From: an uncultured Eudoraea sp.
Lineage (GTDB): Bacteria; Bacteroidota; Bacteroidia; Flavobacteriales; Flavobacteriaceae
Reading direction: 5' to 3'
DNA: 46,731 nt
Assembly: GCA_947258555.1 (NCBI GenBank)
Contig: CAMYJF010000011.1
Span: 1-46,731 of the forward strand
This document shows positions 1 to 46,731 of the stretch, piece after piece. Made by a program: the position numbers and the translations under genes. The notes under the pieces are model-generated. The model searched no databases, was not told the origin of the DNA, and was given only the letters and a program-made list of their open reading frames with translations. Every line of letters starts with the position of its first letter. Within the stretch, counting starts at the first letter, position 1.

Positions 1-2535
1 TACTACAAAGTTTTCAGTAGGCTCGATCAGTGAATCGTCATTGATCGGCACTATAATATCGTAAGACTCCCCGTCTGTACCGGCAAAGGTCATACTACCA
101 GAAGTAGTTGTATAATCACCGGGCTCTATAGCCGAACCGTTGTCGGTGGCATAGTTCAGGGTAAATCCACCCTGTACATTACCTGAAAGACGCACTGTAA
201 AAGTAGCCGTACCATCGCCTTCGTTCACGGTAACAGAGGTTGCATCAAAGGATACACCTGAACCGTCTCCATCGTTATCGGTTATAGAAACAATTCCCTG
301 GTTATCGGCAATATTTATAGCTCCTATGGCAGAGATACCTGTCAGATCCAATAAGAATTGTTCTGTAGGTTCAATAAGTGAATCATCCGTTATAGGGATA
401 TTGATCACCTCAACAGCTCCATTAGGGCTATTCTCAGGGAACGTCACTTGTCCGGATACCGCAGTATAATCACTTCCCGCAATTGCCGTGTCATCAGCAG
501 TTGTAAAATCAACTGTAAAGCTTTCTTCAGTATCCCCGCTGAGCACTACCACAATTTGCGCATTTCCTACAGCTTCGTCTACGATCAAATCGGATACGGC
601 AACAGAAGCAGAATCGTTGTCCAGTATAGAGCCGTTACCAATACCTTTATTTATACCGATCTCGGTCGTTGTAAGATTAGACAGATTCACCTCGTAGTTC
701 TCAGTATCCTCAACGATCGAATCATCATTGATTGAGACACTTATGGTCTTGGTTTCGCCATGATTTCCGCCAAATGCTATTTGGGAAACGGTAATGGCAG
801 TAAAATCTCCCGGTGCGATTGCTGTACCATTATTCGTTAAATAATCGACTGTAAATCCGCCAGCAACTTCTCCAGTTAGGGTTACCGTAAACGTAGCCGT
901 ACCAGCATTCTCGTTAACGCTGGTATCATTAATGGCCAGTCCAATGGGATCACCATTCTCAGTAACATAAATCTTTTGTGTATGTTCAATTTGGTTATCT
1001 GCACAGTCAGAAGCGGTCCAGGTTCGTACAATAATATATGTTGTACTTGTATTGTCACCGATGTAAGATTCATCAAGCGTAACCTGAGGATTAGGATCGC
1101 ACATATCTGAAGCCGTCAAGACTTCAGGTGCAGGAATATTATCATAGGCCGCTACTGTATTAGCAGGTAATGCCTCATTGAAAGTTGGAGAATTGTTATC
1201 TACAACTGTAATAGTTTGATCTGATGTAGCGGAATTACCACAAGCATCGGTCAGAGACCATGAACGGGTAATGGTGTATTCAGAAGGACAACTTCCAGTA
1301 TTGATAGTATCAGTGTAAGTGGCCTCTATTCCGCTGGAACAATTATCCAATTCATCTGTAACATCGCCTGTTAAAGTAAGGTCTTCCGCGTCTTGGTCAC
1401 ATTCTAGAGTGACATCGGCAGGAACTGTAAATGTCGGCACAGTGGCATCCACTATCTTAAAATTCTGTACACAGGTTGCAGAATCCTCACCCTGGTCCAG
1501 AATTTGGTTGTTGTTCAGGTCATCAAATAATGTATAGGTGCGCATCACAGAAATGCCGTCCGGACATAAAGCTCCACTTGGGACATCGTTGTGCGTTAAT
1601 ACAAGATCACCGCATGGATTTGGCCCGACCGTAAACACTTCTGATGGAAGGGTAAAGGGAGCGGGTATAGCATTTATGTCACAGCCTTCTATCACCTGCT
1701 CGGCAGGATCCAGATCACATGTAGCCAGGAACTGGCAGCATTCAGCCTGAGTGGCCGAGGCTGTCGTGGTACAACCTTGCGCATCGGTTACTATTACATT
1801 ATAGGTACCTGGCGCTACGTCGTTAAGGTCTTCTGTAGTTGCAGTAAATCCATTTGGGCCTGTCCATGCATAGCTAAAAGGTGCTGAACCTCCCTGAACG
1901 GAAATATTAACATCTATTACCGGACCATCGCATTGGGCTACTGCTGAAGATTGCAATGGTGGTATGATTACAATTTCATCTACTGTACCACATTTTGGTG
2001 CGATCTGCGCACAATCATGGTTTTCACATGTACTATTGGGTGAAGCATCCGTCCAGGATAAAACCAGATCTGTAAGGCTTAATGCATCACCGCACGTATA
2101 GGTGATCTGCCCGTAAGGTAAGGTGGTTATCGTACTGGGAGGCAAACTACCACTGCAACGCGATATGGACTCTGAGGTAACATTCCCTAAAGGATCCGTC
2201 GTCGTTAAGTTTCCAAATACAGCAAAAGAGGTCCGTGTTGACCCCGTTGTATTATTTATACTCAAATACAAATTTGCTACAATTTGTTCTCCTTCATCAC
2301 AGGAATTACACCCCGTTGTATCGATATCCAAAAATGCCCCGACCAATTCAAGATCTTTTGAGGTACAGTCACCGGATGTAATCGTACATGAAGGATCATC
2401 TAAAGGATTAGGTATATCTGAAGGATCAGCGGGTTGCTGACTAAAACCTGTAAATGTAAAAAGTGAAAAGAACGCCAATACTAAATATTGGGCGCAGGCT
2501 TTTCCGGTTTCTGAATTAAGGTAAAAGTGCTTCAT
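1..2535 (-). CDS. Large secreted cell-surface adhesin, N-terminal part (3' end beyond window)
   Basis: The frame is open from ATG at 2535 to the left edge: 845 residues with no stop. The N-terminus has a hydrophobic segment (YLVLAFFSLFTFTGFSQQ, about residues 17-34) that reads as a signal peptide. A Cys-rich region follows. A PKD/SprB-like repeat lies near residues 211-268 (GGSAPFSYAWTGPNG...PGTYNVIVTD). HYR-like segments with paired cysteines lie near 360-530 (VPADVTLECDQ, TRSWSLTDACGN). Three Calx-beta-type repeats then start near residues 536, 642 and 758, with motifs such as VNEGDGTATFTVRLSG and NDDSLIEPTENF. The last repeat is cut by the edge. Such proteins are exported by type IX secretion in gliding flavobacteria, but the C-terminal sorting domain that would prove this is outside the window. 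Function as adhesin is inferred from domain composition. Confidence 0.88.
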   Translation of the reverse strand, partial: MKHFYLNSETGKACAQYLVLAFFSLFTFTGFSQQPADPSDIPNPLDDPSCTITSGDCTSKDLELVGAFLDIDTTGCNSCDEGEQIVANLYLSINNTTGSTRTSFAVFGNLTTTDPLGNVTSESISRCSGSLPPSTITTLPYGQITYTCGDALSLTDLVLSWTDASPNSTCENHDCAQIAPKCGTVDEIVIIPPLQSSAVAQCDGPVIDVNISVQGGSAPFSYAWTGPNGFTATTEDLNDVAPGTYNVIVTDAQGCTTTASATQAECCQFLATCDLDPAEQVIEGCDINAIPAPFTLPSEVFTVGPNPCGDLVLTHNDVPSGALCPDGISVMRTYTLFDDLNNNQILDQGEDSATCVQNFKIVDATVPTFTVPADVTLECDQDAEDLTLTGDVTDELDNCSSGIEATYTDTINTGSCPSEYTITRSWSLTDACGNSATSDQTITVVDNNSPTFNEALPANTVAAYDNIPAPEVLTASDMCDPNPQVTLDESYIGDNTSTTYIIVRTWTASDCADNQIEHTQKIYVTENGDPIGLAINDTSVNENAGTATFTVTLTGEVAGGFTVDYLTNNGTAIAPGDFTAITVSQIAFGGNHGETKTISVSINDDSIVEDTENYEVNLSNLTTTEIGINKGIGNGSILDNDSASVAVSDLIVDEAVGNAQIVVVLSGDTEESFTVDFTTADDTAIAGSDYTAVSGQVTFPENSPNGAVEVINIPITDDSLIEPTEQFLLDLTGISAIGAINIADNQGIVSITDNDGDGSGVSFDATSVTVNEGDGTATFTVRLSGNVQGGFTLNYATDNGSAIEPGDYTTTSGSMTFAGTDGESYDIIVPINDDSLIEPTENFVV

Positions 2536-2538
2536 AAT

Positions 2539-2844
2539 TTATCGTATGGGGTGAATCTTACTTAATGAGTAGTTATTAACAGGGCTTTTAGTTACCCGGT
2601 CTGAATCCTTTTCAGTATATGCAGTAGCATTACCAGCAAGGCTGCTCGCTTCTTCGGTTAATAAATGTTTAGAGTGTATTATAAGTCGGTTAAGGGCAAT
2701 TGCACCCTTATCGTTTTTCGACATAGCCTCAAATCTTTTCGCATAGGCATTACTGACATGAGTGAGACCATGCCCTGGAACGATAAAGTCGTCCTGGAAA
2801 AGAAGAAATTTTGTAAGGTAAAAGGATTGAGTAGTCTTGTGCAT
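2539..2844 (-). CDS. Small hypothetical protein upstream of the adhesin
   Basis: A 101-residue ORF in the same frame as the adhesin. Its TAA is separated from the adhesin ATG by one codon, so the two could be co-transcribed. I do not recognise the family. The middle (residues about 15-60, with AYAKRFEAMSKNDKGAIALN) looks helical and protein-like, and the composition is not that of antisense sequence. There is no signal peptide or membrane segment. No ribosome-binding site or TAnnTTTG box is visible just upstream. It may be a real small cytoplasmic protein or a remnant, because the sequence beyond it contains other broken coding-like frames. Confidence 0.4.
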   Translation of the reverse strand: MHKTTQSFYLTKFLLFQDDFIVPGHGLTHVSNAYAKRFEAMSKNDKGAIALNRLIIHSKHLLTEEASSLAGNATAYTEKDSDRVTKSPVNNYSLSKIHPIR

Positions 2845-2860
2845 AGGCTAAGATTAACGT

Positions 2861-3016
2861 TTAGATTGGGACGAAACGGCTCGTAGATTCAGGGGAAAAC
2901 TTACGCTTTAACTTGTTTACTGCATCTACAGCTGTGATTTTAAATTCTTCAACTTCATTTTCGTCATCAATTTTGCTTTCAATCTGTGTCCCAATTCTAG
3001 CGGGACAGGTTAGAAT
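2861..3016 (-). pseudogene. Possible 3' fragment of a decayed gene
   Basis: A minus-strand open frame of 51 codons ends in TAA at 2861-2863. It has no ATG, GTG or TTG start and is bounded upstream by an in-frame TAG at 3017-3019. The translation is protein-like: it includes IDDENEVEEFKITAVDAVNK and ends KLKRKFSPESTSRFVPI. An inverted repeat TGTCCC/GGGACA (2987-2992 and 3002-3007) lies inside it. It is in a different frame from the 2539-2844 ORF. I cannot assign a family. It could equally be chance open sequence. Confidence 0.25.
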
Positions 3017-3048
3017 CTATTGATTTCTTAATGACAAATTTCAGCTAA

Positions 3049-3282
3049 AGTGCTGTAAAAGAAGAATTTATAAGGTTAAGGTTCAGAAAATCTCGATTAA
3101 AATCAAAATCTTCGTTCAAGTGTTTAAATTACTTGTTTATCGGGGTAGGGGCTGCACAATTGCTCGATGAAAAGCGTATTTTAAAGAGGCTTTTCTTTGA
3201 GTATTGGAGGAGTTGAAACGGAATTTACTTTTTTATTGGAGGGGATCAATCCTTCAGTAAGACCTCTACGCCGCTGAAGTAA
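3049..3282 (+). pseudogene. Possible decayed plus-strand coding fragment
   Basis: A plus-strand frame lies between TAA (3046-3048) and TGA (3214-3216). It reads as a basic, helical protein tail (LFIGVGAAQLLDEKRILKRL, then FFEYWRS) but has no usable start. Beyond the TGA the same frame continues protein-like (NGIYFFIGGDQS) into the antisense of the neighbouring lipoprotein, up to TAA at 3280. The continuity across the stop suggests a degenerate gene or a dispersed sequence. No family is recognised. Together with the previous entry this is all I can see in the 2845-3245 gap. Confidence 0.22.
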
Positions 3283-3917
3283 ATTGATAACTCATCCTCA
3301 CCTTGATGATGTGTATTAAACCACAATCCGTTGAAGTGTTCAGGTCTTGCCAATTTGGTACGGATCCTGGCCACGGAGTCATTACTTTTTCTCCATGTCC
3401 ATTCAGTAATATGATAATCGGAATTTATATAAAAATCATAGACATCTCCCGGGGTATATCCTCCCGAATCTCCATACGAAATGGTGACTTTTCTATTTAC
3501 AACCTCCTTATTGGATGCCTCATTCATGCTTTCAACTTCATACGTAAAACTGTCCCTGTCCCACACAAGTTTAAACGGGAACAGAAGCCAATATGAATCA
3601 TTTATAAACCTTGCATCAACACCCATCATAGTACTGTCTACCTGAAACTTATTATACTCCACAGTAGTGGAATCTATGGTAGACCGGACCAAACTGTTTT
3701 TAACCTCCCATTGCCAGGATCTCGCGGATTTCCTTGTCGGGCGTTCCACATTAAAGGTAAATGAGATCTGCTCAACATCTCCCCAGGACTGGTAGCCATA
3801 TGCGTCTGCAATACTGTCTAGCAGCGATTTTGACACATCAGTCTCCGCCGTGCTTTTGGGAGCTTCCTGGCAGGCAATGATAAGTAGGGCAAGTAATAAA
3901 TAGATACAATGTTTCAC
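3246..3917 (-). CDS. Putative outer-membrane lipoprotein
   Basis: 223 residues. The N-terminus MKHCIYLLLALLIIAC is a signal peptide with a lipobox ending at Cys16, so the mature protein should be lipid-anchored. The rest is rich in alternating beta-type stretches (WQWEVKNSLVRSTI, VNRKVTISYGDSGGY, DVYDFYINSDYHITEWTW) and has no catalytic motif I recognise. It resembles the many small beta-rich flavobacterial lipoproteins of unknown function. It is transcribed divergently from the ECF sigma gene and has its own promoter-like site (3934-3960). No function is assigned. Confidence 0.8.
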   Translation of the reverse strand: MKHCIYLLLALLIIACQEAPKSTAETDVSKSLLDSIADAYGYQSWGDVEQISFTFNVERPTRKSARSWQWEVKNSLVRSTIDSTTVEYNKFQVDSTMMGVDARFINDSYWLLFPFKLVWDRDSFTYEVESMNEASNKEVVNRKVTISYGDSGGYTPGDVYDFYINSDYHITEWTWRKSNDSVARIRTKLARPEHFNGLWFNTHHQGEDELSIYFSGVEVLLKD

Positions 3918-3933
3918 AGAAATAGATTTTCGT

Positions 3934-3960
3934 CAAATATAGAACGTTTTTTGAGGCCAA
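3934..3960 (-). promoter_or_regulatory. Bacteroidota-type promoter for the lipoprotein gene
   Basis: Read on the minus strand: TATATTTG at 3941-3934 matches the -7 consensus TAnnTTTG, with TTG at 3960-3958 and a 16-nt spacer, slightly short of the usual 17-23. The -7 box lies 16 nt upstream of the ATG at 3917. Confidence 0.6.
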
Positions 3961-3968
3961 CTTTGATG

Positions 3969-3976
3969 TATTTTTG
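3969..3976 (+). promoter_or_regulatory. -7 box (TAnnTTTG) upstream of the ECF sigma gene
   Basis: TATTTTTG lies 48 nt upstream of the ATG at 4025. A TTG at 3951-3953 gives a 15-nt spacer, which is short, so only the -7 element is convincing. Confidence 0.45.
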
Positions 3977-4024
3977 AATAAAGTGACAACTTCCCCGCCA
4001 GTAGAATAAAATTGATCTTCTTTT

Positions 4025-4657
4025 ATGGTGACTTTTCTCAAACAATTGTGTCTTATACTATTAAACAAGCAGACCAAGAACACATTGGGAAGGGAAGATC
4101 CTTATAAAGATCTAACGGATCTGGAGCTCGTTGAGCGGATCACGAAGGATAATAATACGATGCTTTTTGGCGTACTCTATGACCGGTACGTCAAAATGGT
4201 CTATAATAAATGCTATGGCTTTGCACGTTCAGAAGATGAAGCTGAAGATCTGACCCAGGATGTGTTCTTACTGCTTTTTGTAAAATTGAAAAGTTTTCAA
4301 GGCAGGTCTAAATTTTCCAGTTGGTTGTATTCGTTCACCTATAATTTTTGTGTGAATTATGTCAACAGGAATAAGGAACGAAAGATGAGCGATAAATCGA
4401 GTCCGATCGAGAAATCTGAACACAAGGTAACAGAGGACATATCGGATGATTCGCTTTTTGATATGCGTTCCGAAAAATTGAAACGTGCACTTGATCTGAT
4501 AGATCCGGATGATAAAAAGATCCTTTTGCTAAAGTACCAGGATGATGTTTCCATAAAAGAACTGCAAATCTTGCTGGAAGTAGGCGAGAGTGCAGTGAAA
4601 ATGAGATTAAAACGGGCGAAATCCCGGATATTAGAAACCTATAATACCTTAGAATAG
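4025..4657 (+). CDS. RNA polymerase ECF sigma factor
   Basis: 210 residues, the usual size for a sigma-70 family ECF factor. Region 2 is visible near residues 45-110 (FGVLYDRYVKMVYNKCYGFA, EDEAEDLTQDVFLLLF, FSSWLYSFTYNFCVNYVNR). Region 4 is near 150-205 (LDLIDPDDKKILLLKYQDDV, then SIKELQILLEVGESAVKMRL with KRAK after it). It directs core RNA polymerase to stress or envelope promoters; the regulon is unknown. The stop is one nucleotide before the ATG of the 61-residue protein, and an MscS-type channel follows. No classical anti-sigma gene is adjacent. The first 20 residues are not family-typical, so an internal start is possible. Confidence 0.93.
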   Translation: MVTFLKQLCLILLNKQTKNTLGREDPYKDLTDLELVERITKDNNTMLFGVLYDRYVKMVYNKCYGFARSEDEAEDLTQDVFLLLFVKLKSFQGRSKFSSWLYSFTYNFCVNYVNRNKERKMSDKSSPIEKSEHKVTEDISDDSLFDMRSEKLKRALDLIDPDDKKILLLKYQDDVSIKELQILLEVGESAVKMRLKRAKSRILETYNTLE

Positions 4658-4658
4658 T

Positions 4659-4844
4659 ATGGCTGATTTTAAAAACAACCCGTTTAAGGATTTAGAACGC
4701 TCCTTACTGGAGGCGCCTCCTCACATGAAAAAGAAGGTAATGAGCGATATAGCAATTGCGAGGTTTATCATGGATATGGCTTCCTTGCTCACATTGAACT
4801 ACGGCTCTGTTTTGGAGGGAATATTCAGGACAAATAAACGCTAG
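4659..4844 (+). CDS. Small protein translationally linked to ECF sigma factor
   Basis: 61 residues starting 1 nt after the sigma stop, so translation is probably coupled. The N-terminal half is polar (FKDLERSLLEAPPHMKKKVM). The C-terminal half is amphipathic to hydrophobic (IAIARFIMDMASLLTLNYGS) but too weak to call a transmembrane helix. It has no zinc motif and no similarity I recognise. Its position is where an anti-sigma factor normally sits, so a regulator of the sigma factor is a reasonable guess, but it is only a guess from context. Confidence 0.75.
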   Translation: MADFKNNPFKDLERSLLEAPPHMKKKVMSDIAIARFIMDMASLLTLNYGSVLEGIFRTNKR

Positions 4845-4875
4845 ATTCGTAACTTAACACTATAAACCAGCACTC

Positions 4876-5703
4876 ATGGACACGATCAATGAATGGAAAA
4901 ATCTGACCTTTGATACCCTGTCAAAAATCATCCAGGATATAGCAGGCGCATTACCTGGCTTATTAGGGGCGATTATTGTACTCGCCTTTGGATGGTTCTT
5001 CAATAAGATCATTCGCTATATATTAAAAAAAGTCTTTAAGCTCATAAAGATCGATGCAGCTTCTGATAAGATAAATGAAGCACAGATCTTTGGTGATAGC
5101 AAGGTAAAGATAGATATAGCCGTGATCTTGCTCAGCTTTGTGAAATGGCTCCTATGGCTGGTCTTTATTATTGTTGCTGCTGATATTATGCAACTTTCCG
5201 TGATCTCCGAGGAGATCGCCAACTTGTTGCGATATCTTCCTATACTGCTAAGTGCCATGGTGATCTTTTTGATCGGACTCTATGCAGCCCGACTCATAAA
5301 GAAGGCATTGATCACTGTATTTGACTCAATGGGTGTTGGTGGATCTAAGATCATCAGCAATATTGTTTTCTACATCATTGCCATTTTTGTGACCATCACG
5401 GCGCTAAACCAGGCCGGGATAGATACTACGATCATAACCAGCAATATCACGATGATCATGGGCGCATTTTTACTGGCAGCTGCCCTTGGGTTCGGACTCG
5501 GATCACGTGATGTCATCGGGGATGTGCTGCGTACATTCTATACCCGCAAGCAATATGCTGTAGGCGATGTGATCAGTATAGGTAAGTTGAAAGGGACCAT
5601 TGAAAGTATTGATAACATCAGTCTTACCCTCTCCACGGAAGAAGGCAAAATTGTAGTCCCGATTAAAACAGTGGTCGAAAATAAAGTAAAGATCCACAAC
5701 TAA
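4876..5703 (+). CDS. Small-conductance mechanosensitive ion channel (MscS family)
   Basis: 275 residues, inner membrane. Membrane segments are visible near 22-50 (LPGLLGAIIVLAFGWFFNKI), 78-103, 112-135 and 155-178. A pore-lining Gly/Ala-rich helix follows near 192-215 (MIMGAFLLAAALGFGLGSRD). The segment after it (GDVLRTFYTRKQYAVGDVIS) and the short beta domain (IGKLKGTIESIDNISLTLST) are characteristic of the MscS fold. The protein ends right after the beta domain, so it lacks the larger cytoplasmic cage of E. coli MscS. The family releases solutes on hypo-osmotic shock. It lies 31 nt after the 61-residue gene and is probably in the sigma operon, which suggests osmotic or envelope-stress control. 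Confidence 0.92.
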   Translation: MDTINEWKNLTFDTLSKIIQDIAGALPGLLGAIIVLAFGWFFNKIIRYILKKVFKLIKIDAASDKINEAQIFGDSKVKIDIAVILLSFVKWLLWLVFIIVAADIMQLSVISEEIANLLRYLPILLSAMVIFLIGLYAARLIKKALITVFDSMGVGGSKIISNIVFYIIAIFVTITALNQAGIDTTIITSNITMIMGAFLLAAALGFGLGSRDVIGDVLRTFYTRKQYAVGDVISIGKLKGTIESIDNISLTLSTEEGKIVVPIKTVVENKVKIHN

Positions 5704-5772
5704 CACACTCTCTAGGGCATTACATTTTCATAAGAATTTGTGTACTTTTACCGCTCAAAATGTAACGTATAC

Positions 5773-6321
5773 ATGAGCGCTAAAAAAAGCAAAGTCCAGG
5801 AAACAATCGATGAAAAAATATTAGAGGAACGGAAGGTTTTTCTATGGGGTATGGTCGATGATGATTCTGCCAAACATGTGATAGACAGATTGTTATATCT
5901 GGATATGTTGAATAACAAAGAGATCCAGTTTTATATAAACAGCCCGGGAGGTTATGTCACTTCCGGTTTTGCTATATATGATACTATTAAAAGTTTAAAG
6001 AGCCCCGTCTCAACCATTTGTTCAGGCTTGGCAGCTTCTATGGGGTCTATTCTATTATCTGTAGGTAAAAAAGGCCGGCGCTTTATCCAACCTCATGCGC
6101 GTGTTATGATCCATCAACCCAGTGGGGGTGCAAGGGGCCAGGCTTCTAATATTGAGATCCAGGCAAAAGAGATCTTGCTTACCAAAGAATTGGGTGCTCA
6201 GATCCTCGCGGATAACTGCGGTCAGACCTTTGAAAAGATCATGAAAGACTTCAATCGTGATTATTGGATGGGCGCAGAAGAATCTATCGAATACGGCATT
6301 GTCGATGCTGTAATGGAATAA
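5773..6321 (+). CDS. clpP: ATP-dependent Clp protease proteolytic subunit, orphan paralogue
   Basis: 182 residues from ATG at 5773. The frame is open further upstream (to 5740), but the added residues do not fit the family and ClpP proteins begin near this point. The serine-protease triad is complete: Ser in SGLAASMGS, His in VMIHQPSGG, Asp in FNRDYWMGAEE. The substrate-strand motif FYINSPGGYVTSGFAIYDT is also present. It forms the barrel peptidase that degrades proteins unfolded by ClpX or ClpA-type ATPases. No clpX or tig is adjacent, unlike the usual tig-clpP-clpX arrangement, so this is probably a second ClpP. It lies downstream of the sigma/MscS genes but 69 nt away. Confidence 0.93.
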   Translation: MSAKKSKVQETIDEKILEERKVFLWGMVDDDSAKHVIDRLLYLDMLNNKEIQFYINSPGGYVTSGFAIYDTIKSLKSPVSTICSGLAASMGSILLSVGKKGRRFIQPHARVMIHQPSGGARGQASNIEIQAKEILLTKELGAQILADNCGQTFEKIMKDFNRDYWMGAEESIEYGIVDAVME

Positions 6322-6360
6322 ATTTCTACTAGTTTTTATGTGAGGGCTAAGAAAGCGCTA

Positions 6361-7152
6361 TCAGATCTTGGAGAAGAGTTTGTGCATTTTTTGCTGCTCT
6401 TCTTCTGCCAATACCGGATCTACCAGGATACGGCCGCTATGCTCATCTGTAATGATCTTTTTGCGGGAGGCGATCTCTACCTGCACCTGAGGTGGGATGG
6501 TAAAGAAGGAACCACCGGAAGCGCCACGCTCGATCGGAACTACGGCTAATCCATTTTTTACATTGCCACGGATACGTTTGTAAGCAGTGATCAGACGATC
6601 TTCGATCTGCTTTTCATATTGCTTGGACTTAGTCAGAAGGGCTTTTTCTTCTTTGTCCGTTTCGGCAAGAATGGCATCTAACTCACTTTTCTTATGCTTT
6701 AAATGGGCATCGCGTTCAGAGAGTCGTTCTTTGGTTTCACTGACGACTTCTTTCTTTTGATCGATCTGAACTTTAAATTCTTTTATATTCTTCTCAGCCA
6801 ATTGAATTTCCAATTCCTGGTATTCCACTTCTTTGGCTAAAGAATTGAATTCGCGACTGTTGCGTACATTTTTTTGTTGTTCGCTGTACTTCTTGATCGC
6901 TGCTTTCGCTTCTTCGATAAGATTTTTCTTTGCACTGATCTCATAGTTGATGGTTTCCACATCAGTTTTGAGTTTATCTATACGGGTTTTCAAACCTGTT
7001 ACTTCATCTTCAAGATCCTGTACTTCCAAGGGCAATTCCCCACGCACATTGCGAATTTCATCCACCCGGGAATCAATCAACTGCAAGTCGTATAAAGCTC
7101 TTAGCTTGTCTTCAACAGTAACTTCTTTCTTCGTCGCTTTCTTAGTCGCCAT
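6361..7152 (-). CDS. Coiled-coil protein of the C4 zinc-ribbon (DUF164-type) family, cysteine-less
   Basis: 263 residues: a Lys/Thr-rich N-terminus, a long antiparallel coiled coil (about 15-185), and a C-terminal domain with family landmarks YKRIRGNVKNGLAVVPIERG, FFTIPPQVQVEIASRKKII and HSGRILVDP. In most relatives this last domain is a zinc ribbon with two CxxC-type pairs. Here the sites read GASGGS and DEHSG, so all four cysteines are replaced and zinc binding should be lost. The family is often found beside NIF3 genes; here NIF3 ends 2 nt upstream. The exact role is not settled. Family call is confident, function open. Confidence 0.88.
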   Translation of the reverse strand: MATKKATKKEVTVEDKLRALYDLQLIDSRVDEIRNVRGELPLEVQDLEDEVTGLKTRIDKLKTDVETINYEISAKKNLIEEAKAAIKKYSEQQKNVRNSREFNSLAKEVEYQELEIQLAEKNIKEFKVQIDQKKEVVSETKERLSERDAHLKHKKSELDAILAETDKEEKALLTKSKQYEKQIEDRLITAYKRIRGNVKNGLAVVPIERGASGGSFFTIPPQVQVEIASRKKIITDEHSGRILVDPVLAEEEQQKMHKLFSKI

Positions 7153-7154
7153 AA

Positions 7155-8249
7155 TTAATAGTAATAGACAGGATTTGTAATACTCTCCGATATCAGGAGG
7201 GCAAAATTAGCAATTTTTTTCCGAAGATAATCATGTATTAAGGCTTTAGTAAACTGCTCGGATTCATAATGTCCAACATCGAGCAGTAATATTTGGCCTT
7301 CAGCCTCATAGAATTGATGGTATTTCAGGTCTGCGGTAATAAATGCATCTGCCTCCTGAGCCTTGGCTGAGGCAATGGCAAAAGCCCCACTTCCTCCAAG
7401 AACTGCCACCTTTTTTATGCGCTTACCCAATAAGCTGCTATGTCGAATTCCGCCTGTCTTTAATTTTGTCTTAACGAGATCCAGGAATTTTGTCTCACTC
7501 AGGGCTTCTTTAAATTCACCAATCATGCCCATTCCCAGGTGCTTGTTTGTATTCTCCATTTCAAAGATCTCATAAGCAACTTCTTCGTATGGATGATGGT
7601 CGTACAGGGCAGCGATCACGGATCCCTTCTTATGGGTTGGAAGGACGACTTGAATCTGTGTTTCTTCCTCCGTATGCAATTCTCCCTTAGTGCCTAAAGT
7701 GGGTTTGGCATTTTCAAGAGGTTTAAAACTTCCTGTTCCCTGTAATTGAAAACTACAATGACTATAATCTCCAATATGTCCGGCGCCTGCGTCAAAGAGC
7801 GCTTGCAGTAGGTCGGGGGCTTTGTCTTTAGGGACATAGGTAGTAAGCTTTCTAAGGCCAGAAGCTTTCGGGATCAAAATTTTAGGGTCTAAAATGCCTA
7901 ATACATCACACAGTTTTGCGTTTACGCCATTAGGGGAATTATCCAGGGCAGTATGCAGTGCGTATATGGCGATGTCATTTTTTATGGCCTTCATAACCAC
8001 TCGCTCCACATATGTACTGCCGGTTAGTGTCTTTAATCCGCCAAAAATTATCGGATGAAAACTGATGATCAGATTGCATTTCTTATCTATAGCCTCGTCC
8101 ACAACACTTTCCAGGGTATCCAAGGTTACGAGTATGCCGTTTACTTGCTGAGTCGGGTCGCCAACCAGCAGTCCCACATTGTCAAAGTCCTCTGCAGTGC
8201 TGAGCGGTGCTAAAGTTTCTAATATTTCAGCAATTTCCCTGATGATCAT
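7155..8249 (-). CDS. NIF3-like dinuclear metal centre protein (YqfO type)
   Basis: 364 residues from ATG at 8249. The frame extends to 8273, but a -7 box at 8271-8278 overlaps those codons, so the inner start (MIIREIAEILETLAPLSTAE) is preferred. N-terminal NIF3 motifs include AEDFDNVGLLVGDP and LIISFHPIIFGGLKTL. A central insertion of the PII/CutA-like type (about 125-225, with LRKLTTYVPKDKAPDLLQAL and PYEEVAYEI) marks the longer YqfO-like subtype. The C-terminal NIF3 part has KKVAVLGGSGAFAI, ADAFITADLKYHQF and LLDVGHYESEQF, which supply metal-binding His, Asp and Glu. Family members form hexameric toroids; one proposed role is GTP cyclohydrolase 1-like, but function remains debated. It is paired with the coiled-coil gene downstream and is divergent from lpxK. 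Confidence 0.92.
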   Translation of the reverse strand: MIIREIAEILETLAPLSTAEDFDNVGLLVGDPTQQVNGILVTLDTLESVVDEAIDKKCNLIISFHPIIFGGLKTLTGSTYVERVVMKAIKNDIAIYALHTALDNSPNGVNAKLCDVLGILDPKILIPKASGLRKLTTYVPKDKAPDLLQALFDAGAGHIGDYSHCSFQLQGTGSFKPLENAKPTLGTKGELHTEEETQIQVVLPTHKKGSVIAALYDHHPYEEVAYEIFEMENTNKHLGMGMIGEFKEALSETKFLDLVKTKLKTGGIRHSSLLGKRIKKVAVLGGSGAFAIASAKAQEADAFITADLKYHQFYEAEGQILLLDVGHYESEQFTKALIHDYLRKKIANFALLISESITNPVYYY

Positions 8250-8270
8250 TTTGGCTTGAATTAAGGTCAT

Positions 8271-8278
8271 CAAAGATA
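8271..8278 (-). promoter_or_regulatory. -7 box for the NIF3/coiled-coil operon
   Basis: TATCTTTG on the minus strand matches TAnnTTTG and lies 21 nt upstream of the preferred ATG at 8249. No TTG is found at the expected -33 distance. The box argues against the longer upstream start at 8270-8273. Confidence 0.5.
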
Positions 8279-8299
8279 AAATATTATATTTTCGTTCAG

Positions 8300-9307
8300 A
8301 TGCGACTCCTCAGAATTTTAGCCTTTCCAATTGCTCTTCTTTATGGTATGGCCATTTATATCAGAAATGCCCTCTACGACTGGGGATTGTTTAGGAGTGC
8401 GGAATTTCAAACCAAAACTGTCAGTGTTGGAAATCTTTCTGTTGGGGGCACCGGGAAGACACCCATGGTCGAATGGTTGATCACACATATGCCGGCTTCA
8501 TACAAACTGTCTGTTGTTACAAGGGGATATGGGCGTAAATCTTCAGTGCCCATATTGGCTGATCCGGAGCATACAAGTGAAGAGATCGGGGATGAACCTA
8601 AGCAGCTTATTACCAGGTTCCCTGACCTCTGCCTGCGTGTTGATGGTGATAGGAGGAGGGCTATTCAATGGCTGGAAGAACACGTAAAGCCGGATATTAT
8701 CCTCTTAGATGATGCACATCAGCATAGGCGAATAAGGCCGAGTTTAGGGGTTTTATTGACTACTTATGATAATTTGTATACGGAAGACTATTTCCTGCCA
8801 ACTGGCAGCCTGCGGGATAGCCGAAGAGAAGCGCGGAGGGCTGCATGTATTGTTGTGACTAAATGTCCGCCGGAGATGACGTTACAAAAGCAGGAAGAAG
8901 TGCTTAGAAAATTAAATCCGGGAAAAGGGCAGGAAGTATTCTTCGCTACGCTACAGTATGATGAGGTTTTACATGGAGCTAAACCCAAGAGTATTCATGA
9001 ACTCAGGGATAGGCCTTTCACTTTGGTTACAGGAATTGCCCAACCAAAACCCTTGGTTGGTTTTTTAAGATCGAAAGGTCTAGAATTCAAACATCTGAAA
9101 TATTCAGATCACCATCAATTCTCAGAAAAGGAAGTCGAAAAATTTAAAAAGATAGATGAGTTGCTCCTTACCGAAAAGGACTATGCCCGGGTGGGACATT
9201 TATTGCCCAATGCAAGTTATATCAGAATAGCACACAAGTTTTTAGAAGAGGGAGGATCCAGGTTTCTGGATCTATTGGGAATTAAGAAACAGAACGCTTC
9301 AATTTAG
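8300..9307 (+). CDS. lpxK: Tetraacyldisaccharide 4'-kinase
   Basis: 335 residues. It phosphorylates the 4' position of the lipid A disaccharide precursor at the inner-membrane face. An N-terminal hydrophobic helix (RILAFPIALLYGMAIYI) anchors it. The Walker A motif is in SVGNLSVGGTGKTPMVEWL. Further family motifs are VVTRGYGRK, EIGDEPKQLITRFPD, IILLDDAHQHRRI (DDxxQHR) and the late SDHHQFSEKEVEKFK. Length and motifs are complete. The last 26 nt overlap the 3' end of the convergent histidine kinase gene (9282-9307). Its presence means the organism makes lipid A. Confidence 0.95.
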   Translation: MRLLRILAFPIALLYGMAIYIRNALYDWGLFRSAEFQTKTVSVGNLSVGGTGKTPMVEWLITHMPASYKLSVVTRGYGRKSSVPILADPEHTSEEIGDEPKQLITRFPDLCLRVDGDRRRAIQWLEEHVKPDIILLDDAHQHRRIRPSLGVLLTTYDNLYTEDYFLPTGSLRDSRREARRAACIVVTKCPPEMTLQKQEEVLRKLNPGKGQEVFFATLQYDEVLHGAKPKSIHELRDRPFTLVTGIAQPKPLVGFLRSKGLEFKHLKYSDHHQFSEKEVEKFKKIDELLLTEKDYARVGHLLPNASYIRIAHKFLEEGGSRFLDLLGIKKQNASI

Positions 9308-11525
9308 GTTCCAGGATATTTTCACCAACTTTTTGATAAAATAATTCCGGCTTGAAGGGTTTAGTGACAACGTCGTTACAACCGGCGGCATAGAAGGTTT
9401 CTACACTGTCGTCCAGGGATATTGCCGTAAGCGCAACAATGGGGATCACCGTATCAAACTGGCGTATCTGAATAGTCGCTTCTACTCCACTGATACCTGG
9501 TAAATGAATGTCCATAAGGATACCATCATAGGAATTGGCTTTGGTCATATCAACAGCCTCATATCCATTATTTGCAATATCACAAGTAACGCCTCGCTTA
9601 GAGAGCATTTTTTTGGTGATCACCTGGTTGATCTTATTGTCTTCTACGACAAGTACATGCAGACCATCTAGCTCATATTCTTTGTTCTCAGGTTCGAAGA
9701 GAATTTCTTCAGGTTGTGCCTCCTTCGCATTCATCACGATCTCAAAGTAGAATGCACTTCCTTTTCCTTCTTCACTTTCCAGGGCAATATCACTGTCAAA
9801 CAAGCCGAGTAAACTTTTCACAATAGAAAGGCCCAAGCCGGTGCCTCCGTATTCCCGATTGATCTGAACAGAACCCTGATCGAAACTGTCGAAGATATTT
9901 TTTTGTTTCGCATCCGCAATGCCAATACCATTGTCCTGCACCTCGAAATAGATTCGGGCTTCTCCATCTTCATGACGAAGTTTTTTTGCAATGATCTTTA
10001 CATAGCCATCGTGGGTAAATTTGATCGCGTTGCCAACCAGGTTGATAAAGATCTGGGACAACTTCATTGGGTCGGAAAGCAAATTCCTGGGAATATCTTC
10101 GTCATAATCCAAAAGAAGCTCAGTATTATTTTGTTTGGCATTTTGTTGCAAACCGGTAATTACATCTGTCAGTACCTTCTTAAGGCTAAATTCAATAGAA
10201 CGAGGCTCCAGTTTCTCCGCATCGATCTTGTTGATCTGAAGGATGTCATTGATGAAGTTCAGCAGGTAATCCCCGGAGAATTTTAAAGATTTTAGGTGTT
10301 CTTTTTGATGATCGGCCGGACTCTCTTCCAGGAGGATATGAGTTAAACCCGTTACTGCATAGAGCGGTGTTCGCAATTCATGACTAACGGTAGAAAGGAA
10401 ATTTGTTTTTGCTTCCATGGCCTGGACGGCAGCATCCCTGGCGGCTTGCAACTCCTTATTTTTAGTTTGCAACAGATCATTCGTTTTTAATTTGATCTGG
10501 TTGTTTCGGAAAAGCGACACAGCAAGTAAAGAGATGATGGTCAGGAAGGCAGATGTAAGTATGGCCGTTATTTCAGATCGACTGGCAGACTCATTAAGCT
10601 CTTCAATTTCCTCGGTCTGACGATCGATCGTATCCTGCATAAAAGTATATTGGATTTGATCTGCTGTTTTGGCTTCGGCTTTTAATTTTTCTATGGTAAA
10701 TACAGAATCTTTGATATTCATCAGATTCCGATTGTGTTTTAAAGAAAGATTGTAACTGGCCACTTTTTCATAGGCCCCCCCCAACAATTCATTGAGTGCG
10801 ACAATTTCTTTTGAATACTCATTTTTCTCGGCAATTATCAGGGCATCGTTAGCGTATTTGATACTTTCCTTATACATCTGCCTTGCGGCATACAATTTCG
10901 CCAGACCTTGATTGGCTTTCGTAATAAAGTAATCCCGTTCAAAGGCATCTGTGTTTACCAGGAGGGCATTATAATTGGTGATGGCGCTGTCATATTTCTC
11001 AATACTCGCGTAAATATGTGCCTCGAGTAATAAAATATTATTGCGGAGATTACGATCATTGGTCAAAGATTTAGCTTCATTGAGCATATAGATGGCCTGA
11101 AAATTATTTCCGCTGTTGTAAAGAAGTTGGGCTTCAATATATTTATGGACGGCGGTACCGTATGGATAGGCCAGATTCTTAAGTAAGACTGTAGCTCGAT
11201 CCCAATAAAATTCTGTAGTTTCTCTTTTGTTCATATCCAAATACAGGATAGCAAACATATGATAGCAATCTGCAAGGATCTTTTCGCTTTCCTGTTCTTC
11301 AGATAAGGTAGCAGCCTGATCTAGAGCCTCGAGGGCAAGCCCGATCTTATTTTCGTGTCTATATTGGCTAGTTCGCAAGAAAAGACTCTCGAAATCGGCA
11401 TCTTCATAGGAACGCTTTTGAGCTGAGACATTAAGGCAGAATAGCCCAATACTTCCGAAAAGGATAAGGCTTCTGACGGCGGTATGAATGTAGGTAGGTC
11501 TCAACCGAATTGCTATTCTTGGCAT
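9282..11525 (-). CDS. TPR-containing hybrid sensor histidine kinase/response regulator
   Basis: 747 residues from ATG at 11525. A GTG at 11576 would add 17 residues in front of an otherwise good signal peptide (MPRIAIRLRP...SLILFGSIGLFCLNVSAQ). After the signal peptide come TPR-like helical repeats (about 50-290), presumably periplasmic, one transmembrane helix (about 319-339) and a coiled coil. The HisKA domain has phospho-acceptor His382 in FLSTVSHELRTPLYAVTG. The ATPase has N, G1 and G2 boxes (INLVGNAIKFTHDGY, DNGIGIADAKQK, REYGGTGLGLSIVKSLL). The C-terminal receiver has the Asp in YDGILMDIHLPG (about 672) and the Lys in VVTKPFKPE. It should sense an envelope signal and relay phosphate. 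No output regulator lies beside it. It overlaps lpxK by 26 nt tail to tail. Confidence 0.93.
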   Translation of the reverse strand: MPRIAIRLRPTYIHTAVRSLILFGSIGLFCLNVSAQKRSYEDADFESLFLRTSQYRHENKIGLALEALDQAATLSEEQESEKILADCYHMFAILYLDMNKRETTEFYWDRATVLLKNLAYPYGTAVHKYIEAQLLYNSGNNFQAIYMLNEAKSLTNDRNLRNNILLLEAHIYASIEKYDSAITNYNALLVNTDAFERDYFITKANQGLAKLYAARQMYKESIKYANDALIIAEKNEYSKEIVALNELLGGAYEKVASYNLSLKHNRNLMNIKDSVFTIEKLKAEAKTADQIQYTFMQDTIDRQTEEIEELNESASRSEITAILTSAFLTIISLLAVSLFRNNQIKLKTNDLLQTKNKELQAARDAAVQAMEAKTNFLSTVSHELRTPLYAVTGLTHILLEESPADHQKEHLKSLKFSGDYLLNFINDILQINKIDAEKLEPRSIEFSLKKVLTDVITGLQQNAKQNNTELLLDYDEDIPRNLLSDPMKLSQIFINLVGNAIKFTHDGYVKIIAKKLRHEDGEARIYFEVQDNGIGIADAKQKNIFDSFDQGSVQINREYGGTGLGLSIVKSLLGLFDSDIALESEEGKGSAFYFEIVMNAKEAQPEEILFEPENKEYELDGLHVLVVEDNKINQVITKKMLSKRGVTCDIANNGYEAVDMTKANSYDGILMDIHLPGISGVEATIQIRQFDTVIPIVALTAISLDDSVETFYAAGCNDVVTKPFKPELFYQKVGENILEPKLKRSVS

Positions 11526-11673
11526 TATATTTAGGGCTCTGGTCTTTTGGGCTAACACACCAAAAGGTTTTTTCACAGTTTATCTATATCATCTATTTAT
11601 AGATACTGCCTGAAAATCAAACGTCTGGGAGGGGCATAAATTGCATTTTCCAGACTAGGAAATATACCTATTT

Positions 11674-12549
11674 TTAGTTAATATGCTTATGTGCTTTGTA
11701 AGATGACCTCACCAAAGCACCGCTCTCTACATGCCTGAATCCCATTTCAAGGCCAAGTTCTCGGTATTTCTCAAAGGTCTCCGGCAGGATGAATTCCCTT
11801 ACTGGCAAGTGTTTTTTGGAGGGTTGTAGATACTGTCCAATGGTAACTACATCCACTTTATTTTTTCGAAGATCCTCAAGCGTTTCAATAACTTCTGATT
11901 CCTTTTCCCCAAGACCAAGCATGATCCCTGATTTAGTTCTTTTGGCGCCATTGTCGCTTAAATAGCGTAAAACGCCTAAACTACGGTCATATTTAGCCTG
12001 AATGCGCACTTCGCGTGTCAGCCTGCGAACTGTTTCCACATTATGGGAGATAACTTCCGGTCCTACGGCAATAATTCGATCTAAATGATCGGTAATACCT
12101 TGAAAATCAGGAATTAACGATTCCAGCGTGGTTTCAGGATTCATTCTGCGTATCGCTTTAACGGTCTCAGCCCATATAATGGATCCCATATCGGTAAGAT
12201 CGTCTCTGTCCACTGACGTTATCACAGCGTGTTTGATCCCCATGATCTTGATTGAACGGGCGACTTTTTCGGGTTCTTCCCAGTCTACTTGATGTGGCCT
12301 TCCGGTCTGTACGCCACAAAAACCACAGGAGCGGGTACAGATATTTCCAAGGATCATAAAGGTGGCTGTGCCTTCACCCCAACATTCACCCATATTAGGG
12401 CAACTCCCTGAAGTACAAATGGTGTTAAGTTCATATTTCTCTACCAGGGATCTCAATTGGGTGTATTTAGACCCAGTAGGTAGTTTTACCCTTAGCCATT
12501 TTGGCTTCCCTTTTGGAGGTTGAACATGTGTTGCCAAATCCTTACTCAT
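11674..12549 (-). CDS. lipA: Lipoyl synthase
   Basis: 291 residues, family-typical. This radical-SAM enzyme inserts two sulfurs into octanoyl-protein to form lipoate on the 2-oxoacid dehydrogenase and glycine-cleavage complexes. The auxiliary cluster cysteines are in CTSGSCPNMGECW (Cys45, 50, 56) and the radical-SAM CxxxCxxC is in CTRSCGFCG (71, 75, 78). The C-terminal SGALVRSSYKA carries the conserved RSSY serine that ligates the auxiliary cluster. It follows the ECF sigma gene by 49 nt in the same direction, possibly in one transcript. No lipB is present in the window. Confidence 0.97.
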   Translation of the reverse strand: MSKDLATHVQPPKGKPKWLRVKLPTGSKYTQLRSLVEKYELNTICTSGSCPNMGECWGEGTATFMILGNICTRSCGFCGVQTGRPHQVDWEEPEKVARSIKIMGIKHAVITSVDRDDLTDMGSIIWAETVKAIRRMNPETTLESLIPDFQGITDHLDRIIAVGPEVISHNVETVRRLTREVRIQAKYDRSLGVLRYLSDNGAKRTKSGIMLGLGEKESEVIETLEDLRKNKVDVVTIGQYLQPSKKHLPVREFILPETFEKYRELGLEMGFRHVESGALVRSSYKAHKHIN

Positions 12550-12598
12550 ACCGCAATTTTATGCAAATATACAAACTTAATCAGCCGTTATTTATTCT

Positions 12599-13171
12599 TT
12601 ACGATGGACTTCCAGATTGGATACTGTGGGCTAATAACTTTTTAGCTCTCAATAATTTAACTTTAATATTATTGATCGGCTCATCTAATTCATTAGCGAT
12701 CTCCGCATAGGATAATTCGTTGAAATATCGAAGATTGATCACTTCCCGATAGTGAGGCTTTAATTTCTTGATATGCGTAAGCAGGGAATTCAGGTTTTGT
12801 TCTGTGATCAATTGATCTTCTGCCGTAGGGGCGTCATCCAATACCTTCCGTATTGCATCTTGATTTCCGGAATCTACAGATTCCAGCACATTTCGTTTGC
12901 GTTTACGGATCAGGTCGACATGCAGATTTTTGGAAATGGTGATCAACCATGTTTTGAATTCATAGGAATCATCGTATGTATCGATCTTGTCAAAGGCTTT
13001 TGAGAAGGTCTGAATGGTAATATCCTCAGCGTCATTCTCATTTTCGGTGCGAATGAGCTGGAACCCATATACATCGTTCCAGAAGCTATCCAGTAAATAA
13101 CTAAAAGCCATTTGATTTCCTGCCTTTGCTTTGGCAATGGCTTCGTGCAGTGCTATATTCCTATCTTCCAA
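12599..13171 (-). CDS. RNA polymerase ECF sigma factor (TTG start)
   Basis: 190 residues. The only upstream in-frame start is TTG at 13171, directly after an in-frame TAG (13172-13174); the next ATG is residue 21. The family normally needs the helix encoded here (ALHEAIAKAKAGNQMAFSYL), so the TTG start is preferred. Region 2 is clear (NENDAEDITIQTFSKAFDKI, FKTWLITISKNLHVDLIRKR) and region 4 is near 135-185 (LKPHYREVINLRYFNELSYA, then EIANELDEPINNIKVKLLRA). No anti-sigma gene is adjacent; lipA follows after 49 nt. The regulon is unknown. Confidence 0.92.
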   Translation of the reverse strand: MEDRNIALHEAIAKAKAGNQMAFSYLLDSFWNDVYGFQLIRTENENDAEDITIQTFSKAFDKIDTYDDSYEFKTWLITISKNLHVDLIRKRKRNVLESVDSGNQDAIRKVLDDAPTAEDQLITEQNLNSLLTHIKKLKPHYREVINLRYFNELSYAEIANELDEPINNIKVKLLRAKKLLAHSIQSGSPS

Positions 13172-13207
13172 CTATGGATATTGTTATGTGGTCTAAAGCT
13201 GTGAGAA

Positions 13208-13405
13208 TTAGGTTTCCAAGCCGTCTTTCTTGCAATCCTCACCTGGCATTTTTCCGCAATACCCACAAGCTTCCCCCTCTTTGTTCAAATATGGGTTTTG
13301 TGAAGCACAGGTACCTGCAAACTGCCCGTCTTTTTGAGACCAGATCTTAATGGCAATGCCGGCAAAAGCCAGCGCCAGAAGGCATATTGTAAGGACTAAA
13401 AGCAT
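13208..13405 (-). CDS. Small Cys-rich single-pass membrane protein
   Basis: 65 residues from ATG at 13405. A longer frame reaches 13444 but would begin upstream of the promoter box at 13422-13429 and inside a terminator hairpin. The N-terminus is one hydrophobic helix (MLLVLTICLLALAFAGIAIK). A short tail follows with four cysteines: FAGTCASQNPYLNKEGEACG, then YCGKMPGEDCKKD. The paired Cys pattern looks conserved-purposeful (disulfides or metal/heme binding), and I recall similar short flavobacterial proteins annotated only as membrane or secreted. The function is unknown. It stands alone between two sigma-factor loci. Confidence 0.78.
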   Translation of the reverse strand: MLLVLTICLLALAFAGIAIKIWSQKDGQFAGTCASQNPYLNKEGEACGYCGKMPGEDCKKDGLET

Positions 13406-13421
13406 ATTGAATAACTTTAGG

Positions 13422-13429
13422 CAAAGATA
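13422..13429 (-). promoter_or_regulatory. -7 box for the small membrane protein
   Basis: TATCTTTG on the minus strand, 16 nt upstream of the ATG at 13405. It lies just downstream of the terminator hairpin that ends the sigma/anti-sigma transcript, so it gives this gene an independent start. Confidence 0.55.
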
Positions 13430-13435
13430 CAAATA

Positions 13436-13455
13436 AAGCCCCATTTCTGGGGCTT
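13436..13455 (-). terminator. Rho-independent terminator of the sigma/anti-sigma operon
   Basis: Perfect 7-bp stem AAGCCCC/GGGGCTT with a 6-nt loop. On the minus strand it is followed by the T-rich TATTTGT. It lies 32 nt past the anti-sigma stop. Confidence 0.7.
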
Positions 13456-13487
13456 CAATTTATCGTTTAGTTGAAAAGTGTATTGTG

Positions 13488-14246
13488 CTAATACTTGAGA
13501 TTGGCAACAATATTTTCAACTGTTGGAGACGTATTACCGCCTTTAGGTTCTATAGTGATATACCCCATGGCAGAATCTGAATAGGGCAGGGCCCAAAGTT
13601 TGTCATTATCCTCAAAATCGCGAATAATGCCCATATCAACCATTTCACCATTCACCTCAGCCCACATCTGATAACATTGATCTTCGGGGAGTTGGGGTAA
13701 ATTTTGAACATTGATATAAGACAACTTTTTAACCGGGTTCACATAAGCTACCGCTTTTAATTCCTTAGCACGCTCATTTCCCTTCATATAATACTTACGA
13801 GTATTCGGGTTATTAAGCACAATGAATTGATTGCGGACATCTTCGAGTTGTTCCCTCATATCAGCTTCCAAAGTTTTGATCTTGTTATTAACGATCACAT
13901 TTTCTTGCTGAAGGTTTTTGTTTTGGTCATAGAAGAAGTATGAGGATCCTGCAAAAATAAAGGCTGTAATTGAAGCAGCTATGGCATATCTCCTAAAGCG
14001 ACGTTTTCCAGCATCCTGGGCACGGATTATTGCCAAAATCTTGGCTTTTAATCCCTCCGGTGGAGTAAGGGCATGCATCTTGGCAAAGGCCTCGAGATTA
14101 CCCTGTAGCTCATTGAACGTTTGCCGTACTTCCGGGTACATGGCAATATATCGTTCCACTTGCAGTGTTTCTTCCTGGGTAGTTGAACCCAAAAGATATT
14201 TTTCCAGCAAGTCGGTATCCAAGAATATGCGTATTTTTTCTTTCAT
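13488..14246 (-). CDS. RskA-type anti-sigma factor
   Basis: 252 residues. The N-terminal cytoplasmic helical domain (about 1-75; LLEKYLLGSTTQEETLQVER) resembles anti-sigma domains but has no HxxxCxxC zinc motif. One transmembrane helix lies near 86-106 (AIAASITAFIFAGSSYFFY). A coiled coil follows (LQQENVIVNNKIKTLEADMR), and then an extracytoplasmic RskA-type beta domain (LPEDQCYQMWAEVNGEMVDM, then GIIRD, and later MGYITIEPKGG). It should hold the cognate sigma factor at the membrane until a signal arrives. The sigma gene ends with a 4-nt ATGA overlap onto this start, so the two are translationally coupled. Confidence 0.93.
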   Translation of the reverse strand: MKEKIRIFLDTDLLEKYLLGSTTQEETLQVERYIAMYPEVRQTFNELQGNLEAFAKMHALTPPEGLKAKILAIIRAQDAGKRRFRRYAIAASITAFIFAGSSYFFYDQNKNLQQENVIVNNKIKTLEADMREQLEDVRNQFIVLNNPNTRKYYMKGNERAKELKAVAYVNPVKKLSYINVQNLPQLPEDQCYQMWAEVNGEMVDMGIIRDFEDNDKLWALPYSDSAMGYITIEPKGGNTSPTVENIVANLKY

Positions 14247-14809
14247 AGAATACTTATTATTAGGGCTAAAAGTGCACTTGTAGAACCATATATTTTTCTA
14301 AGTTCTCTCAAGCCTATCTTCAACCTGGATTTTATGGTGCCCAGCGGAATGTCCAACTCATCGCTGGCTTCCTGTTGGGTCATCCCCTGAAAAAACAGGG
14401 CGTCTAGAACAATCTGGTACTTTTGTTCGATCTTATCCAGATTTTCACGGACGTCCAAAAACTCAGGTTTGATACTTTCAATACCTAGATTATATACGTC
14501 TGAAACATCCATTTGGATTTCTTTTTCCATCTTGGTATTGGAACTTCTCAATTTGTCTATAGCAGTATTTCGTGTAATTCGGAAAAGCCAGGTGAACAAT
14601 TTTGCTTTAGAGGAATCGTATGTATCTGATTTTCGCCAGATCTTCACAAAACTTTCCTGGAGTATGTCCTGCGCCAGTTGCTCGTCCCGCACTACCTTGT
14701 AGGCGACACCAAATAGCGTATCACCATAGTGGTCGTAAAGCAATGAAATAGCTTTTTCATTACGTTCCCCTAGCAGTTCAACGATATGCTTTTCAAGTAG
14801 TGCGCTCAT
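14243..14809 (-). CDS. ECF sigma factor (SigK-like) paired with RskA-type anti-sigma
   Basis: 188 residues. Region 2 is near 20-90 (AISLLYDHYGDTLFGVAYKV, QDILQESFVKIWRKSDTYDS, FTWLFRITRNTAIDKLRSSN). Region 4 is near 125-180 (QKYQIVLDALFFQGMTQQEA, then SDELDIPLGTIKSRLKIGLR). This fits the class controlled by RskA-type anti-sigma factors, often linked to oxidative or envelope stress. It overlaps the anti-sigma start by 4 nt and probably shares one promoter. The 253-nt upstream gap carries several inverted repeats (see 14845-14873, 14942-14962, 14991-15020). Confidence 0.94.
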   Translation of the reverse strand: MSALLEKHIVELLGERNEKAISLLYDHYGDTLFGVAYKVVRDEQLAQDILQESFVKIWRKSDTYDSSKAKLFTWLFRITRNTAIDKLRSSNTKMEKEIQMDVSDVYNLGIESIKPEFLDVRENLDKIEQKYQIVLDALFFQGMTQQEASDELDIPLGTIKSRLKIGLRELRKIYGSTSALLALIISIL

Positions 14810-14844
14810 GTTACTTTAGTCCTCGGAGACTAATTCTGTGATTC

Positions 14845-14873
14845 ACGGCATCCAATAACCGGATTCTCACCGT
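14845..14873 (-). other. Hairpin in the leader of the sigma/anti-sigma operon
   Basis: Two-part stem: ACGG/CCGT (14845-14848 with 14870-14873) enclosing ATCC/GGAT (14850-14853 with 14861-14864). It lies about 35 nt upstream of the sigma start. No known riboswitch consensus was recognised, and it may be chance. Confidence 0.3.
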
Positions 14874-14941
14874 ATATAGGCTAAACGCAGATTTTGGCAA
14901 TTGATTGTCAGCGATGCGTTACTCTATCTTATTAGAATAAG

Positions 14942-14962
14942 TGTACAATTGGTTATTGTACA
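14942..14962. repeat. Perfect 8-bp inverted repeat, possible operator
   Basis: TGTACAAT at 14942-14949 and ATTGTACA at 14955-14962 are exact reverse complements around a 5-nt spacer. Such dyads are typical of dimeric regulator sites. It lies 133 nt upstream of the ECF sigma start. The regulator is unknown. Confidence 0.45.
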
Positions 14963-14990
14963 TTTAGTTTTTGGTTAGTTTGGTTTGGTA

Positions 14991-15020
14991 TAACCCCTGG
15001 GATCTATATTTCAGGGGTTA
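14991..15020 (-). terminator. Hairpin downstream of murB, probable terminator
   Basis: Perfect 9-bp stem TAACCCCTG/CAGGGGTTA with a 12-nt loop, flanked by further complementary bases (TGGTA/TACCA). It lies 42 nt past the murB stop. The minus-strand T-tract is poor, so termination may be inefficient; the plus strand has TTTT after the stem. Confidence 0.5.
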
Positions 15021-15062
15021 TTTTATACCAGACTACGCCTGTCTATAAAGGTAGTAAAATAG

Positions 15063-16088
15063 CTAAAAGTGTGGGATTATATTTACTTCCGGCTGGATGT
15101 GTATCCCAAACCTCTTGTGCACTTCTGACTTAATTTTTAATGCGAGGTCCAGTAATTCTTTTCCTGTAGCATTTCCAAGGTTAACCAGCACGAGTGCTTG
15201 CTTCTCATAGACGCCGGCATTTCCGTGTTTCGTGCCTTTAAATCCACATTGTTCAATAAGCCATCCGGCAGGTATTTTTATACTCCCGTCATCCTGTAGA
15301 TAGCCCGGGATATCTGTATGTTCTGTTTTTAGGGCTTGATAGGTTTTCTCACTGATCACAGGGTTTTTGAAGAAACTGCCAGAGTTACCGATCTCTGAAG
15401 GATCGGGAAGCTTACTTTGCCTGATGGCGATGACAGCATTGGAGATATCTTTTATATCCGGTTTTGTAATACCGCGCTCTGTCAATTCTTCCTTGATGGC
15501 CCCATAAGACGTATTGAATGTATGAGTCTTCTTAGTAAGCACCAAAACTATGGATGTAATTACATATTTGCCCTTCCCTTCGCTTTTGAAATAGGAATCC
15601 CTGTATCCAAACTGACATTCTTCCTTTGAAAAAGTATGGATCTTAGCTGTATCCATAGACATCGCATCGCATTGCAGAAGAATGTCTTTTAACTCCACGC
15701 CATAAGCACCTATATTTTGAATTGGCGCTGTCCCTACATTACCGGGGATCAATGATAAATTTTCTAATCCCCCATAGCCATGCTGTATTGTCCACAACAC
15801 AAACGGGTGCCATACTTCCCCGGCCATAACTTTTAATGCGATCTGCTGCTCATCTTCCCAAAGGGGAACGATCCCTTTTATCGCTATATGGATCACCAGG
15901 GCGTCTACAGCCTCTGTAAGGAGGATATTGCTGCCACCTCCCAGGATAAACTTTTTAGGATATCCTTTTAGAAGCAAGGCCTCCCTTAATTCATCCACAT
16001 TTTCTACGGATACGAAATAACGAGCAGTCGTATCGATCCCAAATGTATTATAGGATTTTAGCGAATGGTGTTCAAGGATCTTGATCAT
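15063..16088 (-). CDS. murB: UDP-N-acetylenolpyruvoylglucosamine reductase
   Basis: 341 residues, the same length class as E. coli MurB (type I). It is a flavoenzyme that reduces UDP-GlcNAc-enolpyruvate to UDP-MurNAc in cytosolic peptidoglycan synthesis. FAD-binding motifs are FILGGGSNILLTEAVDALVI and SLIPGNVGTAPIQNIGAYGV. The type I Tyr-loop is represented by FGYRDSYFK. The catalytic Ser is in IGNSGSFFKNPV. The C-terminal domain has PAGWLIEQCGFKGTKHGNAG and the final Glu in IQPEVNI. The start ATG overlaps the aminotransferase stop by 4 nt, so the two are coupled. Confidence 0.96.
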   Translation of the reverse strand: MIKILEHHSLKSYNTFGIDTTARYFVSVENVDELREALLLKGYPKKFILGGGSNILLTEAVDALVIHIAIKGIVPLWEDEQQIALKVMAGEVWHPFVLWTIQHGYGGLENLSLIPGNVGTAPIQNIGAYGVELKDILLQCDAMSMDTAKIHTFSKEECQFGYRDSYFKSEGKGKYVITSIVLVLTKKTHTFNTSYGAIKEELTERGITKPDIKDISNAVIAIRQSKLPDPSEIGNSGSFFKNPVISEKTYQALKTEHTDIPGYLQDDGSIKIPAGWLIEQCGFKGTKHGNAGVYEKQALVLVNLGNATGKELLDLALKIKSEVHKRFGIHIQPEVNIIPHF

Positions 16089-17275
16089 GCCTTATAGGCT
16101 TTTAAGGCTTCGCTTAGTATTCTGACAGCTTTTTTGAGTCGGTCTGACTCTAACACATAGGCGATTCGAATTTGATTTGAACCCATGCCGGGGGTAGAGT
16201 AAAAACCACCTGCCGGTGCCACCATAACGGTCTCTCCTTCAAATTCAAAGGACTCCAGCAACCATTGGGCAAATGCTTCCGCGTCGTCCACTGGTAAGGC
16301 GGCAATACAATAGAAAGCTCCTTTGGGTCGTGTTACCTGTACTCCTTCAATTTTTTGCAGCTCCTCAATGAGTACATTCCTGCGCATCTCGTATTCCCGG
16401 ATAACATCTTCGAAATAAGAATCGGTTGTTTCTAAAGCAGCTTCACTGGCTAGCTGACCCAGGGTAGGCGGGGAGAGTCGGGCCTGGGCAAATTTCAAGG
16501 CTGTCCGGATCACTTCCTTATTTCGGGATATGAGGCATCCCACACGGGCACCGCACATACTATATCGTTTTGAAACAGAATCGACCATGATGGCATGCGA
16601 TTCCATTTGGGGTTCTTTTAGGATGGAATGGTGGACATGTCCTTCGTAGGCGAATTCTCTGTACACCTCATCCGCGATCAGGAACAGATCGTGCTTTTTA
16701 ACCAGGGCCGTTAATTGAGTGATCTCATCATGTGTATACAAATAACCGGTTGGATTTCCGGGATTGCAGATCAGAATCGCTTTAGTACGGGAATTGATCG
16801 CCTTTTCAAATTCTGCGATGTCCGGCAATGCAAAATTGGATTCAATACCGGATGTCACAGGAACTACACCTACCCCTGCAGCTGTGGCGAATCCGTTGTA
16901 ATTGGCATAAAAGGGTTCGGGAATTATGATTTCATCTCCATGGTCAGCAATGCTATTCATGGCAAAAGAGAGTGCTTCAGACCCTCCTGTGCTCACAATG
17001 ATGTCTGAGCTGTCTATTTCTATCCCGTGTTTGGCGTAATACCCGGCCAATTTCCGCCTGTATGTCTCGCTACCTTCTGTTCTACTATAAGCCAGGACAT
17101 CAATAGTGTGGTTGCGGATGGCATTCAAGGCCACTTCGGGAGTTTTAATATCGGGTTGTCCGATATTAAGGTGTATTACCTCAACCCCATTTTTCTTAGC
17201 TTTTTCTGCATAAGGGACTAGTTTCCGGATAGGTGATTCCGGCATGTTGCTTCCTTTATTTGAAATTTTTGGCAT
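16085..17275 (-). CDS. Class I pyridoxal-phosphate-dependent aminotransferase
   Basis: 396 residues, standard length for fold-type I aspartate-like aminotransferases. Motifs: substrate-binding HLNIGQPDIKTPE, cofactor motifs STGGSEALSFA, ICNPGNPTGYLYT and LIADEVYREFAY, the Schiff-base Lys in VDSVSKRYSMCGARVG, and Arg in SNQIRIAYV. It probably transaminates aspartate or a similar amino acid; the exact substrate cannot be read from sequence. It is the first gene of a two-gene unit with murB. The start could also be the internal Met at residue 11 (MPESPIRKLV). Confidence 0.9.
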   Translation of the reverse strand: MPKISNKGSNMPESPIRKLVPYAEKAKKNGVEVIHLNIGQPDIKTPEVALNAIRNHTIDVLAYSRTEGSETYRRKLAGYYAKHGIEIDSSDIIVSTGGSEALSFAMNSIADHGDEIIIPEPFYANYNGFATAAGVGVVPVTSGIESNFALPDIAEFEKAINSRTKAILICNPGNPTGYLYTHDEITQLTALVKKHDLFLIADEVYREFAYEGHVHHSILKEPQMESHAIMVDSVSKRYSMCGARVGCLISRNKEVIRTALKFAQARLSPPTLGQLASEAALETTDSYFEDVIREYEMRRNVLIEELQKIEGVQVTRPKGAFYCIAALPVDDAEAFAQWLLESFEFEGETVMVAPAGGFYSTPGMGSNQIRIAYVLESDRLKKAVRILSEALKAYKA

Positions 17276-17419
17276 TACAGGCAGTTTGAGGCAAATTTGG
17301 GAAAATAGTACTGACTATACAATATTCCTGAGGATAAAGCTCGCGATTAACGGAATGTTAAATACATGGCAACCGACCTTCATTATTTGTAACTTTAAGG
17401 AAGTAGGATGTTTCCCGGT

Positions 17420-18754
17420 ATGCAAAAACTGAAATTTTTATTGGCTATAGCACTGACCCTTGGGCTTTTCCAATCTGGTCACTCGCAATTCTTTGAACTT
17501 CCCGAAGATCAGAAATTCCAGAAAGTAAGATTTGAAATGATCAATAATTTGATGATCATCCCCATGGAGGTAAATGGGGCAGAACTTTCGTTTATTCTAG
17601 ATTCAGGAGTTAGTACACCTATATTATTCAACTTATCAGACCAGGATTCCATTCAGCTTAATAATGTGTCTGAGATCAAGATCCAGGGACTGGGAGAGGG
17701 AGAATCGGTGCGTGCTTTGAAGTCGTCTGGCAACGTCTTCAAAATGCATAATATTCGAAACTTCAATCAGCAGCTTTATGTGGTGCTGGATAAGAATATC
17801 AATTTTTCACCCGCACTTGGGATACCCATTCACGGTATCATAGGGTATGATCTTTTTAAGGATTTTGTTGTAGACATCAATTATAGTCGGAATATCATCA
17901 AGTTTTATCCCCCAGCTACCTATAAAGCCAAATCGAGAAAAAATAGTGAAACCTTACCACTTATTGTCCATAACAGACGTGCCTTTATCGATGGAGAAGT
18001 CGTAATGACCAATGACGACGATATTCCCGTTAAATTATTGATCGATACGGGGAGTAGCGATGCAATATGGTTGTTTAATGATCCCATAAAAGGAATTGGT
18101 ATTCCGGACATGCACTATGAAGATTATTTGGGACGTGGTTTGAATGGGGATATTTATGGCAGGCGGACGAAAGTAAAAAGTATTAAAATCGGATCCTTTG
18201 AAATAAATGATGCCAAAGCAGCTTTTCCCTACATGTCCTATTTCCAGGCAGCGACCAATTTAGAAGACAGAAATGGCAGCTTGGGTGCAGAAATATTGAG
18301 GCGGTTTAACGTGGTATTTAATTATAGAATGCGGCAAGTAACGCTGAGTAAGAACAATCATTTTAATGAACCCTTCCACTATAATATGAGTGGAATTGCC
18401 TTGCAGCACAATGGCGTTCGCTATGTGGCTGAAAGAATATCAAGCTCGAATCCCGCAACACGAGACGAAAGGGTATTTGGGGATATCAAGCTTTTAATGG
18501 GTAATCAAACCAAGATCAGCCTGGTCCCGGAGATCGTAGTATCTGCCATTAGGGCCGGTAGCCCTGCTCATGAGGCAGGTTTGCAGGAAGGAGATGTAAT
18601 TCTGGCAGTCAACGGTAAAAAGATCCATAACTACAAACTACAAGAGATCCTAAAGTTGTTAAATGAACGGGAAGGGAAACGCATCAGGGTGCAGATCGCA
18701 AGGCAGAACAAGGACCTGCTTTTCAGTTTTGTTTTGAAGAAAATGTTCGAATAA
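17420..18754 (+). CDS. Secreted retropepsin-like aspartyl protease with C-terminal PDZ domain
   Basis: 444 residues from ATG at 17420; the ATG at 17408 adds four residues in front of the signal peptide (MQKLKFLLAIALTLGLFQSG). Two retropepsin-like units are visible: the first with ELSFILDSGVSTPILF (about 53-68), the second with VKLLIDTGSSDAIWLF (about 200-215). A PDZ domain occupies the last 75 residues (AIRAGSPAHEAGLQEGDVIL, then AVNGKKI). The second Asp motif DTGSS is classic; the first, DSGVS, is atypical. The family is common in Bacteroidota and presumed periplasmic, with unknown substrates. It stands alone, with a terminator just behind it. Confidence 0.88.
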   Translation: MQKLKFLLAIALTLGLFQSGHSQFFELPEDQKFQKVRFEMINNLMIIPMEVNGAELSFILDSGVSTPILFNLSDQDSIQLNNVSEIKIQGLGEGESVRALKSSGNVFKMHNIRNFNQQLYVVLDKNINFSPALGIPIHGIIGYDLFKDFVVDINYSRNIIKFYPPATYKAKSRKNSETLPLIVHNRRAFIDGEVVMTNDDDIPVKLLIDTGSSDAIWLFNDPIKGIGIPDMHYEDYLGRGLNGDIYGRRTKVKSIKIGSFEINDAKAAFPYMSYFQAATNLEDRNGSLGAEILRRFNVVFNYRMRQVTLSKNNHFNEPFHYNMSGIALQHNGVRYVAERISSSNPATRDERVFGDIKLLMGNQTKISLVPEIVVSAIRAGSPAHEAGLQEGDVILAVNGKKIHNYKLQEILKLLNEREGKRIRVQIARQNKDLLFSFVLKKMFE

Positions 18755-18758
18755 AAAA

Positions 18759-18782
18759 ACCCCTGATCAAAGATCAAGGGTT
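18759..18782. terminator. Bidirectional rho-independent terminator
   Basis: ACCCCTGATC and GATCAAGGGTT form a stem with one mismatch around a 3-nt loop, with an A-run before it and T-rich sequence after it. It lies between the convergent protease-PDZ and DUF1573 genes. Confidence 0.7.
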
Positions 18783-18805
18783 ATTAATTCTATTTTGAAA
18801 GGTGT

Positions 18806-19192
18806 TTATTTCTGATCTACACCTTTTACTTCGCCTTTAATTTTCAGGATGATGGTAGGGGTATCTGCATTGGAAAGGACAGTTATTGCCTTTCGAATAG
18901 GTCCAACCCGTTTCGTATCATACTTTACCTGGATCTCACCCGTTTTACCTGGTAATATGGGGTCTTCAGGTTTTTTCGGGATCGTACACCCACAGCTGGA
19001 GCTTACTTTCGTGATAATTAATGGAGCTTCTCCTGTGTTCGTAAATTCAAAAACACGTACCCCATCACTACCTTTTTCGATCTCTCCGTAATCTATGGTG
19101 TCTTCCGTAAATTCAATTTTAGCTACCTTTTCCTGGGCTTGTACCCCAAAGGTAAGTAGGCCAAATACTAATAGTACAATTACATTCTTCAT
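18806..19192 (-). CDS. Secreted DUF1573-family protein
   Basis: 128 residues from ATG at 19192 (MKNVIVLLVFGLLTFGVQAQ signal peptide). The frame runs on to 19249, but a full promoter at 19220-19249 overlaps those codons, so they are not translated. The mature part is a single immunoglobulin-like DUF1573 domain: FTEDTIDYGEIEKGSDGVRV, FEFTNTGEAPLIITKVSSSC, then GCTIP and LPGKTGEIQVKYDTKRVGP. The SSCGCT motif is the family hallmark. These proteins are abundant in Bacteroidota and have no established function. It is divergent from valS. Confidence 0.92.
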   Translation of the reverse strand: MKNVIVLLVFGLLTFGVQAQEKVAKIEFTEDTIDYGEIEKGSDGVRVFEFTNTGEAPLIITKVSSSCGCTIPKKPEDPILPGKTGEIQVKYDTKRVGPIRKAITVLSNADTPTIILKIKGEVKGVDQK

Positions 19193-19219
19193 AATTATCT
19201 CAAGGTTTTGGGTAAATTT

Positions 19220-19249
19220 CAAATGTAAATGATTTGTCATCAACATCAA
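19220..19249 (-). promoter_or_regulatory. Promoter of the DUF1573 gene
   Basis: Minus-strand TACATTTG (19227-19220) matches TAnnTTTG, with TTG at 19249-19247 and an ideal 19-nt spacer. It lies 27 nt upstream of the ATG at 19192 and fixes that start. Confidence 0.75.
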
Positions 19250-19256
19250 AATTCTT

Positions 19257-19285
19257 TTGTTATCTACTAACGTTAGTTATTTTTG
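19257..19285 (+). promoter_or_regulatory. Promoter of valS
   Basis: TATTTTTG (19278-19285) matches TAnnTTTG and TTG lies at 19257-19259 with an 18-nt spacer. Transcription would start near 19292, leaving a leader of at least 50 nt. Confidence 0.7.
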
Positions 19286-19308
19286 TTTCGTATTTATAAT
19301 TAGGTAAA

Positions 19309-19359
19309 AAAACCCATTATTATTAATGGTTTTAAGACCTGTCGATGGTCATTTTTTTT
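19309..19359 (+). promoter_or_regulatory. Structured leader of valS, attenuator-like
   Basis: A first hairpin pairs CCATTA (19314-19319) with TAATGG (19324-19329), extended by A-U pairs past one bulged C. A second, short hairpin GACC/GGTC (19336-19339 with 19347-19350) is followed by eight Ts (19352-19359), as in an intrinsic terminator. A short frame from ATG 19326 to TAA 19418 contains Val codons (GTT, GTC, GTA). Attenuation is an inference; the second stem has only four base pairs. Confidence 0.35.
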
Positions 19360-22029
19360 CTACCGGACTTAATTTTTCAAAAACCGTACCGAAAATTGGA
19401 TATTCCTTCAAAATATAAGCCTGCAACGATCGAAGACCGCTGGTATTCTTACTGGATGGAAAACGACTATTTTTTTTCCAAACCGGATGAAAGAGAGCCA
19501 TATACAGTGGTAATACCCCCTCCAAATGTCACAGGAGTGCTTCATATGGGGCATATGCTGAACAATACTTTACAAGATGTATTGGTCAGGAAGGCCCGTT
19601 TGGATGGCAAAAATGCCTGTTGGGTTCCGGGCACAGATCACGCGTCTATAGCTACCGAGGCCAAGGTTGTTGCCAAATTGGCAGAAGAAGGGATTTCTAA
19701 ATCAGATATCAGCAGGGAGGCGTTTTTAGAGCACGCATGGGACTGGACGCATAACTACGGGGGTGTGATCCTGGAACAGCTCAAAAAATTGGGTTGCAGC
19801 TGCGACTGGAACCGGACGAAATTCACCATGGATGATGATCTTTCTGCTTCGGTGATCAAAGTGTTTGTAGACCTGTATGAGAAGGGACATATTTACCGCG
19901 GCTTCAGAATGGTAAATTGGGACCCCCAGGCCAAAACTACCTTATCTGATGAGGAAGTTATATACGAGGAAAAGCAAGGCTTATTATACTATATATCCTA
20001 TCCAATTCAGGATTCAGATGAACGGCTTACCATAGCGACTACCAGACCTGAGACGATCCTGGGAGATACTGCAATTTGCATACATCCAGACGATCCGCGT
20101 TTTACACATCTAAAAGGCAAAAAAGCGATTGTTCCGGTCTGTAATCGTCCAATACCGATCATTGAGGATTCCTATGTTGATATGGAATTCGGAACGGGTT
20201 GCCTAAAAGTAACCCCGGCCCATGACCTGAATGACAAAGAAATAGGCGAAAGACACAAGCTGGAATTTATTGACATCTTTAATGAAGATGCTACGCTCAA
20301 CGCTTATGGGTTACACTACGAAGGCATGGATCGTTTTGCTGTCCGTAAAGCCATTCGGAAGGAATTGGAAAAAGATGGCTTTCTTGTAAAAACCGAAGAC
20401 TATGTGAACAAGGTGGGTACGTCTGAACGAACCAAGGCAGTAATAGAGCCGAGGCTGTCTGAGCAGTGGTTCCTGAAAATGAAAGAACTGTCAGTGCCTG
20501 CCATAAAAGCCATACAATCCAAAGAGATCAAGTTATTTCCAGCCAAATTTGAAAATATGTACCGGCATTGGATGGAAAATATCCGGGATTGGAACATTTC
20601 GAGACAACTCTGGTGGGGACAGCGAATTCCGGCCTATTATTACAGCGAGGGCACCCAAAACTTTGTGGTGGCCGAGACTGCAGAGGAAGCCCTGGAGAAA
20701 GCACGATCTGCCAGTAGTAATCCGGATCTACAGGCTACAGACCTGCGCCAGGATGAAGATGTAGTAGATACCTGGTTCTCTTCCTGGCTATGGCCAATGA
20801 GTGTCTTTGGAGGGATCCTTGATCCCGAGAATGAAGAGATAGAATATTACTATCCCACCAGTGACCTGGTGACTGCCCCGGATATTATATTTTTCTGGGT
20901 AGCCCGGATGATCATGGCCGGATATGAGTACCGTAATGAGCGTCCGTTTTCTAACGTCTATTTTACCGGGATCGTTAGGGATAAGCAACGCAGGAAGATG
21001 TCAAAATCCCTGGGTAATTCGCCGGATGCCTTGAAATTGATCGAAGAATTTGGCGCCGATGCGGTACGTGTAGGCCTTATGTTAAGTGCGCCTGCCGGGA
21101 ATGACCTGCTTTTCGATGAAGCATCATGTCAGCAAGGCAAGAATTTTGCCAATAAAATATGGAATGCCTTCAGACTTGTTCAGGGATGGGATGTGAAGGA
21201 AGGCGAGCCTACGCCCGCAGCAGTCAAGGGCTTAGAATGGTATGAGGCTACGTTTAACCACACGCTTAGCACTATTGAAGACCATATGTCTAAATACCGG
21301 ATATCCGACGCCCTAATGGCTATTTATAAGCTAATATGGGATGATTTTTGCTCGTGGTTGCTTGAGATCGTTAAACCTGCCTATCAAGAACCTATCGACA
21401 GAACAACACGGGACAAAGTGCTGGAATTATTTGAACAAAATCTTATTATTTTGCATCCCTTCATGCCTTTCTTATCGGAAGCTATTTGGCAGCATATTAA
21501 GGAACGTTCCCCGGAAGAAGCATTGATCGTGGCTAACTGGCCAAAACCTAAAAAAGCTAATGAGAAACTGCTAAAAGAATTTGGATTTGCCTCTCAGTTA
21601 ATTAGCGGTATCCGAAATATTAGAAAGGAAAAGAACATCCCTAATAAGGAACCTTTGACGCTTCAATTTATTGACAAGGAAAATAGTGATGCAGCCTGGG
21701 ATGCCGTTATTGAAAAGTTGGGCAATATTTCAGCGATCTCCAAGGTAGACGCAAAAGTAGACGGCGCCTTATCTTTCAGGGTAAAAAGTAATGAATATTT
21801 TATTCCTGCGGGAGAGGCTGTAGATGTGGACTCTGAAATTGCTAAGATCGAAGAGGAATTAAAATATACCGAAGGATTTCTGAATTCGGTACAGAAGAAG
21901 CTGTCTAATGATCGTTTTGTTTCTAATGCCCCTGAGCAAGTAGTGGCTACGGAACGTAAGAAGGCAGCTGATGCTGAAGCCAAGATCCAGACCTTGAGGG
22001 ATAGTTTGAAAAGTCTAAAATCTATTTAA
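19345..22029 (+). CDS. valS: Valyl-tRNA synthetase
   Basis: 894 residues from ATG at 19345. It charges tRNA-Val in the cytosol. The class I signature HIGH is present as HMGH in [20 protein letters not shown], and KMSKS is in [15 protein letters not shown] (about residue 551). The editing domain includes [14 protein letters not shown]. An anticodon-binding helical domain and a C-terminal coiled-coil arm (about 825-894, [20 protein letters not shown]) complete it. The first 17 residues ([17 protein letters not shown]) are not family-like, and homologues begin near [18 protein letters not shown], so a TTG at 19396 may be the true start. The T-tract of the leader lies between the two candidates. 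Confidence 0.97.
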
Positions 22030-22066
22030 TCCTTATCTTTAGGAGCTTACATAAAATTGCTCGAAA

Positions 22067-22723
22067 ATGAAAAAAGTTTTTTACATAGGATTGCTTTGCC
22101 TCCCCATGATATTTTCTTGTTCTTCAGACGACTCCCCGGCTCCCCCGATAATAGCTGATGATGGCCCGGGATTTGAAGTTACTACTGCCATTGTAGATCC
22201 GGTTTTTGAGCAAGCCTTGGTAGACCTGGATTTCGATGATAAGGTAGATGGGACTGTAGTTACCAGTAAGATCCTCGGGATTAGGGATCTTATTCTGGAT
22301 GATCTGGGGATCACAGATCTCCGTGGCATTCAGGATTTTAATGATCTGGAAAATTTGTCAGTTAATGGGAATGCCCTGGTTCGCTTGGATGTATCTGATA
22401 ATACGAAGCTTAAATTCATTTATGCCGATAACAATGCGCTGACATTTATCAATGTGCAAGACCTGGCGATCCTTGAAAAGATAAGCGCTCCTGGAAATGT
22501 GCTTGTTTCCATGTATACTTCTACAAACCCAGCGCTTCAATTATTGGTCTTAAATGATAATGATATAGAGATTTCGGATGTATCCATGAATCCTGCGCTT
22601 ACTACATTTTCGATAGAAAACAACCCGGTAAGCTGCATACGTGTTTCGGCCGCACAATTGGCCGATATTCCACAAAACTGGTCAAAAGATGCCGGGGATA
22701 CATATAGCGAAGACTGTAATTAA
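22067..22723 (+). CDS. Leucine-rich-repeat-like lipoprotein
   Basis: 218 residues. The signal peptide ends in a lipobox (LLCLPMIFSCSSD; Cys18), so it should be lipid-anchored. After a short Pro-rich linker comes the flavobacterial secreted LRR pattern: DPVFEQALVDLDFDDKVDGT followed by repeats of about 20 residues (LSVNGNALVRLDVSDNTKLK, FIYADNNALTFINVQDLAIL, LLVLNDNDIEISDVSMNPAL). It ends with Cys residues in NPVSCIRVSAAQ and YSEDCN. Related proteins are longer and often carry type IX sorting tails; this one has none. The role is probably surface binding. It starts 37 nt after valS. Confidence 0.85.
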   Translation: MKKVFYIGLLCLPMIFSCSSDDSPAPPIIADDGPGFEVTTAIVDPVFEQALVDLDFDDKVDGTVVTSKILGIRDLILDDLGITDLRGIQDFNDLENLSVNGNALVRLDVSDNTKLKFIYADNNALTFINVQDLAILEKISAPGNVLVSMYTSTNPALQLLVLNDNDIEISDVSMNPALTTFSIENNPVSCIRVSAAQLADIPQNWSKDAGDTYSEDCN

Positions 22724-22785
22724 TTCTTTGGCGCTGAACAACGCATGGCTTGTTTGTAACTTGAAACTGACAAAAATTTCAGGGT

Positions 22786-24057
22786 ATGGAAGCATACGCT
22801 AATGCCTTACTTTATGCAATCCCATTTTTCACAGTACTGCTTTTAGTAGAGATCCTCTATGGCCATTTAGTAAAGGATCAGAAGCACAACGTTTTAGACA
22901 CAGTAAGTAGTTTAAGTTCCGGTCTAACTAATATTATTAAAGATTCCCTGGGCCTGGCTGTAATCCTCATAAGTTATCCATATCTGGTTGATAATTTGGC
23001 ACTTATGGAGCTTAAATCTACCTGGATCACCTGGCTGGTAGCTTTCATTGTGATGGATTTTGCCGGATATTGGAATCATAGATTGAGTCACCATGTAAAT
23101 GTTTTCTGGAATCAACATGTGATCCACCACAGCAGTGAGGAATTTAACCTGGCATGTGCCCTGCGGCAATCCATCAGCAACGTTATTGGCTACTTCCCCA
23201 TTTTATTAATTCCGGCTGCCTTAGTTGGGGTGCCCCACCAGGTTATCGCTATTTTAGCGCCGATACATTTGTTCGCCCAATTCTGGTATCATACCCAGCA
23301 TATTGGAAAACTAGGTTGGTTGGAATATATCATTGTCACCCCTTCACAACACCGGGTACACCACGCTATAAATCCGGAATATATCGACAAGAACCTGGGG
23401 CAGATATTATGTATCTGGGACCGTTGGTTTGGCACTTTTCAGGAAGAAATGGAGGATGTACCTCCGCAATATGGAGTACTAAAACCGGCAGCTACCTGGA
23501 ATCCCATACTGATCAATTTTCAACATATTTGGAGAATTATGAAGGATTCCTGGCGGACGAAAGATCCCTGGGATAAGTTTAGGATATGGTTTATGCCTAC
23601 AGGGTGGCGTCCGGAAGACATGAAAGAGGCCTATCCGATCCCTGTCATAGAAGATGTATACAATTTTAAAAAATATCAAACTCCTGCTTCCTTCCATCTG
23701 AAAGGATATACGATATTTCAAATGACTATCACCCTAGCCCTGTTACTCTTTATGTTCTTTAATTATAGCGAGATCGGAATGAGCGGGTTATTGCTATACG
23801 GTCTCTTTATGTTTATAACGATTTATGGGTATACCACTTTAATGGATCGCGCACCCTATGCCTTTTGGATAGAATTGCTGAGAGGTATAGCTGGCCTGGG
23901 GATCCTGGTTGTATCAGGAGACTGGTTTGGTTTGGACGTATTTTTGCCCTTTGGGTCCTGGCTTGTTGGGATCTATTTCCTGACTACCATACTAGGAGGA
24001 TACTACTTCACCTATGTAGGTGGTAAATCGGATCAGGTACTACCGATCCCAAATTAG
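22786..24057 (+). CDS. Sterol desaturase/fatty acid hydroxylase family membrane protein
   Basis: 423 residues, integral membrane. The eight-histidine di-iron signature is complete: HRLSHH (98-103), HVIHH (111-115), HTQH (169-172) and HRVHH (189-193). The N-terminal half holds four or so membrane segments. The C-terminal third (from about 300) adds a further hydrophobic domain with four segments (MTITLALLLFMFFNYSEIGM onwards), which makes this longer than minimal family members. It uses O2 to hydroxylate or desaturate a lipid substrate that cannot be named from sequence. It follows the LRR lipoprotein by 62 nt. Confidence 0.9.
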   Translation: MEAYANALLYAIPFFTVLLLVEILYGHLVKDQKHNVLDTVSSLSSGLTNIIKDSLGLAVILISYPYLVDNLALMELKSTWITWLVAFIVMDFAGYWNHRLSHHVNVFWNQHVIHHSSEEFNLACALRQSISNVIGYFPILLIPAALVGVPHQVIAILAPIHLFAQFWYHTQHIGKLGWLEYIIVTPSQHRVHHAINPEYIDKNLGQILCIWDRWFGTFQEEMEDVPPQYGVLKPAATWNPILINFQHIWRIMKDSWRTKDPWDKFRIWFMPTGWRPEDMKEAYPIPVIEDVYNFKKYQTPASFHLKGYTIFQMTITLALLLFMFFNYSEIGMSGLLLYGLFMFITIYGYTTLMDRAPYAFWIELLRGIAGLGILVVSGDWFGLDVFLPFGSWLVGIYFLTTILGGYYFTYVGGKSDQVLPIPN

Positions 24058-24072
24058 AACATCCAATGATAT

Positions 24073-24345
24073 TTAATCGCTAATATTTTTGAGCTGGTTT
24101 TCAACCAATTCAATATAGAGCTGCATGGCCTTTTTGGGTTTGATCTCTTGGGCCTGGATCAGGGCATTTGCCTTAAAAGCATTAATAAGTTCACTTTTGC
24201 TTCCCGGATGTTCAAAATTTTGATTCGCGATCTTATAATAGGCGTAAAGTTTAAGCAGCAGATCGGCCGGAATGGGATCCGTATACGAATTCACATAGGC
24301 AACGGCAACTTCGAATCTATCCAATATGGGTTTAATCTTATTCAT
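24073..24345 (-). CDS. Acyl-CoA-binding protein
   Basis: 90 residues from ATG at 24345; the longer frame to 24375 adds ten basic residues that are not family-like. ACBP motifs are clear: FEVAVAYVNSYTDPIPADLL, LKLYAYYKIANQNFEHPGSK, and the later KANALIQAQEIKPKKAMQLY with IELV after it. It is a four-helix cytosolic protein that buffers long-chain acyl-CoA. It is the last gene of the rsfS-ftsH-LUD-cdsA-psd unit and overlaps the psd end by 8 nt, which fits a role in supplying acyl chains for membrane lipids. Confidence 0.88.
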   Translation of the reverse strand: MNKIKPILDRFEVAVAYVNSYTDPIPADLLLKLYAYYKIANQNFEHPGSKSELINAFKANALIQAQEIKPKKAMQLYIELVENQLKNISD

Positions 24346-24997
24346 TATTCGTCGTCGCGATAATGGTTTTAGCACCTACTACATGCTGATCCTTGGAAAC
24401 TTTTATTTTGGCATCCAGTGGCAGAAAGAGATCTACACGTGAGCCAAATTTAATAAATCCCGCATCGCTACCCTGGACTATAGTATCTCCTTCCTGGGCA
24501 TAATTGACAATTCGCCTGGCTACGGCTCCGGCGATCTGTCGATATAAAATGTCACCAAATTCAGATGTTTTAACTACCACGGTGGTTCGCTCATTCTTGG
24601 TACTGGATTTAGGATGCCAGGCTACAAGGTATTTGCCGGCGTGGTACTTAGAGAAAGCGATCACCCCACTGGCAGGATATCTGGTAACATGAACATTGAT
24701 AGGGGACATAAATATGGAAACTTGTTGCCGATTGTCCTTAAAATATTCCGGTTCATGTACTTCATCTATGATAACCACTTTACCATCTGCGGGGGCCAGG
24801 ATATGATCCGGGTTTTGGTCGGCAATACGCTTCGGGTTTCTGAAAAACTGAAGTATCAGGACAAGTCCTATAAGCGCAGCTATTTGAATTCCCATACGCA
24901 AACCGGGGATCTTGACAAAAAAGTGAGCCAGGAGCGCAATGATCGCCACCAGAAAGAAACTTATCAGGATTATGGTAAAACCTTCTTTATGAAACAT
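24338..24997 (-). CDS. psd: Phosphatidylserine decarboxylase, short (archaeal/PSD-B) type
   Basis: 219 residues. It decarboxylates phosphatidylserine to phosphatidylethanolamine at the inner membrane. Two hydrophobic segments occupy the first 50 residues (FTIILISFFLVAIIALLAHF; ALIGLVLILQFF). The motifs DHILAPADGKVVIIDEV, FMSPINVHVTRYPASGVI, KNERTTVVVKT and GFIKFGSRVDLFLP are present. Gly185-Ser186 in the last one is the self-cleavage site that generates the pyruvoyl group. It overlaps cdsA by 11 nt upstream and the acyl-CoA-binding gene downstream. No pssA is in the window. Confidence 0.93.
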   Translation of the reverse strand: MFHKEGFTIILISFFLVAIIALLAHFFVKIPGLRMGIQIAALIGLVLILQFFRNPKRIADQNPDHILAPADGKVVIIDEVHEPEYFKDNRQQVSIFMSPINVHVTRYPASGVIAFSKYHAGKYLVAWHPKSSTKNERTTVVVKTSEFGDILYRQIAGAVARRIVNYAQEGDTIVQGSDAGFIKFGSRVDLFLPLDAKIKVSKDQHVVGAKTIIATTNNE

Positions 24998-25790
24998 AGG
25001 TGATCAAATTAAGCATTAGAAATGCAAATGGTGCAGCAAAAATAAGGCTATCTAATCGATCTAGCATGCCGCCATGACCGGGCAGAATCGCTCCGCTGTC
25101 TTTAACACCTGCTTGCCGTTTCAATTTAGATTCTACGAGATCTCCAATATCACCCATAATAATTACTATTAAAGCCAGAATTATCCACTGTGGCAGTGTA
25201 AGCAAAGAATCATATTGGGCGAAAATATAGGCCGCTAATAGGGCAAATACCATTCCTCCTAAACTTCCCTCAATGGTTTTTTTCGGAGAAACTGAAGGGA
25301 AGAGTTTATTCCTGCCAAACAAGGAGCCGACGATATAAGCAAAAGAATCATTTATCCATACCATCACAAAAATTCCCAGGATCAGGAATTGTGAAAAGAT
25401 ATTTTCCTTATAGGGGATCATGGTTAGGAAAATACAACCACCGCCGACATAAAAGAGTCCGATAATAAATTTATGAAGTGGGGAATCTATTTTTCCATTC
25501 GGGGAAAACAGATAAATAATTAGATAGATATTCACCAAAAGAGTTAGCGCTAATAAGATATATATGGCTAGCTGGTCTGTAATCAAATAGATAAATGCCC
25601 ACCACAAGGCCAGGTAGAGGATAAAGATGTGATATCCTCTTAGCGCGACCAATCTTTTGAATTCATACAAGCAGGCCAGGCCAAAAACCATGAATAGAAA
25701 ATCAAAAGCATCGGAACTCAAAAAGACTGCGGCCAATAGAATGACCACATAAACTGCACCTGTCAGTACACGTGTGATCAATTCTTTCAT
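24987..25790 (-). CDS. cdsA: Phosphatidate cytidylyltransferase
   Basis: 267 residues, polytopic (about seven or eight membrane segments). It makes CDP-diacylglycerol, the common precursor of phospholipids. The family signature is in the C-terminal third: GDIGDLVESKLKRQAGVKDS followed by GAILPGHGGMLDRLDSL, with the conserved Asp residues and the PGHGG turn. Earlier family sequences are NDSFAYIVGSLFGRNKLFPS and VSPKKTIEGSLGG. It starts 1 nt after the LUD gene stop and overlaps psd by 11 nt, so the lipid genes are translationally coupled. Confidence 0.95.
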   Translation of the reverse strand: MKELITRVLTGAVYVVILLAAVFLSSDAFDFLFMVFGLACLYEFKRLVALRGYHIFILYLALWWAFIYLITDQLAIYILLALTLLVNIYLIIYLFSPNGKIDSPLHKFIIGLFYVGGGCIFLTMIPYKENIFSQFLILGIFVMVWINDSFAYIVGSLFGRNKLFPSVSPKKTIEGSLGGMVFALLAAYIFAQYDSLLTLPQWIILALIVIIMGDIGDLVESKLKRQAGVKDSGAILPGHGGMLDRLDSLIFAAPFAFLMLNLITYVS

Positions 25791-25791
25791 C

Positions 25792-26403
25792 CTACAGGTC
25801 TTCCAGTAATAATAAATAAAGATGCTTGGAACTACTTCCGTATGTTAAAAAATCATCGTCTTCCGTATTAGAATATTGGAAGTGTTTGATGGTAGTAATG
25901 TTGTCAGGGATACCTTTCTTGTATTTGTTTTTTATAACCTTTAAGCCTTCGCCAATAGTTTCAACAAGCTGACTCGTTGTGGCAAAAACGATCACATTGG
26001 CAGGAACTTCGTGGAGCTTCTTTTCATGAAGTTGTCTGGAACTAACCAGAATTGATCCGTTTTGCGCGATCAGGTGTTCACAGGTAGTAAAAAAGACCTC
26101 ACTCTCCTTAGCCTTTTGAGTGAAATTAAGTCCTATTTGTGAGAAGCGATCCTCCAAGTGGGAATTAAGCGTATAGAATGGGTTTCCTACCCAATCATTC
26201 TCTTCAATTATATTATTCAGCGCTTCGGAGACTTCTCTAAAAGAATCACAGTACAAGAACTTGCCGCCGTTTTTCTTAAAATGAATAGTGAATTTTTCAT
26301 CAATGGGTATGGCCAGGTCGGGCATGTGGACACCGCGCGTTTCCACCGTTTCTTTGGAAGGTTTCTTTTTCCCGCCGCCAAATAAATAATCTAAAAACCC
26401 CAT
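25792..26403 (-). CDS. LUD-domain (LutC/YkgG-like) protein
   Basis: 203 residues. After a short basic leader (LFGGGKKKPSKETVETRG) the LUD fold is recognisable: FLYCDSFREVSEALNNIIEE, ESEVFFTTCEHLIAQNGSIL, VSSRQLHEKKLHEVPANVIV and later YGSSSKHLYLLLLEDL. LUD proteins such as LutC act in lactate oxidation, but no lutA or lutB partner is here. Its fixed place between ftsH and cdsA suggests a different role in this lineage. No catalytic residues can be named. The stop is 1 nt from the cdsA start. Confidence 0.82.
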   Translation of the reverse strand: MGFLDYLFGGGKKKPSKETVETRGVHMPDLAIPIDEKFTIHFKKNGGKFLYCDSFREVSEALNNIIEENDWVGNPFYTLNSHLEDRFSQIGLNFTQKAKESEVFFTTCEHLIAQNGSILVSSRQLHEKKLHEVPANVIVFATTSQLVETIGEGLKVIKNKYKKGIPDNITTIKHFQYSNTEDDDFLTYGSSSKHLYLLLLEDL

Positions 26404-26454
26404 TATATTGCTCCCATACTCGTATACGAAAGTAGTAAACGAGATTGGAAATAC

Positions 26455-28443
26455 TTATGTTTTCTCTTCAGCTGATTCCTCGCTGGATACTTCAGCAGGT
26501 GCAACGGGAACCTCTTGTTCCGTTCCATTCTTTTCAAATGGCCGCTGACCAAAAATCTTTTCAAGATCTTCTTTAAAGATAACTTCTTTCTCCAGCAATC
26601 GTTCTGCTAATTCGATCAGTTTATCCTTATTCTCTTCCAATACCAGCAAAGCACGTTCATACTGTTCTTCAATTAACTTAGAAATTTCTGCGTCGATCTT
26701 CCGCGCTGTTTCTTCACTATACGGTTTGGTAAACCCGTATTCAGACTGCCCTGAAGAGTCATAATATGTCAGGTTTCCTATCTCATCATTCAAGCCATAA
26801 ATGGTCACCATAGCCCGTGCTTGTTTCGTGATCTTTTCAAGATCGTTTAAGGCACCGGTTGATATCTTATCGAAGATCACTTTTTCCGCAGCTCGTCCAC
26901 CAAGCGTAGCGCACATTTCATCTTTCATTTGTTCTGGTCGGACGATCAGACGCTCTTCCGGAAGATACCAGGCAGCACCCAAAGACTGACCTCGGGGTAC
27001 GATAGTCACCTTCACAAGCGGGGCTGCATGTTCTAACATCCAGCTTACTGTTGCATGTCCGGCTTCATGATAGGCGATCGTCTTTTTCTCACCCGGTGTT
27101 ATGATCTTATTTTTCTTTTCGAGTCCGCCTACGATCCTGTCTACTGCATCCAGGAAATCCTGTTTCTCAACTGCTTTCTTTTCCTTTCTGGCAGCAATAA
27201 GCGCAGCCTCATTACAGACGTTAGCTATATCTGCCCCTGAGAAACCAGGTGTTTGCCTGGCGAGAAAATCAAGGTCCAGTGTCTCTGCCGTTTTTATCGG
27301 TCGTAAATGCACTTCAAAGATCTCTTTACGCTCGCGGATATCGGGTAAGTCGACATAGATCTGTCGGTCGAATCGTCCAGCTCGCATTAAGGCTTTATCT
27401 AAGACATCGGCCCGGTTTGTCGCAGCCAATACGATCACATTCGTATTGGTTCCGAATCCGTCCATTTCTGTAAGTAGTTGATTTAAAGTATTCTCACGTT
27501 CATCATTGGAACCGGTAAAATTATTTTTTCCTCTTGCCCTACCGATCGCATCAATCTCATCAATAAAGATGATCGCAGGAGATTTGTCCTTTGCCTGTTT
27601 AAACAGATCACGTACCCTGGAGGCACCAACTCCAACAAACATCTCTACAAAATCTGATCCTGAGAGAGAGAAGAAGGGTACTTTAGCTTCTCCAGCTACT
27701 GCTTTTGCCAATAATGTTTTACCTGTTCCCGGAGGACCTACCAATAGAGCTCCTTTAGGGATCTTGCCCCCTAGAGATGTGAATTTATCTGGGTACTTCA
27801 GGAATTCCACGATCTCCTGAACTTCCTCTTTTGCACCTTCAAGACCAGCTACATCCTGGAATGATGTTCGGGTATCTGTTTTTTCGTCGAAAAGTTTGGC
27901 CTTGGATTTCCCAATATTAAAGATCTGTCCGCCTGCACCTCCACCGGCTCCACCGGACATTCTTCGCATCAGGTAGATCCATATACCTATGATCACCACA
28001 AATGGCAACATAGATAAAAGGATATCCATAAAGACATTGGATTCCTTGTCAAATTCTACAATGGTATCCAGGTTGTTATCTTTTTTGATCTCACTGATAT
28101 CATTCTGGAAGATCTGTAAGTCGCCAATATTTAAAACATATTGTGGAATGGGTGTAGCACTTGGAAATAATGGAGGTTTCGATACATCTTTATGCACATC
28201 TTTCGCCAGGGCTTCTTCAGAGAGAAAAACCTTGGCCTGATTCGTATTGGTAATGATCAGGATCTTGGTAATATCTCCATTTCTCAAGTACTCCTGTAAC
28301 TCAGAAGTAGTCGATTTTTTTGTGGCAGAGATACTATCACTGCCCAAAAACTGGAAGCCTATGATCAAGATGGCTATAAGACCATATATCCACCAGGCAT
28401 TAAACCTGGGTTTCTTTTGTGGTGTTTTGTTCTCTTTCGCCAT
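26455..28443 (-). CDS. ftsH: ATP-dependent zinc metalloprotease FtsH
   Basis: 662 residues. It is a membrane-anchored hexameric AAA protease that removes misfolded membrane and regulatory proteins. Transmembrane helices are near 17-34 and 140-159, flanking a periplasmic domain. The AAA module has Walker A GPPGTGKT (236-243), Walker B IIFIDE (291-296) and the second-region homology [16 protein letters not shown]. The zinc motif HEAGH is at 459-463, and the third-ligand region is [20 protein letters not shown] Gly-rich linker ([19 protein letters not shown]) precedes the AAA domain. It starts 4 nt after rsfS. The C-terminus is acidic and low-complexity. Confidence 0.98.
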
Positions 28444-28447
28444 TTAA

Positions 28448-28825
28448 TTATACATTATAACTGCGTTCTACCAAAGTAACTTTGGCATCGCCCCACAACG
28501 CTTCTATATCATAAAATTCGCGTGTGTGCTTTTGAAATACATGAACTACCACGTTCACATAATCCAGTAAGACCCATTCTGCATTATCCGAGCCTTCTAC
28601 ATGCCATGGTTTGTCGTGAATAGCTTTGCTAACTGTCTTTTGGATTGAATTTACTATAGCGTTTACGTGCGTATTGGAAGTTCCGCTGCAAATTATAAAG
28701 TAGTCACAAACGGTATTTTCTATTTCTCTTAGGTCCAGTAAATTTATATCAACTCCTTTTACTTCGTCGATTCCATGTATGATCAAGGAAATCAACTCAT
28801 CAGCACTCGCTTTCGTTTTCTGCAT
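28448..28825 (-). CDS. rsfS: Ribosomal silencing factor RsfS
   Basis: 125 residues. It binds L14 (uL14) of the large subunit and blocks subunit joining when growth slows. Family motifs: GIDEVKGVDINLLDLREIEN, YFIICSGTSNTHVNAIVNSI, KPWHVEGSDNAEWVLLDYVN and VVVHVFQKHTREFYDIEALW with GDA after it. It is the first gene of a six-gene unit running to the acyl-CoA-binding protein, with a promoter box 20 nt upstream. It is divergent from birA. Confidence 0.95.
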   Translation of the reverse strand: MQKTKASADELISLIIHGIDEVKGVDINLLDLREIENTVCDYFIICSGTSNTHVNAIVNSIQKTVSKAIHDKPWHVEGSDNAEWVLLDYVNVVVHVFQKHTREFYDIEALWGDAKVTLVERSYNV

Positions 28826-28844
28826 TCAATGGGATTAGTTTATA

Positions 28845-28852
28845 CAAAGTTA
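28845..28852 (-). promoter_or_regulatory. -7 box for the rsfS-ftsH-LUD-cdsA-psd-acbp unit
   Basis: Minus-strand TAACTTTG matches TAnnTTTG and lies 20 nt upstream of the rsfS ATG. No TTG is visible at the expected -33 position. It is the only strong box seen at the head of this unit. Confidence 0.55.
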
Positions 28853-28918
28853 TTATTTTTTTAATTTCACGACGATTGTTTTTAACATAACGTTGGACAT
28901 TTCAAAACGTTGTACCAA

Positions 28919-29647
28919 ATGGTTATAATCAAACTTGATGCCATCAGATCGACCAATGAATATTTAAAAGATTTGGCTCGGGAAGAACCTTTATCAGACT
29001 ATACCATTGTCAGTGCGAGACATCAGACAAAAGGTAAGGGGCAACGACGAAAAGACTGGACTACTGAAGCAGGTAAAAATCTAACTGTCAGTGTTTTAAA
29101 GCTCCATACTGATGTAAGATCAACAGACCAATTTCGGATAAGTATCCATGTCGGCCTGGCAATAATCCACACCCTGGATCAGTATGGGATACCCGATCTG
29201 GCACTTAAATGGCCTAACGACATTATGTCAGGCCAACGGAAGATCTGTGGAGTACTCATTGAAAATAAACTGAGGGGCCAGGAAATTGTTCATTCCGTAA
29301 TAGGAATAGGACTCAATGTGAACCAGGAATCTTTTCCGGGTCTGCCCAATGCTGTTTCCATGAAGCAGATCATTGGAGAGGAGGTTGACTTAGATACCCT
29401 GTTACTGGAAATTCGCGAATCTTTACAAAGGGAATTCAAAGCAAATGAGCAGCAAAAATGGAAGCTTCTCCGGGAGCGCTATGAAGACATCTTATTCCAG
29501 CTAGGCAACTGGGTGGAATTCAAAGAAGATGGAGAGAACTTGATGGGTTTACTAAAAGGTATCACCCAAACAGGGCAATTGAATATAACCTTAAAGGATG
29601 GTCAGATGAGGTCGTTAAATCAAGGAGAGTTGCAATGGCTTCTGTAA
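28919..29647 (+). CDS. birA: Biotin--[acetyl-CoA-carboxylase] ligase
   Basis: 242 residues from ATG at 28919; a TTG at 28910 is less likely. It makes biotinyl-AMP and attaches biotin to the carboxyl carrier protein. Motifs: DAIRSTNEYLKDLA, the biotinyl-AMP loop QTKGKGQRRKDWTTEAGKNL (a variant of GRGRRGR), LKWPNDIMSGQRKICGVLIE with the catalytic Lys of KWPND, and VIGIGLNVNQESFP. A small C-terminal SH3-like domain follows. There is no N-terminal DNA-binding domain, so it is a monofunctional ligase and not the repressor type. Confidence 0.95.
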   Translation: MVIIKLDAIRSTNEYLKDLAREEPLSDYTIVSARHQTKGKGQRRKDWTTEAGKNLTVSVLKLHTDVRSTDQFRISIHVGLAIIHTLDQYGIPDLALKWPNDIMSGQRKICGVLIENKLRGQEIVHSVIGIGLNVNQESFPGLPNAVSMKQIIGEEVDLDTLLLEIRESLQREFKANEQQKWKLLRERYEDILFQLGNWVEFKEDGENLMGLLKGITQTGQLNITLKDGQMRSLNQGELQWLL

Positions 29648-29661
29648 GTTTCAAAACCCGA

Positions 29662-30057
29662 TCAGCTAAACTTTTGTAGATTATCAGCCATCGTATTGAT
29701 CAGGTTGGTAATGGGTGATTTAATCATCATTTCAATCATCATATTGAAATCCCCCTTAAAGTCAAACGTCACTTCGCTGCTCGAGTCATCAATAGCATCG
29801 ATCTGCGCTGCTATATGAAATGGATAGGCTTCTCGGGACGATTCCAAAACGATCCTTGAAGGCGGTTCACATTCACCACGTATCAGGTAAATTTTAGGCA
29901 TTCCTTTAAGAACAAAATACAAAGAATCTTCGCCTGTAATTTTGAATTCTTTCAGATCCTCAGGCATCAATTTCTCAATATTCGGCAGCTCAATTAAGAG
30001 ATCATAGACCTCTTGCGGGCTTTTCTTTATTGTTTGTTTAGGTGCCGTAATTTCCAT
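29662..30057 (-). CDS. SRPBCC (START-like) superfamily protein
   Basis: 131 residues with the helix-grip pattern: an N-terminal strand then SPQEVYDLLIELPNIEKLMP, central strands (SLYFVLKGMPKIYLIRGECE, RIVLESS, PFHIAAQIDAI, SSEVTFDFKGDFNMMIEMMI) and a long C-terminal helix (NLINTMADNLQKF). This fold forms a hydrophobic ligand cavity. The ligand is unknown. It follows pyrE by 9 nt and is probably co-transcribed. Confidence 0.82.
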   Translation of the reverse strand: MEITAPKQTIKKSPQEVYDLLIELPNIEKLMPEDLKEFKITGEDSLYFVLKGMPKIYLIRGECEPPSRIVLESSREAYPFHIAAQIDAIDDSSSEVTFDFKGDFNMMIEMMIKSPITNLINTMADNLQKFS

Positions 30058-30066
30058 AGTAGATCT

Positions 30067-30705
30067 CTATTTCCAGGTTTCCGGCTGGGTACGCCAATCC
30101 TTTAGAGTTTCTAGTTGGCCATCTGAAATATGACCTTTTTTTAGGGCAATATCGATCAGATGCTCATAATCGGAAAGTGTATTCAGGGTGATTTCCGCCT
30201 CTTTAAAATTTGCCTGGGCTATGGGAAAGCCATAGGTGAAGATAGCAACCATTCCCTGCACATACGCGCCCGCTTCTTTTAAGGCTTTTACAGCATTCAA
30301 GCTGCTGGTACCTGTACTGATAAGGTCTTCAATTACAACTACATGGGCGTTTGGCTCCAGCATGCCTTCAACTTGATTTTGCCTGCCGTGTTCCTTTGCT
30401 TTTGGCCTTACATAGACAAAGGGAAGTCCCATATACTCCGCCACTAACATACCAATGCCGATAGCACCTGTAGCCACGCCGGCAATCACATTGGGTTTGC
30501 CATAAAGTTCTTCTACCTGTTTACTAATTTCTTCGCGTATGTAATTGCGAATGGCGGGATAAGAGAGAATGATCCGGTTATCGCAATAGATGGGTGAATT
30601 CCATCCGGAAGCCCATGTAAACGGATTTTCGGGTCTCAGTTTAATTGCATTAATTTGTAAGAGGAGTTCTGCTGTGCGTGAAGCGGCTTCGGAATCAAAA
30701 ATCAT
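30067..30705 (-). CDS. pyrE: Orotate phosphoribosyltransferase
   Basis: 212 residues from ATG at 30705 (MIFDSEAASRTAELLLQINA). The frame is open further up to 30774, but those codons belong to the divergent Nudix gene and are not family-like. It joins orotate and PRPP to form OMP in pyrimidine synthesis. Motifs: SGWNSPIYCDNRIILSYP, VIAGVATGAIGIGMLVAEYM, FVYVRPKAKEHGRQNQVEG and the PRPP loop VVVIEDLISTGTSSL. Its ATG shares bases with the ATG of the Nudix gene on the other strand. Confidence 0.95.
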   Translation of the reverse strand: MIFDSEAASRTAELLLQINAIKLRPENPFTWASGWNSPIYCDNRIILSYPAIRNYIREEISKQVEELYGKPNVIAGVATGAIGIGMLVAEYMGLPFVYVRPKAKEHGRQNQVEGMLEPNAHVVVIEDLISTGTSSLNAVKALKEAGAYVQGMVAIFTYGFPIAQANFKEAEITLNTLSDYEHLIDIALKKGHISDGQLETLKDWRTQPETWK

Positions 30706-31303
30706 GTCGCAAATGTATAAAGTTTTCGTAAAAGATGCGCTCCTCATTCTCACCAGCGATCTTTCTGACACCAATCACCAGGACTACTTTATGCTTAATG
30801 GGAATGCCATTCAAACGGCCATAGATTCCCTGGCTACCAAAAAACTAAAACTAGCTTACATATACCACCCCAATCACGAAGAGATCCTAAAAAAATTCAC
30901 TAAAAAAATACCGATGCAAGTAGCCGCCGGTGGGGTGGTTACCAATAAAAAAGGAAAAGTACTTTTCATTTTTCGGAATAATAAGTGGGACCTGCCTAAA
31001 GGGAAATTAAAGAAAGGAGAATCCCTGGAAGAAGCCGCACTTCGGGAGGTTGAAGAAGAAACAGCGGTTAAGGGCCTGAAATTAGAGAACCACTTAAATA
31101 CAACTTATCATATCTTCAAAAGCGGGGGTACCTATAGGTTAAAAGAGGTACATTGGTACGCTATGAAAACGTCCTATGAAGGCAAGTTAAAAGGACAAAA
31201 AAGCGAAGGCATAGCCAAGGTAAAATGGATGGGACCTAAGAAGATCCAAAAGGCCCTTGGAAATTCCTATGTGAATATCCGGATGTTATTTGGATACGCA
31301 TGA
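30704..31303 (+). CDS. Nudix hydrolase-domain protein
   Basis: 199 residues from ATG at 30704 (a second ATG at 30713 would give 196). The C-terminal two-thirds is a Nudix domain: VAAGGVVTNKKGKVLFIFRN, then the Nudix box GKLKKGESLEEAALREVEEE, completed by TAV where the consensus has TG and a hydrophobic residue. About 68 N-terminal residues form an extra module I do not recognise (YKVFVKDALLILTSDL, LKLAYIYHPNHEEILKKF). Nudix enzymes cleave nucleoside diphosphates linked to another moiety; the substrate is unknown here. It is head-to-head with pyrE with overlapping start codons. Confidence 0.9.
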   Translation: MSQMYKVFVKDALLILTSDLSDTNHQDYFMLNGNAIQTAIDSLATKKLKLAYIYHPNHEEILKKFTKKIPMQVAAGGVVTNKKGKVLFIFRNNKWDLPKGKLKKGESLEEAALREVEEETAVKGLKLENHLNTTYHIFKSGGTYRLKEVHWYAMKTSYEGKLKGQKSEGIAKVKWMGPKKIQKALGNSYVNIRMLFGYA

Positions 31304-31313
31304 AGATTGACCA

Positions 31314-33062
31314 CTACTCAGCTCTGGGAACCCTGTATACAGGATATTGGCGGTGCGCTTTCTCATAATGATCTGTGCGTTCATAGATCCACTTTAATTG
31401 CGCATACGCATTATTCCTAAACGCCTCATCTTCTTCTTTCTTTTGTTCAAAGGATTTTGCAATACTATCATTGGATTGCAAAAATTCAAATGCCAGGTCT
31501 TCAAATACATATGGCGAAAAACCTTCTTTCTGCTGGAGGATGGCGTCAAAGAAATTCCAGTTAAAGAAGGAGTCATTTGCTCCGGGTTCTAGCGTTTCAA
31601 GCAAATAGCGAATACCCGGTTGATCTGCCGGGATAAATTGATCCCCTGCTTGAATTTCAATATGTTGTAACCCGGAAATAACCCTGGTATTATAATGCGG
31701 ATAGTGGCCTTCATAGGCAGAGGAATACGTACCAAAAGAATCAATAGAATACACCTCCAGCTCCATGAGCGTATCCTTATTGATCAACTGAGATTCTATG
31801 CCATTTGTTCTCATTAATTCCAGAATATGTTCCCATCCTTTGGGTACTATGTAACCCTTGGGGATTGCGATTGAATCTACAGCTTTATAACCATCATAAA
31901 AGGCCACATATGTAGTATAGGGTTTTGCACGGTCATATTTTAGCCGATCCAGTCCTGTAACAGCGCTTGTAACCCTTTCAGATTCATATCCTTTGAAGTT
32001 TAGTCGGGAGATCTTTGTGCTATCCAGTGCCCAACGGATAGGGTAGTGGGATATTGACTGCACCATGTCTCGCATTTTTAGTCGCAACTCTTTGATGGTA
32101 TCCTTGTGCTGGTCTGACAGTGCTATAGCCTGTCTCAATACTTCATACGTTCCCCAAACCCTTTTTGGGTAGGGTTTGAGCATATGGGTCTCTATCATAA
32201 ATCCCAAAGTATGCCATAGTGCAGTATACCCTGTAGAGTAGCGGGGATGGTCAAAAAATTCTGAGAATCCTTCCTGGGGCGGCCTGTTAAAGACGTTAAC
32301 ATAGGGGGTCATGTCCCAACCTTCCTCACTAAGGGCGACCTCCAGTTCGGGTCGGAATGTACTATTGACAAAGGTTCCTAACTCCCCACCCAATTTATCA
32401 TGCTGGGTAAATAAATGTGTTAGCGTGTATTGATAATCGGCTCCATTGCTCACATGGGTATCAATAAAAACATCGGGCTGTACAAGATGGTAGATACGAG
32501 CAAAGGACCTGGCATTCTTTGTATCGTTCTTAATAAAATCCCTGTTGAGGTCATAGTTTCTGGCATTCCCCCTGAATCCGTATTCCTTGGGGCCGTTTTG
32601 GTTTACCCTTGTACTGGAATTTCTATTGAGCGCCCCGCCAATATTGTACACAGGAATAGTCACTACAACAGTGCCCTCGGGTGCCGCAATCTTTTCCATG
32701 GCAAAATCACGGAACAAGAGCATACTGGCATCTATACCATCACTTTCACCGGGATGAATTCCATTATTTATCAGCAGGATCAATTTGTCTTCACGAAGGC
32801 GTTGGAAATTAAAATCAGCTTCCGGGTTGTAGGTAACAATGTGTAATGGGTACCCGCTGTCTGTTTCGCCAATGGTCTGAATATTGACAGAAGAAAATTC
32901 TCGTGCCAGCTCTTTATAGAATGAGATGACCTCATCATAAGGAGGTGTTTCCTGCTCTTCGGTAACCTCAAAGTAGGTTTTAAAAACCTCTGATTTTTCT
33001 TCCGGAACGGTTTCGCAAGAAAGAAGACCAATTATGGCTGGTACTAGTAGCAGTCTTTTCAT
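31314..33062 (-). CDS. M14-family zinc carboxypeptidase-like lipoprotein
   Basis: 582 residues. The signal peptide has a lipobox at Cys16 (LVPAIIGLLSC), so it is probably an envelope lipoprotein. The zinc ligands fit M14: HxxE as NNGIHPGESDGIDAS (His103, Glu106) and a later His203 in DVFIDTHVSNGADYQYTLTH. Substrate-binding RNYDLNRDF (169-177) and a candidate general-base Glu291 in LGFMIETHMLKPYPK are visible. The long C-terminal part (about 330-582) has no recognisable motif. It probably trims peptides or peptidoglycan fragments in the periplasm. Its 3' end is 10 nt from the convergent Nudix gene. Confidence 0.9.
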   Translation of the reverse strand: MKRLLLVPAIIGLLSCETVPEEKSEVFKTYFEVTEEQETPPYDEVISFYKELAREFSSVNIQTIGETDSGYPLHIVTYNPEADFNFQRLREDKLILLINNGIHPGESDGIDASMLLFRDFAMEKIAAPEGTVVVTIPVYNIGGALNRNSSTRVNQNGPKEYGFRGNARNYDLNRDFIKNDTKNARSFARIYHLVQPDVFIDTHVSNGADYQYTLTHLFTQHDKLGGELGTFVNSTFRPELEVALSEEGWDMTPYVNVFNRPPQEGFSEFFDHPRYSTGYTALWHTLGFMIETHMLKPYPKRVWGTYEVLRQAIALSDQHKDTIKELRLKMRDMVQSISHYPIRWALDSTKISRLNFKGYESERVTSAVTGLDRLKYDRAKPYTTYVAFYDGYKAVDSIAIPKGYIVPKGWEHILELMRTNGIESQLINKDTLMELEVYSIDSFGTYSSAYEGHYPHYNTRVISGLQHIEIQAGDQFIPADQPGIRYLLETLEPGANDSFFNWNFFDAILQQKEGFSPYVFEDLAFEFLQSNDSIAKSFEQKKEEDEAFRNNAYAQLKWIYERTDHYEKAHRQYPVYRVPRAE

Positions 33063-33107
33063 GTTTGATTATGGACTAAGATTAGTTAGCTACCTGCTTC
33101 ATTACAT

Positions 33108-33560
33108 CTAGACTTTCACAGAATCCGGCACTAAGAGGGAGTAGTCTCCCCCATTTTTAATTACATCCCTTACGATAGAGGAACTGATATACGATTTCCC
33201 GGAGGAGGTAAGCAGGAAGACCGTTTCAATATCAGAAAGTCGCCGGTTAGTGTGTGCTATTGCTTTTTCAAATTCAAAATCTGCCGGATTTCTCAGGCCT
33301 CTCAAAATAAATTCGGCATCCATTTCCTTGGCAAAATCGACGGTAAGTCCTTGATAAGAAACAACAGAAATGCTGGATTCATCATTAAACGCCTCGGATA
33401 CAAATTTGATACGTTCTTCCAGGGAAAACATGTATTTCTTATCTGTGTTCACACCGATAGCGATGATTAGTTCATCAAATAAGGAGATCCCTCTTTTAAT
33501 AATGTCATAATGACCAAGGGTAATAGGATCAAAAGAACCTGGGAAAATTGCGCGTTTCAT
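33108..33560 (-). CDS. coaD: Phosphopantetheine adenylyltransferase
   Basis: 150 residues, typical length. It transfers AMP from ATP to 4'-phosphopantetheine, the penultimate step of CoA synthesis. The nucleotidyltransferase motif is in FPGSFDPITLGHYDIIKRG (TxGH). Further motifs: GLTVDFAKEMDAEFILRGLR, NPADFEFEKAIAHTNRRLSD, and the C-terminal ISSSIVRDVIKNGGD. It lies 28 nt after ddl in the same direction. Confidence 0.96.
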   Translation of the reverse strand: MKRAIFPGSFDPITLGHYDIIKRGISLFDELIIAIGVNTDKKYMFSLEERIKFVSEAFNDESSISVVSYQGLTVDFAKEMDAEFILRGLRNPADFEFEKAIAHTNRRLSDIETVFLLTSSGKSYISSSIVRDVIKNGGDYSLLVPDSVKV

Positions 33561-33588
33561 GTACTAAAGATATGCGGATTAAAGGTAC

Positions 33589-34566
33589 TTATTTTCTCAT
33601 TGCCTCAATGATAGAACTCTCAAACAGCTCCTGAAGGGATAGCCCTGCTTCTGCAGCCTGCTTTGGAAGAATACTTTCTTCTGTCAGTCCGGGTGTTGTA
33701 TTGACTTCCAGCAGATAAGGTGTCTCTCCCTTGAAAATAAATTCACTGCGCGTATATCCCTTCATTTCTAAAAGATCATATATTTTTTTAGCGATCGACT
33801 GCACGTTTTCTAATTGAACATGGCTAATACGGGCTGGTGTAATTTCATCAGAAGCCCCCTGGTATTTCGCTTCAAAATCAAAAAAGTCATTTTCAGATAC
33901 GATTTCCGTGACGGGTAATACCGTTGTTTCTCCATTAAGGGTAATGACCCCCACAGAGACTTCGGTACCTTCCAGAAAGGCCTCGATAAGAACTTGGTGG
34001 TCTTCAGTGAATGCGTGATCTATGGCTTTTTCTAAATCCTCTATTTCATATACTTTGGTAATGCCATAGCTGCTTCCAGCACGGTTGGCTTTTACAAAAC
34101 AAGGAAGTCCAACCTTAGTAATGATAGCCGCTTTGTCGATCGGATCGCCCTGATCTAAAGAGTAGGACTCCGCTGCCGGTATATCATAAGAGGTAAGTAC
34201 TTTCAGAAGATCACGTTTATTAAATGTCAATGCAGCCTGGTAGCAACCACAACTGGTTTGTGGAATCCCTAAAAGTTCAAAATATGCCTGCATGAGACCA
34301 TCTTCACCGGGAGTACCGTGAATGGCATTAAAAACACAATCAAAATGAATAGTATCATCACCGTCCTGAAAAGAAAAATCATGCCTGTTTATGGGCGCAG
34401 TTTTTCCGTCCCTCAGATCTACATACCACGAGTTTTTGGAAATAATAACCTTAAAGACCTCATATTTGTCAGTGCTGAGGTTGCGAGAAACAACATTTCC
34501 GCTTTTTATGGAGATGTCATATTCACTTGAATACCCTCCCATTATTATGGCAATGTTCTTTTTCAT
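33589..34566 (-). CDS. ddl: D-alanine--D-alanine ligase
   Basis: 325 residues. It is a cytosolic ATP-grasp enzyme that makes the D-Ala-D-Ala dipeptide for peptidoglycan. N-terminal motif IAIIMGGYSSEYDISIKSGN, central FNAIHGTPGEDGLMQAYFEL, ATP-grasp CFVKANRAGSSYGITKVYEI and EAFLEGTEVSVGVITL, then C-terminal YLLEVNTTPGLTEESILPKQ with the metal-binding Glu and Asn. It heads a ddl-coaD-M14 gene run and is divergent from the PASTA gene. Confidence 0.96.
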   Translation of the reverse strand: MKKNIAIIMGGYSSEYDISIKSGNVVSRNLSTDKYEVFKVIISKNSWYVDLRDGKTAPINRHDFSFQDGDDTIHFDCVFNAIHGTPGEDGLMQAYFELLGIPQTSCGCYQAALTFNKRDLLKVLTSYDIPAAESYSLDQGDPIDKAAIITKVGLPCFVKANRAGSSYGITKVYEIEDLEKAIDHAFTEDHQVLIEAFLEGTEVSVGVITLNGETTVLPVTEIVSENDFFDFEAKYQGASDEITPARISHVQLENVQSIAKKIYDLLEMKGYTRSEFIFKGETPYLLEVNTTPGLTEESILPKQAAEAGLSLQELFESSIIEAMRK

Positions 34567-34689
34567 TTGGATTGTAAATTAGCTGCTCCTGTGGCAACAA
34601 ATATCAAGAATTCGCTAAGAACAAAAAAGGATAGGTGATGCCATCCTTCCATTTAACGAAGATTTAAATGTCATAAGCCTGCCATTTTA

Positions 34690-34697
34690 TATCTTTG
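34690..34697 (+). promoter_or_regulatory. -7 box upstream of the PASTA gene
   Basis: TATCTTTG matches TAnnTTTG and lies 24 nt upstream of the GTG at 34722. It overlaps the alternative TTG start at 34695, which makes that start unlikely. Confidence 0.55.
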
Positions 34698-34721
34698 ACT
34701 CGCTTAAAAAAGTCTAAGTCT

Positions 34722-35309
34722 GTGAAGCAATTATGGCGATTCATTAAAAGTAAAGCACTGCTGTTCAACCTGGCCGCCGCCGTTGTGGTGGGAATAGTGG
34801 GTGTTGTTCTGGCCTTACAATGGCTGAAACAGAGTACGCATCATGGTGACTTTGTCGAGGTTCCTGATCTTGCAAAATTATCGGTGATGGATATGAGGGA
34901 AGTGATCGAGGAGGCCGACTTGCGATATGAAGTATTGGATTCAGCGAATTTTGACCCTAATTATCCCCGATTTTCGATAATAGAACAAAACCCGCCTGCC
35001 GGGAATAAGGTCAAGAAGAACAGAAAGATCTATGTTACCGTGAATCCTTCCGGGTACAAGAAAGTGACAATTCCCAAGATCATCCAGGTTACACAACGCA
35101 ATGCCGCTTCTATGCTTAGAGCTGTAGGCCTCGATGTTGAAAGAGTGTCCTATATTGACCAATTAGGTAAGGATATGGTCTACTACATTAAGTATAAAGG
35201 TAAACGTGTCAATGAAGGCGACAAAGTACCCAAAACTTCAAAGATAGAATTGGTTTGTGGCAATGGCGTAATTCCGTCAAGAGCACAGATCAAAGCCGAC
35301 TCCCAATAG
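34722..35309 (+). CDS. PASTA-domain single-pass membrane protein (GTG start)
   Basis: 195 residues from GTG at 34722; an upstream TTG at 34695 falls inside a promoter box. One transmembrane helix lies near 17-36 (LLFNLAAAVVVGIVGVVLAL). Two PASTA domains follow: FVEVPDLAKLSVMDMREVIE to IYVTVNPSG, and VTIPKIIQVTQRNAASMLRA to SKIELVCGNG, each with the typical xxPxxGxxV near the end (NPPAGNKV, NEGDKVP). PASTA domains usually bind peptidoglycan stems or beta-lactams in Ser/Thr kinases and PBPs; here no kinase or transpeptidase domain is attached. The rluD-like gene starts 2 nt after its stop, so they share a transcript. Confidence 0.9.
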   Translation: MKQLWRFIKSKALLFNLAAAVVVGIVGVVLALQWLKQSTHHGDFVEVPDLAKLSVMDMREVIEEADLRYEVLDSANFDPNYPRFSIIEQNPPAGNKVKKNRKIYVTVNPSGYKKVTIPKIIQVTQRNAASMLRAVGLDVERVSYIDQLGKDMVYYIKYKGKRVNEGDKVPKTSKIELVCGNGVIPSRAQIKADSQ

Positions 35310-35311
35310 TA

Positions 35312-36337
35312 ATGGAACCCACTACATCAACAGGTGCTCAGGACGATTCTCTATTTGAGCACTACGTATTTCATGCAGCTTCCGGACAGGATCCCCTTCG
35401 GGTAGATAAATTCTTAATGAATTTCATAGAGAATGCAACGCGTAACAAAATTCAACAAGCGGCAAAGTCAGGGCATATATGGGTTAATGGGTCTGCGGTT
35501 AAACAAAATTATAAAGTGAAACCGGGCGATGAGGTAAAAGTACTCTTCGAACACCCTCCTTATGAACTTTTACTTACGCCTGAAGATATACCCCTGGATA
35601 TAGTTTATGAGGATGAAGAGTTGCTGGTCGTAAATAAACCTGCCGGTATGGTAGTTCATCCGGGTCACGGGAATTATCAGGGTACCTTATTAAATGCATT
35701 GGTCCATCATTTTGAAAACTTGCCGCTGAACAGCGACAAAAGACCAGGCCTGGTGCACAGGATCGATAAGGATACAAGCGGACTCCTCGTTATCGCTAAA
35801 ACGGAGGTTGCCATGTCCAAACTGGCTGAACAATTTTTTCTTAAGACAAGCACTCGCACCTATGTTGCTTTGGTGTGGGGTTCTGTAAAGGAAGATAAGG
35901 GTACTGTTGAGGGGCATATAGGCAGAAACCCAAAGAACAGACTTCAGATGCAGGTGTTCGCGGATGGGACAGAAGGAAAACATGCCGTTACGCATTATGA
36001 GGTCATTGAACGTCTGGGTTATGTGACCTTGATCCGCTGCCATTTAGAAACGGGGAGAACCCATCAAATACGAGTGCATTTGAAACATATCGGGCATACC
36101 CTCTTCAATGATTCGCGTTATGGCGGAGATGCCATTTTAAAAGGGACAGTTTTTACGAAATATCGTCAGTTTGTAGAAAATGCCTTTAAAGTATTACCAA
36201 GACAAGCATTACACGCACAAACGCTCGGTTTTATACACCCAAAGACGGGAGAATTCATGGAATTTACTGCACCTATCCCCCCGGATTTTGAGAATTGTAT
36301 AGAAAAATGGCGCGGCTATTCAACACATTCTCAGTAG
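35312..36337 (+). CDS. RluD-family 23S rRNA pseudouridine synthase
   Basis: 341 residues from ATG at 35312. An N-terminal S4 RNA-binding domain (LRVDKFLMNFIENATRNKIQ, then QAAKSGHIWVNG) precedes the catalytic domain. Signatures: IVYEDEELLVVNKPAGMVVH, the catalytic Asp in RPGLVHRIDKDTSGLLVIAK (about Asp152), and LETGRTHQIRVHLKHIGH. Family members convert specific uridines in the large-subunit rRNA; RluD/RluC type is supported, the exact sites are not. It is translationally close to the PASTA gene. Confidence 0.94.
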   Translation: MEPTTSTGAQDDSLFEHYVFHAASGQDPLRVDKFLMNFIENATRNKIQQAAKSGHIWVNGSAVKQNYKVKPGDEVKVLFEHPPYELLLTPEDIPLDIVYEDEELLVVNKPAGMVVHPGHGNYQGTLLNALVHHFENLPLNSDKRPGLVHRIDKDTSGLLVIAKTEVAMSKLAEQFFLKTSTRTYVALVWGSVKEDKGTVEGHIGRNPKNRLQMQVFADGTEGKHAVTHYEVIERLGYVTLIRCHLETGRTHQIRVHLKHIGHTLFNDSRYGGDAILKGTVFTKYRQFVENAFKVLPRQALHAQTLGFIHPKTGEFMEFTAPIPPDFENCIEKWRGYSTHSQ

Positions 36338-36454
36338 ATATAAGAATTATTTATTGTAATGTTAACAATTTAAAGGTAAATATTATGCATACATAATAAT
36401 TGATTTCTATTTTAGCGGAATTCAAGGTAAACTTGAAAACAAAACCATTAACCG

Positions 36455-37216
36455 ATGAAAATTGTGATTTCTCCCGCCAAGTCTTTGGATTTGGTGAGGA
36501 CTGTTCCAACCAACAAACAATCACAACCGCAGTTTCTTGTAGAGGCTGAAAAACTCAATACAGTCCTTTCTAAAAAAAATCCCAGATCCTTAGCCCGTTT
36601 AATGGGTATCTCAGAATCCCTGGCTAATGTCAATTGGCAACGAAATCAAGATTTCGAATTACCATTGACACCTGAGAATGCAAGACAAGCTGTCTACACC
36701 TTTAATGGGGATGTGTATCTGGGCCTGGATCCTTTTACGCTTTCAAAAGAACAAATAGACCAGATGCAGGAGTGCCTTCGCATCCTTTCTGGCTTATACG
36801 GCCTTCTAAAACCTCTGGACCTTATTCAACCTTACAGGCTCGAAATGGGTACCACCCTTCGCTATAATAAAAAGCGGAATCTATATGAATTCTGGAAGAA
36901 GAAGATCACCAAAGCTCTCAATGAGGAATTGGATGAAAATGAATTTTTGGTCAATCTGGCGAGCAATGAATATTTTAAGGTGATAGACAAGAAGGGGCTA
37001 AAAGTAGCTGTTGTTACGCCGGTTTTCAAGGACTGGAATAAAGGCCAATTAAGAGTGCTGAGTTTCTTTGCCAAAAAAGCCCGGGGCCGGATGCTCCGTT
37101 ATATACTCGATCACAATGTGGATACCCTGGAGGAAGTCAAAAACTTTGATTACGATGGATATGCCTTTTCAGAGGAATATACTTCAGATCCACTGAGTCC
37201 GGTCTTTGTTCGATAG
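36455..37216 (+). CDS. yaaA: Peroxide stress protein YaaA (DUF328)
   Basis: 253 residues, family-typical. Motifs: MKIVISPAKSLDL at the N-terminus, VYTFNGDVYLGLDPFTLSKE, QIDQMQECLRILSGLYGLLK with PLDLIQPYRLEMGT after it, and VVTPVFKDWNKGQLRVLSFF with AKKARG. E. coli YaaA lowers iron-dependent oxidative damage and binds DNA; the mechanism in this organism is inferred. It is preceded by a 117-nt AT-rich gap and has no operon partner in the same direction apart from the following lipoprotein gene. Confidence 0.95.
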   Translation: MKIVISPAKSLDLVRTVPTNKQSQPQFLVEAEKLNTVLSKKNPRSLARLMGISESLANVNWQRNQDFELPLTPENARQAVYTFNGDVYLGLDPFTLSKEQIDQMQECLRILSGLYGLLKPLDLIQPYRLEMGTTLRYNKKRNLYEFWKKKITKALNEELDENEFLVNLASNEYFKVIDKKGLKVAVVTPVFKDWNKGQLRVLSFFAKKARGRMLRYILDHNVDTLEEVKNFDYDGYAFSEEYTSDPLSPVFVR

Positions 37217-37272
37217 AATAATTTTTAAAAGCAACCGTTCTCTTAGTACGGAATCTTCTTAGTAAAAATCGG

Positions 37273-37638
37273 ATGAAAAAGTATGTATTAGTACTCGCCG
37301 TATTGGCGACAGTAGGAATCAGCTGTACAGACCGCGACGATGAACTTGACGCAGTGAATCTTCGAATTAAAAATGTGAGCTCGATCGTCTTTGATGAAGT
37401 GCTTGTTGGTGAGGCTCCTGACCCACACATGAACGTTACACCAGATTCTTTCTCTGAATATTTTATCTATGAGACGGCCTATCAATATGCCTATATTCAG
37501 ATTACCTCCGGTGAAGATACTTTCGTACTGCAGCCCATAGATTTTGTTGGAGAAACTGAACTTCCTATAGGATTTTATACCTATGAACTCGATGTGAGCG
37601 ATACCGGAGATGTACTCTTAAACTTTGTGATCGACTAA
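37273..37638 (+). CDS. Small hypothetical lipoprotein
   Basis: 121 residues. The signal peptide ends at a lipobox (VLAVLATVGISCTDRDDE; Cys18). The mature part is acidic and beta-rich (LRIKNVSSIVFDEVLVG, YIQITSGEDTFVLQPIDFVG, FYTYELDVSDTGDVLLNFVI), like a single immunoglobulin-type domain. No family is recognised. It lies 56 nt after yaaA. Its TAA (37636-37638) overlaps the stop of the opposing THX gene. Confidence 0.78.
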   Translation: MKKYVLVLAVLATVGISCTDRDDELDAVNLRIKNVSSIVFDEVLVGEAPDPHMNVTPDSFSEYFIYETAYQYAYIQITSGEDTFVLQPIDFVGETELPIGFYTYELDVSDTGDVLLNFVID

Positions 37639-37766
37639 GCCTTTTTCTTAGCACGTTTTTTAGCTTTCTTAGGTGGTGGTGCAGCTTTGGTTTTTCTGGG
37701 TCGCCTGGCCCCATATGACTTATTCGCTATTTTTCCTCGCTTTGTTTTTTTGTCGCCTTTTCCCAT
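37635..37766 (-). CDS. 30S ribosomal protein THX
   Basis: 43 residues, very basic. The N-terminus MGKGDKKTKRGKIANKSYGA followed by RRPRK matches the THX (bTHX) family, a small peptide bound in the head of the 30S subunit in Thermus and found in Bacteroidota. A Lys/Ala/Pro-rich tail (TKAAPPPKKAKKRAKKKA) follows. All 43 codons were read directly on the minus strand without a stop. The stop codon overlaps that of the convergent lipoprotein, and the start is 2 nt from the open frame of the divergent UDG-like gene. It is easy to miss because of its length. Confidence 0.85.
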   Translation of the reverse strand: MGKGDKKTKRGKIANKSYGARRPRKTKAAPPPKKAKKRAKKKA

Positions 37767-37855
37767 AAGTGGAGATACATTTCTTTAAAGCTACACAATT
37801 GCGGCTAAATGACAATCCTTTAAACTTCCTATTATTTGGTTGCTTATTTTTGAGT

Positions 37856-38542
37856 ATGCCGGGAACTCATCCAAAAATTTTCAAGCATGTACATCCATAT
37901 CCCCCTTTTCTTTTTAAAGAGGCTACCAAATTAATTGTCGGGACATTGCCCCCTCCCAGATTCACTACCGGGGATCTGAAACCCGGGGATGTTAATTTTT
38001 GCTATGGGAGTCGGGATGGACAACTATGGCGAATACTAGATCGAATATTTGAGCTGGGACTTCTGTTCGAAACCTCCGAGAAAGCAGTTGATCAGCGGAA
38101 GGAATTCCTCCTGAAGAGAAAAATTGGGATCTGTGATATAATAGATAAAGCAGACAGGGTAAAATTAGACGCTTCGGATATCGGTATGCACAATATTGTA
38201 CTTCGTGACCTACTAATGTATCTGAAAGATTATAAAAAGGTTGACACCTTGCTTTTTACGGGTGGTAGCAGTAAGAATGGACCTGAATACTTATTCCGAA
38301 GACTACTGAAGGAAAAAGGGCTCTCACTTAAGCCGGTAGATAGCAGAGTACCCAGGATCCACAAATTTGAAATACCGGGAGAGACAAGAACCAGGGTCAT
38401 TCGCACGGTTTCACTAACGGCACCTTCCGGATCGGCTAATCGTGCAGTAGGCAGTATAGAAGAATACAAGCGAGCCAAAGAAAGAGATCCATCGTATACT
38501 ACTATCGATTTTCGGGTTGCACAATACCGGAGTTTCTTTTGA
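37856..38542 (+). CDS. Uracil-DNA glycosylase superfamily protein
   Basis: 228 residues from ATG at 37856. The frame opens at GTG 37769, but the extra 29 residues are not family-like. The N-terminus FKHVHPYPPFLFKEATKLIV followed by GTLPPPRFTTG is characteristic of a UDG-superfamily group. Also visible are DVNFCYGSRDGQLWRILDRI and a C-terminal part with ALTSF-like spacing (VIRTVSLTAPSGSANRAVGS). UDG enzymes excise uracil or mismatched bases; members of this subgroup are less characterised, so activity is not certain. Confidence 0.82.
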   Translation: MPGTHPKIFKHVHPYPPFLFKEATKLIVGTLPPPRFTTGDLKPGDVNFCYGSRDGQLWRILDRIFELGLLFETSEKAVDQRKEFLLKRKIGICDIIDKADRVKLDASDIGMHNIVLRDLLMYLKDYKKVDTLLFTGGSSKNGPEYLFRRLLKEKGLSLKPVDSRVPRIHKFEIPGETRTRVIRTVSLTAPSGSANRAVGSIEEYKRAKERDPSYTTIDFRVAQYRSFF

Positions 38543-38635
38543 TAAAATAAGCAGGATATTAGGGTGGAACATAGCAGTCTTATGCCGATATTTGTGCTTC
38601 TCTTTTTTTAAAAAGGACTGAGAGATACCTTGGAA

Positions 38636-41182
38636 ATGAGCCAGACGGAGCGATTATTAGAATTTGAAAAAACGGTTAGCAAGAAATTTAGGGTTTATAA
38701 CAGCCTGTTCTTGAATTTACCGTATAGTGATATTGAGAATGTTGGAATGCTGATCCCTTTAATGTACCAACAATGTGAAAAAGGCCTTTCAGAAGGAAAA
38801 GATCCTGAGTCCATTTTGGATACATTTTTCGAGCAATTTACAGAGGCCGGGACAGAGATTGAAAAGATTGATTTCATGTTCAAGATCATCCAATATGTAG
38901 AACGGCAAGTGGTACTTTATGACAGTGTGGAGGATGCTGCTTTTCCAAAATTACACGAGCTCACCGGCTCATTGTCCATAAAAGATTATACGCAATTTGC
39001 GCAGAAAAATCAACGGTGGGAGCAGTTCCTGGATAAACTATCCAACTTTAGCGCCCGCATTGTCTTAACTGCACATCCGACCCAATTTTATACACCCGCT
39101 GTCCTTGATATCATGGGTGAGCTTCGGTCCCTTATTCCGGAAGACAAACTAGATGGTATTGATATGTGCCTGCAACAATTAGGTCTTACCTCACTGATCA
39201 ATAGGAAGAAACCCACGCCGCTCGATGAGGCCAAGAACATTATTCATATGCTGAGGCATATATATTACAATGCGATCGCAGAGTTCTATCATCATATCAA
39301 ATCGACCGTTGACGATCCATCATTTTCCAATTTTGATCTCATAAAACTGGGATTTTGGCCCGGGGGAGATAGGGATGGAAATCCCTTTGTTACTGCAGAT
39401 ATCACACGTCAGGTTGCAGATGAATTGCGGATGACTTTGATGAAATGTTATTACAATGACTTGAAGAGATTGCATCAAAAACTTAGCTTTAATAATGTGC
39501 AGGATCTGCTGCATGAGCTAAGAGGCAAATTGTACAAGTCTATGTTCGATCCCCAGCAAAAAGTAACTTATGGCTATATAAAAAATAGCTTAAACGACAT
39601 CAGACAGATCCTGATAGACGAATACCATGGATTGTATTTAGGAGAATTAGATCGATTCAGGGATAAAGTAGATATTTTTAAAACTCATTTCGCTGTGTTG
39701 GATATTCGTCAAGATCACGGGGCCCATCTTCATGTAGTGACAGAAGTGCTCAAGAAATGTGGAAAGATCAGGGAGTCACTGAGTGAATTGAAAGATTCTG
39801 CCTTGATGGACCTCTTGTTAACCGAAGAACTGAAAGTTGATGCATCCGAGTTTGACGATCCCCTGGTCATAGACACGCTCGAAAATATTGCACAGCTATC
39901 ATATATCCAGGAGCGAAATGGGGAAGAGGGATGTAATCGATATATCATTAGCAATTCTGAAGATATTTTTTCTGTCTTGTTCGTAATGGCCTTGTTCAGG
40001 TGGTCTGGTTGGAAACTGGAAGATCTGCCAATAGATATTATCCCACTATTTGAGACGATGAAGGGAATGTCTGAGTCGGCTGACATTATGGGATCCTTAT
40101 TTAATTTACCCCTTTATAACCAACATGTGGTAAATCGGCAGCGTGCACAGACCATGATGTTGGGCTTTTCGGACGGCACCAAGGATGGAGGATATGTGAA
40201 GGCAAACTGGTCGATCCTGAAAACCAAAGAAAGATTATCAGCGATCTGTGAAGCCAATAAGGTTAAGGCCATTTTTTTTGACGGACGTGGCGGACCTCCA
40301 GCCAGGGGAGGTGGTAAAACGCATCGTTTTTACGCAGCACAAACTGATGGCGTAGCTAATCATGAAATCCAGTTGACTATCCAAGGCCAGACCATTACGA
40401 GCACTTATGGTACTGAACCTCAATTCATTCACAACAGTGAGCAGCTACTTACTGCCGGACTCGCCTCTATGGTTTATGACCGGAGCAATACCATATCAGA
40501 AAAGAACAGGAAGCTGCTCGAAGAGATCTCGGAATTGAGTTTTAAGAAATACGATGCGTTGAAAAACCATGAGCATTTCATTTCTTACCTGGAGAAGAAG
40601 AGTACGCTGCCCTATTACCAACGGGCAAATATTGGGAGCAGGCCAGGGAAAAGAGGTCAAAATAAGGAGCTTACTTTAAAAGATCTCCGGGCCATTTCTT
40701 TTGTTGGATCCTGGAGCCAGCTAAAACAAAATGTTCCCGGCTATTACGGTATAGGAACCGCTTTACAGGATCTTGCAGCCCAGGGTCGCATGGAAGATCT
40801 TAAAGCCCTTTACCAAGAGGTTCCCTTCTTTAATGCCCTGATGAGTAATAGTATGATGTCTTTGTCAAAATGCTATTTTGAACTCACAACTTATATGAAA
40901 TCTGATAAGGTGTTCAGTTCATTCTGGCAAACCTTATTTGATGAGTTCAAGCTGTCAGAAGAAATGCTGTTAAAAATTTCGGAAACGGAAGTTTTGATGG
41001 ATCATGAGGCCTTGTCACGTGAATCTATCCGAATTAGAGAGAATATTGTGCTGCCGCTATTGGTTATACAACAATATGCCTTGCAGCACATAAGTAAGGA
41101 AAGCAAGCACAAGGTGCGCTACGAAAAATTGGTTACGCGTTCCTTGTATGGAAACATAAACGCCAGCAGGAATTCAGCCTAA
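38636..41182 (+). CDS. ppc: Phosphoenolpyruvate carboxylase
   Basis: 848 residues from ATG at 38636 (a TTG two codons earlier is less likely). It fixes bicarbonate onto PEP to give oxaloacetate, feeding the TCA cycle. Key motifs: RIVLTAHPTQFYTPAVLDIM with the catalytic His (canonical proteins have TAHPTE), KLGFWPGGDRDGNPFV, FAVLDIRQDHGAH, LGFSDGTKDGGYVKANW, and FFDGRGGPPARGGGKTHRFY (canonical FHGRGG...GRGG). The C-terminus NINASRNSA keeps the conserved Asn region. It is somewhat shorter than the E. coli enzyme and belongs to a divergent Bacteroidota-like form. The last 9 nt overlap the convergent STAS-like gene. Confidence 0.95.
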   Translation: MSQTERLLEFEKTVSKKFRVYNSLFLNLPYSDIENVGMLIPLMYQQCEKGLSEGKDPESILDTFFEQFTEAGTEIEKIDFMFKIIQYVERQVVLYDSVEDAAFPKLHELTGSLSIKDYTQFAQKNQRWEQFLDKLSNFSARIVLTAHPTQFYTPAVLDIMGELRSLIPEDKLDGIDMCLQQLGLTSLINRKKPTPLDEAKNIIHMLRHIYYNAIAEFYHHIKSTVDDPSFSNFDLIKLGFWPGGDRDGNPFVTADITRQVADELRMTLMKCYYNDLKRLHQKLSFNNVQDLLHELRGKLYKSMFDPQQKVTYGYIKNSLNDIRQILIDEYHGLYLGELDRFRDKVDIFKTHFAVLDIRQDHGAHLHVVTEVLKKCGKIRESLSELKDSALMDLLLTEELKVDASEFDDPLVIDTLENIAQLSYIQERNGEEGCNRYIISNSEDIFSVLFVMALFRWSGWKLEDLPIDIIPLFETMKGMSESADIMGSLFNLPLYNQHVVNRQRAQTMMLGFSDGTKDGGYVKANWSILKTKERLSAICEANKVKAIFFDGRGGPPARGGGKTHRFYAAQTDGVANHEIQLTIQGQTITSTYGTEPQFIHNSEQLLTAGLASMVYDRSNTISEKNRKLLEEISELSFKKYDALKNHEHFISYLEKKSTLPYYQRANIGSRPGKRGQNKELTLKDLRAISFVGSWSQLKQNVPGYYGIGTALQDLAAQGRMEDLKALYQEVPFFNALMSNSMMSLSKCYFELTTYMKSDKVFSSFWQTLFDEFKLSEEMLLKISETEVLMDHEALSRESIRIRENIVLPLLVIQQYALQHISKESKHKVRYEKLVTRSLYGNINASRNSA

Positions 41183-41584
41183 CATTTTCTGTTGATCTCT
41201 ATTCAACCAGGCTTTTGCGTGACTGACTTCATAAAAAAACTTGGCATCTACACCATTAGAGGACATCAGGGATTCGGAGTACAATATAATATCATAGAAT
41301 TCCGGGTTCAGTTCTACCCAGGCGATCTTATAATTTTGATCTAAGCCCAATTCCTTGAAAATTGGGAGCATGTCTTTGGCTTCTTCTTTTGTTAAGGGAT
41401 CTGAGGTTAAGGCAATGCCAAGTACCTTATAAATCTTTTTCGTCCTGCATTTTTCAACTACCTCCCGCCACATAGATGTTGCAAATTCCAAAGTTTTTGC
41501 ACCATTTGAATGGACCTGGATATAGGCTTCTTTTTCATAGATAATAAATTCGTTGGCCTGTAATGTGTGTTGAGCTTTAGACAT
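41174..41584 (-). CDS. Hypothetical protein, STAS/SpoIIAA-like
   Basis: 136 residues. The pattern of a short N-terminal strand pair (ANEFIIYEKEAYIQVHSNGA), a helix (TLEFATSMWREVVEKCRTKK), strand (KVLGIALTSD), helix (TKEEAKDMLPIFKELGLD) and strand (YKIAWVELNPE) followed by VDAKFFYEVSHAKAWLNRD resembles the STAS/SpoIIAA-like fold seen in small flavobacterial proteins. The family assignment is by pattern only. It overlaps the 3' end of ppc by 9 nt and has a TAATTTTG box about 50 nt upstream. Confidence 0.75.
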   Translation of the reverse strand: MSKAQHTLQANEFIIYEKEAYIQVHSNGAKTLEFATSMWREVVEKCRTKKIYKVLGIALTSDPLTKEEAKDMLPIFKELGLDQNYKIAWVELNPEFYDIILYSESLMSSNGVDAKFFYEVSHAKAWLNRDQQKMLG

Positions 41585-41635
41585 TTAAGTATATTATTTA
41601 AAAAAAACTGGTAAAGGTTTACTAATTAAAGCCGC

Positions 41636-41643
41636 CAAAATTA
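41636..41643 (-). promoter_or_regulatory. -7 box for the STAS-like gene
   Basis: Minus-strand TAATTTTG matches TAnnTTTG, 51 nt upstream of the ATG at 41584, inside a 227-nt AT-rich gap (41585-41811) that otherwise holds nothing I recognise. Confidence 0.4.
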
Positions 41644-41811
41644 GTTTAATTATTAACTTAAAAATAATCTAATTACAAAAAATGTCATATATAGACTACA
41701 AAAAGTTATCCAATTTGTTTACAAACCGTTGAGAATATTCTAATTACATAGTAATCAATAACATATGTATTGAATAGGTGTGTATTACGGACTATAAATT
41801 GTTAAAAACTT

Positions 41812-43314
41812 TTATCGAATTACATAAGGAGTACTTAATAAACCGGCAAAGAGGCGGATGCCGTAAGCCAATTGGCCAATTTTTAAATTTTCATTCGGGC
41901 TGTGTTGATTGTTATCCGGATTGACCATAGGAACTATAAATGCGGGTATTTCAAGGGCATTGATAAAGGGAGCAATAGGAACCGTTCCCCCCATGATCCG
42001 GATCTGCACAACATCCTCTTCAAAAGTGCTCTTTAATACGTCTTCCAGATAAATACCATAGGGGTTGTTTAAGGGCGTCCTGAAGGCATCTGTGACACTG
42101 CCCTCTGAAATAGTAATGATCTTGTCGTGGCTTAATCGTTCTTCCTTGGTTGGAATCACATTTGTTACATAATAACCTTCATCCATGATATGCTGGACAA
42201 CCAAATTTTTTAAGCGGTTTCCATCAGTCTCTGGCACCAATCTAAGATCCAATTCTGCCGTTGCACTTGCCGGTACTATGGTTCTTGCCACTGGACCTAT
42301 CCATCCAGATCCAAGTCCCCGAACATTTAGAGAAGGATATTGAAGTGATTCCTGGTAAAAGTCGCCGACTTTCTCGGCATTTTTAATGGCCAGCCTATCA
42401 TGGATCAAGTCCTTGTCGTCCGGCACACTCTTCAATACTTTTTGTACATCTTCCGAGAGAGATATGCCATCGTAATATCCCTTGATCGTCACTTTTCCCT
42501 CATCATCTTTCATTCCGCTTAACAGCTTTGCCAAGCGCATACCGGGATTTGGCGCATAGTTGCCATAATGCCCACTGTGCTGTGGTTTAATCGGCCCATA
42601 AGTCGTTAAACTCAGGGTCGTAATACCGCGACATCCATAGGCAATAGTCGGTTTGTCAGAAGGATGTACGGGTCCGTCTGCTATAATAAGGAAATCTGCT
42701 TTCAGTAAATCCTTATAAGATTGAACCGCTTTGGCCAATGGCTTGCTGCTTTTCTCTTCCTCCCCATCCAGGATCACCTTAATATTAAAAGGTATGACAA
42801 CCTCATTTTTACGCAGCAAGTCCATGGCATTTAAGAACATGACGATCGGACCCTTGTCATCTGAAGTGGATCTGCCAAACAACCGCCATGAATAGTCAAT
42901 ATCGTCCTTTAAACTGTCAAAACTTTTAGTCTCCCAGCCATCTTCTTTAGGCGCCTTTAATTCTACCTTGTAAGGGTTGGCTTGATCCCATTTTGAGGGG
43001 TCGACAGACTGGCCGTCAAAGTGCATATATAATAAGAGGGTTGGCTTGTTATCTTCCATAGGTAAGGTCGCAAAAAACAGCGATTGGCCTTCTGTAGGCA
43101 AGATGGAAGTATTAAATCCTCTATTTGAGAATTGTGTCGTTAACCAGGACAGATTTCTATTTATATCCGCGGTATCTAGGGCATCATTTGGGATGGCAAT
43201 AAATTCCCGTAGTTCATCAATGGCATGGCGAACTTGAGTTTTGATCTCAACATCTGTCTGAGCCCAGCTAATCTGACAAATAAGAAGGAGTGTGAGGCGT
43301 AAGATTGATTTCAT
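41812..43314 (-). CDS. Secreted M20-family metallopeptidase
   Basis: 500 residues with an N-terminal signal peptide (MKSILRLTLLLICQISWAQT). It has M20 dinuclear-zinc ligands: His98 in LLLYMHFDGQSVD, Asp in FGRSTSDDKGPIVMF (about 152), Glu pair in VILDGEEEKSS (184-186), Asp in DFLIIADGPVHPS, and His in NPDNNQHSPNENLKIG near the C-terminus. The lid dimerisation domain lies between (about 225-400). It probably cleaves di- or small peptides outside the cytoplasm. It starts 20 nt after trpA in the same direction and may be read from the trp transcript. Confidence 0.92.
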   Translation of the reverse strand: MKSILRLTLLLICQISWAQTDVEIKTQVRHAIDELREFIAIPNDALDTADINRNLSWLTTQFSNRGFNTSILPTEGQSLFFATLPMEDNKPTLLLYMHFDGQSVDPSKWDQANPYKVELKAPKEDGWETKSFDSLKDDIDYSWRLFGRSTSDDKGPIVMFLNAMDLLRKNEVVIPFNIKVILDGEEEKSSKPLAKAVQSYKDLLKADFLIIADGPVHPSDKPTIAYGCRGITTLSLTTYGPIKPQHSGHYGNYAPNPGMRLAKLLSGMKDDEGKVTIKGYYDGISLSEDVQKVLKSVPDDKDLIHDRLAIKNAEKVGDFYQESLQYPSLNVRGLGSGWIGPVARTIVPASATAELDLRLVPETDGNRLKNLVVQHIMDEGYYVTNVIPTKEERLSHDKIITISEGSVTDAFRTPLNNPYGIYLEDVLKSTFEEDVVQIRIMGGTVPIAPFINALEIPAFIVPMVNPDNNQHSPNENLKIGQLAYGIRLFAGLLSTPYVIR

Positions 43315-43334
43315 TTTCTATGCGTATGTAAGAG

Positions 43335-44102
43335 CTAAATGTAGCGAATTCTTTTAATAAAATCAGGGATACTTTCAAGGCCATTTTTTTCGAGCTCCTT
43401 AATAAATGCAGAGCCAATTATTCCGCCCTGAGCATGCTCTGTAGCAGCTTCAAAACTCTTTGCATCTTTGATCCCAAATCCTACTACGCGAGGATTATTC
43501 AGATCCATATCCGCCACCCTCTTGAAGTAATCATGCTGCGCACTGCCAAAGTCCATTCGTGAACCCGTTGTACTCGAAGAACTTACCATGTAGATAAATC
43601 CTTTTGATGCCTTATCGATTTCGCGGATCCGCTCCTCAGATGTCACCGGGCTTATGAGAAAGATATTGACCAAGCCATGGGCTTCAAAAATCTGGCGGTA
43701 TTCCCGTTCATATTCGGCAAGTGGAAGATCGGGAATGATGAGTCCGTCTATACCTACTTCTTCACAACGGGCACAGAATTCTTCCACTCCATATTGAAGT
43801 ATGGGATTGAAATACCCCATGATCAATAATGGGATCTTAATGTTTTTCCGGACATCGGCTAATTGTTCAAATAGTTTGGCCGTTGTCATTCCATTCTGCA
43901 AAGCCATCGTTGAACTTGCTTGTATTGTGGGCCCGTCTGCCAGGGGATCGCTAAATGGCAATCCGATCTCTATCATATCCACACCTGAATTTTCAAGGGT
44001 TTCCAGGATAGGTATTGTACTTTCCAATGTCGGGAATCCGGCTGTGAAGTATATTGATAATACCGGCTGTTCTGATCCTAGTTTTTGTGTTATCCTATTC
44101 AT
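43335..44102 (-). CDS. trpA: Tryptophan synthase alpha subunit
   Basis: 255 residues. It cleaves indole-3-glycerol phosphate to indole and glyceraldehyde 3-phosphate. The catalytic Glu and Asp lie in VDMIEIGLPFSDPLADGPTI. Further motifs: LLIMGYFNPILQYG, DGLIIPDLPLAEYEREYRQI, FIYMVSSSSTTGSRM and GFGIKDAKSFEAATEHAQGG with IIGSAFI. It is the fourth visible gene of the trpC-trpF-trpB-trpA run, 11 nt after trpB. Confidence 0.97.
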   Translation of the reverse strand: MNRITQKLGSEQPVLSIYFTAGFPTLESTIPILETLENSGVDMIEIGLPFSDPLADGPTIQASSTMALQNGMTTAKLFEQLADVRKNIKIPLLIMGYFNPILQYGVEEFCARCEEVGIDGLIIPDLPLAEYEREYRQIFEAHGLVNIFLISPVTSEERIREIDKASKGFIYMVSSSSTTGSRMDFGSAQHDYFKRVADMDLNNPRVVGFGIKDAKSFEAATEHAQGGIIGSAFIKELEKNGLESIPDFIKRIRYI

Positions 44103-44113
44103 AAGAGAAGGAC

Positions 44114-45289
44114 TTAAAGTGAGTAATAATCCATATAGGTCTGCAGATCCTTATCGCCCCGGCCGGAAAGGTTGACAACAACGATATCATCTTTTTCAAA
44201 TTCCTGCTGATCAAAAACAGCAAGGGCATGTGCAGTTTCAATGGCCGGGATGATCCCTTCTAATTCTGCCAAAGACCTGCCCGCCTCCATCGCTGCCTTA
44301 TCAGTGATAGATAAAAATGTAGCTCGACCAGATTCAAAAAGATGTGCGTGCATAGGTCCAATCCCCGGATAATCCAGACCGGCAGATATGCTATAGGGTT
44401 CTGTGATCTGTCCGTCCGCTGATTGCATGAGAAGTGTCTTACTTCCGTGGATGACACCCATTTTACCCAAGGCTGTAGTGGCGGCGCTATGCCCACTACT
44501 AATGCCTTTGCCAGCGGCCTCTACTGCGATAAGACCTACATCTTCGTCCAGGTAATGATAGTAAATCCCTGCGGCATTACTACCCCCGCCAACGCAGGCA
44601 ATGACATGATCTGGTTTCTCTACACCCAGCCTTTTAAGTTGTTCCCTGACCTCCTTGGAAATGACGCTTTGGAAGCGGGCAACGAGATCGGGGTAGGGAT
44701 GAGGCCCAACAACAGAACCAATTATATAGTGGGTGTTGACAGGATTATTTATCCAATCCCTGATGGCTTCATTGGTGGCATCTTTTAACGTCTTGCTCCC
44801 GGAAGAAGCCGGGCGCACTTCAGCGCCGAGCAGCTTCATACGTGCGACATTCGGAGCCTGTCTTTTTATATCTACTTCGCCCATGTAGACAATACAATCC
44901 ATTCCCATTCGGGCACAAACCGTGGCTGTCGCCACTCCATGCTGACCCGCACCGGTTTCTGCAATTATTCGTGTCTTACCAAGCTTTTTAGCCAACAGGA
45001 TCTGTCCGATCGTATTGTTCACTTTATGGGCTCCGGTATGACACAGATCTTCCCTTTTTAAATAGATATTTGTGGCATATCGCTCCGACAATCGCTCGGC
45101 GAAATACAGCGGTGTGGGTCGGCCTACATAGGTTGAAAGCAGGGCTTCAAATTCCTTAACAAAGGCCGGATCTTTGGTTATCTCAAGGTAATTATCCTTT
45201 AATTCCTGCACGTTTGGATATAGCATTTCAGGGATGAAAGCCCCCCCAAATCTACCGTAATATCCATCTTGATCTATGTGATAACTCAT
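44114..45289 (-). CDS. trpB: Tryptophan synthase beta subunit
   Basis: 391 residues. It condenses indole with serine using PLP. The Schiff-base Lys is in REDLCHTGAHKVNNTIGQIL. The motifs IAETGAGQHGVATATVCARM and the phosphate-binding loop VIACVGGGSNAAGIYYHY are complete. Also typical are GRPTPLYFAERLSE and YSISAGLDYPGIGPMHA. This is the TrpB1 type that pairs with TrpA. It lies 5 nt after trpF. Confidence 0.98.
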   Translation of the reverse strand: MSYHIDQDGYYGRFGGAFIPEMLYPNVQELKDNYLEITKDPAFVKEFEALLSTYVGRPTPLYFAERLSERYATNIYLKREDLCHTGAHKVNNTIGQILLAKKLGKTRIIAETGAGQHGVATATVCARMGMDCIVYMGEVDIKRQAPNVARMKLLGAEVRPASSGSKTLKDATNEAIRDWINNPVNTHYIIGSVVGPHPYPDLVARFQSVISKEVREQLKRLGVEKPDHVIACVGGGSNAAGIYYHYLDEDVGLIAVEAAGKGISSGHSAATTALGKMGVIHGSKTLLMQSADGQITEPYSISAGLDYPGIGPMHAHLFESGRATFLSITDKAAMEAGRSLAELEGIIPAIETAHALAVFDQQEFEKDDIVVVNLSGRGDKDLQTYMDYYSL

Positions 45290-45294
45290 ACTGG

Positions 45295-45936
45295 TTATTC
45301 TTTAGTTAATTGCCTGATCTGCTTCACAAAGGGACCCAGGGCATGTACATTTTTGATTCCCGGACTCAGTTCAAATTTCGAATTCACGTCGATGAACCTG
45401 CAAAACTGGGCAGCGGGTTCCGTTAGGAATTCCTGTAATTTATTTATATCCTCCAGACCAATGCCGCCACTCAAAAAATAGGGAGTTGTACCCAGATACT
45501 GTTTTAGCACTTCCCAGTTAAATCCTATTCCATTGCCACCGGGTAATTCTCCTTTGGCATCGAATAGGAAATACGACACCTTTCCGATAAAGGGATCAAG
45601 GCTGCTAAAATCAAAAGTATCTGCTACAGCAAATGCTTTTATGAGTTGAGTTTTATAGCCTGACTGATCAAGAAGGCTGATAAGCATCTGACAAAACTGG
45701 GGAGATTCATTTCCATGCAATTGCACAAAGTCCAATGCATATTGGGAAGTCTTTACAAGGATCTCTTCAATGGGTTGGTCTACAAAAACGCCTACCTTAG
45801 GGATGTCTAAATTTTCGACTTGTTCAAGGTCAAAATACCGTGCCGATGGTTTCCAAAATATAAACCCCAGGAGATCGGGGTGTAAAGCCGCCACCTCCCG
45901 GTAATTCTCGCCCATTCCACATACCTTGATCCTCAT
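45295..45936 (-). CDS. trpF: Phosphoribosylanthranilate isomerase
   Basis: 213 residues, a TIM barrel. It opens phosphoribosylanthranilate to CdRP. Motifs: MRIKVCGM with the catalytic Cys at the N-terminus, DLLGFIFWKPSARYFD, VGVFVDQPIEEI, DFVQLHGNESPQFCQML, YFLFDAKGELPGGNGIGFNW with the catalytic Asp, and FLSGGIGLEDINKLQEF. The start overlaps the trpC stop by 4 nt (ATGA), so translation is coupled. Confidence 0.96.
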   Translation of the reverse strand: MRIKVCGMGENYREVAALHPDLLGFIFWKPSARYFDLEQVENLDIPKVGVFVDQPIEEILVKTSQYALDFVQLHGNESPQFCQMLISLLDQSGYKTQLIKAFAVADTFDFSSLDPFIGKVSYFLFDAKGELPGGNGIGFNWEVLKQYLGTTPYFLSGGIGLEDINKLQEFLTEPAAQFCRFIDVNSKFELSPGIKNVHALGPFVKQIRQLTKE

Positions 45937-46718
45937 GCCAATATTTTATTTATGAATTGAGTTGCCGCCAGCCCCGGGTCTGCTTCTCTCATAAAGTGTG
46001 TGCCAATAAGAAAACCACTATACCCTGCCTCACGCAATTTGCGTACATCTTCGGGATTTTTGATACCACTTTCTGAAACCAATGTAACCCCATTCGGAGC
46101 TTCGGTTGCAAGTGCTAATGACGTTTGTATATCTACTTTGAATGTTTTTAGGTCCCTGTTGTTTACACCAAGCATTTCAATTCCGGAGGTGTATGATTTA
46201 TTTAACTCTTGCAGGTTGTGAACCTCTAATAGCACTTCTAAGTCAAGTTGTTTAGCTACACTGGTCATATGTCTGATCTCTTCCGGAGCTAAGGCAGCAG
46301 CTATCAAAAGGATCACATCGGCACCATGAGCTTTGGCTTCAAAGATCTGGTATTCGTCTATCATAAAATCTTTCCGAAGCAGGGGCAAAGCGGTTGCATT
46401 CCTGGCAGCTACAAGATCAGATAGGTCACCACCAAAGAATTGTGTATCAGTTAGCACACTCATGCCACTAGCTCTGGCAGCTTCATAGCCTGCGGCCACG
46501 TCTTCAATACGGACACCTTTGTTTATATCGGATTCTGAGGGAGATCTTCTTTTAAATTCAGCAATGATCCCTGATGTCGACTTTCGCAAACTCTCAGAAA
46601 GGCTGATCGTTTCCCGCTGAAACAATGTCGACTCCATCAACTGATTGACAGGCACCTTCACTTTCCTTAGGGCGACTTCCTTTTGTTTTTCCTGAATGAT
46701 CTTATCAAGTATGTGCAT
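45933..46718 (-). CDS. trpC: Indole-3-glycerol phosphate synthase
   Basis: 261 residues, a TIM barrel with an N-terminal extension. It converts CdRP to indole-3-glycerol phosphate. Motifs: LDKIIQEKQKEVALRK, IIAEFKRRSPSESDI with the catalytic Lys, MSVLTDTQFFGGDLSDL, LPLLRKDFMIDEYQIFEAKA, DLEVLLEVHNLQEL, MLGVNNRDLKTF and TLVSESGIKNPEDVRKL. It is the first complete trp gene in the window. Confidence 0.97.
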   Translation of the reverse strand: MHILDKIIQEKQKEVALRKVKVPVNQLMESTLFQRETISLSESLRKSTSGIIAEFKRRSPSESDINKGVRIEDVAAGYEAARASGMSVLTDTQFFGGDLSDLVAARNATALPLLRKDFMIDEYQIFEAKAHGADVILLIAAALAPEEIRHMTSVAKQLDLEVLLEVHNLQELNKSYTSGIEMLGVNNRDLKTFKVDIQTSLALATEAPNGVTLVSESGIKNPEDVRKLREAGYSGFLIGTHFMREADPGLAATQFINKILA

Positions 46719-46719
46719 A

Positions 46720-46731
46720 TCAGGCTGCTTT
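46720..46731 (-). CDS. Probable last codons of trpD (edge fragment)
   Basis: Only Lys-Ala-Ala and a TGA stop are visible, ending 1 nt before the trpC ATG. The call rests on the usual Bacteroidota gene order trpD-trpC-trpF-trpB-trpA and the tight spacing, not on recognisable sequence. Confidence 0.25.
   Translation of the reverse strand, partial: KAA

Follow-up and report, generated by a model that had tools for sequence, protein, structure and literature searches.

A cysteine-free DUF164 protein from an uncultured Eudoraea sp. and the seemingly repeated loss of the zinc site in its family

FlgZ of Helicobacter pylori (HP0958, PDB 3na7) is a DUF164 protein made of a coiled-coil hairpin and a ribbon with a four-cysteine (C4) zinc site; it belongs to a flagellar context and its gene has a NIF3 gene upstream. 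It protects RpoN from turnover, for which HP0959 (the NIF3 protein) is dispensable, and its zinc site is required for RpoN to accumulate (Pereira et al., 2011; PMC3372290). In the same work the ribbon changes C202S and C223S greatly reduced RpoN and stopped motility, C223S also lowering FlgZ. The Chlamydia protein CT398/CdsZ (PDB 4ilo), another C4 protein, is linked to type III secretion, and its coiled coil alone was reported to bind RpoN, the ribbon joining other contacts (PMC5947703). Members without the metal site are documented as well. In the available parts of Pereira et al. (2011; PMC3372290), 43 of the 349 Pfam members lack at least one zinc cysteine, the DUF164 proteins of Flavobacteria read SXXS-X20-DXXS, a NIF3 neighbour is described for Bacteroidetes, and Actinobacteria retain DUF164 without RpoN; the Bacteroidetes entries of its table have DUF164 with RpoN, DUF164 alone or neither, none having RpoN alone, and the authors propose a new function without zinc. 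Zinc-less flavobacterial DUF164 proteins have thus been in print since 2011, and the core observation made in an earlier note on the present sequence is not new. Among the matches listed in a search of the open-licence literature, we recognised no later work following up these forms.

The DNA analysed here, the window, is a stretch of 46,731 nucleotides from an uncultured Eudoraea sp. of the Flavobacteriaceae (contig CAMYJF010000011.1). It encodes a protein of this family with the same knuckle loss as the zinc-less forms of Pereira et al. (Table 1), having four histidines (150, 153, 238 and 257) and not one cysteine. Its membership follows from PF02591 (Zn_ribbon_9), which matches residues 212-243 over profile positions 2-33 of 33 with 33.1 bits, above the cut-off of 29.1. 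Both 4ilo (phmmer E 4.3e-12), the closest solved relative, and 3na7 (6.4e-7) align with it over nearly the full length, and their cysteines fall in the four columns occupied by S212, S215, D236 and S239. The earlier note had proposed that all four zinc cysteines were lost within a preserved family framework; both points hold, the segments NGLAVVPIERG, GASGGS, FTIPPQ, DEHSG and SGRILVDP all being present. The zinc motif CXXC-X18-26-CXXC is accordingly absent, which excludes the zinc-binding form only and not the family, since zinc-less members are known (PMC3372290). Finer assignments score lower: CT398_CC (PF24481) matches residues 23-197 below its cut-off (21.0 against 27), and with 65.5 bits the protein stays far under the cut-off of 275 for the CdsZ equivalog NF047363. 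As in H. pylori, a coiled-coil hairpin precedes the ribbon and NIF3 is the next gene upstream, here only 2 bases away; unlike FlgZ and CdsZ, the window protein has no C4 site.

Table 1. Features of the DUF164 locus and their coordinates in the window
Feature	Position	Strand	Evidence
DUF164/COG1579 (FlgZ/CdsZ-type) protein, 263 aa from ATG, no cysteine	6361..7152	-	ORF, PF02591, PDB relatives
C-terminal ribbon domain (residues 200-246), whose predicted fold survives loss of the ligands	6415..6555	-	PF02591, pLDDT
Former first knuckle, residues 212-215, S-G-G-S where C-x-x-C is expected	6508..6519	-	Alignment; ligand codons TCC, TCC
Former second knuckle, residues 236-239, D-E-H-S where C-x-x-C is expected	6436..6447	-	Alignment; ligand codons GAT, AGC
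Tip of the coiled-coil hairpin, residues 91-105 (EQQKNVRNSREFNSL), well conserved coil patch	6838..6882	-	AlphaFold model, alignments
NIF3/DUF34 gene, directly upstream, same strand	7155..8273	-	PF01784 2.5e-75

The whole fold, ribbon included, is predicted to survive without the ligands, as the earlier note had supposed. Given the window protein together with 38 relatives lacking some or all ligands, AlphaFold returned a mean pLDDT of 94.0 and a pTM of 0.70; for a C4 relative, supplied with 39 further C4 rows, the values were 90.9 and 0.62 and the same elements appeared. The window model has helices at residues 13-94 and 99-182, joined by a turn, followed by a ribbon with pLDDT of 91-96 per block of ten across residues 201-250, an architecture also found in 4ilo, 3na7, 5y05 and 5y06. 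It superposes on CT398 (4ilo) over 235 residues that extend through the ribbon (Z 17.5, rmsd 3.1), and on HP0958 and MSMEG_4306 with Z 15.9-17.2 (VIA Z 17.2 over 236 residues for HP0958); Foldseek retrieves HP0958 at 2.8e-9 and CT398 at 5.1e-9. These models support a preserved fold without proving it, as AlphaFold may copy the family fold. Conservation speaks in its own right: across 59 genera of the order that lack the zinc site, mean pairwise identity is 0.81 in the ribbon (ligands left out) and 0.60 in the coil, and across 74 genera with a C4 site, drawn from the order and class, it is 0.72 and 0.50. The zinc-less ribbon is under strong constraint, more so than the coil.

The gene is near-universal in the phylum. 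DUF164 was found in 198/198 phylum, 196/197 class and 235/246 order genomes; the missing eleven and one are mostly fragmented assemblies, and a profile search repeated on eight of these twelve again gave no match. In the window's order the zinc site is lost in 95 of 109 genomes and all four cysteines are kept in 14, among ligand columns read in 307 genomes (loci L001-L340, loci of a genome being joined) that were taken as best search matches or chosen by family and are no random sample, the loci read later from the reduced genomes discussed below being counted separately. The 95 zinc-less genomes are strikingly uniform: ligand 1 is S in 72, P in 18, A in 3, T in 1 and I in 1, ligand 2 is S in all 95, ligand 3 is D in 94 and S in 1, and ligand 4 is S in 94 and C in 1, the sole exception at the last two being L023, which reads TSSC with one cysteine left. 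Two named zinc-less loci, L212 of the Flavobacteriaceae and L194 of the Flavobacteriales, branch within the main zinc-less clade or next to it, which points to Flavobacteriales as the window's order. Ten other named loci of Flavobacteriales, some from Crocinitomicaceae, have the C4 site, so that the order has not lost it throughout. Ribbons that go on working after loss of their cysteines are familiar from the zinc-independent (C-minus) ribosomal proteins L31, L33 and L36, often paralogues swapped under zinc shortage. The window protein would be similar in working after the loss and differs in that DUF164 is present as one copy in each of the 40 close genomes that were searched, among them the genome of the window itself. 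A C4 protein from a record titled Chryseobacterium gleum (MAG; L217) has a ribbon almost identical to that of L051 (family f20), which groups with a Crocinitomicaceae row in our tree, and the record's name is therefore probably wrong. In viral contigs 53 stretches matched the peptide pattern and none encodes a relative, in a search that reaches close relatives only.

The earlier note had placed the loss in a single lineage; on sequence evidence it seems instead to have happened several times, and with the same replacement. A quick tree of 119 hand-chosen rows, built with the two knuckles left out and containing long rows and many open forks, requires six switches between the C4 state and the others, of which its starred branches force five; the count is approximate, as the C4 row L226 is nested in the zinc-less clade and L048 (family f21) lies among C4 rows with weak support. 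The direction is that of a loss, given the C4 site in both HP0958 and CT398. Forms without the full site occur outside the main clade in families f57 (beside that clade), f21, f22, f34/f36 and f45. Family f22 reads A-x-x-C then D-x-x-S, and in f34/f36 and f45 the first knuckle has lost two residues and D-x-x-S follows, so that beyond the main clade this second knuckle recurs in four lineages (f21, f22, f34/f36 and f45). Constraining all 43 rows that carry Asp as ligand 3, with the TSSC row added, to form a single clade gives a tree that is rejected at p-AU 1.5e-5, in a test that used the same quick tree with some long rows and a group picked by its trait after the tree was seen. Cysteine codons (TGY) and aspartate codons (GAY) lie two base changes apart, and Asp is therefore not the nearest mutational step. 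A further group outside the main clade has A or V, the deletion, then C-x-x-T/S. Loci L078-L083, L085-L087, L089 and L090 (families f26, f48, f38, f42, f52, f44, f31 and f50) show such partial loss, with a cysteine-free first knuckle two residues shorter and a second reading C-x-x-T or C-x-x-S, one cysteine remaining. A zinc-ribbon family whose cysteines are required in H. pylori would thus have repeatedly dropped its metal site, and its C4 and zinc-less relatives form natural before-and-after pairs for asking what zinc does.

We read the window protein as a zinc-independent adaptor of the FlgZ/CdsZ type, with a metal-free ribbon and a coil serving RpoN, and put the probability of this reading at about 0.6. 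The four zinc cysteines would have been replaced in an ancestor of most of Flavobacteriales, the ribbon fold being now held without metal, with a first knuckle that would have drifted to S/P/A-x-x-S and a second that would have become Asp-x-x-Ser. In a zinc knuckle the cysteine thiolate accepts backbone hydrogen bonds in the turn; from such general knowledge, the Asp carboxylate probably takes these bonds over. The coiled-coil hairpin would hold a partner protein, for which sigma-54 (RpoN) is the most likely candidate, leaving the ribbon to make a second, metal-independent contact. RpoN is proposed because FlgZ stabilises it in H. pylori (PMC3372290) and the CT398 coil binds it (PMC5947703), and the window's own genome does encode RpoN (PF04552, 1.4e-51), a putative partner. 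The H. pylori cysteine-to-serine result counts against an RpoN adaptor, since in that species the role needs the cysteines.

PF04552 was the sole domain used to detect RpoN; PF00158 matches 14/14 control genomes, where PF04552 matches 4, and so only a strong Sigma54_activat match counts. Co-occurrence of RpoN and DUF164 across the phylum was considered as evidence and set aside as uninformative, nearly all genomes carrying both (RpoN is found in 79/80 panel genomes). More can be drawn from f16, a family of reduced endosymbionts in the window's order whose genomes are for the most part tiny, the sizes running from a 173-kb contig in G636 up to 1.3 Mb. In a set of 68 such genomes DUF164 is found in 60, RpoN in 55 and NIF3 in 53, and the sets are nested: DUF164 is present wherever RpoN or NIF3 is, and RpoN never occurs alone. 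All 55 RpoN-bearing genomes have DUF164, one of them (G643) as a split frame, a count that shared ancestry within the family reduces to few independent events. Two genomes (G644 and G645) have DUF164 and RpoN with no NIF3 match; five (G607, G630, G634, G635 and G636, the last three very divergent) have DUF164 with neither detected; and in eight (G632, G633 and G637-G642) none of the three was detected. In the 44 of the 60 DUF164-bearing genomes that were read at the ligand columns, every one of the four cysteines is gone and ligand 3 is always Asp, which holds even for the very divergent sequences of G634-G636 (YDDYT). Retention of RpoN in three flavobacterial endosymbionts has been described as unusual for insect endosymbionts (PMC3971599), which makes its joint survival with DUF164 notable. 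The series offers a testable hint as to which partner matters most.

The same series qualifies the view of the earlier note that NIF3 is the usual partner. As a neighbour it is: it lies within 400 bases on the same strand in 118/122 zinc-less and 179/185 C4 genomes, some of the misses being loci cut short, with NIF3 located elsewhere in G041, G134 and G072 and without a match in G163. Yet DUF164 persists where NIF3 is undetected, and NIF3 would be dispensable for its retention. In G643, where RpoN and NIF3 are both present, the DUF164 frame (L374, 1979-3046) is split by stops beside a lysine-rich stretch, and the split may reflect either misassembly at A-runs or the onset of decay.

A bolder proposal, which we hold tentatively and consider slightly less probable than its opposite, is that zinc loss follows a recurrent, directed route to Asp-x-x-Ser, this knuckle being a hydrogen-bonded stand-in for the zinc knuckle, and that the zinc-free protein is so closely tied to sigma-54 that, as endosymbiont genomes shrink, it outlasts NIF3 and finally RpoN. 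The recurrence of D-x-x-S outside Flavobacteria and the order of retention in endosymbionts are what we add to the literature, neither being given in the available part of Pereira et al. (PMC3372290).

The zinc-less form might rather have another job without RpoN, for instance contact with RNA or the ribosome through the ribbon, its co-retention with RpoN being coincidental. The five f16 genomes with DUF164 and no detected RpoN imply another job as well, or one in those genomes. In two of them, G607 (L340, 1504-2268) and G630 (L370), both of about 300 kb, the 15 residues of the hairpin tip (91-105) are missing and the ribbon is intact; the breaking of the RpoN role by cysteine-to-serine changes in H. 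pylori and the new function suggested by Pereira et al. (PMC3372290) point the same way. Against it stand the 55/55 RpoN-bearing f16 genomes that have DUF164, with none carrying RpoN alone, a survival the more notable as retained RpoN has been called unusual for insect endosymbionts (PMC3971599), and the lack, in the table of Pereira et al. as available (PMC3372290), of any Bacteroidetes genome with RpoN and without DUF164. On balance we think this explanation unlikely, if still the most serious competitor of the RpoN adaptor. G607 has one strong Sigma54_activat match (2.9e-61, in an open frame of 281 aa), and its RpoN could simply be missing from the 8-contig assembly; RpoN is likewise undetected in G630 (20 contigs), the second genome of the same genus. 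The hairpin tip was considered as the RpoN site and rejected, its loss tracking neither partner cleanly: it is partly lost in G644 (RpoN, no NIF3 found), kept in G645 (same partners) and damaged in the split copy of G643.

Metal bound through other residues (Asp236, serines, His238, His257 or a dimer) is very improbable. Asp236 is nearly invariant and His238 common, which would suit such a site, but the protein has no thiol to offer; His at 238 is also common in C4 members (CEHCGR), and it gives way to Tyr, Asn or Thr in the zinc-less L030, L047, L120 and L340. In the zinc-less genomes of the order ligand 1 varies among S, P, A, T and I and ligand 2 is a serine, and other lineages have shortened the first knuckle by two residues. 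The objection that substitute ligands take over is thus poorly supported, and since no replacement thiol exists, His238 does not compensate and the ribbon is under strong constraint, the best inference is that the domain works without zinc, as the earlier note had it. A sequencing error or a decaying pseudogene, for which we found no support in the window protein, is refuted by its relatives, with open, full-length frames in 2/2 same-genus genomes, the same residues across the order and a ribbon more conserved than the coil.

The genes around the pair deserve mention. ClpP lies convergent on one side and LpxK divergent from NIF3 on the other: genes for an ECF-type sigma factor (4025-4657), a mechanosensitive channel protein (4876-5703) and ClpP (5740-6321), all on the plus strand, converge on DUF164, and LpxK, the lipid A kinase (8300-9307, plus strand), starts 26 bases from the NIF3 frame. 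An LpxK-like frame is present in the flank in 40/54 same-family, 15/52 same-order and 32/79 same-class genomes, in 20/80 named genomes and in 0/39 other genomes of the phylum, with flanks of differing length. The H. pylori flgZ gene has kdtA beside it (PMC3372290), and lipid A/Kdo genes thus recur beside the DUF164-NIF3 pair, LpxK in the window's group and kdtA in H. pylori.
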